A stretch of 64,000 nt of DNA, from the NCBI RefSeq assembly GCF_027579695.1, contig NC_083587.1, forward strand, positions 47,231,521 through 47,295,520, read 5' to 3'. Below, one piece after another: positions 1 to 64,000 of this stretch. The translations under genes were made by a program, and so were the position numbers. The notes beneath the pieces are model-generated. The model did not search any database. It saw only the letters and a program-made list of their open reading frames with translations, and was not told the origin of the DNA. Numbering within the stretch: position 1 is the first letter of the stretch; each line of letters begins with the position of its first letter. The stretch comes from Neoarius graeffei (taxonomy: Eukaryota; Chordata; Actinopteri; Siluriformes; Ariidae).

Positions 1-401
1 AATACAAGCCTTGTCAGAGCTCGGAGGGGGATTGGCAAAAAATATCAAACATTGTAACAAAAACCCTTTACACTGATTAGGTGAGCCATCAAATTTATCC
101 AGTTTACTGATGACAAACGAACTGGTATCAGCCATGGAGGGAGCAGCTTGATTAATAACTATAGGCGTGCCGGAGAAGCTGAGTCGTTGGAGTTGGGTGG
201 TGATTTCTTTCATGCTTTCAACAATCTGCGTCAACTGTTTTTGCTGCTCACCTTGCTGCTATGTAATATTCTGGATGGACGGAGTCATGGAGTCAAAATG
301 CTAGTGATGTTGTCTAAGCATCTGTCCTTGGCTGCTAAGCGCTACCTGTAGCTCCGTGTAATCCGTCGTCTGCATTATGGCACAGTGTTCTGTAATGCGG
401 C
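1..401 (-). mobile_element. Gypsy-like LTR retrotransposon, gag start region (fossil)
   Basis: Read on the minus strand, a start codon near 376 just inside the LTR opens a short hydrophilic, Gln-rich frame (MQTTDYTELQVALSSQGQML) of the type that begins fish Ty3/gypsy gag proteins. The element runs off the left edge, so only its 5' end is visible and the second LTR cannot be compared. It looks broken. Family assignment rests on the gag N-terminus and LTR layout. Confidence 0.6.
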
Positions 402-900
402 TGTAACAAACCAGACACTCACGGATATTGAATGAACTCAAGGTTTTAATGAGCACAATAGAAAAAGACAATGTACAACAGCCAGGCCAGGTCAATGCCA
501 AGAGATCCAAAACAGTAATGAGGGCTAGACAAATCATGGTTGGAAAACAGACGAGGATCGAGAAACCAGGAAGCAAGAGAAACGAGCAAACAAACACAAG
601 GGCTAGGCAAGACGGGAGAAAACCAGAAGGCAAAAAGGGTCATACACAGGAATCAGGATAGTAATGCTCAGTAGGCTCACGAAATGTGGAGGCAATACTG
701 TGCGAGGAACAAAACAAACAAAAGGGTATAAATACAAACGGAAACAAAAAGGTACAGGTGATGGTAATTAGAACTCGGGGGAGCCACTCCTAGGAAGTGG
801 CTCTGGGTTGGCTGATGGAGTGCACGTGGTAGTGATGGGTGTGTGAGGGGGATTGTGGGAAGTGGAGTCCTGAGTGTTAGGTGAGCCCGGGAGCATGACA
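402..900 (-). repeat. LTR of the gypsy-like element
   Basis: About 499 bp with TG...CA ends: the plus strand starts TGTAACAAACC and finishes GAGCATGACA, so on the minus strand it runs TGTCATGC... to ...TTGTTACA. It is immediately followed (minus strand) by the gag start region, as expected of a 5' LTR. Pyrimidine-rich U3 and R stretches are visible. Age cannot be judged from one LTR. Confidence 0.6.
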
Positions 901-951
901 GCAATATCATGCTAGCTGAATGGAATATATCTGATATACCACGAAAAAAGC

Positions 952-952
<1 letters not shown>

Positions 953-984
<32 letters not shown>
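953..984. repeat. (ATT)n microsatellite
   Basis: About ten uninterrupted ATT units next to the LTR boundary. Confidence 0.95.
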
Positions 985-985
<1 letters not shown>

Positions 986-1199
986 CATACATACACATTC
1001 CTTTCGGGTGTTCAATGCATCTTCTTTCAAAATTCTCTCAAAATCTTCCATATTTAACGAAGCAAACCTGATGGCCATGTATTTTTATTTTTTTTTTACA
1101 AATTATCACAGTTGTTAGCTAGCACAAAAGTTTTACATCTCCAACATGTGAAGTCATGTTGTCTTGACAACCATGCAATATCGTAAATCATATTCAACG

Positions 1200-2130
1200 C
1201 TCATTCGAGATCCGAGATGGTGACGAGTCTGCATATAGACAGGAGGTTGAACGACTGGTCTGGTGGTGCGGTCAGAACAATCTGGAGCTGAACACGCTCA
1301 AAACTGGAGATGACAGTGGACTTTAGGAGGAGCCCCCCCCGCCACCCATCACCATCACCAACAACACAGTGACTGCTGTTGAAACCTTCAGGTTTCTGGG
1401 CTCCACAATCTCCCGGGACCTGAAGTGGGAGACCAACACAGTCACCATCATCAAAAAGGCCCAGCAGAGGTTGTACTTTCTGCGCCAGCTCAGGAAGCTC
1501 AACCTGTCTAAGGAGCTGCTGACACAATTCTACTCTGCCATCATTCAGTATGTTCTTTGCTCTTCCATCACTGTTTGGTTTGGATCGGTCACTAAGCAGG
1601 AGAAGAACAGACTGCAACGGACAATAAGGTCTGCAGAGAAAATTATTGGGGTCAGCCTGCCCTCCATCCAAGACCTGTACCTGTCCAGAGTCAGGAAACG
1701 GGCAGGTAACATCTCTGCAGACCCATCACACTCTGGTCACAAATTGTTTAAACTTCTCCCCTCTGGAAGACACTACAGATCACTGTACGCAAAAACAACC
1801 AGACACAAGAACAGTTTTTTCCCTCAGGCTGTCTCTGTGATGAACAGCTAAAACCGGACTCAAATATCAGTAACATTAACTGTGAAATATCTGCACACTC
1901 ATACCGTCATTCTGTGCACACTGTATATTTATATTTATATTTACTAAGTCATCCTTGCACTATGCACCATTTTGCACGAAAAGATTCTACATGTACATAG
2001 CTTTTTGTTTTGTTTTTTGTCTACGCTTTTTTTTATCTGTTTGTACTAAGAGAGCTAAGTGAAACCGGAGTCAAATTCCTTGTGTGTGTTCACATACATG
2101 GCAATAAAAGTGATTCTGATTATGATTCTT
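1200..2130 (+). mobile_element. L2-like LINE, 5'-truncated, RT C-terminus plus 3' UTR
   Basis: The frame from 1369 to 1851 encodes the C-terminal part of an L2/CR1-type reverse transcriptase: FRFLGSTIS, then the KKAQQRLYFLRQLRK segment, SITVWFGS, EKIIGVSLPS, the DPSHSGHKLF block and LLPSGRHYRSLYAKT. The region 1200-1368 continues the domain in another frame, so the copy is frameshifted upstream. After the stop a 3' UTR ends with AATAAAAGTGATTCTGATTATGATTC, a short-repeat tail typical of L2 elements, near 2130. Everything 5' of the late RT domain is missing, as is usual for incomplete reverse transcription. Confidence 0.85.
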
Positions 2131-2490
2131 CACTGGGTAGAGTGATGTAATACACGTAGGATAAGTGATATGTGAATAATATTGCATGCTATCAAACCAA
2201 ATGAATGAAACCCAATAAAAGAGTATAGAATACTTTTTATTCCATGGAAAAAGTGTCCTGTATGGATAATAATAGAATATGTTGTTGATGAATTTGGAGA
2301 AGTTTAGAAGTCGTCCTGTTGCTGAAATGTGATTTGTTGATCTCATAAACAAGTATGATACTAATAAATAAGGTTTTAAACATGTAATTGAGGATGAAAG
2401 TAAAGGCTTTAACCAGTGAAAATATGTCCCAGACCATTTAACATGTCATTAAACATGTTTTTAATGACAATCAGTTAAGATATGCTTCTT

Positions 2491-2728
2491 CACTCTCAGA
2501 AAATAAAGTACCTTTAGGGGTACAAGGGTTTGTCACTGGGGCAGTACCCTCTAAGGTACTCATTTATACCCTTTACATACTGCTTGGGAACATATATGCA
2601 CCTATTTGGCCCTAAAAAGTTACACATAGTTACCTTGACATCCAATAATGAGCACTAGGTGCTACATGAGTGTAGATTATACATTGGGGGACAGAAATGG
2701 TATCCCTGTACCTCAATTTCTGACAGTG
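2491..2728. mobile_element. MITE family 1, copy 1 (238 bp)
   Basis: Ends are inverted repeats: CACTCTCAGAAAATAAAGTAC at the left and the complement of CACTGTCAGAAATTGAGGTAC at the right. The interior carries mirrored GGGTAC/GTACCC motifs and no coding frame. A second copy in the opposite orientation lies in the last nacad intron (55175-55415). The flanks show no clear target duplication, so the superfamily is unassigned. Confidence 0.75.
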
Positions 2729-2919
2729 TTTAGAATATGACAAAAAACATTTTTTTTTCCCAGCACATGTAAATAGTCAACATCTGAAGGGTTTCAGAAA
2801 TGTATCATGTGTGGGTTTTTTTATTCATGGCAAGAAAGCAATCATACTGTAGGGTTATATATCAAATAACTACTAATGTGATATTAGTGTACACATAAGA
2901 TTGCCTTATCTCATTCACA

Positions 2920-2922
<3 letters not shown>

Positions 2923-2982
<60 letters not shown>
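2923..2982. repeat. (GT)30 microsatellite
   Basis: Sixty bases of uninterrupted GT. Likely highly polymorphic. Confidence 0.98.
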
Positions 2983-2985
<3 letters not shown>

Positions 2986-3415
2986 TTACAGGAAGAAGCT
3001 GGAACATTTGCTGTTTATACACTGAAGAGAGAAAACAATAACCGATAATGGCTAACGGCAGGTAACGAAACAAATATTTATAAAATTTATTGACAATTAT
3101 AATACACACAGCCTAATTATAAAAACGTATAGTATAATAATTTCACACAAGTAAATTGTGTGTTTGTGTTTTTCCAGCCTAACTTGATGAGGCTTAGTTT
3201 ACCAAGTTGGTGCATGTCATGTGAATGATCTTAAGTTTACAAATCTTTAAAATGTCTTTTTTTCTAAATGTCAGTTAATTAAATTTTATCTAATTAACCC
3301 AAGTGAATCAGAGTGAATCAGCTTACATGCTCGACTCACTGAGTGAATCAGAGTGAATTGGTTTACATTCATTCCGACTAAGTGAGTCGAGAATCTGTTC
3401 ATATGCTCGATCCAT
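2983..3415. other. Non-coding; short GAGTGAATCA repeats
   Basis: No gene seen. At 3300-3400 a motif near GTGAATCAGAGTGAATCAG is repeated with ACATGCTCGACTCA spacers. A related stretch occurs at about 8875-8935, so this is probably part of an unrecognised interspersed repeat. Confidence 0.5.
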
Positions 3416-3721
3416 GTTGTGGAAACTCTCTCAAGCAAGAATACTCCAAGGTCAAAGAGTTTTCAGAAAAGATAGACTTTTATTAAAATAACAAAAGCCG
3501 AGTCAGTCTGCAGAGTGATCCCACACCCCCAGTCACAGGGTTTCTTATTTTATACAGTTCCAAAATAACAGTTTATGCTCAATAATCTCATTGGTTAACA
3601 TGTCTCACCAAACCTCATCAACATTTTCCATCAGGTAGTAAATCTCATGCTTCTCTTATTTTGTATCGACCAGGCCAAACTTTCCAGTACATGAATGCAC
3701 AATTCAGGAAGAGTTAAAACA
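3416..3721 (-). repeat. Possible solo LTR (fossil)
   Basis: The 306-bp block begins TGTTGTGG and ends AAAACA. Read on the minus strand it has an AATAAAAG poly(A)-type signal followed by a GT-rich, U5-like stretch, a layout typical of retroviral-type LTRs. No internal region is attached and no matching target duplication is evident, so this call is weak. Confidence 0.35.
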
Positions 3722-3947
3722 TATGATAAGAAGTCAAGTCAAGTCAACTTTATTGTCAAATATGCTATACATGCTCGACATACAGCACAGATGAAATATC
3801 AGTCCTCTCTGACCCACGGTGCAAACAGGCAATGCAATAAATAAAAATAAAATAATTGAAAAAAACAAACAATATAAACAGTATAAACACTCTAGATAGG
3901 AACCAGACATAGACTAAACACTCAAACAATATAAACAGTATAAATAA

Positions 3948-4636
3948 TAATAATAATAATAATAATAATAAGTTAAATTTATATAGCACCTTTCAAAAAA
4001 CCCAAGGACGCTTTACAATTATAGACAAGGAAAGAAAAAATAAATAAATAAAAATATAATAAAAAATAAAAAGTAAAAAGTCCACCAAGTAGGGGTCAGG
4101 ATGTAATTCCCGTGGTGTAGCAGCCACAGTCCCACCAAAAGGCGCACAAAAACAAGTCCCACATCTCCAGCACCGCCGCCGTGACGCCGTCAGCAACATC
4201 GCTCGAACACCACGCCGTGGATCCACACAGCGAGCAGAGAAGCTCCGCCACGCAGAGCGCTGGTGTGTCCCAAACCGCCTGCACAGCCGCCGTGACGCCA
4301 CCGAGCAACATCGCTCGGAACATCACGCCAAGCGTTAAAGCGCAGAGCGCTGGACAACCACGATGTAAAATGAGCAACAGGCTCACTGCAGTCCATAGCT
4401 GGGACCGCAGGCATCACTCACAGCGAACCAAGGCCTGGAGGGAACCGACGCCCCAAACTGGGTCCGGAGCTACACCACAACCGGCGGACAAGACACTCAA
4501 ACAAACACCAAACTACACAAACACACAGGAAAGAAAAAAAAATAGAAAAAGAAATAAAATAAGAGCTCCGGTGAGAAGCGGCAGCCAGAACGCACACGAC
4601 GTACTCTCAACCGGAAATGGAAACGAAAAAAAAAAA
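3948..4636 (-). mobile_element. Retroposon 3' fragment nested in the LINE 3' UTR
   Basis: A segment of different composition interrupts the A-rich 3' UTR. It starts with an (AAT)n tract (3948-3972) and the stretch TTTATATAGCACCTTTCAAA, a sequence style typical of fish non-LTR retroposon 3' ends, and then turns GC-rich. On both sides the host LINE reads ACAGTATAAA, consistent with a short target duplication in an already repetitive site. No protein domain is recognisable; the frames here look like chance. Confidence 0.5.
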
Positions 4637-5828
4637 AAACAGTATAAACACTAGAAAAGAACAAGACAGACTAAACACAAACAGTGTAAACACTAGATAA
4701 GAACTACACACAGACTAAACACTCAAACAGACAATATAAACAGTATAAACACTCTAGATATGAACTAGACGTAGACTAAACACTCATATGTATATACATA
4801 CATATACACACACACACATAAATTGGTTCAAATAACCAAACAGTCAAGGGCACTTGAGGTATAGCAGGTAAACATGAAACATGAAATAAGCAGTATAAAC
4901 AAACTAGCAGCTGTTAAGATGAGGTAGTGCGGAATAGTGCAAATGAGCGAGGTAAAGTGAGATGTGCGGCCCCTGAGTTCAGTGTGTTAATGAATGATGA
5001 GGTGTGTGTGTGTTGGGGGGGAAACTGTGAGGATGACATGTCAGATGCTGAAGGGGGGGTGTATGAGCAGAATCTGTGGCAGGGGGCAGAGGGGGGAGGA
5101 GGGGCAGAACAGGGAGGGAGTTGAGCCTCCTGACTGCCTGGTGAAAGAAACTGTTCTTAAGCCTGCTGGTTTTGGCCCGGAGACTCTGCAGTCTCCTCCC
5201 CGACGGCAGCAGGCTGAAGAGGCTGTGAGATGGGTGGGTGGGGTCACCTGCAATCCTGATGGCTTTGCGGGTGAGGCGGGAGTTATAAATATCCATTAGA
5301 GAAGGGAGTGAGACACCAATGATTCTTTCAGCTGCTCTCACGATGCGCTGCAGAGACTTGCAGCAGGACACGGTGCAGGCGCCGTACCACACGGTGATGC
5401 AGCTGGTCAGGATTTTCTCGATGGTGCCTCTGTAGAAAGTGTACATGATGGGGGCCAGGGCTCTTGCTCTCCTCAGTTTGCGGAGGAAGTACAGATGCTG
5501 TTGGGCTTTTTTGGCCAGTGATGCGGTGTTGTTGCTCCAGGACAGGTCTTCAGAGATGTGCACACCCAGAAACTTGGTGCTGCTCACCCTCTCCACTGCA
5601 GCACCGTCGATAGATAGTGGAGCATGCTGGGTGTGCTCTCTCCTGAAGTCCACAACAATCTCCTTCGTCTTCTCCACGTTCAGACGGAGATTGTTGTCCT
5701 TGCACCACATGGCCAAGCGGCTCACCTCACTCCTGTAGATTGTCTCATCGCCATTGTTGATGAGACCCACCACAGTCGTGTCATCCGCAAACTTAATGAA
5801 GAGATTTGAGCTGGATGTTGGTGTGCAA

Positions 5829-7294
5829 TAGGGGTGTCACGGTATGAAAATTTAACATGACGGTTATTGTGACCAAAATTATCGCGGTGTACGGTATTAT
5901 CACGGTTATTTGAGTGGGCGTGGCTCAGGTTGAGTGGGCGTGGTTCAGGTTTTCAAGTTTGGACTGTGGACAAGTGCATCCTGACCTGGAGATGCAAGTA
6001 CAGTATGTGGAAATAGGGAGCATGCAGCAATGGGTTAAAAAGTGCAGTGTTTATTATATAATGTAAAATATATATATATAAATAAGTAAATTCTAATGAA
6101 AACTGCCGTTTTCAACATCATATAATCGTTGCATTTACCCTCGACCAGCAGTCGGAAGCTACTTCGTGTGTTTCACTGACCCATTTCTACCGTCTTGTGG
6201 CGAATGACAGTTTAGCTGTTTAACTTAGGTTAGAATGGTGTTTACCTCCGAATAGCGCAAAACACCACAGCTAGACACATTTTAAAATGCTAGCAGTGGG
6301 CGCACGTTGCAATAAAGATCATTATCAAAGTTTAACATTATTGACAGTCGGATACAACTGTTGTATTTTCCCTCGACCCGAAGTCATACGTTACTTCATG
6401 TGTTTCACTGATCCATTTTCACCGTCTTGTGGCGAATGAAAGTTTAGCTGTGTAACTTAGCTTAGAATGGTGATGTTTACCTCAGAATAGCGCTAACCAC
6501 AGCTAGTGCTAGATGCATTTTAAAACTGCTAGCAGTGGCCGTCTTTCGACAATAAAGATTATCATCAAGGTCTAACATTATTGACAGTCGGAAATAATTG
6601 TTTCATCTTCCCTCGTCAAAAGTCAAAAGTTACTTTGCGCATTTCAGCTAAAACATACACGTTAACCACCTTGCAGTTGCTGTACAGATGCTGATGGTGG
6701 TCTCGCAGATGATAGATGCATTTTAAAACTGCTAGCAGTGGCCGTCTTTTGACAATAAAGATTATCATCAAGGTCTAACATTATTGACAGTCGGAAATAA
6801 TTGTTTCATCTTCCCTCGTCAAAAGTCAAAAGTTACTTTGCGCATTTCAGCTAAAACATACACGTTAACCTACCTTGCACTTGCTGTACAGATGCTGATG
6901 ATGGTCTCGCAGATGAGTCATTAGATTTGATGTATTGCTGCCTTTCGCTGACACCTTTTTTCTGCACACTCTACATGCAGGAGCACCGTCATCAACAAGT
7001 TGTCCCTCCGAATTTTTGAAATATCCAAAATATTTCCACACTTCCGATTTTATCCGCTTGGAAGGTGGATAGATGTCTTCATCTTGATGACCACCACAGT
7101 CTCCTCCTTCCGCCATGCTTGAACTTCGGACAGTGAGTGAGTGAACTTGAGTGGCGTCGGCGGGAAAACTCGCACGAAAGTTCAAAGTCTCGCGAAAATG
7201 GAAGCTATCGCGGTTTTGACACTCAGAAGGTTATGGTCACCGTCAAAATATTTTAGCGTGGTAACCGTGTACACCGGTAATCGTGACAGCCCTA
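5829..7294 (-). mobile_element. hAT element with BED-finger fragment, inside the LINE
   Basis: Inverted ends TAGGGGTGTCACGG (left) and CGTGACAGCCCTA (right) flank 1466 bp. The 8-bp target copies GTGTGCAA (5821-5828) and GTGTGCAG (7295-7302) match at 7 of 8 positions, the hAT hallmark. Removing it rejoins the LINE reading THDCTPTSSSNLFIKFADD. The only coding remnant is a BED zinc finger at the right end. The interior holds two generations of tandem duplication, about 232 bp apart (6191/6423) and 203 bp apart (6511/6714). Confidence 0.92.
6865..7116 (-). pseudogene. BED zinc-finger exon of a hAT transposase
   Basis: Starts MAEGGDCGGHQDEDIYPPSK and continues with a BED-type finger: SEVWKYFGYF aromatic start, then CRVCRKKV, then SNLMTHLRDHH (C2H2). 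BED fingers bind DNA at the N-terminus of hAT transposases and of ZBED proteins descended from them. The dimerisation and DDE catalytic core are missing, so the element could not move itself. The start is chosen at the first Met before the acidic stretch, because the upstream frame reads into the terminal repeat. Confidence 0.8.
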
Positions 7295-8275
7295 GTGTGC
7301 AGTCGTGGGTCAGCAGAGTGAAGAGGAGGAGGCTTAGCACACATCCTTGGGGGGGCCCCCGTGTTCAGTGTGATGGTGCTGGAGGAGTTGCTGCCGACCC
7401 GTACAGTCTGTGCTCTCCCCGTCAGGAAGTCCATCAGCCAGTTGCACAGGGAGGTGTTGAGTCCCAGCTGGTCCAGTTTGTGAATGAGCTGCTGAGGAAT
7501 GATTGTGTTGAACGCTGAGCTAAAGTCTATGAACAGCATTCTTACATACGAGTCTTTTGTCTCCAGGTGGGTGAGGGCTGAGTGGAGGGCAGTGGAGATG
7601 GCGTCATCGGTCGAACGGTTGGACTGATATGCAAACTGGAAAGTATCCAGGGCGGGGGGGAGGGCAGACTTGATATGTCACATGACTAGCCGCTTGAAGC
7701 ACTTCATGAGGATGGGAGTGAGTGCGACAGGGCTGTAGTCATTGAAGCAGGAGGGAGACGGCTTCTTCGGGACCGGGATGATGGTGGTGGTTTTGAGGCA
7801 CGTGGGGACAACAGCCTGGCTCAACGAGATGTTGAAGATGTCTGTAAAGACATCTGTGAGCTCCTCGGCACAGTCTCTCAGGACACAACCAGGAATGTTA
7901 TCAGGACCTGGAGCTTTTCGTGCATTTGTCGCCCTGAGAGCTCTCCTCATGCTTTCTGGGGACAGCGTCAACACCTGGTCGCCGGGATGTGGTGGGGTCT
8001 TCTGTGTCGTGGTGCTGTTGTCTGCCTCAAAGTGAGCGAAGAAGTCGTTCAACTGATTCAGCAGAGACGTGGAGTTGTCACAGGTCTGTGGCGAGGGCTT
8101 CTATTAGGAGTGTACAATACATGATTCAAAATGACTGGAGTCAAATCAACATAAGGTAAAGCTTAATACAGGCTGCTGCTGCAGAACTAACATAGCACAT
8201 AATAATGTGATGCTTAGTGGAGAATGCACAACACACTATTCAGAGTGTACAAGACATGATTCAAAATGACTTTGG

Positions 8276-8550
8276 CCAGGGTTTCTTCTGGGTGCTCCGG
8301 TTTCCCCCACAGTCCAACGACATGCAGGTTAGGCTAATTGGTGGCTCTAAATTGACCGTAGGTGTGAATGTGAGTGTGAACGGTTGTTTGTCTCTAAGCC
8401 CTGTGATGACCTGGCGACTTGTCCAGGGTGTACCCCGCCTCTCACCCATAGTCAGCTGGGATAGGCTCCAGCTTGCCTGCCACCCTGTACAGGATAAGCA
8501 GCTACAGATAATGGATGGATGGATGGATGGATGGATGGATGGATGGATGA
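8276..8550 (+). mobile_element. SINE-A copy (Mermaid-like), head missing
   Basis: Carries the conserved body (GGTGCTCCGGTTTCCCCCAC, GACATGCAGGTTAGG, TAAATTGACCGTAGG, GGGATAGGCTCCAGCTTGCC) and a (GGAT)n tail at about 8512-8549. The tRNA-like head is absent. Just outside, GAGTGTACAAGACATGATTCA (8243) repeats a near-identical stretch 135 bp upstream (8108). Confidence 0.85.
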
Positions 8551-9581
8551 TGCAGGTGTGCAGCTTAACACAAGAACAATACACAATTCAGAATGACTTG
8601 GCAGAAAATAATATTTGGCAATAACAACCTTTGAGTAAGATCAGTCTCAGTTTCTTTACTGTATTTAATTGTTTACTGTAATTATAATCATTCATAAATC
8701 CATTTATGATTACATTTAATAGAATCAACTTCATTTACTCTTTACTGAAAATCAACATAATTGGCTTTGAGGCAATATATAAACATCATAAGACAAATTA
8801 ATGTATGTGTGTGATCACATCAGTGTATACTGTATGTGTGTAGTTACATATGCATAAAAACACCAACATCCACTGAGTTTGCATGTTCAACCCATTGAGT
8901 GAATCAGACTAAATCAGTTACATGCTGAGTCATTTCTGTCATGCGTTTGTATGGAGTCATACTGAAAGAGCACTAAAACATAAAATTAAAAATAAAATAA
9001 AAAATTAAAATGCAATGTAATTAACTGACATTAATAATACATCTGAAAAGATCCAGTAGTTGTGATCTCGTGCCTGTAGATGGCGCTGTGGAGCACACTA
9101 ATATCGACAAAACTGTAAACACTGAATAAAAGGGTATGGATCCATTCATTATATGACCTAGCAAGAAGATTGACTAAGGTACAAAATCAGTTTCCTCAGA
9201 AGAAAGGGAGACTGATAGGGGAATTACCCCCAAACAATGCAATAATGGATTTGGGCTTAATGGACTTTTCTTTCATTTCTGTTAGCGATTTGGATAACTG
9301 ACAAATATGGATACAAAGAGGGGCAGGAACAAATTGTGTGTACATGGTTCACTAGACTTTGGTGACATCTGACTTTAGTAAAATCTGTCTGACTCTAGCA
9401 AAATGAAAACCAGTGTATAAGTTTTACATTGTATTAGACCATATTTAGCACAAACAGAAGAACTCTGTACCAGTCCCAAAGTGTCTCTGGACTGTCTTCA
9501 CCCAATTCCATCTCCCAGAGGGATTTAATAATATTAAGAGAAGCTAAACATAAAAAAATGGACCTGCTCATAAAGCTATTA
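8551..9581. other. Non-coding stretch, no gene seen
   Basis: AT-rich DNA with no supported exon or repeat boundary. A weak GAGTGAATCAGA repeat related to that at 3300-3400 lies near 8900. Confidence 0.6.
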
Positions 9582-9756
9582 GATTAAACCAGGGGTCACC
9601 AAACTTTTTTCTCTGGGGGCCACATTGTCGTTCCTGACTGTGATGGGGGGCCGGGGTCGGGTCAGCTATATAACATAGAATTGTATGACCCAGACAAATA
9701 TGACCACCAGCAGGCCTCATTGTGTAGTAGAGATTACTAGCCTGGCACAGCCATCC

Positions 9757-9832
9757 CCACTACTATATCCACACTACTATATCCACACTACTATATCCAC
9801 ACTACTATATCCACACTACTATATCCACACTT
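9757..9832. repeat. 14-bp minisatellite inside the hAT element
   Basis: Unit ACTACTATATCCAC repeated about five and a half times head to tail. Confidence 0.9.
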
Positions 9833-10180
9833 GATTCCTGGCACATATTTGTTTATCTTTACTAGTGGTTTGCAAAAGTAGTAATCGAGTCTTCACACTT
9901 TGTTTTAATTTGAAATACCACAGATATTCCATTTATTTATTTTCTAATAAAAATAACATCAAAGCTGTCAAGGTAAGAAACATCTGCCTAGTTGAGGTGA
10001 TTGACACTGGCAAAGGTGAGTGGAAAATTATAAATTGTATGTAGGCCTGTTGATATTATTAATAATATTAATAATAATTGTGTGCAGCACTTAATAAAGG
10101 TCAAATAAATAGGCCTATAAAATAAATACATTTATAATTTCACTGTTTTTTTTAAATAATATGAGCAATAGATCAATAGA

Positions 10181-10752
10181 TCACAGCAGTTGTGCTGTGT
10201 CCTGCACGTCATTGCTCTCATCCATGGCCAAAGCAAAAAACTTGAATTCTGACGCTTTCTCATTCAGCTGGTCATACACGTTGTCCCCCAAATCTTCGGT
10301 TCGCCTGGTCATAGTAGGTGTGGAGAGACTCACTGCGTTGAGCGCATCCTTCTTGTCGGGACACACCTCCTCGGCCACAGCAAGCATGCATACTTTAACA
10401 AAGTCCCCATCAGTAAACGGCTTTCCATGGGTAGCTAGTAGGTGAGCTACCTTATAGCTAGCTCGGACAGCAGCCTGGTTGATCTGGGTTTGGCGAAGGA
10501 ATACATTCTGTTGTGCAGCCAGTCCGCATTTCATCCTCCGAATCCTGTCTTCTCTTGTTTGCCCTCGCAAACTAGCATACTCTTTGTGGCAGGTTTTGTA
10601 GTGACGACGCAGATTATATTCTGTGAAAACCGACACTCTTTACATACAAGACAAACTGCACGGTCCTTACACTGAACGAAAAAATAATCGGTGGTCCACT
10701 GTTCTTTAAAAACTCTGCACTCTCTGTCAACTTTTCGCTGACCGCTAGCCAT
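10181..10752 (-). pseudogene. N-terminal hAT transposase fragment
   Basis: Two overlapping minus-strand frames together cover the N-terminus: MASGQRKVDRECRVFKEQWT, a zinc-finger-like CKDRAVCLVCKE, then YNLRRHYKTCHKEYASLRGQ, RIRRMKCGLAAQQNVF, THGKPFTDGDFVKVCMLAVAEE and ALAMDESNDVQDTAQLL. This is the zinc-finger and first-catalytic-block region of the Charlie/ZBED-like hAT transposases also seen in GTF2IRD2-type proteins. The frame changes near 10630, and the chain stops shortly after the first catalytic Asp region (MDES). The RNase H-like core and C-terminal dimer domain are gone. Confidence 0.85.
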
Positions 10753-11141
10753 TTTGCTGTCCTGAACACTGACAGTTCTCTGCGCGTGCGCTGCCTGTCA
10801 CTGCTTGATCGCGAGCATATGACGAAAATTCGGAAAATATGAATAGTTCATTTTATAACTAAATATCAATTTTAATTGATGAAATCAACAAAATACAAGA
10901 TGCAGACGTTATTATTTGCCAAAAAGCAATTAAAAAAAATAGGCCATGACCACTTTTGGGGATTGCCTCATAGGGCCAGTTCAAGTGGTGGGGGGCAGAG
11001 GGCCTGGGGGCCGGTCAAAGGGGGGTGGCAGGCCGGAGTCGGCCCACGGGCCATAGTTTGATGACCCCTGGATTAAACCCTTCATACAGGGTGCTGGTCA
11101 AAGAAACATGTCCAACAGAGTATCTCCAGGTTAATTGTAGA

Positions 11142-12181
11142 AAAGTTCCATCCATTATCCATAACTGCTTATCCTGTGCAGGGTTGCGGGCAAGCTGGAG
11201 CCTATCCCAGCTGTCTATGGCCGAGAGGCAGGGTACACTCTGGACAAGTTGCCAGATCATCGCAGGGCTGACACATATGCCGCTTTTCCACTACAAACGC
11301 GGCTGAGCCGTGCCGTGCTGAGTCGAGCTGAGCGGGGCTGTTGGCGTTGCATTTCGACTACAACTGCGCTGAACCGTGCTGGCTGGAAGTGGGTGGACAC
11401 ATTGGGTGGAGTTAGCGAAAGTGGGTGGACGTCACGTGATGTCGTTAAGCGGCGCAAACAGTGACATCAGTGAGCTTTTAAGCGGTAGTCTCACGACCCG
11501 AATAGTAAACAATAAACATGGAGGACATGGAGTCGTTAGTGTTGCTGGTCTTGGTGCTGTGGCTTGTTGTCACCGACAACGCCAACAGATACTGGCAAGC
11601 GCGTATAGATGAGGCGAGGCGCATAAGGCTTCAGAAATTCTCGTAATTCGTAATTATTCTTCTTCCAGGTTTGCGGTGTTTACAGATCCCAGCGTGCTCG
11701 CGGGGCGTGTGTGGGCATGTGAGGACACTCCTCCTCACCAATCAGTGCACAGGGGAGTGTCTGCTCACGTCCCCAGCCTCACTCGGCTCGCTTTGGCTCG
11801 CTTCAGCCCCACTCCAAAACGGTGCGAGTTTTAGGGGCTAAGCAGGGCTGAAGTGAGCCGAGTCGTGCTGTTTTTTGGTAGTCGAAACGCGAGCCGTGTC
11901 GGGCTGAAGTGAGCTGAAGTGAGCTGAAAAAGGGTAGTGGAAAAGAGCCAATAGATACAAACAACCATTCACACTTACAGTCAATTTAGAGCCATCAATT
12001 AGCCTAACCTGCATGTCTTTGGACTGTGGGGGAAACCGGAGCACCCGGAGGAAACCCACACAGACACGGGGAGAACATGCAAACTCCACACAGAAAGGCC
12101 CCTGTCAGCCACTTGGCTTGAACCCAGAACCTTCTTGCTGTGAGGCGACAGTGCTAACCACTACACCACCATGCTGCCCTG
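11142..12181 (-). mobile_element. SINE-A copy, split by a MITE
   Basis: Minus-strand SINE: tail part 11142-11277 (CCATCCATTATCCATAACTG onward), head part 11954-12181 ending in the complement of the tRNA-like A box (GTGCTAACCACTACACCACC). The two halves are contiguous in the family consensus and are separated only by the 673-bp MITE at 11278-11950. Confidence 0.88.
11278..11950. mobile_element. Harbinger-like MITE inside a SINE
   Basis: Terminal inverted repeats TGCCGCTTTTCCACTAC (left) and GTAGTGGAAAAGAGCCA (right), flanked by the 3-bp duplication ATA (11275-11277 and 11951-11953). Subterminal AGCCGTGCCGTGCTGAG-type motifs recur. The interior keeps an apparent first exon (ATG at 11518, MEDMESLVLLVLVLW). 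A 3-bp duplication fits PIF/Harbinger, but ATA is not the usual TWA target, so the superfamily is inferred. Confidence 0.75.
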
Positions 12182-12299
12182 TAGAAAAGTCATGAATTTA
12201 TAAATAATTAAAAAGTGATGCAGAGGTAGTGAGAATTTATTAGCTAACTGCTGAAAAGATGCAAATATGTTGTCAATAATATATAAATCATTAAATGTT

Positions 12300-14090
12300 C
12301 TAATAATGGTGGTCCATCGGATCCGACGATGACATCTATGTGCGGGTGTAGACTCGCAGAGGGCTCTGGAGTTCAATGCGGGATCTCCATTTATGTCCGC
12401 AGTGAGGGCAGAAAAACTGTTCTGAGTCACTGGGTATCTCGGCTGCTGCCTTTCCCTTAGCATGCGCCACAGTGATTTTGTCTCGCTGGTTGTCTTCAAA
12501 GTTTTCCTGGGCAAAGCGCGTCAGGGCACACCAGTTTGATCGATCCTGTGCACACTCCGCCAGCTGCTTTGGAGCTATGCCAGCATGAGCAATGTTAGCC
12601 TTGACACAGTCTTTAAAGTGTTTCACTAGCCTTCCTTGTTTCCTTTTGCCTTGGCAAAGTTCGCCATAGAGGAGCTGTTCTGGGATCCAGTGGTCATCCA
12701 TGCGAATGACGTGCCCTGTCATTCTCAGTTGTGCTTTCAGGATCATGGCCTCGATGCTGGTTATTTCAGCATGGTCCAAGACCTCAAGATTTGTAATCTT
12801 GTCCTGCCACTTGATGCCCAGGATTGAACGCAGGCTACGCATGTGAAAGCGCTCAAGCAGTCGAATGTGCCGACTGTACAGGGTCCAGGTCTCACAACCA
12901 TAGAGGCAGCTGACAGTGGAGGGTCTGTTGAGGAGAGTGCTGAAGTGTTCCTTCCACCTCTCATTGATGACGCTCTTCTCCTTCAGCAGCGTGCCATCAG
13001 TGGACAGGAGGGGGGTAGTGCTGGGTCGGGATGGTCCGTACATGGCTTTAATGGCACTGAAGAACATCTTAGAGTTCTTTGTGTCAGCACACAGCTGGAC
13101 CTCGTCCACCTTTCTCTGCCACCACTCATCTTGCATACGGAGGAGAGCGGCCTGGGCATGGCTCTGGAGGTTCTTGAAGTGGTCACGCTTGGGGTTGGAG
13201 GACAAGTCATTCTGCCATGCTATGAATGCTTTCTGCTTGTTGTCCAGGAGTTGGGCGATGGTAACATCGTTTTCGTCAAACCAATCCTGGTGGACTCTCT
13301 TCTTTGGACCAAGTATTGACTGGGCTACCTCCTTCACCACCGTGCTGAACTGGTCCCACTGCTGAGTTGGGGTTCCAGTGAGGGGTCCATGGGAGGTTAA
13401 CTTGTCGTCCAGACAGCTCATGAAGTTATCTCAACATAATGGGTTCTGAAGTTTGATGATGTTGAACGACAGTCTGACAAGCTTTGTCTTTTTGTGGTGG
13501 GTAGGGGTGATGTGCAGCTTGATGACTGACCTAAGAAGACAGTGGTCGGTCCAGCATTCAGCTCCTCGCATGGTCCTAGTGATCCTGAAGTCTCTGGTGT
13601 CACGTCTGCAGCAGATTGCAAAGTCAATGAGGTGCCACTGTTTTGATTGTGGGTGCATCCAAGTTGATTTATACTTGTCTGCTTGTCTGAACAGGGTGTT
13701 GGTGATCGTCAAGTCATTTTCTGCATAGAGACTCAAGAGCAGTAGGCCATTAGAGTTCATTTTGCCTATGCCATGTGGCCCCAGCACGCCTTTCCAGTTA
13801 GTGCACTCTGTGCTGACTCTGGCATTGAAGTCTCCCAGCAGGATGAGCTTGTCTCCAGGAGTTGTGGCCTTTATGAGGTTGTTGAGGTCCTCGTAGAAGG
13901 TTTCTTTTGCCTTGTTGTTGCTGGTCAAAGTAGGGGCATAGGCGCTGATGACTGTGACATGACGGAAGACATTGAGTGGGAAGTGGAGCTTCATCAGATG
14001 CTCACTGATAAAGGTGGGGAGGTCAGGGAGCTGCTTGAGAAGCATGGACTTGATGGCTATGCCTACCCCATGTATGGTGGTGTAATGGTT
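12300..14090 (-). mobile_element. APE-type LINE lacking its reverse transcriptase core
   Basis: Minus strand. The 14096-13431 frame is an apurinic-type endonuclease domain (VTVISAYAPT, LILLGDFNARV, WHLIDFAI, CWTDHCLLRSV standing in the usual SDH position). The 13421-12336 frame starts in the inter-domain region (ILGPKKRVHQDWFDEND) and passes straight from KEHFSTLLNRPST to SCLYGCETWTL, the post-RT segment, so the whole RT palm is missing without breaking the frame. It ends in FCPHCGHKWRSRIELQ, a C-terminal zinc motif. The clade (RTE- or I-like) is not certain. Confidence 0.82.
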
Positions 14091-14480
14091 AGGCACGGTA
14101 GTGTAGTGGTTAGCATTGTTGCCTCACAGCAAGAAGGTTCTGGGTTTGAGTCCAGTGGCCGACAGGGGGTCTTTCTATGTGGAGTTTGCATGTTCTCCTC
14201 GTGTCTGCAGGGGTTTCTTCTGGGTGCTCCGGTTTCCCCCACAGTCCAAAGACATGCAGGTAGATTAACATGGAGCAGCCATGAAGTGCCCTTGAGCAAG
14301 GTAACTAACCCTGGTGCTGTAGCATAGCTGCCCACTGCTCTGGGTATGTGTGTGTGTTCATTGCTCACTTGTGTGTGTGGATGTGTGTGTTCACTGCTTC
14401 AGATGCATTAAATGCAGAGAAGACATATCACTGTGCTTAAGTCTATGCTTGACTGTACATGTGATAAATAAAGGCTAATT
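14091..14480 (+). mobile_element. SINE-B copy (shared head, different tail)
   Basis: The tRNA-like head has A box TAGTGGTTAGC and a degenerate B box GGGTTTGAGTCC, followed by the same middle as SINE-A up to GACATGCAGG. It then switches to a second tail: GTGCCCTTGAGCAAGG, CTGCCCACTGCTCTGGGTATG, CACTGTGCTTAAG, ending GTGATAAATAAAGG. It abuts the 5' end of the LINE at 14090. Confidence 0.85.
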
Positions 14481-15983
14481 GGGGATGAATGTATACAGTG
14501 TGACACATCAACACATTCCATGCAAATAGATGTATTAACATAATCAATGCAATAGATTGTCATTGCAGCCCTACTTCATAGCAATTTGCAGAACTGTGAA
14601 ACAGTACAGTATTGGATTATATCATAAACAGATTTGGTCTCCTGGGAACTAGATGATAAAAATGAAGCTAAACACCAATAGGCCAACTTTAACTATTAAT
14701 GTTTCTAATTGGTTACATAAACATAACTATGAGATGAACATACAGAGTGTTGCATCAATAATGATTAGGAGAAATGATTCTGAATCATTGCCAAAGACAT
14801 AGAGAAGAGTTATGAACCAGTAAAGAAATGATTGAGTCCAGGGGACAAGAATAAAATATCTTAGGATTGTAAGGGTGTAGCCCCTTGGGGGGAAATTACT
14901 AGTGGCGTGAGTGTGAGTGGATGGGTTTGACACACACTCCACTCCAGGTTGAGCGTCCATAAATGAGTTTTGTTTTGTTGAAACATTATCCAGAGTCTCT
15001 TGTTACATTTCATTTCCTTCACAGGACTCAGTCTGGGGATCAGACCTCAGTCATGTGGTATATAGTCTGTCCCAATATATGTTCTGGTGTTACATTAAAC
15101 TGTGTGAGCTTCAGTGCTCTTTGAGGGCAATAAATTTCACACTGTGTGCCATTTGGTCCATAATCTCCATTCCAGAAGGAGGTCCCAGGTCATGGCTGAT
15201 CCCTCGCTCTGATAAGAGATGATGCAGGTCTGGAATTTTATGTCTGGAGTGAAAGTTTGTTGATTGAAAGAGGTACTCAAGTTTGTTGGTGATCCCCATA
15301 GAAAAAAAATTTAAATTAATAATTGGGGGGGATAGGGTATAAAAGAAACATTTCCATGTCCAGTGTTCTTTATGGCTGGATTTGATTCTGCACATTTTCT
15401 CAAGTAAGTTTTGACTATTTATCAAGCTATTCAATTTCCATACCGCTTATCTGTCAGGGTTATGGGGGAGGCTGGAGCCAATCCCAAATGATATGAGGAA
15501 ATTATGAGCTATGACTACAGCATTATTTTAAAGATGTAGACATTTTGACCCACTACTCAACTGAATAACATCTAAATTGTTCACACTATAAACAGGCCTT
15601 TTGAAAATGCTTCACCATAGGTATTGTGATATAGTAATATGTAGTACAGGTTCAGGATATTACCATGATGACATGCAAACCTGATGAGTCAAACTCTAGA
15701 ACTATGAGTTAATCTTTATTAACAACATAAATTTATATGCCAACATTTTTTCAGGAGACCCCTGGTAGTTTCGGGACCCTAAGCAGTCACTTATGTAGTT
15801 TGAGTGAGAATCGGTGTTCTAATAATTTGTCTTACCTTATCAAACTGTTCTGCCATACTGTACTGATAGTTCTCTTATACAACAATACTGAAAGTATTAC
15901 GGGAAAATGTCTTCAGCAGAAAAGCAGGTAAATAGGTAACATTTTTGATTGTTGCAACAACTTTGGTTGTTGGGGGGTCTTCA
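14481..15983. other. Non-coding stretch, no gene seen
   Basis: AT-rich with scattered short frames that have no supporting splice sites or family resemblance. At 15907-15927 a short ATG frame, MSSAEKQ, is followed by a consensus donor (CAG/GTAAAT), but its phase does not fit the next coding exon at 16318, so it is not called. Confidence 0.5.
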
Positions 15984-16175
15984 GGGGAGGCTATGGCCTA
16001 ATGGTTAGAGAAGCAGCTTTGGGACCAAAAGGTTGCTGGTTTGAGTCCCTGGACCAGCAGGAGTGGCTGAAGTGCCCTTGAGCAAGGCACCTAAACCCCA
16101 ACTGCTCCCCAGACTGCTCTGGGTATGTTGTACGTCACTCTAGATAAGAGTGCCTGCTAAATACCAGTAATGTGT
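15984..16175 (+). mobile_element. SINE-D copy (different tRNA-derived family)
   Basis: Head with A box TAATGGTTAGAG and B box GGTTTGAGTCC, then GTGCCCTTGAGCAAGGCACC, CAACTGCTCCCCAG and an end AGATAAGAGTGCCTGCTAAAT. The body shares the AGTGCCCTTGAGCAAGG segment with SINE-B but has a different head. Confidence 0.8.
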
Positions 16176-16317
16176 AATCACTGTTTTGAGGATAACCTAC
16201 CATTTCATACTTTTACCCACGATTCAGTGAATTCACATCCTCAATTCATACAGGCTATGTAAAACATGTATAGATAAAATACCTGAAAAATTAAAACCAG
16301 TACTGTTTTCTTTTTAG

Positions 16318-17206
16318 AGAATGGATTTCAGGTAAAAGTTCCAGAGACATACCTTACAAGTATTGTGAGGGGAAGCATGTGAATTTAACTCAACTGGAAG
16401 AGGACTTCCCTGACCATCGCTACCTGAAGAAGAAAAGTATTCTCTGTTATCCTGAGTGTGTGTTCAGGGCGCCCAAAGTTTGCCATGTAACTAATCAGAG
16501 TGGTCTTGAGGGAATACTCAAAGATGGAGGATTCCAAGGGAAGGACAGCTTCCTGTGGTGGAGCCTTTCAGTGTCTGATGACACTGCTGTGAAAATTCAA
16601 AATTTTTCTGAGCATTGGCAAAGGTTGGACCAGGTGCCTTTACTGAAAGAATTCACCACTTCACCCGCATTCCAGAGTAAATCTCGTTATGGCAATTTTT
16701 GCTTTACTTTTAATCTAAGAGCGCTTCTGAATATATACAGCAAGGAGTACTGTAACAGAACTGCTCCAATTCTGCGTGTGCTAGGCACCCGCTTCTTCAA
16801 GCAAGAGGTTCTCTATGTAATTTTGGTGCATCCACGATATATGACGCGCTATAGCAAATACCCTCGCTTACCCTTTAATGATAAACGTTTGTGTGGGTAC
16901 AGGTTTGGGAATCTGTCCTGGCGCTGCCAGTCTCCTTCAGATAACTATAAACACTGCCTGGGGCAGAATGATGAAGGTGATATGGTTGCCATACCTCTGA
17001 GAGAGTCAGAATATTTTGTATGGGATAATGTAGCCGTGGCTTTCCATATGGAGCAAAATTGGTTACTACCTGTAAGTCACAGCCGGCTATTCAAAAACTT
17101 GAGTGTATGTGAGAGAGCTTCGCCAGATCTGTCAAATGATCCAGAAATGTCTCTCTCAGAGGCTGAGGCAGAAGTAGAGAAATTGAGAAATAAATATCTA
17201 TCCTGA
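16318..17206 (+). CDS. Fish-specific uncharacterised protein, last exon
   Basis: A pyrimidine tract and AG (16310-16317) open an exon that reads 295 codons to TGA at 17204. The first coded block is EWISGKSSRDIPYKYCEGKH, so the true start codon must lie in an upstream exon ending in phase 2, which I could not identify. The only in-frame Met residues are late. The protein has no signal peptide or membrane span in this part. Visible features are HVTNQSGLEGILKDGGF (about residues 56-72), WWSLSVSDD, a FTTSP...KSRYGNF block, and a C-terminal Glu/Lys-rich helix (EAEAEVEKLRNKYL). I recall similar unnamed multi-copy proteins in teleosts, but no function is established. The H-x-T plus G-L-x-x-I-L-x-x-x-G-F arrangement resembles the NAD-binding start of ADP-ribosyltransferase folds; that is inference only. 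The frame is intact and looks functional. Confidence 0.75.
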
Positions 17207-17663
17207 AATATCTATCAGAGGTGATTGGTCTTGCTTCTATAGTTTCATGGAAGCTTTGTAATTCTATCAAATACACTCAGACTACTTAAGTAAAATCAGA
17301 AGGTATGTCTAAATGAAACTAATATGCCACAGCACTGTTATATTCTCAATTCTGATTGGTCAGACCGTGCTGATTAATTTTCTATAACAGCAACTCTGAC
17401 AATTCTAATGATATGGTTCTTGTAATATGTTCTTGTCATACATCAAATTGTTGATATAATGAAACGTTCTGCAAGATGTTCATTTAACATTTATGGAAAG
17501 AGTCTTCACTGTCAGCACTGTAATAATGTTCTAAAATTTAGTAAGCTTTCTTGCACCAGATGACATGAGAGAAGACCGTCTGATCTCCTAATGATGTCCA
17601 CTAGATGGTTGTGAAACACCATGGAGCCTATTGTTGAACCTCTGTCTTTTATTATATTGAATA

Positions 17664-19266
17664 CAACCCCGATTCCAAAAAAGTTGGGACAAAGTACAAA
17701 TTGTAAATAAAAATGGAATGCAATGATGTGGAAGTTTCAAAATTCCATATTTTATTCAGAATAGAACATAGATGACATGTCAAATGTTTAAACTGAGAAA
17801 ATGCATCATTTAAAGAGAAAAAATAGGTGATTTTAAATTTCATGACAACAACACATCTCAAAAAAGTTGGGACAAGGCCATGTTTACCACTGTGAGACAT
17901 CCCCTTTTCTCTTTACAACAGTCTGTAAACGTCTGGGGACTGAGGAGACAAGTTGCTCAAGTTTAGGGATAGGAATGTTAACCCATTCTTGTCTAATGTA
18001 GGATTCTAGTTGCTCAACTTTCTTGGGTCTTTTTTGTCGTATCTTCCGTTTTATGATGCGCCAAATGTTTTCTATGGGTGAAAGATCTGGACTGCAGGCT
18101 GGCCAGTTCAGTACCCGGACCCTTCTTCTACGCAGCCATGATGCTGTAATTGATGCAGTATGTGGTTTGGAATTGTCATGTTGGAAAATGCAAGGTCTTC
18201 CCTGAAAGAGACGTTGTCTGGATGGGAGCATATGTTGCTCTAGAACCTGGATATACCTTTCAGCATTGATGGTGTCTTTCCAGATGTGTAAGCTGCCCAT
18301 GCCACATGCACTAATGCAACCCCATACCATCAGAGATGCAGGCTTCTGAACTGAGCACCGATAACAACTTGGGTCGTCCTTCTCCTCTTTAGTCCGAATG
18401 ACACGGCGTCCCTGATTTCTATAAAGAACTTCAAATTCTGATTCGTCTGACCACAGAACAGTTTTCCACTTTGCCACAGTCCATTTTAAATGAGCCTTGG
18501 CCCACAGAAGACGTCTGCGCTTCTGGATCATGTTTAGATACGGCTTCTTCTTTGAACTATAGAGTTTTAGCTGGCAACAGCAGATGGCACGGTGAATTGT
18601 GTTCACAGATAATGTTCTCTGGAAATATTCCTGAGCCCATTTTGTGATTTCCAATACAGACACATGCCTGTATGTGATGCAGTGCCGTCTAAGGGCCCGA
18701 AGATCACGGGCACCCGGTATGGTTTTCTGGCCTTGACCCTTACGCACAGAGATTCTTCCAGATTCTCTGAATCTTTTGATGATATTATGCACTGTAGATG
18801 ATGATATGTTCAAACTTTGCAATTTTACACTGTCGAACTCCTTTCTGATATTGCTCCACTATTTGTCGGTGCAGAATTAGGGGGATTGGTGATCCTCTTC
18901 CCATCTTTACTTCTGAGAGCCGCTGCCACTCCAAGATGCTCTTTTTATACCCAGTCATGTTAATGACCTATTGCCAATTGACCTAATGAGTTGCAATTTG
19001 GTCCTCCAGCTGTTCCTTTTTTGTACCTTTAACTTTTCCAGCCTCTTATTGCCCCTGTCCCAACTTTTTTGAGATGTGTTGCTGTCATGAAATTTCAAAT
19101 GAGCCAATATTTGGCATGAAATTTCAAAATGTCTCACTTTCGACATTTGATATGTTGTCTATGTTCTATTGTGAATACAATATCAGTTTTTGAGATTTGT
19201 AAATTATTGCATTCCATTTTTATTTACAATTTATACTTTGTCCCAACTTTTTTGGAATCGGGGTTG
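17664..19266 (-). mobile_element. Tc1-like transposon (long inverted repeats)
   Basis: 1603 bp between TA dinucleotides (17662-17663, 19267-19268). Ends are CAACCCCGATTCCAAAAAAG and its complement, extending to roughly 200-bp inverted repeats with a second internal copy of AAAAAAGTTGGGACAA. It carries one nearly complete transposase frame on the minus strand. Confidence 0.95.
17884..18904 (-). pseudogene. Tc1 transposase, one frameshift
   Basis: The start MGRGSPIPLILHRQIVEQYQ (ATG at 18904) begins the paired helix-turn-helix region. A one-base slip near 18815 moves to the long 312-codon frame (LNISSSTVHNIIKRF...). The catalytic DD34E triad is present: WSDESEF, FQHDNSKPHTA and SPDLSPIENIW. 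Length after both parts is about 340 residues, normal for Tc1. Apart from the slip the chain looks whole, so this is a young or barely decayed copy. Confidence 0.9.
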
Positions 19267-19836
19267 TATGTAAAACCTTTCCTATATGTATTTCATATAT
19301 TCATTTAACTTTTTACAAATGCTTTTATATATATTCATAACATATACAGTATATCAGCTAACATTTCATTTGGGACTGTTGTTGATAACGTTTTTTTTTT
19401 AAAAAACATCTTTAAAAGTACATTTGTTCTGTTGTGTTGCTCTGTTTGTTTTTGCCCATTTACTCAAAAATTCAATAAAAGTAATGAAAGTAATCTTTTA
19501 TTTATTTTCATCTCCATCTTAAAAATTTAGATTACAGTTTGATCTAGACAATTAAATTGATAATATGGTGCACACTTGTATATTGGGTGAACAACGGTAT
19601 AAGTGATGGTCAGGGGTGGAAAATACTTGAGAAAATGCACTTCATTAATATTCTTAAGTATTCATTTTTCATACTTATAACTTTAGTGAGCATTATTAAA
19701 ATGGAAAACTTCAACTTTCTTTACATTTTTAAGACAAATAACATACTGTCTGCTCCTTATATTTTTTAAATTAGACTTTCAAACTACTCATTACAAATCA
19801 TTGCTCCTCTCATCCAGCCAGTGGTTGTTTGCTATA
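19267..19836. other. Non-coding stretch between two Tc1 elements
   Basis: AT-rich, no exon. An AATAAA at 19474-19479 could serve as a distant poly(A) signal for the orphan gene at 16318-17206, since none is seen between that stop and the first Tc1. This is speculative. Confidence 0.35.
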
Positions 19837-19838
19837 TA

Positions 19839-21448
19839 CAGTGGTGCTTGAAAGTTTGTGAACCCTTTAGAATTTTCTATATTTCTGCATAAATATGACC
19901 TAAAACATCATCAGATTTTCACACAAGTCCTAAAAGTAGATAAAGAGAAGCCAGTTAAACAAATGAGACAAAAATATTCTACTTGGTCATTTATTTATTG
20001 AGGAAAATGATCCAATATTACATATCTGTGAGTGGCAAAAGTATGTGAACCTTTGCTTTCAGTATCTGGTGTGACCCCCTTGTGCAGCAATAACTGCAAC
20101 TAAACATTTCCGGTAACTGTTGATCAGTCCTGCACACCGGCTTGGAGGAATTTTAGCCCATTCCTCCGTACAGAACAGCTTCAACTCTGGGATGTTGGTG
20201 GGTTTCCTCACATGAACTGCTCGCTTCAGGTCCTTCCACAACATTTCCATTGGATTAAGTTCAGGACTTTGACTTGGCCATTCCAAAACATTAACTTTAT
20301 TCTTCTTTAACCATTCTTTGGTAGAACGACTTGTGTGCTTATGGTCGTTGTCTTGCTGCATGACCCACCTTCTCTTGAGATTCAGTTCATGGACGGATGT
20401 CCTGATATTTTCCTTTAGAATTCACTGGTATAATTCAGAATTCATTGTTCCATCAATGATGGCAAGCCATCCTGGCCCAGATGCAGCAAAACAGGCCCAA
20501 ACCATGATACTACCATCACCATGTTTCACAGATGGGATAAGGTTCTTATGCTGGAATGCAGTGTTTTCCGTTCTCCAAACATGACGCTTCTCATTTAAAC
20601 CAAAAAGTTTTATTTTGGTCTCGTCCATCCACAAAACATTTTTCCAAAAGCCTTCTGGCTTGTCCACGTGATCTTTAGCAAACTGCAGACGAGCAGCAAT
20701 GTTCTTTTTGGAGAGCAGTGGCTTTCTCCTTGCAACCCTGCCATGCACACCATTGTTGTTCAGTGTTCTCCTGATGGTGGACTCATGAACATTAACATTA
20801 GCCAATGTGAGAGAGGCCTTCAGTTGCTTAGAAGTTACCCTGGGGTCCTTTGTGACCTCGCCGACTATTACACGCCTTGCTCTTGGAGTGATCTTTGTTG
20901 GTCAACCACTCCTGGGGAGGGTAACAATGGTCTTGAATTTCCTCCATTTGTACACAATCTGTCTGACTGTGGATTGGTGGAGTCCAAACTTTTTAGAGAT
21001 GGTTTTGTAACCTTTTCCAGCCTGATGAGCATCAACAACGCTTTTTCTGAGGTCCTCAGAAATCTCCTTTGTCCGTGCCATGATACACTTCCACAAACAA
21101 GTGTTGTGAAGATCAGACTTTGATAGATCCCTGTTCTTTAAATAAAACAGGGTGCCCACTCACACCTGATTGTCATCCCATTGATTGAAAACACCTGACC
21201 TTAATTTCACCTTCAAATTAACTGCTAATCCTAGAGGTTCACATACTTTTGCCATTCACAGATATGTAATATTGGATCATTTTCCTCAATAAATAAATGA
21301 CCAAGTAGAATATTTTCATCTCATTTGTTTAACTGGGTTCTCTTTATCTACTTTTAGGACTTGTGTGAAAATCTGATGATGTTTTAGGACATATTTATGC
21401 AGAAATATAGAAAATTCAAAAGGGTTCACAAACTTTCAAGCACCACTG
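19839..21448 (-). mobile_element. Tc1-like transposon, family 2, copy 1
   Basis: 1610 bp with ends CAGTGGTGCTTGAAAGTTTG and complement, flanked by TA on both sides (19837-19838, 21449-21450). Inverted repeats of about 200 bp include the TTCCTCAATAAATAAATGAC segment. A second, opposite-strand copy sits at 50447-52043. Confidence 0.95.
20059..21081 (-). pseudogene. Tc1 transposase (family 2), broken
   Basis: The start MARTKEISEDLRKSVVDAHQ lies at 21081. Three frames cover the protein: N-terminal HTH (to 20902, GYKTISKKFGLHQSTVRQIV), middle (20805-20422, with VLWMDETKIKLFG carrying the first Asp) and C-terminal (20361-20059, MQQDNDHKHTS with the second Asp, SPELNPMEMLWKDL with the third acidic residue). 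At least two frameshifts or stops separate them. Confidence 0.9.
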
Positions 21449-21913
21449 TATCTATTGAATGGGCACCCAATGTAATTTTATTGACATTTCAGTTTAAAGC
21501 ATCTAATCATGTTCCATCAGTGTCGAAAACTATCAACAATCATGCAAATTTGTCATTTGCAGTGGCAGTGATGTCATGCTATATATTGTAGTTAGGTTTA
21601 TGGCTATCTATGTACATTTGAAGTTGGATTAAAGGGGGTTAGGTGAGCAGATCCAAAGCCCACCTCCATAGCTATGCTTGTGCTTTGCAGATGACTAACT
21701 TTTTGGGAAAAAAAAAGTTAATTTCTTCTTTTAGTCTGTGCCAGTTTTGTTTTCCATCCATCCATTATCTATACTGTTTATCTATAGACCCTTTTCACGT
21801 GACGTCACGACAAACGCGGCCGCCATTTTGGACATGTACTACCAGTAGTTTACCACAGCCAGCATTGAGGAACGGCAGCAAAGAAAGTGTTTATTTTCAG
21901 CAAGACTTCCTTC

Positions 21914-22061
21914 ATGCCACTATATTGTTGTGCACCTGGATGTAGTAACCATCAACAAACAAGGCAAGGGTTATCATTTTATCGGATCCCGGTAGATACT
22001 GACCGACGGAGAAGATGGATAGCGGCACACCAACGCTTGTGTAGTGACCACTTTGTTGGAG
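21914..22061 (+). pseudogene. THAP zinc-finger exon, shortened
   Basis: MPLYCCAPGCSNHQQTRQGL then SFYRIPVDTDRRRRWIAAHQ: the start of a C2CH THAP DNA-binding domain. It jumps directly to LCSDHFVGG, losing about 12 residues that normally sit between WIAA and the Cys-x2-His pair. A good donor follows (GGAG/GTAAGA at 22061-22062). In intact elements this exon leads into a DDE transposase, of which nothing is seen here. Confidence 0.75.
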
Positions 22062-22264
22062 GTAAGATGAATAAAATTAGCCAGAAAAGGCATTACATTG
22101 CTGTTAACATTCTGTGGCGGCGAGTGTGTAACCAAATAGGCTAAAATAACCCATTGTAACCTCTTTGTTCTTCTGTAGTAGCTATTAGCTAACGACATTA
22201 GCTAGCGTTGTGTTCCTTTGCTGTTGGTAGACTGTAGGACAGATCAGAGGCAGTGTCCTACAAA

Positions 22265-22635
22265 CAGCGCTTAATTTGAGGGGGAGCAAGCCGGAGGGCG
22301 CTCCGGAACCTCGGGCATTGGCTCCGGCAGCTATTTACACTGGATCCGGTGATCCGACACCTCTTTTGACTATGTAACAAAACAAAACAAAAAAAATAAA
22401 TAAGTAAATAAAAAAATGCAAGTTTATTTAGTGTTAATGTCTGATTTTGATATCTGTCTTGTTGGTGATTTCTCTCATGAAACGACATCCACAAAATATC
22501 TGCAGATGAACTTAATTTGCAGTGTTATTACAAAACATGCCCAGAAGCGCAGCGCCGCGCCCCCCTCTTTTTTTCCGCACCGGAGCCGCTCATCCTCTGC
22601 GCTCCGGGACCTCCCACTTTACAAATTAAGCACTG
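22265..22635. mobile_element. hAT-like MITE inside ISL2EU element 1
   Basis: Ends CAGCGCTTAATTTG and CAAATTAAGCACTG are inverted. The target copies CCTACAAA (22257-22264) and CCTCCAAA (22636-22643) match at 7 of 8. 371 bp, CG-rich ends, no coding frame. Confidence 0.85.
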
Positions 22636-23320
22636 CCTCCAAATAAGTGTTCAAAATAAGAGGAACATGTATTTGTCTCTTAAATCCAGGCCGTTCCCTG
22701 TAATCTGTAACAACGGTTGGAGAAAGTAATGGCAAATAGTGAGTGCACAAACCATAGAAGGGAAACTGTACACAGCACCAGGGCAGCGTGATGGTATGTC
22801 TACTTTTAGATTGTATTAGCTTAGCAATGAACACACTCGTCACTCGATGAGTTTCACGTCTTTACGATGGATACTTAAATGTGTGTTAGGTATTATTGTT
22901 GCAGTCTAAGCAGTCATTGTAGCAGCTAGATGAGCGAGAACCGAAAGGGTCTGTGCCATAAACCGTTATTTCTGTATGGCGTTGCTAATGTGTCGTTACT
23001 GTTGTTATTTCTCCCTCTGCTCGCCCTGTAAATGCCCTACGTCACTGGATAGTGAAGGTGTTTTCTGCATCTCGCTCCTTTTTCTTGTATGTTCTCCGTT
23101 TGTCGCCTTCCTCGCATTCAAACCAATTCGAGCCGAAGTCCGCTACATGTCCAAAATGGTGGTCGCGTTTACGAAGGTCACGTGACTGAAAAGGGTCTAT
23201 ACAGCTCACTTCAGGCGAGAAGCGAGGTACGCCCTGGACAGGTCTTCAGTCTATCATGAGGCTAATACAGAGATGAATAGCTATTCACACTTATGGGCAA
23301 TTTATGCCTCATTCAAACCA

Positions 23321-24432
23321 ATGACCAGGGTCAGACCTGGGCTATTTGACCAGTGTTCAACCCTTCTTTTGTCAGTTAACTCAGGCAGGAAATGGGCAGA
23401 TATCTCACACCTCATGCACACTTACTTTCCTCTTGGCTGCATTGTTCTGCACCTTTATTTCATTTTCCCACAGATCAGAGGGAGAGAGAGAGAGACAGAA
23501 AGTTAAGTTTTGTAAGTGCCTGCAGAACAAAACACTGAAAGCACTGTGCACCCCCATTTGCAAATGAGATTCGTTCGTCCTGACCTGGCTGTTAGTGACC
23601 CAGGTGATGCCATTCACATTGAAATCGACCCTTGTCCAACACATTTTGAGATGTGGGTCTCAAAGCTGAGTCAGACAACATAGGTTGACCCTTTCAAACA
23701 CAAATCAACGTGAGTATAACCCTGGTTGGCCATTTGGTTTGAAAGGGGTTTTAAAGTAGCCTACCTGACCTAATCTGCATGTCTTTGGACTGTGGAAGGC
23801 AGCAGTGCTAACCATTGGATCATCCTTTTGTTTTCATTTTGAAAAATGAAAAACATTTGAACACAATATATACAGAGCCCAATATTCTAAAATAAACATT
23901 TTAGATTTTAATGTCTCCATTAAAATTGTTATTCTGTAAATTATTAGTCAACCCAAATTCAGAAAAGAAAAAAATAGAAATTTCTCCTATCAATGTGCTC
24001 TGGAATAACCACAATAAACAAATATTATACAACCCTGACTAGAAAAAAGAAGTTACCGAAGATGGATGGATGAAAGAATGAATCTTATTAAGGTCTTTGG
24101 CCACCAGTTTCAGAGAACAGTGATGTAGATTCTACAAGTCACCACAACTGTACTAGTGGGCTGAACACCATTATTCCAAAGGATATGAGTGGCAGTGGGG
24201 GTGTGGTCGGGCATCAGCTATGGCCAGAGTGGAGGTAGGTAGAACTAGCAAGTAATGCATGCTGAGTCTCACCTGTGTGGGCATTTGTGTATCAGGTTGA
24301 GACCTGCAAATGAAAAGATGTTCCACTGAAAAATGAGAGTAGCAGTCTAAGAAATTGCTTCAAAATCTCTCAAATGTGTTTAGTCTCATGACAGTGAATG
24401 CTCCCATCATTCCCACAGCCAAGTTTTGTTTG
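23321..24432. other. Non-coding stretch, SINE debris
   Basis: No gene. A short SINE-derived scrap (CTGCATGTCTTTGGACTGTGG) lies near 23776. The rest is unremarkable. Confidence 0.5.
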
Positions 24433-24740
24433 TTTTATCTGTAACCGCTTATCCCATGCGGGGTCGCAGGGCAAGCTGGAGCCTATCCCAGCTGACCATG
24501 GGCGAGAGGCAGGGTACACCCTGGACAAGTTGCCAGCTCATTGCAGGGCTGACACACACATAGAGACACAAACAACCATTCACACTCACGGTCAATTTAG
24601 AGCCACCAATTAGCCTAACCTGCATATCTTTGGACTGTGGGAGGAAACTTATGCAGACACGGGGAGAACATGCAAACTCCACACAGAAAGACCCTCGTCA
24701 GCCACTGGACTCGAACCCAGAACCTTCTTGCCCACAGCCA
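24433..24740 (-). mobile_element. SINE-A copy, head partly lost
   Basis: Starts with the complement of the tail (TAACCGCTTATCCCATGCGG), runs through the shared body, and stops at GAACCCAGAACCTTCTTGCC before the A box. Confidence 0.85.
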
Positions 24741-24821
24741 AGAAGCTACAATAAAAGCAATGCATGGAGTTTTTCCTAGAGCAAAGGTGTTTGCACTGAT
24801 AACAAGGTGTATGGAATGATA

Positions 24822-25160
24822 AGAAGAACAACTTTTATTCATCACATGCTTGTGAAATTCCTCTCTGCATTTAACCCATCTGAAGCAGTGAACACACACA
24901 CATACATACCCAGAGCAGTGGGCAGCCATGCTAACAGCACTCAGGGAGCAGTTGGGAGTTAGGTGCCTCGCTCAAGGCCGTCCCATGTTAACCTAACTGC
25001 ATGTCTTTGGACGAAATCAGAACACTCAGAGGAAACCCACATAGACACAGGGAGAACATGCAAACTCCACACAGAAAGGTCCCGCTGGTCGCTGGGTTCG
25101 AACCCAGAACCTTCTTGCTGTGAGGCGACCATGCTAACCACTTACACCGCCTTGCCGCCC
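24822..25160 (-). mobile_element. SINE-B copy
   Basis: Minus strand: tail complement AACTTTTATTCATCACATGC, CAGAGCAGTGGGCAGCCATG, CAAGGCCG, then shared body and full head ending CTAACCACTTACACCGCCTTG. Confidence 0.85.
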
Positions 25161-25585
25161 ATAAACGTACATGTCCACACCCATTTGCAACTGAGCAATG
25201 ATTTTTGACGTCTTTTGAAGTCTGACATTTTCCATCTGTTATCGAGAATGTCATTGTGCTTGAGATGGAATAGTTTGGGTCTCCTACTATAGCCAAATAA
25301 TATCCACTGAAACACACTGCATCTTGATCAGTGAAGTTTCTTCTTTAAGACCCTTGATCTTTTAAGATAAATTGCCTTGTTAGAGCAGCCAAATACAGCT
25401 TAGCTTTTTAGAGTTGAATTTTACTTGATGCTATTCTTCGTGTACACGTGACGTCATGCTTATTTTCCAAACCGGAAGTCCACCATGTTGAATGATAACA
25501 ACAACCAAGATAGCGGCGCTTCACATAAGAGCTGCTGCAACACTTTGTGATTTTCTTTGGATTTCATTGCCTTTGAAGAAAGACA

Positions 25586-25849
25586 ATGCCGACTTTGTGT
25601 GTGGGATATAATTGCGGTAATAATGCTACTCATGACAAAGAGAAACAGTTCTTCAGAATTCCCAAAAGAATTAAAAATGATGACAAAACAGATGAAGAAC
25701 TGTCCAGAGAAAGCCTTGCGCCGAGGTTGAAACACATACATCGTAAGGACTTAACTGAGGAAAAAGCTAATTACACCTGCGTGTGTGGCGACCACTTTAT
25801 ATCTGATAAGAGTTCATTGCTAATTAAAGCTATGTTTTCTGTTGATTAA
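25586..25849 (+). pseudogene. THAP-domain exon of ISL2EU element 2
   Basis: [20 protein letters not shown] opens the C-x4-C half of a THAP finger; [27 protein letters not shown] supplies the C-x2-H half and the spacer. The frame runs on to a stop without an obvious donor. THAP fingers are the sequence-specific DNA-binding part of P-element and ISL2EU transposases. Confidence 0.78.
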
Positions 25850-25996
25850 ATTGAATTTTTGAGCGGTGTTTCTTGAGATCGTCGAGAATGGTTTACACAA
25901 GCATGAACAAGCACCTTGTCGTCTTTTAATTCTTTGGTGAGAAGACTACCAATCCAGTCAGACACAAAGAAATTGCAGGCACCAATCTAGGCTCTG

Positions 25997-26794
25997 AGGT
26001 GGTGTTTACATTAGACCATATCTGTCTCGTTTTCGTCGCGGATGCACTGTTCGTTCACATTAAAACGCCGGGAAACGACTCCACAGGCGGAACAACTTGA
26101 ATCCGCCAGGGCCCACGTATTCAACCCAGTTCGTATCTGATCCGGTGCTGTGTAAACATTGAGATACGAGGAAACGCAGTGCTGAGCTCTAGCTGACGTC
26201 GTCATTGGACAACGTCACTGTGACATCCACCTTCCTGATTCGCTGGCGTTGGTCATGCCACGTTGGTCATGTGACGCGACTGCTGAAAAACGGCGCGGAC
26301 TTCACTTCATTAAAGAGTATAAAAGTATGAATATAATGCTTTGCTTTGTCATTCTTAATGTTGTTCATGGTAAGATGCAAATACTGCCCATTGTGTAGTT
26401 ATGATTGTCTTTAGGCTTGCCATCCTTCCACTTGCAAGTGGTGAGTGACTTGCGCATGCCCGATATGCACTGGGATCACACACACAGCGGCTCAGTCCCG
26501 AATCACTGCTCGTGCGCTTCACTCGCGCGCTCTGTGAGCTGCGCAGGGCCGGAGTGTGCACCCTCCAGAGGGCACTCGCTGTTCAGGGCGGAGTGATTTG
26601 GAGCGCAAGATGCCTGTGCGGAGCCGAGCCGCTGAGGAGGAAGTGCTGAGCCGCACTACACATTTCAACTTGCGTGCCGTCTAATTAGTCATGTGATTAG
26701 CGTATTCGTGTATTGGCGTTGCTGTGTGCACGTGAATCGTTTTAAAAACGTTAATCTGATGATCCGCTGATATGGTCTAATGTAAACCCCACCT
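25997..26794. mobile_element. MITE family 2, copy 1
   Basis: 26-bp ends AGGTGGTGTTTACATTAGAC... and complement differ at one position. Copy 2, in the opposite orientation, is at 28769-29451. The interiors share CGGATCATC, the CAAGTGGAAGGATGGCAAGC segment and CG-rich blocks. Confidence 0.85.
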
Positions 26795-26920
26795 AATAGA
26801 CCTTGTGCACCTACTTCATAGGTCAGAGGTCAAGTTTGTTTATCCGCCATATTGGGTATTAAGCCGCAGCTCACTTCACACGCGGAAATTTTTGGAGAAT
26901 GATTAACATTTTCAGTCAGA

Positions 26921-27115
26921 ATGGCTTGTTGTGTGGCAGTAGGGTGCTCTAACAGAAAAAGCATGAAGGGTTTATCGTTTTACCGGTTCCCCGCTGATCA
27001 AGAGCGGAGGAAGAAGTGGATTGCTGCCGTTAAACGTGTTGACTGGGAACCAAGCCAACACTTGAGATTGTGTGCCCAACATTTCGTGTCAGACAAGTGG
27101 CTTCTACCCCTGTAA
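26921..27115 (+). pseudogene. THAP-domain exon of ISL2EU element 3
   Basis: MACCVAVGCSNRKSMKGLSF, YRFPADQERRKKWIAAVKR, then DWEPSQHLRLCAQHFVSDKW: a complete-looking C2CH THAP finger of normal spacing. The frame stops right after it and the transposase core is absent, so this is a DNA-binding stub. It is the best preserved THAP finger of the four. Confidence 0.82.
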
Positions 27116-27429
27116 TGTTGTTTTGTAACTGTTTCAGTATAATGCGTAAATAATATACATTTTTGTAATAAACATGATACGCTTGTGCATTTTCAATTTT
27201 TATGTTTCCTATATCACTGACTCATGGCATTCTACATTGCCATTACTAAAACTAGTAATAGATCTAGTAATATCTATACATAATAGTTAGTACTACTACT
27301 AATTAAAAAACAGAATCATGCTACATGATTCGTTGTATCACGTTTCGTTTCAACTTCGATAATAGCGATATGCAAATAAGATCTATTCTGAAAAGTCAAT
27401 GTATGGTACGCACCTGTGAAGAAATAACA

Positions 27430-27747
27430 AAACGCTTTTCACACATATGAACTAGCACGTTCCGTACCCATCCTGAGGAAAAATATCTGTAAGCTTCTAG
27501 TGACTTGTAGGCTTTTAGTGACTGACCACTGTAACCCCCTGGCATGTTGATTAGATAGTGATATACATCGGGGTAACTTACGTCTGGCAGCTCATTACTT
27601 GAACAATCAAGTGCAGATTTGGTTTCACTCTTACTAATGATGGGTCGACCCCTAAGACAGCAATCTTATCTCTATAGCGATTTTTTGCTGTGGCATCCAG
27701 GGACTCAGCATAAGTCGAGAGGCAGACTTGAGAAGATGACATCGCGA
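27430..27747 (-). pseudogene. YqaJ-nuclease partner gene, N-terminal fragment
   Basis: From ATG near 27747: MSSSQVCLSTYAESLDATAK, NRYRDKIAVLGVDPSLV; after a frameshift near 27620 it continues ELPDVSYPDVYHYLINMPGG and SLKAYKSLEAYRYFSSGWV. The pattern S-x3-RY-x2-K, D-P-x-L, YPD-x-x-x-YL and AYKSLEAY-x-x-F-x-x-GWV is the N-terminal region of the SWIM/YqaJ-exonuclease proteins that are abundant in fish and cnidarian mobile elements. The nuclease domain itself is not present. Confidence 0.72.
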
Positions 27748-27849
27748 CAGCGGGTATCACTAACAAACTTGCGAAAGCGTGATCCCCAATATGGCGGTGT
27801 AAACAGATAATCACGTGACCATGACGTCACATGCACAAGGTCTATAAGC

Positions 27850-28110
27850 CTTCATTTGTGCCTTGGTTGTCCACGAGGTTTGTAGAACAAGATAGTTCAC
27901 AATATCAGGGTATTCAGTCGCTGGTAAGGAGGCTAAATCCTCTGTATAATCGGACTGCTTTAACATATACGGGTCAAAGCCACAAATTTCAGCTTTTTCT
28001 CTGAATCATGACTTGGCAGAGAACTCCAGAGAATCATCATATTTCAAGAAAGTCGGAGATGCATCTTATTGTTCGCATGAGATAGCATTTTGGATTTGTA
28101 TATCATCCAA
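27850..28110 (-). pseudogene. YqaJ partner fragment of ISL2EU element 2
   Basis: The minus strand reads SLEFSAKS, a stop, FREKAEICGFDPYMLKQSDY, then [15 protein letters not shown]. These are the same D-P-Y and YPDIVNYLV landmarks as in element 3 and in the copy at about 33014-33236. One nonsense codon is visible (TGA where the other copy has AGA). Confidence 0.7.
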
Positions 28111-28167
28111 CATGGCGGTGGGTGCATACGTCACACTATTTTGTCACATGGTTGCGCACGAAGAATA

Positions 28168-28383
28168 CGAGGGTAAGTCAAAACGTTCTAAGACAAACTG
28201 AAAAAAATCTTTATTTATGAAAATAGCAAAGCTATTTCTCTACATATCCTCCAATTAAGTCTAAACGCTTCTGCAAGCGATGTTTCTATCGGAGAATTCC
28301 TTCTTTGTATTCCTTTTTTTGAATTCTTTTGAATTCCTTTTGAAATTATAACATCTGTCTTAGAATTTTTTGACTTACCCTCG
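28168..28383. mobile_element. Mariner-type MITE (216 bp)
   Basis: Inverted ends CGAGGGTAAGTCAAAACGTT and AATTTTTTGACTTACCCTCG, flanked by TA (28166-28167, 28384-28385). It abuts the right end of ISL2EU element 2. No coding frame. The ends match the GAGGGTAAGTCAAAA style of vertebrate and invertebrate mariners. Confidence 0.85.
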
Positions 28384-28567
28384 TACTAGGCTATACTAGG
28401 CTCTGTACTTCATTGCAAATAGTACAGGATGTGATGCTAAATAACGAGGATGGAAGCCATATGATTGTTAAATTAAACTAAATTTGTGATGGTGAATGTA
28501 ATAATTGCCACTAACACTCTTCATGCAGCAATGTATTATATCTTTATTTGAATGCTTGCCATCTTCT

Positions 28568-29637
28568 CATCTCATCTCATCTCATCTCATCTCATTATCT
28601 CTAGCCGCTTTATCCTGTTCTACAGGGTCGCAGGCAAGCTGGAGCCTATCCCAGCTGACTACGGGCGAAAGGCGGGGTACACCCTGGACAAGTCACCAGG
28701 TCATCACAGGGCTGACACATAGACACAGACAACCATTCACACTCACATTCACACCTACGGTCAATTAAGGCTACGTTTACATTACGTCGAATCAGCGGAT
28801 CATCAGATTAACGTTCTTAAAACGATTCGCGTTTACACTAAAACCGTTAGCCGTGCACACAGCAACGCCAATATGCGGATACGCTCGGCTCCGCAGGCAT
28901 CCTGTGCTCCAAATCACTCCGCCCTGAACAGCGAGTGCCCTCTGGAGGGTGCGCACTCCGGCCCTGCGCAGCTCACAGAGCGCGCGAGTGAAGTGAACAA
29001 GCCACGATTCGGGACTGAGCCGCTGTGTGTGTGTGATCCCAGTGCATATCACTTACTACTTGCAAGTGGAAGGATGGCAAGCCTAAAGACAATCATAACT
29101 ACACAATGGGCAGTATTTGCATCAGTATTTGCAGTATTTTCATACTTTTATACTCTTTAATGAAAGGTGATACAAGGCGGAAGTCCGCGCGGTTTTTCAG
29201 CAGTCGCGTCACATGACCAACGCCAGCGAATCAGGAAGGTGGATGTCACAGTGACGTTGTCCAATGAGACGCCAGCTAGAGCTCAGCACAGCGTATCCGC
29301 GTATTTTGAATGTTTACACAGCACCGGAGCTGACACGATCTGGATTGAATACGTGGACGCTGGCGGATTCCCGTTTCCAGGCGGTTTAATGTAAACGGAC
29401 AGTGCATCCGCGAAGAAAACGAGACAGATATGGTCTAGTGTAAACGTAGCCTTAAAGTCACCAGTTAACCTAACCTGCATGTCTTTGGACTGTGGGGGAA
29501 ACCGGAGCACCCAGAGGAAACCCACGCGGACAGAACATGCAAACTCCATACAGAAAGGCCCTCGCCGGCCACTGGGCTCGAACCCAGACCTTCTTGCTGT
29601 GAGGTGACAGCGCTAACCACTACACCACCGTGCCGCC
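28568..29637 (-). mobile_element. SINE-A copy with 15-bp target duplication, split by a MITE
   Basis: Minus strand, with a (CTCAT)n tail at the left and the complement of the A box (GCGCTAACCACTACACCACC) at the right. The perfect direct repeat TGCTTGCCATCTTCT flanks it (28553-28567, 29638-29652), proving LINE-mediated insertion. The MITE 28769-29451 lies inside. Confidence 0.93.
28769..29451. mobile_element. MITE family 2, copy 2, inside the SINE
   Basis: Ends GGCTACGTTTACATTA and TAGTGTAAACGTAGCC with TTAA on both sides (28765-28768, 29452-29455). Reverse orientation relative to 25997-26794. It carries a possible first exon (MASLKTIITTQWAVFASV) near 29074. The TTAA could be a target duplication, but copy 1 does not confirm it. 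Confidence 0.83.
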
Positions 29638-29652
29638 TGCTTGCCATCTTCT

Positions 29653-30177
29653 CCTTTATAAATGTATTTTTATTTTTAAACCGTTTCTTGCTTTTCTGTT
29701 ATATAATATCCCAGTTGACAACTAAGAATATGAGTGATCTGTTTCTTCAGTCTGGATTTAATCCCCTGATTTTTTTCTTCTTCCAGACTTGGAAAGTGCT
29801 TGTATTAAAAAAAAAAAAAACAGATGAGGAAAAATGTGTGTAAATATAAAAGAGCAGGAGGGAAAACTGCAAACCATTACAAACATTCTCATAAAGTCAT
29901 TCTCATGACAGCATGTTGGTACTCTGTACCCTAGTTTGATCAGATACACTCATTGCACTTGAGCACTTCACATTTGTGTGTCTACAGTTGTGCTCTGGAT
30001 CACTGTTTCCATGTGAAGGCAGGCGTGCCAGTCCCATATAAGGTCACATGGCTCACACTGATGATGTAATCAAAGAAGAGGTTTCCTTCTCTCTTCTCAT
30101 GCACAGAAAGAGAAGGAGAGAGAGACTGCCAAGAGCAGTAAAAAAGCACAAGGCCAGGAAAAGAATATCTCTTCGTC
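29653..30177. other. Upstream region of glipr2
   Basis: No further repeat recognised. The 100 bases before the glipr2 ATG are purine-rich (AGAAAGAGAAGGAGAGAGAG) and probably 5' UTR. No TATA box is obvious. Confidence 0.4.
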
Positions 30178-33100
30178 ATGGGCAAGTCAGGTAAGAGAAC
30201 TGAATTTTGGATGCCTATGTCATCATTTTCTTATATTTAATAACAGTAATTTTCCATAAGAAACAGGCCTGGTTGGTGTGTGTATTTGTTTGTTTGGTGG
30301 GTGTGTGTGTGTGCGTGAGAGAGAGAGAGAGAGAGAGCATAGTCCCTGCATTGTTCAGCATTTAGTATGATGCAATTGATTTTTTATAAATGGGCTCCTT
30401 CAATTGCCACAATTATTGTTATTATAAGGATGCATTTTTTAAACTTTTGGTGCTAACTTCAAGTCTAAGGTCCAGGTTTTAAAGATCCTTCATGTCTGAA
30501 TCTTGCTAAGTACCCAATCTGGCAAAAATAAGGCTTAGAAATGTCCTGCCTTGATATAATGTGGTCCCTGTAGCTGGTAAGAATAAGGTTGTGTGTTTAG
30601 CAGAAGAAAAAAAAACTACATCATTTGTAAGCTATTATAAATAAAGTTATTTCTTCTAGTGTATATAACAAGGGTGTGTGCTTATTACAGTGTACATACT
30701 GTTAAAATGCTCACTTTTTTTCTTTTTTTCAATGGTGGGATGTCAATCGTACACTGGGTGTCTGTTTGACAAAACGGACAATCAGTATTCTATAATACAA
30801 ACGTGCCCTTAATCATACAAGTGTTTCGTGCCATCTTATACACTGCAGCCGTATCGTTTACTGTTGGCTATATGTCTCTCTCTTAGCCTCGAGGATATTC
30901 AGTGAGGAGGTGCTAAAATCTCATAATGAGTACAGAAAGAAGCATCAAGCACCGCCACTGAAGCTCTGCAACAAACTTTGCAGAGAGGCAGCGAGGTAAG
31001 GCTGCTCACACATGTTTACACGGTGGGAGTGAGTGACTGACAAGTAGGTTAAATTCATGTCTGCTGCACTGATGATAATGTCCTGATCTGTTTTTGCTCC
31101 ATATCAATTTGCTCTGCACCACCCACTGGGACTGTGTTCTTTTAGATATTCCGAGAGTTTGGCGAGCACCAGGATTTTAAAGCACAGTGTTGAATCGAGT
31201 AGAGGAAACTTTGGAGAAAATCTAGCCTGGGCGTCTTATGATCAAATGGGTAAGAGTACAGGTTTTTAAAAAAAATAATAAAAATAATTTTTACTGAATT
31301 ACTCAGAGACCTGGTCCCACCAAAAAAACCAACAAAAACCCCAACCCTACTCCTTCTGTTCATTCCTGTCTGCGCCTCTCTTTGCAACAGCTGGGACTGA
31401 TTTTGTAGTGACAGTCTCCTTGTTAGCCTTGTTAAGATGCTGACTAAGCGGAATGGAATGTCTGACCAGTCCAGGATTCATAAAGTGTGACAAACATACA
31501 CTGCAAAGTTTATAAAGAGCTCAAATGAAAAAAGGCCAAAAAAAAAAAAAAGTGTGCGCTTGAGTATATGATTTCTCACTGGTCAGTACTAATTATTGAC
31601 TATTATTCACTAAATGAAATGCTGAATGTTTTGATTAATTATTGTGATGTGGAAAAGTTAAATTATTTTGCATAATTGTCTTCTTTGGGCTTGCCAAAAT
31701 AGCTCAGTAGGGAGAGCGTTAGACTGAAGATCTAAAGGTCCCTGGTTCAATGCCAGGTTTCGGCATTGAGAAGTGTGGGTTGTATACGTCTAAGCCTTTG
31801 CCCAAGGGTATGTTTGATTTTTAGGTGGTGTAGTGGTTAGCACAGTCACCTCACAGCAAGAAGGTTCCAGGTTTGCGGCTGGCGAGGGCCTTTCTGTGTG
31901 GAGTTTGCATGTTCTCCCTGTGTTTCCGGTTTCCCCCACAATCCAAAGACATGCAGTTAGGTTGACGTGGGGTGGCCTTGGGTTGAGGTGCCCTTGAGCA
32001 AGGTACCTGACCCCTAACTGCTCCCCGGGCGCTCTGGTGTGGCTGCCCACTGCTCTGAGTCAGTGTGTTTACATGCACATCCAAATCGAGCTACTGTTGG
32101 TAATCAAGCTAAGGGTCCCAGCAGGGGTGCCAGAGAAATCCAATCCTACATGCACACAAGGAAATCGAGCTATTGTGTGAGGTACATTGTGCACCCGAGC
32201 CACAGGTGGGGCTACACGCCCCATCGTGTTGGTACACTTCCGGTTGTCGTCATGAAGAAGAGCTATTCAAGAGTATAAACAAAGTTATCAGTTCCGTGTT
32301 CACAAGAAGAACGACGACGAGGTTCCTCCTGACCTCTTCTGCTGCTCGCTACTACTACTGTTGTCATGCCAACCGAGGCTGTTGTGTTTCCCGCTTGTGG
32401 TCTCGTCACTCGTCACTTCCGGAAGGGGCAGTGCTGAAGTAAGTAGCTCGACTACGTAGCTCGAGAGGGTTTACATGCACTAAGTAGCTCGGCTACAATC
32501 GCATAATCTAGGTCGCGTAGCTCGATTACGAGAAATCCAGTTCGGTTCGATTTCATCCGAGCTAAGGTGTTTCCATGGCATTTAGAACTTCGATTTCAGT
32601 CGAGCTACGGCAGAAATTCGAGTTTCTCTATGTGCATGTAAACGCACTGACTGTGTGCATGTGTTCACCGCTTCAGATGGGTTAAATGCAGAGGATGAAT
32701 TTCACTGTGCTTGAAAGTGTGCATGCGACAAATAAACGTTTCTTCTTCTTTATATTGCAAATGAAAAGTGCACAGTGCTACCGGTACACAGTTCCATCTC
32801 TTGAATTATATTTGGTACGCCCTTATTACAGGGTCAAGAGTATTTTACTGATCTTGTAATGCTATTATAAAACATCAGTGTATGCCCACAGTGTATGCTC
32901 ATGTAACATTTTCTTACTTTTTGCACAACTTTTTAAAATTCAATTCACCTTCGTGTGCAACCATGCGACAAAAATAGTGTGACGTATGCACCCGCCGCCA
33001 TGTTGGATGATATACAAATTCAAAATGCCGTCTTGTGCGAACAATAACTGTGATGTATCTCCGACTTTCTCGAAATATGATGATTCTCTGGAGTCCTCTG

Positions 33101-36100
33101 CCAAGTCAAGATTCAGAGAAAAAAAAAAGTTTAAATTTGTGGCTTTGACCTGTATATGTAGCTGTCTACATATACAGAGGATTTAGCCTCAGTACCACCG
33201 ATTGAATACTCTGATATTGTGAACTATCTCGTTCTACCAAAAAGTGCATAAGTAAAACGAAGTTACTGGGTTACTGGAACGGCATCGCTAATATCTCACC
33301 TGGCAAGGTTGACCCATGTTGTTATTGTGTATCGAAACTTGCTAACGTTTGCGCTGCTTCTAATCTGGCTTTCTTGGCAGGTCTTTCATTTATCCTGTTG
33401 CTTCTTGGTACTGCAAGAGGAGTTTTCATCTTGATCTTATTGTGTCCTAATTTGAGTGTTGGTGCCCAATCTGGATTTGTTTTATCACGCAAGTTTGCCA
33501 GTGCTCCTGCAAGGTGAGAAGCAGAGTGTTCACGTTAAAGCTCAAAAGTTCAATTTAATCAGCGGAAAATGTAGCTTGAATTAGCAATGAACTCTTACCA
33601 GATATAAAGTGGTCACCATACACGCGGGTGTAATTAGCTTTTTCCTCAGTTAAGTCCTTATGATTTATGCTTTTGAATCGCAGCACACAGTGTTCTCTGG
33701 ACAGTTCATCTGTTTTGTCGCCGTTTTTAATTATTTTGGGAATTCTGAAGAACCGTTTCTCTTTGTCACGAGTAGCATTATTACCGCAATTATATACGGC
33801 ACACAAAGTAGACATTGTCTTTCTTCAAAGGCAGTGAAATCAAAAGAAAATCACAAAGCGTTGCAGCTCACACGTGAAGCGCTGGTTCTTGGTTATTGTT
33901 GTCCTCCAACATGGCGAACTTCCGGGTTTGGGGAATGAGCATGACGTCACGCGCACATAAAGAATTCTGCATTCAGTGATTTGCATCCAGGTTTTTAGTG
34001 AGTTGTGAGACCTATAATACAAAGTGAGCTATTGCCCATTCATGAATTTGAGGCCTTGTTGTTTTCAAATGTATACAGATATGCTTGAAAATGTAGCTTT
34101 TAATCACCCAGCACAGTATGTAGCAATAGTATGTCATAATTTATGTTAAACAGCAAAAGAATGATGATGAGTATGTGTAATGAATGGCAGAGTAGGCGAA
34201 TTTCAGAAAAATACCAAGTTCTGAAACAAAACTAGTAGGGTGCATACCTCCACCAAGACAGATATTAAAATATCCAGATGTTTGCAATGCTTACATACAT
34301 ATCCGGATTTGCATCAAAATCTAATCAACTGTTTCTTGGCCCATGGCTAACCTTTCCTCAAAATTTCATCAAAATCCATTCAATATTTTGAGTTACGTTG
34401 GGAACAGACAAACAAACAAATGGAGGCGAAAAAATAACCTCCTCCAGCAAAGTTGGTGGAGGTAACAAATGAAAGGATTCATAGGTGTGAACCAATGATG
34501 AGGTGGAACTACTGCTTAAGGTTACACTTGAATACAAAGTGTTCATCTGCATCTTATCCCAAATTTCCTTTTGGTTTGCGGTGTGGTTTGTAGCTCCAGA
34601 GTGGTAGATTCAGGAGCAATACGGTATGGATCATATTCTGGCAACTCTGTATAACTGTGTGAGAATAAACCAAAATGCAATTCAATTGTAAACACCTGAT
34701 TGAATTAGAAATAGCAGACCTCAATGTACTGATCAGCAGCCATGATAAATGTAGTTCTAGCACCTTGATGGCACATGCAAAACCACAGAAATATTTTTGA
34801 AAATAGATATCTGTGTACATCTGTGTACTGTCTCATTTTAACAAAATATAAATTACTAAGTTGGGAAAACCTGGTAAAATACACAAACTCCTGTCTTATG
34901 TAGAAGATTATTAATGGACTGGCTCCTCCAGTACTCAGACAATTTGTAAAAATGGGTTCATCTGCTTATAAATCTACACGTAGTGCAATAAGAGGAGACT
35001 GTATAATATCGCTAGGAAAAAGCAGTTTCGGCCAATCTGCATTTTCAGTTAGTGGCGCATGAGTGGAACACATTACCAACCCATATTAGAGATATAAAAA
35101 CATACATCACATTTAAATCCAATCTAAAGAAGTGTCTGATCAGCAATCAGACCTGTCAACACTAAACATTAGCAACATAACATCACACTGCTAACGCCTC
35201 TGCTCGCCTGTTCTGTCTGCTGTCTGCCCTACTTATGTCACTCCTGCCATGCTTTCTCTTTTTTTCCTCCAATTTATACTGATCATATTCTTATTGCATG
35301 TTTTATGTGTTATGTGCCCTTTTGCCTTTTACTTTTACAATGATGTGTATTTTTTTGTTAGGTGCATCTGACCCTTTAACATTGGTTCATGGACAACAGA
35401 TGCAAAATAGCCATTTTGGCCTATTCTAGCTTATTTACATTTTATGTTTATTAAAAGTAGACGGCCTTTCGATTTCCTAAAATCTGCGAAATTTATTTTC
35501 TTCTGAAATTTGGTCATTGTGAGATGTTTATTTTTGTAATAGCTAAATAACAAACAAACAAACAAACAAAAAAACCCAGGCCATTCTGGAAGTTATTTAA
35601 TTTGAGGGGATTCCTGAGCAAATAATGTGCATGAAATTGCTCACTTCGCGCAGTCAGCAGACAGAGGAAGTCTGTGTGTGCATGTGCATGCTTACCTTTG
35701 ACGGTGCACTGACAGTGCCATCATTCTGTCACTAAACGAACAGCTGATCACACCGAGGTGCTCGCTGACCGCCGATATTTATTAGTTTGGTCCTGCGTTT
35801 CCTTTCCTTCGCAACATAACGTCTTTTCTTCTTGCTTTCCGTTACTGTAGTCGGTCTTTCATGTTTCATTCGCACACTCGCGTTCTCCATTTCCCTTTCC
35901 TGTTTCAAATCCCACAATGCCTTGCGTGAACGGGGAAAGCCTACCATGTGATGCATGACGTAGTATCTTGTATCGCGTCACGGTGAAGCAAGAAAAAATA
36001 GCAGAGAATTTAGAGCCACGTGGCCCTAAATTCATTAATTGTTCTATTTAAAAAAAAAAAACGACTAATAAAATTGGAAGTCTGTGATTCGAATTCAGTA

Positions 36101-37160
36101 GCTTTTGGTCCAATAAACAAAAATAATTGGGTGTCAGGGAAAATTCTTTTTATAGCCTAAACTTGAAAAATATTAGTCAGTCTACCTTTAACATGCATTG
36201 TCCATGTCAAATAAGCCATAAATAAAATCAAAACATGTGAATGGGACCTGAATTTCATTTGAAGTCAAGAGGAATGCCACATGCTTGCTTGTACATATTT
36301 TCAATTATAAAATCAGTCATTATGTTTGCTACAAATTATTATTAATAATTTCACTACATGAATGTGTGTTAGGAAAGGATGTGTCTGATCGCTGGTATAA
36401 TGAAGTGAACCAGTACAACTTTAACCAGCCTGGATTCTCCTCTGGAACTGGTAAGCATGCTCTCCTAATTACACATGAATCAGCTCACATCTTGGCTTTA
36501 TAATGAAAATGATGCTATAAGAGTACTGGAAGTACAAGAGTAAGCTGACCATTTCACTGAAAAAGGCAGCATTTTATTTGACGATTCACTGAATTGGTAT
36601 GAGACTTTCCGAAAAGCCCCCACACCCAGAATATTGAACAAAACCATTGAGTAATATCTCTTAGCATCCCACACCCATTAAAACCAGTTGGACTGTGTCA
36701 TTTCTGCCTTGATGCTACATACCAGCACTTGGTGATTTTATTATTGCATAACCAAGGAAGCAGGAAAAGGAAGTTGAGCAATAGATAAAGTTCATTTTAC
36801 ACCATAAATGCTACCTATTTTTTTCCACTTCCTGTTTTGACACATAAATATTTTGCTTTGTATTCACATGTCAATCGTAACATTTATATTAGAGACACAT
36901 GGTTCCAAAATCAGTCTGACATTCTGACGCTTGCTCAAGCATGCACAGTGTACACTACCACTTCTAAGTAACTATGTAAACCTGTGATCTCTTATTCAGG
37001 TCACTTCACTGCGATGGTGTGGAAGAGCTCAAAGAAGCTGGGTGTTGGTAAAGCTGTTGCATCTGATGGTTCCACGTTTGTAGTGGCTCGCTACTTTCCT
37101 GCTGGGAATATAACTAATCAGGGCCAGTTCCAAGCTAACGTCCTGCCTCCTAAAAGTTGA
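30178..37160 (+). CDS. glipr2: GAPR-1 / GLIPR2, CAP-superfamily Golgi protein, five exons
   Basis: Coding exons 30178-30190, 30887-30995, 31146-31249, 36373-36450 and 37000-37160 all have GT/AG borders and add up to 465 bases, giving 154 residues, the length of human GLIPR2. The protein begins [20 protein letters not shown]; the MGKS start is the known N-myristoylation signal that anchors GAPR-1 to the cytosolic face of the Golgi, and there is no signal peptide. The four CAP cavity residues are in place: His54, Glu65, Glu86, His103. Signature blocks are [14 protein letters not shown], the [21 protein letters not shown] motif and [11 protein letters not shown]. In mammals it binds acidic lipids, forms amyloid-like oligomers and restrains Beclin-1 and autophagy. 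Intron 3 is 5.1 kb and full of repeats plus a tRNA gene. Confidence 0.97.
31693..31765 (+). tRNA. tRNA-Phe: tRNA-Phe (GAA)
   Basis: 73 bases fold as a tRNA: acceptor GCCAAAA/TTTCGGC with a single A-C mismatch at 4:69, D arm GCTC...GAGC, anticodon stem TTAGA/TCTAA with loop CTGAAGA (anticodon GAA at 31726-31728), T arm CCTGG/CCAGG. The usual Phe sequence has G at position 4 and C at 60; here A4 and G60 differ, so it may be a weak or decaying copy. No intron and no encoded CCA. It lies in intron 3 of glipr2, same strand. Confidence 0.9.
31824..32745 (+). mobile_element. SINE-B copy, split by a MITE
   Basis: Head (GTGTAGTGGTTAGCAC), shared body, GTGCCCTTGAGCAAGG tail start, interrupted at 32058-32652, then resuming GTGTGCATGTG, CACTGTGCTTG and GCGACAAATAAACG with a (TTC)n end. 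Confidence 0.88.
32058..32652. mobile_element. MITE family 3 (595 bp) inside the SINE
   Basis: Inverted ends AGTCAGTGTGTTTACATGCA and complement (one mismatch). Subterminal AATCGAGCTAC-type motifs are repeated many times in both orientations (for example GTAGCTCGA at 32443-32530). The target duplication is unclear. Confidence 0.75.
33014..33236 (+). pseudogene. YqaJ partner fragment of ISL2EU element 4
   Basis: [40 protein letters not shown] in one frame, then (other frame) [20 protein letters not shown]. Same landmarks as the fragment at 27850-28110, with at least one frameshift. Confidence 0.7.
33555..33815 (-). pseudogene. THAP-domain exon of ISL2EU element 4
   Basis: [40 protein letters not shown] and [15 protein letters not shown]: clearly homologous to 25586-25849. 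The second metal pair reads Y-x2-H instead of C-x2-H, so the finger has lost a zinc ligand. Confidence 0.75.
34200..34470 (-). repeat. Unclassified interspersed repeat
   Basis: Contains GGGAACAGACAAACAAACAA and TTGGTGGAGGTAAC, a sequence style found repeatedly in fish and invertebrate genomes as a repeat tail. Strand and family are not certain. Confidence 0.4.
34895..35175 (+). mobile_element. LINE RT C-terminal fragment (L2/CR1-like)
   Basis: Frame reads ...[54 protein letters not shown]: the C-terminal post-RT segment (L-A-P-x-L, W-N-x-L-P, F-K-x-x-L-K) shared by L2 and CR1 elements. Broken and 5'-truncated, inside glipr2 intron 3. Confidence 0.7.
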
Positions 37161-37893
37161 TCCTGGAAAGTTTATTGAGTTAGAGGTCAAAGGGCATGGA
37201 CTGTTAGGGCGAATTGAACACGGGTCTGAAAGCAGTGAATTGAAGCCCGATCAAACACAAAGATGCCTTACAGTTTAGTTGGCCTTAAAATGTTACAAAT
37301 TTTAAAATACTAACTTTAATCCATGAGAGTTGGAATATATTCAGAGCATTGTAAGATCATTGAGCTCATATACTAAGTACCTAGGTATTTTTAGACATGT
37401 AATTTCAGACATGTAGTCCCCCAGTGCTCACACACACACTGTGTCTCGTATTATTGCTAAAGGTGAAATTCAAAGGGAAATGTCCTCATAAGAGTGGCAC
37501 AGCTTGACCCTGAATAAGCATCTGGGATGTTTTAAAACATCGTCTGCCTTACTTTAAAGAAAAAGCCAGTGTTTTGTCTGTATTGTTTCACAGTTATGGT
37601 TGAGATGACCTCCAGCAGTAAATGTTTTAGCTCTTTAAAACTTGTCAGAGCTTGCCTCTTAATTTTCTATTTCATTAAAACTCCACAGTAGTGGTTTGTT
37701 TTATATCAAGTGTTATTCACCATTTTGATGAAGGCTTTCACTCAACATCCAAGATGAATCTCCCAGCTTGTCTACTTCACACCAAAATATTTTGGTCTAT
37801 ACCCAGTATAACCTTTTGAACTGCTTGGCAGAGATGGACTAGACTTAGCTGAACACTCTTCTCTGTCTCTCCAGCAACTGTTGTCGTATTACG

Positions 37894-37899
37894 AATAAA
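37894..37899 (+). promoter_or_regulatory. Candidate poly(A) signal of glipr2
   Basis: AATAAA 734 bases past the glipr2 stop, followed by a GTGTTGTTG-rich stretch. Confidence 0.55.
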
Positions 37900-38007
37900 C
37901 CATGTCTTTTATAAAGTGATGTGTTGTTGATCTTTACTCCTTGTGAAACTCAGCAAGGAGAAATATAATGTTCATGAATTCAGAATTTCCATTGCCTATT
38001 CATCATA

Positions 38008-38350
38008 CACGGGTGGCATGGTGGTGTAGTGGTTAGCACTGTTGCCTCACAGCAAGAAGGTTCCAAGTTTGAACCTCATGGCCAATGGGGGCCTTTCTGT
38101 GTGGACTTTGCATGTTGTTTGCATGGGTTTCCTCCGGGTGCTCTGGTTTCCCCTACAGTTCAAAGGTTAGGTAAAATACCCAGCCACTGGGGTTGGCACA
38201 AGCCAGTGTATGCTTAGTGCCGATCCCAAGCCCAGATAGATTGGGGAGGGTTGCGTGAGGAAGGTCATCTGGGGTAAAACCTATGCCAAATCAAATATGC
38301 GGAACAGATTTGCTGTGGCAACCCTAATGGGAGCAGCTGAAAGAAGATGA
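38008..38350 (+). mobile_element. SINE-C copy (shared head, third tail)
   Basis: Head GGTGTAGTGGTTAGCAC and shortened body, then a third tail: CCGATCCCAAGCCCAGATAG, GGTTGCGTGAGGAAGG, GCTGTGGCAACCC. Flanked by the 10-bp direct repeat ATTCATCATA (37998-38007, 38351-38360). Confidence 0.85.
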
Positions 38351-38764
38351 TTCATCATATGTGCTTTTCACATGCCCAAAATGATCATTAGTTATCATTA
38401 GTGATTGTCATGTCCAAACATAAAATGCATTACTTTATTGTATTCATAGAAAATAGCAAATTTATTCATAAAGTGAAATTCATTTGTTTGACATTTTAAA
38501 ACCACAGTAACTTGCATCTCAATTACATTAGGCACTCTGATTTTCTCCACACTTCTCAAAAACATGACAGAGGGTGCATTGGCTATACTAAATTGCCCCT
38601 AAATATAAATGAGTGTACATGGGCATGGTGTTCTGCAATGGACTGGTGTCCCTTCCAGGGTCTATTCCCACCTCCTAAACATTGTACCTTTCCTAACTTC
38701 AATGAGCTATCAAAATTGAACCATCATAAAATTAAATTAACTAATTAAATGTAAAGGTTCTTGG

Positions 38765-38934
38765 CCGTACAGTGGTGCAGCAGTTAACACTGTCCCCTCA
38801 CAGCAAGAAGGTTCTGGGTTTGAACCTTGTGGCCAATTGGGATCTTTTTATACAGAGTTTACATGTGCTCCTCATGCCTGTATGGGTTTCCTCCCAAAGT
38901 TTAAAGACATGTGGATTAGGTCAACTGCCCATCC
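38765..38934 (+). mobile_element. SINE head fragment, cut by a MITE
   Basis: Diverged head (GTGGTGCAGCAGTTAACAC, GGTTTGAACC) and body up to GACATGTGGATTAGG, where the MITE at 38935 begins. Confidence 0.75.
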
Positions 38935-39568
38935 TTAGGCTACATCCACACGACAACGGCAACGAGATGTTATTTCAAAAAATATCGCGTCCACATGGGC
39001 AACAATCAGTAAAATATCAGGTCCATATGTCAACGCAACGCTTGCTGAAAACGATGCAATACACATGCCACACCTCTAGGGGCGCTGTAAGACGGTCCCT
39101 TCGGAGACACCAGAACAATAGAAGAAGTAAGGACGCATGCGCATAAACTATTATGCGCGAGACTTCATATTAGCCACAAAGTCAGAAAAATCTGTTCGTA
39201 AAATTACATTATAATGACCAAATACAATGAAAAGTATTTTTCCAGTCTCACCTGTGAAAGGTAATCCCATGTGATCTCATTTGGACGGTAAACCTGTTGG
39301 TACAGTTAAACGCAGCACATGAATGAGGCATCTTTATTCTCCGCTTTGACCCATCCAATATGGCGGCGAGGATGACGTATGATTCTACGCGGAAGGCAGC
39401 GTCTTTAATGGTTCGGAATAAATTGAATGCTACACGTTGATGGATTAATTTGTTCTTCTACGCCCTTTTTGAGGAATGTATTGCAGGACTTAAACCAACA
39501 TCTGAAGAGGTGAGATCGCTCCTTTTTTCCCCTATTTTTGCTGGCAGGATTGACTCTGCCCTAAGGGC

Positions 39569-39608
<40 letters not shown>

Positions 39609-39953
39609 TTGCACCATTACACAATAAATATTCACAGTGAAAATATTTTGTAAGCGCGTTTCATGAACCAAGTTATAGGATTTGTTGACAACTCGCATCG
39701 AGTTCGTTACACTTCTACCCGGCGTGAAGCACTGACAGTCATGTGGTTGTGATGTCATCGTAAACAAATCGGTTCTACTCATCCAGACGACTTCGCAACG
39801 GCAACGTTGCCAGATCTTTCCACTCTGGAACCCGTTCTCAAAAGATTGCGTTTTGGGGCACCCAAAACGCCGGTGCCGTGTGGACGCCAGGCCTAAACGA
39901 TAAACAATTGTATCGGATTCACCTGAATCCGTTGCCATGTGGACAGGGCCTTA
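38935..39953. mobile_element. hAT-like MITE family 4, copy 1
   Basis: Ends TTAGGCTACATCCACACGAC and the complement TGTGGACAGGGCCTTA. Same family and orientation as 53032-54198, about 14 kb away. A (CT)n expansion at 39572-39606 and a 230-bp gap near 39692 distinguish it from copy 2. Confidence 0.85.
39572..39606. repeat. (CT)n microsatellite within the MITE
   Basis: About 17 CT units; copy 2 has only about 5 at the same site. Confidence 0.95.
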
Positions 39954-39959
39954 GTCATG

Positions 39960-40328
39960 TTGCAGAGTCAGGGTCCTTCCAGAACAGGTTGAGTTCTACA
40001 GACATCATGTGACACTTTAATTGCACACAGGTGTATCTTAACTAATTATGTGACTTATGAGCTTAATTGATTGGACCAGCTCTTATTTAGGGGTTTCATA
40101 CGAAAGGGGGTGAATACCTATGCATACTCCAGATTTCTGTTTTCTCATTTTAATTATTGTTTGTATCACAATAAAAAAAAAAACCCAACAATTTGCACCT
40201 TTAAAGTGGTAGACATGTTGTATAAATCAAATGGTGCTAACCCCCCAAAAAATCCATTTTAATTCCAGCTTGTAATGTGACAAAACAGGAGAAACACCAA
40301 GGGGGATGAATACGTTTGCAAGACACTG
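39960..40328. mobile_element. Remnant end of a Tc1-like element
   Basis: The right end reads GGGGGATGAATACGTTTGCAAGACACTG/TA, the classic end of a Tc1-like family. The inner region (AATTGCACACAGGTGTATCTTAACTAATTATGTGAC) is non-coding flank; the transposase and the other end are gone. Confidence 0.7.
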
Positions 40329-40329
40329 T

Positions 40330-41150
40330 ATTTCTCTGTGGCACTATACAAAAAGAATGTCCTATTTTCAGTACTCCTTTGTTGAGAAATCCCATGGGTA
40401 ACTACAGCATGCCTGAGTCTGCATTTAAAGAGCCAGTGACATGTGCACACTTTTGCATGTATTGTTCCATCCTAATACTTCTTCTCCTTGGAGCAACATC
40501 ATATGCATCTTATTCACAACATGCTCATGCAGAACCTCCATTTAACATACTCAGTGCTGAGTCTTTGTACTGTATTATACAGCTGTAGAAAAATAATGAT
40601 TTATAATACCAATATTTGGTGTCACCTAAATGAGGATGGGTTCCCTTTCATGTCATCAAGTTTATTTCTACAGCACATTTAACAAGCAATGGGAGTTGCC
40701 CCTAAATAGTGTAAAAAAAAAAAAACAACCAAAACAAAACCATAAAATAGTAAAGATCAAATAGAGTATAAAAAAGATAGGCAGATACCAATGAGATAAA
40801 ATAGTAGAAAATAACATATAGCCAAATGATAGAAGGCAGCTAAAAATCATTAAATAAATACACATTTTACACAAAGTAAATTATCTTAAGATATTATTAT
40901 GGTACATTAAAAACCAGAGGGGAATTGTCAGGGCCTTCTAGGCCTTCAGAGAAGGCCTAAACATATCAGCATTTCAAATGTTATATTTAATTACTGTCAT
41001 TCTTTAATTGCTTTCATTCTTTCATAATTTCATTATAATTATTCTCTTCTAATTCTAATTTGGCCTAATTTTCTATCAAATTTGATTCAGAAATGAAAAA
41101 GTTACTGTCCTGAAAACATTAAAATTGAGTTATCCAATTCGATATTTTTG
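40330..41150. other. Non-coding; LINE 3'-end debris
   Basis: Near 40657 TCAAGTTTATTTCTACAGCAC followed by an A-rich tract resembles the complement of a LINE 3' end. No gene seen. Confidence 0.4.
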
Positions 41151-41159
41151 TCCCCTAGT

Positions 41160-41370
41160 AACAGAGGACGTAAAGGGAACGTTAGAATTTGGTTCTCTAA
41201 AGGTTAGGTTATAACCAAACCAAAAACTACCATTTAAAGAACGTTCCCTTTGGTTACAGCAAAAACCAAACAAAGGCTAACGTTCCTTGAACTTTTAGGG
41301 AACCACTCATATGTTGCACTGCTACCACCACACAACGTTATGCTTGGCTGTTTTTTGGTTGTTCTGAGAA
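41160..41370. repeat. Left subterminal GGTTCCC motif cluster
   Basis: Contains GGGAACGTT, AACGTTCCC, GGTTACAG and TAGGGAACCAC elements in both orientations, mirroring 45465-45870. Confidence 0.7.
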
Positions 41371-43320
41371 CCAGTGCTGACAGTTTTTGTTTCCTTGATA
41401 TTTTACACTAGGCCAGCCTAGTGTGACATTATTCATTAATTTCTCCTGTTCATTTTTATGGTAGGGCTAAATTGGACCAAAGTGCAAATAGAGTAAAATA
41501 CAAAAAGGTATTATATTTGTTTTAAATTCAGTGAAATGGAGACATACACAAAAGTAGGTCTAACTTACAAAGACTGCAAAGAGTACCATACAAAGTGAAT
41601 TATATTGCAAGTTGCATTCCAAACGGGGTTCCCCATTGGTAGGCAAGAGCCTAATTACCTGATAATGCAAGCCATTGGTAGGCTGCTATTAAGATTCCAC
41701 ATATTAAATGGCTGATTAGCTGGCCATTGCATTTTATCTTTTGCAAACTTGTTTAAAGACAACATTATTGGTGCTGGATTTGGTGGACCCCTTGCATTTG
41801 TGGCCTTAAGAAACAATATTTCAAATTATATCCCGCAGTACAACAGTTTTTTCCCCCTAATGATTTGGTATGTTCTCTCCTTTTTCTCTTGGCTATGAAA
41901 AACTGTGTGCATATCACTGTATTAGTGCAGCCTTCATTCATTGTTTCTCCATTCATTGTTTTTATAGCACATTAATTGAACCAAAGCTGAAATAGAAAGA
42001 GTAAAGTAGGCTACAATAAAATAAGTATATATGTCGCAAGTTGTATTAAGTCAAGTAGACTACAATAAAAAATAAAATGTAGATGTCTCAAGTATTCCAA
42101 ACTGAGTTTTAAATTCACACAAAAAAACTAGACCAAGAGCAATTAAGCTTAGCCTACTTGCTAATGACAGCCATTCAGAGGCACATGAAATGGCTGGGCT
42201 ATTAAAGCCATTGTGTGTGCATTCTGGCTTTTGGAAACTGGTTCAACCAGTTTTTGTTTTTGTAACTGACAAAGCTGCTATACAGCAACACTTTGCAAAT
42301 TCAATAGATTGCCATATAACTCATGAGTTAAAGTACACAATGGCATATTATTGTAGCAGTGGACTGAAATTATTAATCTATAAGACTGCCTCGCGTGTGT
42401 GTGATGTCACGTCCTGTAATAGCTATGGTTAGAGAGCTCATTGGAAATGAGAGGACAACTGGATGTTTACGTTTTTGCAGAGGTTCTTTTTTTCCCCCTG
42501 TACACTAAACGAAAAGTCTAATGGCACAGCAATTCAGCATGCATCTATTTGAAAACGTTTCACCTTACGCCTACAGCAAGATCAACTGAAGGTATGTCGA
42601 TAGTACAGCCATTTATTTAGCATGTTAGCTACCATGATGCCATCCTTTATGGAAAGAATCAAACTCTGCACTACAGTGAATTGTTATTACTAGAGTAATG
42701 CTGTAGTGCAGAACAGAATTACTACAGTGTTAGTGCAGTAAATGCTATAGTCTGGATAAAAATAAACGGCATACTGCAACGGCTCTGTACTTTAATGCAG
42801 AGGGCAATTTCGTGGACAGGAAACACTGCCGTCCTGCCGCAAGAAAAAAATGTATTGTTTTCGCATAAGGGATATCTGCCTCTATATTTACTAGAATAAA
42901 TGGTTGTTGTTGCAAACTTTATGCGGTAGGCTATATGGGTAGAAAATAGAAATTTATTTTTAGAATGTGGTAGTTTTATATCATGAGAGGGTTCTATGGA
43001 AGTCATTTGTTAACATTTTACTATCTAAACGTTTGTATCGCAACGACCGCCCTCAGTTTGAAATGAACATAGACTGCTGATTGGCCACCAGGTTGCCTGA
43101 CGTGGTGGGGGTGTGGCTGTGAAGACATGGATAATTGGGTTGATCGCAATGAACAGAATCAATTGCTGCTATCTTCGGACGCAGAGAGCACCTTTTGCTT
43201 CAACAGCTTTTACTATCATTCATATATATATGAATGAGTGATTCCACGCGTATGGGTACTGAAATGGGGACATGAACTTATTCACCTAAAACCATTTCTT
43301 TTTTTACCATCAGGTCACAA

Positions 43321-43323
<3 letters not shown>

Positions 43324-43387
<64 letters not shown>
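43324..43387. repeat. (TA)32 microsatellite
   Basis: Uninterrupted TA for 64 bases, directly upstream of the DUF4806 gene exons. Confidence 0.97.
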
Positions 43388-43390
<3 letters not shown>

Positions 43391-43479
43391 AGTATGGTTG
43401 TAAACTGAAACACTGTGCTTAAATTTATGTTGTTGTTGTAATGTTGTATTTACATTTTCCCCGCTTTTCATTGCAACAG

Positions 43480-45130
43480 GTACACATTGTTTGCATGGTA
43501 TTGCATTGCAGCCAATGAGTTCAAAGAGGTTGGCCAGACAGATCTACACAAAGGAATGGAAGAGGGCGCGGTGAGAGGTGTTGAATGTGCGAGCACTGGT
43601 GCGTGCCCAGCTGGATGCAGGAGATGCAGCAAACAGGGCAGAGGAGTCTGCGCGAGATGCAACAAGCAGGGAAGAGCAGGCTGCGCGAGATGCAGCAAGG
43701 ACAGGCCAGGCTCTGCAAGAAGCAGAGCAACAACATAATGGACCTCAACACATGCCAGAGATACAACCGGCGGAGATTGAAGAACAGCCTGAGTTCATGG
43801 CAGAGCCAACAAGTTCGGTCAGCAGCTCGGAGCAGTACAGCAGCAGTCCCTCAACCCATGTCAGTCCAGCACCCAGCCGTCGGACATTGGAAGAGTCGTA
43901 CATTGAGGAACAAACATCATCCGACCCAGTTCAGGGTACATTTGCTTTGAATTTTATATTTACTATCTGATTACAAGTTCTTAACCAAGAAAGCAAACAC
44001 TAACAATTTTCTTTTCAAGAACTTCAGGAATGACCCATGGCGAAGAGGAGGGGGCTTCAGGCATGACTGCCGTAATAAGGCGTAAGTACTTCATACACAC
44101 TTGTTGATGTTCACACAGGAAAAGTGTATTGGGTATAAAACTAAAATGAATTTCATCTCAATTCTACCTGTAGTCCTGGAGGAACGAAAGAGGCTCCTAT
44201 TGAGGACGATGGATGACACAAAAAGAAGTAAGTACTATATACACACATTTTCACATATGACAAGTATATTATGTTCAAAAACTAAAATGAATTCTATCAC
44301 AAATGTACCTAGCCATGGAAGAGCACATGGGGCGAATGACTAGGAGAATGGAGGCTATGGAGAGGAGGATGGAGGCTATGGAAAGGAGGATGGAGGGTAT
44401 GGAGAGGAAGTCAGAGACATTGGAGGCTGCTGTGGTCTCGAACCCGCCTCAGCCTCCTCTGCAGGAAGATGTGCTGTTGGGCCTATGCAGCACGCTGGAG
44501 GAGCTAGACAGGAGTCTGGCTCAACCAGAAAGAAGGAACCAAATGGTAATTAATTGGACATAATTATATATGAAATAAATTGTCATTGGTAATGTATTGA
44601 TTTGGCTAATGAAAGTAGACCACATAAGCTCTCCAAATTCATTTTCATTGTATACTTATATTTTTCTTGTTTTTGTTTGTTTTTTTTGTAGAAACATTTC
44701 CTTGAACGCCTGGGAGGGGCGAATCCGGGGGCAGCCATTCGTCGCATTCTACGCCAGGTGGCTACCAACAATGTCCTGGCGCAGTACAGCCTGAGGGGGA
44801 GGAGAGCAAAAAAGCCTTTCCAGAACTTAACCCTTTGCAAAATTATAACGGGTAAGTGTTCATACATTTTTCAAATCAGTGTTATGCCAAGTTTGACTGA
44901 GATTTAAATGTGTAACTTTTTTTTTTTAAACTTCCCTGGCAAGAAGGTAGCTGATATTGAGGAGTGCATTGGGCATGCACTGAAGTTTGCACCACACAGA
45001 CGGTAAATTAAACTTTAAGTCTTTTATCAATCGCTGAATATTCACAATAATTAAATGAAACGTTGGCACTAAGTTGGTGTTAAACGTTTTGTTTCTTATT
45101 CTTTTTAGGTCAGCTGATCCTCAAGATTGA
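43480..45130 (+). CDS. Spliced gene with coiled coil and DUF4806-like C-terminus
   Basis: Exons 43480-43935, 44028-44081, 44174-44227, 44313-44545, 44692-44851, 44951-45002 and 45109-45130 have AG/GT borders, and all phases match from the end of exon 1 onward. Exon 1 codes an Ala/Arg/Glu helix (LDAGDAANRAEESARDATSR) and a Ser-rich stretch. Exon 4 has MEAMERR heptads (44330-44410), a clear coiled coil. Exons 5-7 give HFLERLGGANPGAAIRRIL, QYSLRGRRAKKPFQNLTL, DIEECIGHALKFAPHR, matching my recollection of DUF4806 (Pfam), a domain of unknown function common in fish and Hydra proteins. In exon 1 this frame meets a TGA at 43572, so either translation starts after it, another splice is used, or the copy is dead. 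The N-terminal exon is not identified. Confidence 0.65.
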
Positions 45131-45464
45131 AGACGTACACCAACTTCTATGCACACGCACCCGCTTTTGGCATTTCTAAAATTTTTCTTATTTTTTGCCT
45201 TTATTGTATTTTATTAAGAAATAGTTTTCATAATTGTCTATAGTTGTCAGATGTTTTATAATGTATAATAATGTTGCACTGTGTTGCTGAGGTCCTTACC
45301 AATGTTGTATTCTTGATATTTTTTTCTATTAAACTTTCTAGTCCTGCAACATTTTCCTGGTCATTCATCACTGCTTATATGTTCTGAAGTAAATAGTTGT
45401 CATGCAACCAAAACTTTTACAATGAATTACATACTACAGAAATATGACAACATTATGGTGAGGG

Positions 45465-45870
45465 AAAGAACATTGGGGGAACACTGAGGGAACCAAACAT
45501 GTAACCAACGAGGTTACTAGAATGTTGTAGGGGAACCTTGTGGGAACCAACACATAATAAACAAGGTTGGGGGAACATCAGGAGCACGTCTAGGGAACCA
45601 AACATGTAACCAACAAGGTTATGGGAACGATATGGAAACGTTGAGGGAACAAACATGACATGAACAAGGATAAAGGGACGGTGTGAGAACGGTGAGGGAA
45701 CCAAATGGGAACCACATGAGTAACGTTCTGGGAACCAAAATTAAACTTTCCTGCCAACCAAGTGACAACCTAAACAGAACCAAAAATGACTTTCAGGGAA
45801 CGTAGCCGGAACCAAACTGGAACCAAAGGCTCATGTTCCAGGAATGTTCTGGGAACCAAAAATTGTTAGT
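45465..45870. repeat. Right subterminal repeat array
   Basis: GGGAACCAAACATGTAACCA recurs at 45489 and 45594 (about 105 bp apart), with further GGGAACC, GGGAACG and AACCAAAA units up to the terminus. Such dense subterminal arrays are typical transposase-binding regions. Confidence 0.8.
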
Positions 45871-46026
45871 AGGGTCTGATGTCTCGAGGCTGAGAAGAGT
45901 TTAGAGCTGACTCACTCATTGGTTAGGACTTCATTGCTGGGACAGAAGACCATGGCAGTGTATGTTTATGTCGGAAGTGACAGATGAATTAACCAATCAG
46001 ATTTTGATTTATAATGGGAGGGACCA

Positions 46027-46404
46027 GGTGGCACAGTGGTGTAGTGGTTAGCGCTGTCGCCTCACAGCAAGAAGGTCCTGGGTTTGAGCCCAGCGGCCGA
46101 TGAGGGCCTTTCTGTGCGGAGTTTGCATGTTCTCCCCATGTCCACATGGGTTTCCTCTGGGTGCTCCGGTTTCCCCCCCAGTCCAAAGACATGCAGGTTA
46201 GGTTAACTGGTGACTCTAAATTGACCGTAGGTGTGAATGTGAGTGTGAATGGTTGTCTGTGTCTATGTGTCAGCCCTGTGATGACCTGGCGACTTGTCCA
46301 GGGTGTACCCCGCCTTTCGCCCGTAGTCAGCTGGGATAGGCTCCAGCTTGCCTGCGACCCTGTAGGACAGGATGAAGCGGCTAGAGATAATGAGATGAGA
46401 TGAG
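46027..46404 (+). mobile_element. SINE-A copy, complete, 13-bp target duplication
   Basis: Full-length 378 bp: A box TAGTGGTTAGC, B box GGGTTTGAGCCC, body, and (GAGAT)n tail. Perfect direct repeat ATGGGAGGGACCA on both sides (46014-46026, 46405-46417). This is the best reference copy in the window. Confidence 0.96.
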
Positions 46405-46417
46405 ATGGGAGGGACCA

Positions 46418-46859
46418 AAAATGTATCGCTCTTGGTCTTCTCGAAGGCCAACGCTAGCTTAACTGTGAGTCGGCGCCGTCAGTGCAGCAGTGAAGTCACC
46501 TTCCAGCCGGTGTAGCATTCATCAATAGTGTTAACGAAAGCTAATAAAGCGGTCAAGCCAGTGCTATTGAGAGCAAGTAGTAGCACAGACTAACGACTGA
46601 GAAACTAAGATTTCTGTCTCCAGACTCTTCTTCCACACACGCTCACCACAGTATTTTTCACTCAGACTTAAGTATTCATTCCCCTGTGTAATTTACTTAG
46701 TTACTTTTAAAATCAACATCAACAACTACACACAGTGGAGCTACCTGGCAGCCTGCCGCTAATCCCTTATAGAATCCTTTGCCCTGTTGCTTTTTTGGTG
46801 TGTCTGGCTATGTTTTGGCTGAGCTGAAGTCCCAGCTCTAATACTAACAGTTCACCACT
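46418..46859. other. Non-coding stretch, no gene seen
   Basis: No repeat boundary or exon supported. Confidence 0.5.
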
Positions 46860-49800
46860 GTTAAAATCCAAAGAGTAAAAATTTGTTTTAAGGTGAGCAT
46901 TAAAAGAGGGTGGCATGGTGGTGTAGTGGTTAGCACTTTTGCCTCACAGCAAAAGTGCTAACCACTAATTGCCAACCTAGTGGCCAAGGGGGGGCCTTTC
47001 TGTGTGGAGTTTGCATGTTCTCCCCGTGTCTGCGTGGGTTTCCTCTGGGTGCTCCGGTTTCCCCCACAGTCCAAAGACACGCAGGTTAGGTTAATTGGTG
47101 GCTCTAAATTGACCGTAGGTGTGAATGGTTGTTTGTCTCTATGTGTCAGCCCTGCGATGACCTGGCGACTTGTCCAGGATGTACCCTGCCTCTTGCCCAT
47201 AGTCAGCTGGGATAGGCTCCAGCTTGCACACGACCCTGCACAGGATAAGTGGTTACAGATAATGGATTTAAAAGAGAGGGAGACCATCCCAGAGCTTAGG
47301 GGCAGTGACTGAGAAAACCTGAACTCCTTTTGATTTTAACTGTGACTGGGGGACAGAGAGGAGCAACTGACCGAATGACCTGAGTGTCAAGCTTGAGTGT
47401 AGGTGAGCTAAAATCAACTCGGCCAGACCAAAATACAGAGAATTTCAGTAGTCCAAGCAAGAAATGATCATGGACAATAGTTGCAAAATCCTTCTGAGAA
47501 AGCACCAGTTTTAATCTGGCAACAGAGTGAAGATGAAAGAGGCTTCTCTTGACAACAGCATTAATCTGCTTCCCAAAATTTAACAGTATGACAAAAATGA
47601 CACCAAGATTTCTGACAGTCATTTTGGTTTGTGGATAGTGAACATAACAGTGAAAAAGGATGTGGGACCAAAAATAATGACTCCTGTTTTATCTTCATTC
47701 AGTTGAAGGATGTTATTTGCCATCCAACATTTGCATCATTTAGACATTTTAGCAGGTTACTTATGGTGCAGATTTTGTCAGATTTAACAGGGAGGTAGAA
47801 CTGGGTATCATCAGCATAACAGTGGTAAGGAACGCAATATTTCTGAAAGCTAGAACCCACAGGGAGTGTGTACAGGGAAAATAAAAGGTTGCCCAAAATG
47901 GAACCTAGGGAGACATCACATGAGATGGGTGCAGATCAGGAGAAAGAACTGCTAATATTAACAGAAAAAGTTCTGCCCATGAGGTAAGAGGTGAACCAGT
48001 TCAGAACCTTGGATGCCAACCTCACATTTAATCCAGACATTTAATCAGGATATTGTGGTCAATAGTGTCAAATGCTGCACTGTGATCCAGTAGGGCTAAA
48101 ACTGCACATAGGCCAGTATCATGGTCATTAAAATGTCATCCCTGACTTTTAGCAGTGCAGATTCAGTGCTGTGTAGTGCTCAGAAAGCAGCCTGGAATTT
48201 ATCCAAGGTATATAAAAGTAGATAAGAGGATCCTGAGTGAAAACAACTTTTTCCATGACTTTGGACAGAAATGAGAGCTTAGAAATGAGTCTGTAGTTCC
48301 TATGAACAGAGGGATAGAGATTAGGCTTCTTGAGTTAAGGTTGAACTATGGTGTATTTGAGATGTGGAGGTACAGCCCCAGTGATTAAACAGCTGTTTAT
48401 TATGGCCAGGAGACCAAATGTGGCAAAAACCTCCTTAAAATGCATGTGGGAAGGATGTTCAATGTACAGTTCAAATGTTCTTAAATGTGAAACAATCTCA
48501 GCGATACTGGCTAAAGGCTATTAAGGCAGCTGGGTGGTAGCATTGGAGCAGATGAATCTTTGTTTGGAAGTTGAATTCTTGACCTCATATTTTGGATTTT
48601 ATTGATGAAAAAAATTAGGAATAACTCATGTGCCAACTGAATTTCCAGGAAAGTGGGGGATACAGGATTTAGGATGGAGTTGATAGTGGTGAAGACTACT
48701 TGGGGCCCATGAGTGTTTTTTTTAATTGAATTAAATTTTATTTTACAGTTAATCCAGAAACATACATTGCTTTTGCAGTTTTAAAAGTGGATTGGTATTT
48801 TTTCAGGGACTCAAGACAAATTTCATAAGATTCTTATAGTCTGTCTTTTTTCCACCAATGCTCAGCCTTCCTACACTCCCGTCTGAGAGCATGAATGGTC
48901 TCATTTAGCCAGGGTTACATATTGTTTTTAGCCTTAGGTCTCCTGGGCTTATTACGTACACTATAGAATAGGTCCAGCAGCTTCTTTGCATTAGTGCAGT
49001 GAGACAGGACTTCCGTGACACGGGGCAAGTGAGTAGTAGTGAATACTTCACAAAATTGTCAGAATGTGGTTGGAATTAAAGAATGTGAGTAGTGCAATGA
49101 CTGGGAGGTTATAGAGTGGGGACAAAACAGTATAGTAATCAAATATACTGTGCACTGAGGGGCTCCGGTTGAAATTATGGATTCTCTGAGGTGATTGGCA
49201 TAGTACTATTTTGTGAAGTGCACAGCTAGTCACTGAAGAGAATACATAATTCCTGGTGCCTCTCAGTGCATGGTATATTTGATTTATATCCCTCATCAAA
49301 AAATTCCAAACTAAAAGTGTTAAGATTGAATCTCAGCATAAACTCACTGGAGGCAGCCATATTTGTTATTTATGTCAGGGTGACCTTTGACCTGCGCATA
49401 TGCAATGTACCATGCTATCGCCGGTCTCGCTAGGCATGATCATGATACGTAGATCAGCTGTGACTCGAATTGGCTGTATAGCTTGAAATTGTGACGTCAG
49501 TTCATGGTATATCTGAGATATACCATGACTGACTCACACCATGTCCTTTTTTTTTTTTTTTTTTTTACATTTTTGACATCACAAGATACATTACTTAATC
49601 AGTGGTGGAACTATTTTCTGTCATGTGAGCCATCCTTGGCCAATCCCTGCATGGGAGTTTTTTGATCAGAGATATAAATTCAAATATTACTGAGTTGTGG
49701 TCAGAGAAAACAGCATCAACCATGGCCAGATTGTTTACCATGAAGCCAGAAGTTAATACAAGCTCTAATGTGTGATCTTTTGATGTGTGGGACATGAGAA

Positions 49801-50340
49801 AAATTGTGTTAAATTAAACGAGTCCACAAAGTATAGGAAGTTTCTAACCAGAGGTTTTGATGGACAGCAGATGTGAACGTTAAAGTCCCCTAAAAATAAG
49901 CAACCTGTCAGAGTAAAACACCAGGAAAGACAGCAACTCTGAAAATTCATTTATAAAATCCTTATTAAAATTTTGGTGGTCTGTACAACAGTGCAGACTT
50001 TACAGGGATGATTGAGTCCATCTTCACAACTTGCACCTCAAAACTTGAGAATTCATCTCCATGCAGTAGCCTACTGTATATTTCACTTGTTTCCTCAAAA
50101 ATACAGGCAAGTCCACCACCATGGCTGGTAGCCCTTGGAGAGCAATCTGAGGGGGCAAAATCACTGGCATTGAGCCATGTTTCAGTCATGAATAAAAAGT
50201 CCAATTTATGGGAAGAGAAAAAAATCATTTGTGATAAAAGTTTTATTTGTCAGAGACTAAATATTCTGTAGTGCCATTTTGACAGAGAGGGGCTCCATGA
50301 ACAACATTTCAGACAGGATGGGTGATGCAGCATAATTTAA
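46860..50340 (-). mobile_element. Old LINE (L2/Rex1-like) with endonuclease and RT remnants
   Basis: Minus strand. Endonuclease part 50228-49595: FLFMTETWLNA, FLGDFNVH, then THQKITHTLELVL and VFSDHNSVIFEF, in shifted frames. RT part about 48900-47700: motif C appears as HCYADDTQFYL (47800-47830), preceded by LLFSLYTLP. The 3' UTR is split by a SINE at 46909-47267. Many stops and frameshifts mark it as old. A poly-T block at 49551-49567 closes a foreign insert starting near 49360. Confidence 0.75.
46909..47267 (+). mobile_element. SINE-A copy with a foldback in its head
   Basis: Flanked by TTAAAAGAG (46900-46908, 47268-47276). In the tRNA-like head the sequence after the A box is replaced by an inverted copy of it, giving a perfect 19-bp stem (46924-46942 / 46949-46967) with a 6-base loop. 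The B box is lost. Confidence 0.92.
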
Positions 50341-50446
50341 CAAGCTGAGAAGTTTGGAGATCATTCCGTGACTTTCCGCTTTTAATTTTCCAGGGCAATG
50401 AGGGAGGGCAGACCAAATAGTCAAGATAAGGCCACTGGTGGAGGTA

Positions 50447-52043
50447 CAGTGGTGCTTGAAAGTTTGTGAACCCTTTAGAATTTTCTACATTTCTGCATAA
50501 ATACGACCTAAAACATCATCAGATTTTCACACAAGTCCTAAAAGTAGATAAAGAGAACCCAGTTAAACAAATGAGACAAAAATATTATACTTGGTCATTT
50601 ATTTATTGAGGAAAATGATCCAATATTGCATATCTGTGAGTGGCAAAAGTATGTGAACCTCTAGGATTAGCAGTTAATTTGAAGATGAAATTAGAGTCAG
50701 GTGTTTTCAATCAATGTGATGACAATCAGGTGTGAGTGGGCACCCTGTTTTATTTAAAGAACAGGGATCTATCAAAGTCTGATCTTCACAACACGTTTGT
50801 GGAAGTGTATCATGGCATGAACAAAGGAGATTTCTGAGGACCTCAGAAAAAGCGTTGTTGATGCTCATCAGGCTGGAAAAGGTTACAAAACCATCTCTAA
50901 AGAATTTGGGTTCCACCAATACACAGTCAGACAGATTGTGTACAAATGGAGGAAATTCAAGACCATTGTTACCCTCCCCAGGAGTGGTCGACCAACAAAG
51001 ATCACTCCAAGAGCAAGGCGTGTAATAGTCGGTGAGATCACAAAGGACCCCAGGGTAACTTCTAAGCAACTGAAGGCCTCTCTCACATTGGCTAATGTTG
51101 ATGTTCATGAGCACCATCAGGAGAACACTGAACAACAATGGCAGGGTTGCAAGGAGAAAGCCACTGCTCTCCAAAAAGAACATTGGTGCTCATCTGCAGT
51201 TTGCTAAAGATCACGTGGACAAGCCAGAAGGCTCTTGGAAAAATGTTTTGTGGATGGATGAGACCAAAATAGAACTTTTTGGTTTAAATGAGAAGCGTTA
51301 TGTTTGGACAAAGGAAAACACTGCATTCCAGCATAAGAACCTTATCCCATCTGTGAAATATGGTGGTGGTAGTATCACGGTTTGGGCCTGTTTTACTGCA
51401 TCTGGGCCAGGACGGCTTGCCATCATTGATGGAACAATGAATTCTGAATTATACCAGTGAATTCTAAAGGAAAATGTCAGGACATCTGTCCATGAACCGA
51501 ATCTCAAGAGAAGGTGGGTCATGCAGCAAGACAACGACCCTAAGCACACAAGTCATTCTACCAAAGAATGGTTAAAGAAGAATAAAGTTAATGTTTTGGA
51601 ATGGCCAAGTCAAAGTCCTGACCTTAATCCAATCAAAATGTTGTGGAAGGACTTGAAGCGAGCAGTTCATGTGAGGAAGCCCACAAACATCCCAGAGTTG
51701 AAGCTGTTCTGTATGGCGGAATGGGCTAAAATTCCTCCAAGCCAGTGTGCAGGACTGATCAACAGTTACCGGAAATGTTTAGTTGCAGTTATTGCTGCAC
51801 AAGGGGGTCACACCAGATACTGAAAGCAAAGGTTCACATACTTTTGCCACTCACAGTTATGTAATATTGGATCATTTTCCTCAATAAATAAATGACCAAG
51901 TATAATATTTTTGTCTCATTTGTTTAACTGGGTTCTCTTTATCTACTTTTAGGACTTGTGTGAAAATCTGATAATGTTTTAGGTCATATTTATGCAGAAA
52001 TATAGAAAATTCTAAAGGGTTCACAAACTTTTAAGCACCACTG
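50447..52043 (+). mobile_element. Tc1-like transposon, family 2, copy 2
   Basis: 1597 bp, ends CAGTGGTGCTTGAAAGTTTG and complement, TA flanks (50445-50446, 52044-52045). Same family as 19839-21448, opposite orientation. Confidence 0.95.
50812..51823 (+). pseudogene. Tc1 transposase (family 2), broken
   Basis: ATG at 50812, then codon 3 is TGA where copy 1 reads Arg. The HTH region (GYKTISKEFG), the middle with FGLNEK and VLWMDETKIELFG (first Asp), MQQDNDPKHTS (second Asp) and SPDLNPIKMLWKDL (third position Lys in place of the usual Glu). A frameshift near 51110 and a stop near 51460 also break it. The damage differs from that of copy 1, so each decayed on its own. Confidence 0.9.
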
Positions 52044-52611
52044 TATTAGCAGGTGTATTCATGCGAAGCTTGAATGTAGCAGGGATGCCAATCTATACCC
52101 AGGTCAGTACAGTCTGGTTCCTCTCAAGGCTTTTCCTCATGTTGTCTCCTGTTTTTCTTCCCTTCCCGCTGTCACTATGGATATGGATGGATTGATTCCT
52201 CCATGATCATTAAAATGGAGTATGTTTCTGGCTCAGCTTCTATTTATAAAGAGTTGATTATAGCTGTAGCCTTGCAGTGGACTAGCGTCCCATCCAGAGT
52301 TTATTCCTGCCTCATACAAAGTGTTCAGAAATATGATGTCTATGTCCATGGATTCATAAAAATGAAAAACTCATTGGATGCTCTGTGATGGCAAGATATA
52401 TTTTGAGCAAACAAGAAGAATAACTATGAATCATTCTTTAAAAGTATTACAACTCGTATGTTGATTAAGAGATGCAGGTTAACAATACACTGTCATCATT
52501 TAGTTCTGTAGGAATATTGAAAATAGTGAATCCCAAAGACATGTGAAGGATATACTGTACTTGTTTTTGAAAGAAAAAAAAAATTAAATGTGAAAATGAG
52601 AGATTTTCCCC
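52044..52611. other. Non-coding stretch, no gene seen
   Basis: No exon or repeat boundary supported. Confidence 0.5.
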
Positions 52612-52628
52612 CATATTATGTTTAGAAA

Positions 52629-54500
52629 ACCGTAGGTGCTAAAGAAGGCAACTGGACTTGCTTGAAATTCTTGAAGACTGAAATTCTTGAAGACTTGAAA
52701 TTCTTGACGACCTCTCATCTGAAAGGTTTCTTCAGTTCTGTCTGACTAGTGGGGAGTTCCAGGTATTTATCCTCTAGTGGATCAAAAGCAACCCTAAGGA
52801 GAGTCGTTGAGGTCACCTGGGTCATTGAGTCATCCTGTAGGTGTAGGTCACTGGGGGCCGGGTGTGAACGGTGTTAGCAGCCTAGAGAGTCGTTAGGGTG
52901 ATCTGTGGGTTGCTGACTCTCTCTGCCATCATGTGAGTCATTGAAGTCAGCTGAGTCTTGGTGTGGATGTGTATTCAGTTTTCTGGGAAGTGTGCCAAAG
53001 ACTGCATTGTAGGTGGCTGGTAAGTGGTGTCTTAGGCTACATCCACACGACAACGGCAACGAGATGTTATTTAAAAATATATCGCGTCCAAATGGGCAAC
53101 AATCAGTAAAATATCAGGTCCATATGGCAACGCAATGCTTGCTGAAAACGATGCAATACACATGCCACACCTCTAGGGGCGCTGTAAGACGGTCCCTTCG
53201 GAGACACCAGAACAATAGAAGAAGTAAGGATGCATATTAGCCACAAAGTCAGGAAAATCTGTTTGTAAAATTACATTATAATGACCAAATACAATGAAAA
53301 GTATTTTTCCAGTCTCACCTGTGAAAGGTAATCCCATGTGATCTCGTTTGGATGGCAAACCTGTTGGTACAGTTAAACGCAGCTAATCTTTATTCTCCGC
53401 TTTGACCTCTCCAAAATGGCGGCGAGGATGACCTATGATTCTATGTGGAAGGCGGTGTCTTTAATGGTCTGGAATAAATTGAATGCTAATTAAATAATGA
53501 TTAATTTGCTCCTCTACGCCCTTTTTGAGGAATGTATTGTAGGACTTAAACCCACATCTGAAGAGGTGAGATTGCTCTTTTTTTCTCTATTTTTGCTGGC
53601 GGGATTGACTCTCTCTCTCTCACTTTGCACCATTACACAATAAATATTCACAGTGAAAATATTTTGTAAGCGCGTTTCATGAACCAAGTTATAGGATTTG
53701 TTGACAACTCGCATCGCAATGAGAAGATCATTGGCACTACTGGTGTTAAGAATCAGACCATTTCATAAATGAATATTTTGCTGTAGAGCTGCAGTGTTTG
53801 TACAATTGCATGTTTTTGCTTCACTATTACCGTCACTATTCTGCTTCTTGCATTACTACTGTGAACTAACACTGAACATAATAATAATAATATCTAAGCT
53901 TGTGTTTCACTCTCACTAGTGCTCTGTAAGGCTTTTTCCTGGTGATATTCGTTACACTTCTACCCGGCGTGAAGCACTCACAGTCATGTGGTTGTGACGT
54001 CATCGTAAACAAATCCGTTTTACTCATCCAGACGACTTCACAACGGCAACGTTGCCAGATCTTTCCACTCTGGAACCCGTTCTCAAAAAGATTGCGTTTT
54101 GGGCACCCAAAACGCCGGTGCCGTGTGGACGCCAGGCCTAAACGATAAGCAATTGTATCGGAGTCACCTGAATCCGTTGCCGTGTGGACAGGGCCTTAGA
54201 CCACCTCCTCTGTCCAGTGATGGTCATTCCAGGTTGACGAGGATGGCTTCTTTTATTCCTCTTTCAAACCACCAGCCTTCTCTGGCTAAAATACGTACAC
54301 TGCAGTCCTGAAACGACTCTCCTTAGGGCTACTTTTGATTCACTAGAGGATAAATACTTGGAACTCCCCACTAGTCAGACAGAACTGAAGAAGCTTTTTG
54401 GATGAGAGGTGAAACATCTTCAAGAATTTCAAGCAAGTCCAGTTGCCTTCTTTAGCACCTATGGTTTACTATGACCTGGATGACTGAGAACCTTCACAGA
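52629..54500. mobile_element. Inverted-repeat retroelement with 17-bp target duplication
   Basis: A perfect direct repeat CATATTATGTTTAGAAA brackets it (52612-52628, 54501-54517). Inside, arms of about 170 bp (52634-52805 and 54310-54465) are inverted copies, containing GTGCTAAAGAAGGCAACTGG and ACTAGTGGGGAGTTCC. Long variable duplications point to target-primed retrotransposition, and inverted terminal arms are known for Penelope-like elements; that family name is inference. No RT frame remains. A MITE fills 53032-54198. Confidence 0.72.
53032..54198. mobile_element. hAT-like MITE family 4, copy 2
   Basis: Ends TTAGGCTACATCCACACGAC and TGTGGACAGGGCCTTA. Almost the same as 38935-39953, except for about 230 bp at 53716-53946 that copy 1 lacks. 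Confidence 0.86.
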
Positions 54501-54517
54501 CATATTATGTTTAGAAA

Positions 54518-54920
54518 GTCTTTCGGTTGTTAATGGGAAAAAAATGCTTCTGGGAAAGGCCCAGCAAGGGACTTAGTTTTATGGGCAGTTCCATTTTTAT
54601 TTTTTGTATAATTATATTCACGTCTTTATCTTCTGCCTCTTTGAGAGAGTGGAAGAATAAGAATACAAGAATACATATTCTTAACTATGAATATAGAAAA
54701 CCATCTGCTTGCTTATATTTTACTGATGGGCTTGATGTGCGTAGTACAATGTTTACCAATCACAGCTAGCATCGCTGTTACAAAGCAACACATTTGCTTT
54801 GAGTGATGTGATTACATGTTAACGTGCTTCCCAAATCTAGCATATTTATCACACTGTGTGGATGATTGCAAATTTTCAGTTTATGAAATGTATGAAACAA
54901 CAAACAGGTCAGTTTTTATA
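54518..54920. other. Intergenic, downstream of nacad
   Basis: No exon or repeat boundary supported. Confidence 0.45.
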
Positions 54921-54923
54921 GAG

Positions 54924-54929
54924 TTTATT
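54924..54929 (-). promoter_or_regulatory. Poly(A) signal of nacad
   Basis: AATAAA on the minus strand, 100 bases past the nacad stop codon. Confidence 0.75.
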
Positions 54930-55028
54930 TAGCAGGTAAGGGGCTATTGAAGGTATGTAGCAGCATTACTGGGAAGGGTTGATGGGTACGCCAGGAAGAA
55001 AAGCTGGGGGCAGGCAAGACCTCTTCTA

Positions 55029-62759
<7,731 letters not shown>

Positions 62760-64000
62760 CTGAAAAAGATGGTGATAAGAATTTTAGGAAATATATAAGC
62801 AACAGCTTTGAGTGACATCTTCAGTAAATCATAACATATTCCTTTATATTATATGAACACAAGTGTTTTATTGGGAAATACGCCACTCGTGTTTTTCATA
62901 CGTGCTACATCCAGGACATGGAGAACCAAAACTGTGACATAAATCTCTATATGTTACTTATGAGGAAGTTGATGAAATGTTTTGATAAATTTGGGTACAT
63001 TTTGTTTGTGAATGTGTCGATATAATAAAATGAACATCATGTGTTGGCTTGAAGATATAAAGTTTATCTTCTCGTGTTGGAAAACTCGCATTTTTCATAC
63101 GAATACATTGCAGATCTGAGTGACATATTTTGTGATATTTCACTCTGATGATGTCACTCTCAGTGATTTCCCACTGACTAGAAGTGCATTGTCAAAATGG
63201 CGAACTGGTTCAAAATTAAAATTCTTTTGATTAACTTGCATGTTTTTTTGTGTGTGTGGATGTGTCCCTATAATATAAAGAACGTTACATGGTGGAAATA
63301 AGATATGGAGTTTATCTTCTTGTGTTGAAAATATTTTCACTTGTACACTTTGCTCACTCGTGAATATATTCACCACTTGAAGATAAACTTATCTTCATAC
63401 AACCATAGAATATCCTCAATGTATAAAGGGACAAGATTGACCTTTAGTTGAATTACTTGTGGTCTTGTGCATTTTTACCACTTCCTGTTGCTGCAGACAT
63501 GAATACTTACTCAGTAATGCCATCAAAATGTCACATAAAATATTCAGCATATTACATGGAAAGGTCATCTAAGCAGTTTGGCTGGAATAGTTTGGGTAGG
63601 ATTAAATAAACTAAAAAAAAATCAATAGTAAATTGCAAAGATTCTGTAGATGTACTGAGTTTCTTTTCCTATCAGTCAGTTTGTGAATGAATGCATCATC
63701 AAATCAACTTTGACAACCAAATTTAATCCTTCATCTCCACATTTACCCCATCTCAATATACCCAAAATATCCTAAAAGCATTAAACCAAGTATCAAGTAT
63801 ATATAGTACTTAAATAATCAATTGTTTGATTAACAGTCATATGGACTCATGTTGTTTGATTTGGATTTGTATAAATGATTTCAGTCTACACAAAAAAGAT
63901 GTTTTAAACTCTAATTTTAACACCCATGATGTGGATTTGGAATTGGGTTTGGCAACTTGAAAAGCCTCAAGACCCTTACTTTCTATATTAAATAGATCAT
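62760..64000. other. nacad intron (minus strand), no further exon seen
   Basis: The acceptor before the large exon (TTTTTCAG at 62760-62767, minus) means this is intron. AT-rich, with a diverged tandem pair near 62958-63140 and 63140-63376 (both contain AAGATATA/TATGGAGTTTATCTTC and CTCGTG motifs) of unknown origin. No exon visible. Confidence 0.55.

Follow-up and report, generated by a model that had tools for sequence, protein, structure and literature searches.

The 4,722-bp unit that carries a DUF4806 gene in the window (the whole 64,000-nucleotide stretch of DNA analysed here) is a young transposon fragment, and we assign it, with a probability of about three in four, to the animal CACTA-type (TRC, tnp2) transposons as a non-autonomous derivative, shortened by internal deletion, of an element with two products. 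Its reading as a deletion derivative follows from the layout of a fuller relative at the C8 locus and from the linkage of DUF4806 to tnp2 at 17 of 24 related loci. The second protein of the fuller element is a DUF4806 protein. The features of the window copy are as follows.

41153..45874, + strand: whole element, 4,722 bp, probably a non-autonomous, internally deleted member (20-copy end comparison and paired-end sizes)
41151..41152: left target duplication, TC (20-copy end comparison)
45875..45876: right target duplication, TC (20-copy end comparison)
41153..41163, + strand: left terminal inverted repeat, CCCTAGTAACA (33 exact genome matches to the 20-bp left end)
45864..45874, − strand: right terminal inverted repeat, TGTTAGTAGGG on the + strand (42 exact genome matches to the 19-bp right end)
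41170..41400: left subterminal region, in which GGGAAC, AACGTT and TTGGTT are sparse (motif counts)
45469..45860, + strand: right subterminal array of 13 GGGAAC and 7 GGAACCAAA, in part with a period of ~50 bp (shuffle test)
43515..43935, + strand: exon 1 of the DUF4806 gene, its first part common to the C8 transposase ORF
43572..43574, + strand: premature TGA in exon 1 (19 siblings: 17 CGA, 1 AGA, 1 TGA)
44028..44081, + strand: exon 2
44174..44227, + strand: exon 3
44313..44545, + strand: exon 4, with a heptad-like MEAMERR repeat, a probable coiled coil as judged by eye
44692..44851, + strand: exon 5, the first and larger part of DUF4806
44926..45002, + strand: exon 6 remnant; the window copy has lost its splice acceptor and first codons
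45109..45130, + strand: exon 7, with the stop codon

The inverted ends that a first-pass annotation of the DNA had taken to bound a 4.7-kb unit were confirmed to the base by a 20-copy comparison: the element begins exactly at 41153 (CCCTAGTAACA) and terminates exactly at 45874 (TGTTAGTAGGG), and its terminal inverted repeats have a CCC core (CCCTAGTAACA / CCCTACTAACA). An exact 2-bp target duplication is present in 18 of the 20 copies with both ends readable, including TC/TC in the window copy, as had been suspected; as a control, the flanks match in 58 of 400 left–right pairings, or in 40 of 380 once the true pairs are removed. A search for other copies with the same ends, as that annotation had proposed, found 33 exact left ends (20-bp query) and 42 exact right ends (19-bp query) in the genome, and 13 of 36 paired-end copies span 5.9–6.7 kb versus 4,722 bp for the window copy. 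The ends read CCCTA, whereas those of plant En/Spm proper, the maize element included, read CACTA, and plant CACTA elements generate a 3-bp target duplication compared with 2 bp here. Internally deleted copies occur in maize En/Spm, as they do here.

Subterminal repeat arrays are typical of the CACTA (EnSpm) group, maize En/Spm among them, and are present in the window element, strong at the right end and weak at the left. The last 430 bp contain 13 GGGAAC and 7 GGAACCAAA motifs versus shuffle means of 0.91 and 0.06, respectively, and none of 300 shuffles reached either number; over 350 bp, this array is 98.9% identical to the C8 copy. The left 250 bp contain two GGGAAC, four AACGTT and no GGAACCAAA, and AACGTT is also in excess in mid-element (4 versus a shuffle mean of 0.61), so the earlier description of arrays as dense at both ends is true of the right end only.

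The window gene fits the multi-exon model proposed for it, with seven exons, but the phase-consistent splicing ascribed to it is absent from this copy, since exon 1 carries an in-frame TGA and the exon-6 acceptor is deleted, as it also is in L002, L003 and L004 (4 of 20 aligned copies). The 20-copy consensus splices into an open 346-aa frame with seven exons and its own stop, a gene model predicted from DNA with exon borders picked from GT-AG and frame. The heptad repeats noted earlier are indeed found in exon 4, and the DUF4806-like end proved to be a genuine DUF4806: when exons 4–7 were hand-spliced and the broken exon 5/6 junction was bridged, the PF16064 profile scored 30.7 bits (E 4.1e-7; curated cut-off 25). 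A PF16064 profile search of the genome gave no matches, its control likewise matched nowhere, and the intron-split domain was perhaps missed; a PDB sequence search with the window-family DUF4806 returned no BEN chain and nothing useful. Among the copies dN/dS is ~0.9–1.0, with no visible constraint after insertion.

Consistent with the earlier statement that the unit encodes no known transposase, tnp2 (Transposase_21) was not seen in the window copy or in four complete siblings (L021, L022, L023 and L030+L010). A search for fuller copies, also suggested at that stage, led to C8:57.752-57.760 Mb, where an open 644-aa ORF starting MSSKRLARQTYTKEWKRARREV encodes a tnp2/CACTA-type transposase. This ORF opens with the first exon of the DUF4806 gene, whose DNA is 92–96% identical to the window family, and runs in frame from there into the tnp2 domain. 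It was recognised by homology to three other tnp2 proteins of the same genome (tblastn, 1.6e-36, 5.6e-39 and 5.3e-39), which belong to families A (a hand-joined broken copy), B and C and themselves match PF02992; against Pfam it stayed below the cut-offs, that of PF02992 included (DUF4218 0.0075, Plavaka 0.054). Downstream on the same strand lie DUF4806-gene exons 97% and 94% identical to the window family, the C8 sequence having been read on both sides of the 4.2-kb stretch that separates them from the transposase. By pattern match, the C8 right end is identical to that of the window element, while a left-end pattern search gave no left end for the C8 element. In the 6-kb copies, the tail of exon 1 diverges from the C8 ORF past ‘...SSS’, and the window-type derivative is thus not a simple deletion of C8.

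The common exon 1 and the exon order, tnp2 followed by DUF4806, recur in a second family at L063, where a 431-aa frame joins exon 1 to tnp2, DUF4806 exons lie downstream, and a related right end and a GGGAACCAAACATG motif are present. The L063 transposase reached no Pfam cut-off, and the 3.6 kb read upstream of it yielded no left end. Both proteins are under constraint in the comparison of the two families: dN/dS comes to 0.27 over exon 1 plus tnp2 and to 0.14 over the DUF4806 domain.

Of 24 related tnp2 loci, 17 have a same-strand DUF4806 match no more than 10 kb downstream; among the matches entered, two of the remaining loci have DUF4806 only at 11–18 kb and five have none. Eight of the 17 positive loci fall within one 3.2-Mb region of C2, and the positives are therefore not independent. 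Looked at from the other side, exon 4 has matches of at least 91% at 46 loci, of which only C8 adjoins a tnp2 match of at least 69%, with 100 of 651 candidates scored. Several apparent relatives were set aside. At L024 (C21), a tnp2 upstream of DUF4806 resembled an autonomous copy; it belongs to family A, whose ends differ (right end ...GACAAGGG) and whose arrays are of TTCTATAGAA, and was juxtaposed through a rearrangement carrying a 143-bp inverted duplication. Two 11.2-kb copies considered as transposase carriers are the element plus a 5.3-kb insertion, Gypsy-type as judged by eye. Families B and C do not share the window ends.

In the first-pass annotation, either DUF4806 proteins served a transposon family not yet described, as its cargo or accessory factors, or the gene was the host's and had been captured between repeats; the unit is probably neither a new kind of transposon nor a captured host gene. 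An accessory role agrees with the common exon 1 and the linkage at 17 of 24 loci. The transposon itself is not of an undescribed kind, because inverted ends with a CCC core, duplications of 2 bp and a tnp2-like transposase all characterise animal TRC elements (PMC1636069, as far as the part of it available to us describes them). In that source, SmTRC1 and the Tribolium element have CCC-core ends (Tribolium CCCTAGTAGCACCG versus CCCTAGTAACA here) and 2-bp duplications as here, and a tnp2-like transposase, which we find in relatives whereas the window copy has none. Their 3' exons yield further proteins, proposed to be TNPA-like, that resembled nothing to which they were compared there (PMC1636069); here, the 3' exons encode DUF4806.

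A parallel to the two-product layout is maize En/Spm, in which a tnp2 transposase (TNPD) and a smaller protein (TNPA) come from one unit (PMC1636069, in the part consulted); here, too, the two proteins apparently stem from one unit, with the splicing predicted. The likeness drawn here is one of layout, not a claim of homology between TNPA and DUF4806. In the fuller element, a single transcription unit would be alternatively spliced, after the maize pattern, to yield the tnp2 transposase and a shorter protein that has a coiled coil, ends in DUF4806 and begins with the same N-terminal exon. By analogy, the DUF4806 protein most likely acts like TNPA and binds the subterminal GGGAACCAAA array; it would multimerise through its coiled coil and pair the two element ends for the transposase, and it may also regulate the promoter, which is TNPA's part in En/Spm. 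The first-pass annotation also took the arrays as a hint of a DNA-binding partner, encoded or borrowed by the element; of its ideas, a DNA-binding accessory factor fits best. DUF4806 (PF16064) has been called a subtype of BEN, a DNA-binding domain (PMC11075544, in the part seen, citing Pan et al. 2023). The window copy would have lost its transposase part, after which its DUF4806 gene decayed; lacking the one and carrying the other in decayed form, it could move only with proteins of other copies.

It is quite unlikely that DUF4806 instead forms the DNA-binding C-terminus of a single large transposase, made by splicing past a stop so that tnp2 joins the DUF4806 exons. The two lie on the same strand with tnp2 upstream, and the first exon is common to both; however, the C8 tnp2 ORF has its own stop, with the first match to a DUF4806-gene exon coming ~4.6 kb later, and the 20-copy consensus joins exon 1 directly and in frame to the DUF4806 exons, so that the short form is coding-capable without tnp2. 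Capture of a host gene between transposon ends is highly improbable. It would explain why the consensus gene has several exons and normal splice sites, but gene and ends are common to many copies (20 aligned genes; 20 copies with both ends), which evolve neutrally, exon 1 forms part of the transposase ORF at C8, and the layout recurs in a second family, at L063.

A DUF4806 protein that serves mainly as a transposon repressor or silencing-related regulator, outside the cutting complex, with short derivatives keeping the brake, is unlikely on balance. The near-absence, among the candidates scored, of tnp2 beside the 46 exon-4 loci is in keeping with it, as is the action of En/Spm TNPA on its own promoter (PMC1636069, in part). 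However, a deletion derivative would retain the DUF4806 gene by default anyway, and since the copies are without constraint after insertion, there is no sign that derivatives were kept for a repressing product.

The 2006 study of CACTA relatives in animals, in the part consulted, gives no conserved candidate for TNPA's job (PMC1636069), and our literature search found no paper on DUF4806 as the second protein of a CACTA (TRC) transposon. The DUF4806 protein, with its exon common to the transposase and the adjoining arrays that it could bind, is a concrete, testable candidate for that job in animals, and its pairing with tnp2 suggests a function and gives a likely origin for a widespread animal domain of unknown function. 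DUF4806 occurs in large numbers in Hydra (PMC7642931), shows enrichment in an ambrosia beetle (PMC13270666) and is found in genes on zebrafish chromosome 4 (PMC11075544), and the parts of these papers available to us treat it as a host gene or domain, whereas here it is transposon-borne. If its transposon origin is true, annotators should suspect one for multi-copy DUF4806 genes. More tentatively, DUF4806/BEN-type domains could be a general second subunit of animal CACTA/TRC elements from which orphan DUF4806 and BEN proteins, host transcription factors included, were repeatedly domesticated, although we consider this doubtful. The idea draws on the two families that pair tnp2 with DUF4806 and on families B and C, which have BEN or BEN-like exons nearby. 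In family C, the exon, BEN-like by eye, lies ~7.7 kb from tnp2 on the opposite strand, as a neighbour that may belong to the same element, and a PDB search with it gave nothing useful. In family B, an exon that also lends weaker support to the two-product reading, and that is likewise a neighbour ~7.7 kb from the transposase on the opposite strand, matches BEN (PF10523, 9e-7) and the BEND6 structure 7yul (7.3e-8).

The element was initially described as a unit with inverted ends and possible TC target copies, and both features are borne out. It starts with CCCTAGTAACA and ends with TGTTAGTAGGG at 41153–45874, with TC flanking either side. In the 2.34-Gb assembly, window included, querying with the element yielded 601 first-look candidates; 34 were scored, and the long matches are mostly 93–99% identical. 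Further copies with the same ends are indeed present: the 20-bp left end matches the genome exactly at 33 places and with at most two mismatches at 82 (reversed control, 3); for the 19-bp right end the numbers are 42 and 58 (reversed control, 27). Among the 48 of 82 left and 48 of 58 right matches entered, 36 left ends have a right end within 30 kb, spaced 5.9–6.7 kb apart in 13 of the 36. Both flanks were examined in 21 copies, and the C26 copy was dropped for its unreadable right end; an exact 2-bp duplication is found in 18 of the 20 left, the exceptions being at C14:59.8 Mb and on C17. All 400 left–right flank pairings gave 58 matches, i.e., 40 of 380 excluding the true pairs, and shifted offsets gave 0–3 of 20. 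Because the duplications are far above both controls, the boundaries at 41153 and 45874 are secure. L021, a complete sibling of 5967 bp, has about 0.7 kb at one site and 0.4 kb at a second that are missing from the window copy.

Dense subterminal arrays had been proposed for both ends, which holds for the right end and fails for the left. The last 430 bp contain 13 copies of GGGAAC (shuffle mean 0.91) and 7 of GGAACCAAA (shuffle mean 0.06), counts reached in 0 of 300 shuffles, whereas the left 250 bp contain GGGAAC 2, AACGTT 4 and TTGGTT 3 times, exceeding chance yet sparse, and a motif count found no GGAACCAAA there. AACGTT is also in excess mid-element (4 versus 0.61).

The DUF4806 gene occupies seven exons, whose borders are our choice from GT–AG and reading frame.

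Exons of the DUF4806 gene in the window copy (basis of each: GT–AG and reading frame)
43515–43935, + strand, exon 1
44028–44081, + strand, exon 2
44174–44227, + strand, exon 3
44313–44545, + strand, exon 4
44692–44851, + strand, exon 5
about 44926–45002, + strand, exon 6 (acceptor deleted in the window copy)
45109–45130, + strand, exon 7

The hand-spliced C-terminal part scores 30.7 bits against the DUF4806 profile (PF16064; cut-off 25), confirming the DUF4806-like end. The phase-consistent multi-exon layout holds for a 20-copy consensus, which forms an open 346-aa gene, but not for the window copy itself, which is broken by an in-frame TGA and the loss of the exon-6 acceptor. At the TGA codon, siblings have CGA (17 of 19), AGA (1) or TGA (1), and the acceptor deletion is common to three siblings; no stop, frameshift or splice-site change is present in five of the 20 copies (L006, L007, L009, L012 and L014). 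Distinct changes among copies comprise 99 nonsynonymous, 24 synonymous and 8 stops, giving a dN/dS of about 0.99 (0.91 with all changes counted) and p 0.73 against an intron-based expectation that is rough, as only 51 intron changes lie behind it. These substitutions fit an absence of constraint, which speaks against the first-pass alternative of a host gene captured between repeats; the copies look like decaying offspring of a once-working source rather than a conserved host gene.

By reading, a transposase is absent from four complete copies (L021, L022, L023 and L030+L010), longer copies being mostly outside this set. The C21 sequence L024 was rejected as the autonomous form, since its tnp2 belongs to another family with different ends and arrays, and its tnp2–DUF4806 adjacency is a product of rearrangement, not one element. 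When all six frames of the genome were searched with the DUF4806 part, 428 candidates arose and 150 were scored; the matches listed include a second DUF4806 family at about 62–71% identity. In its copy L063, a 431-aa open frame comprises an exon-1 relative (MSEKRLARQAYTKRWKRVRREV) continuing into a tnp2 domain, which matches three tnp2 proteins (tblastn, 2e-20 to 9e-16) with no Pfam match above cut-off. The DUF4806 exons of L063 (6e-27) lie downstream of this frame in the same orientation, and the L063 right end has the motif family of the window element (GGGAACCAAACATG...; ...AAAATTGTTACTAGG). The tnp2 of L063 is shortened and adjoins an insert with inverted-repeat ends.

A copy also carrying a transposase had been envisaged, and C8, with a tnp2 ORF, DUF4806 exons and an exact right end, is the decisive locus for this linkage. 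The L063 frame led to C8:57752192–57753346 (69% identity, 678-aa open frame), and DUF4806 to 57758513–57758731 (97%) and 57758877–57759038 (94%) on the same strand as tnp2. The locus was read as two pieces, L064 and L065, with 4.2 kb between the transposase and the DUF4806 exons outside the reading. L064 contains an uninterrupted 644-aa ORF starting MSSKRLARQTYTKEWKRARREVLNV and running from exon 1, 92–96% identical in DNA to the window family, into tnp2, which matches the three tnp2 proteins at 1.6e-36, 5.6e-39 and 5.3e-39; a profile search of the ORF reached no Pfam cut-off. Residues invariant across all four aligned tnp2 proteins are retained, including D252, D403 and E566, a plausible candidate catalytic triad. 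L065, the right subterminal stretch, is 98.9% identical to the window across 350 bp, with the exact right end at C8:57760071–57760089; the left-end pattern, searched genome-wide, gave no left end for this element. A DUF4806 exon lies within 10 kb downstream, same strand, at 17 of 24 related tnp2 loci (at least 69% identity); among the rows entered, two others have one at 11–18 kb and five have none. Eight of the 17 sit at C2 122.8–126.0 Mb, within 3.2 Mb and one of them reversed, possibly as amplified segments. Compared across the window family (1) and the second family (2), dN/dS is 0.27 for exon 1 plus the tnp2 ORF, 0.23 for exons 4–7 and 0.14 for DUF4806 alone, and these ratios indicate that selection maintained both proteins during the divergence.

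The element belongs to a known transposon superfamily. According to PMC1636069, TRC elements, animal CACTA relatives, share a CCC core (CCCTAGTAGCACCG... in Tribolium) and duplicate 2 bp of target (7 of 14 SmTRC1 copies); they encode a Transposase_21 protein plus extra proteins from 3' exons, unlike anything matched, for which the authors expected a TNPA-like role. DUF4806 is classed as a subtype of BEN in PMC11075544, with reference to Pan et al. Most likely, the transposase would cut at the CCCTA ends, and the DUF4806 protein, multimerised through its MEAMERR heptads, would bind the subterminal array and gather the ends, as TNPA does in En/Spm; the window copy would be mobile only in trans. 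Gene content, linkage, the common exon, constraint, the arrays and the target duplication are shown for this system, and we infer alternative splicing, array binding and end pairing. A full-text literature search, its scope excluding Repbase entries and subscription papers, gave no DUF4806–tnp2 link among the results listed, and a prior description in those sources is possible; in the passages seen of DUF4806 papers, its transposon content is not a topic.

Between them, L057/L061 (C2:13965500–13981000), L059/L062 (C2:42549800–42565799) and L028/L029 cover three other tnp2 families, labelled A, B and C, with ends apparently GGG; A and B have subterminal arrays of their own (TTCTATAGAA in A, ACCATGGTTA in B). 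Exons lie to the left of tnp2 on the opposite strand, one near B matching BEN and one near C with a BEN-like look. Family B tnp2 (PF02992, 3.9e-7) has, about 7.7 kb away, an exon matching BEN (PF10523, 29.4 bits; cut-off 23.2) and the BEND6 structure 7yul (7.3e-8), a hint of a BEN link and a candidate element member. At about the same distance from family C tnp2 (PF02992, 1.8e-12), on the opposite strand, are a Tudor-like stretch below cut-off and an exon that is BEN-like by eye, with zero matches in searches, both likewise candidate members of the element. Where the DUF4806 element joins a family A tnp2 element in L024 (about 4543–4719), there is a perfect inverted duplication of 143 bp, of the sort that aberrant transposition or repair could leave.

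Among the 82 left-end matches, 22 have CACTAGTAACACAGGACGTA and belong to a related repeat whose ends are genuinely CACTA; some of these form close inverted pairs, one (L036) a 77-bp palindrome. Copies with the left end CCCTAGTAACAGAGAACGTA (L033 61–162, a short foldback, and L032 61–105) have only 45–55 bp in common with the element. An insertion of 5.3 kb, Gypsy-type by eye, is present in both L030 and L031; the two insertions are near-identical (99.6%) and lie in opposite orientations at separate sites in the element. Immediately right of the window element lies an interspersed repeat (46020–46395), whose antisense reading frame was seen again, by eye, in L024, L032, L034 and L036.
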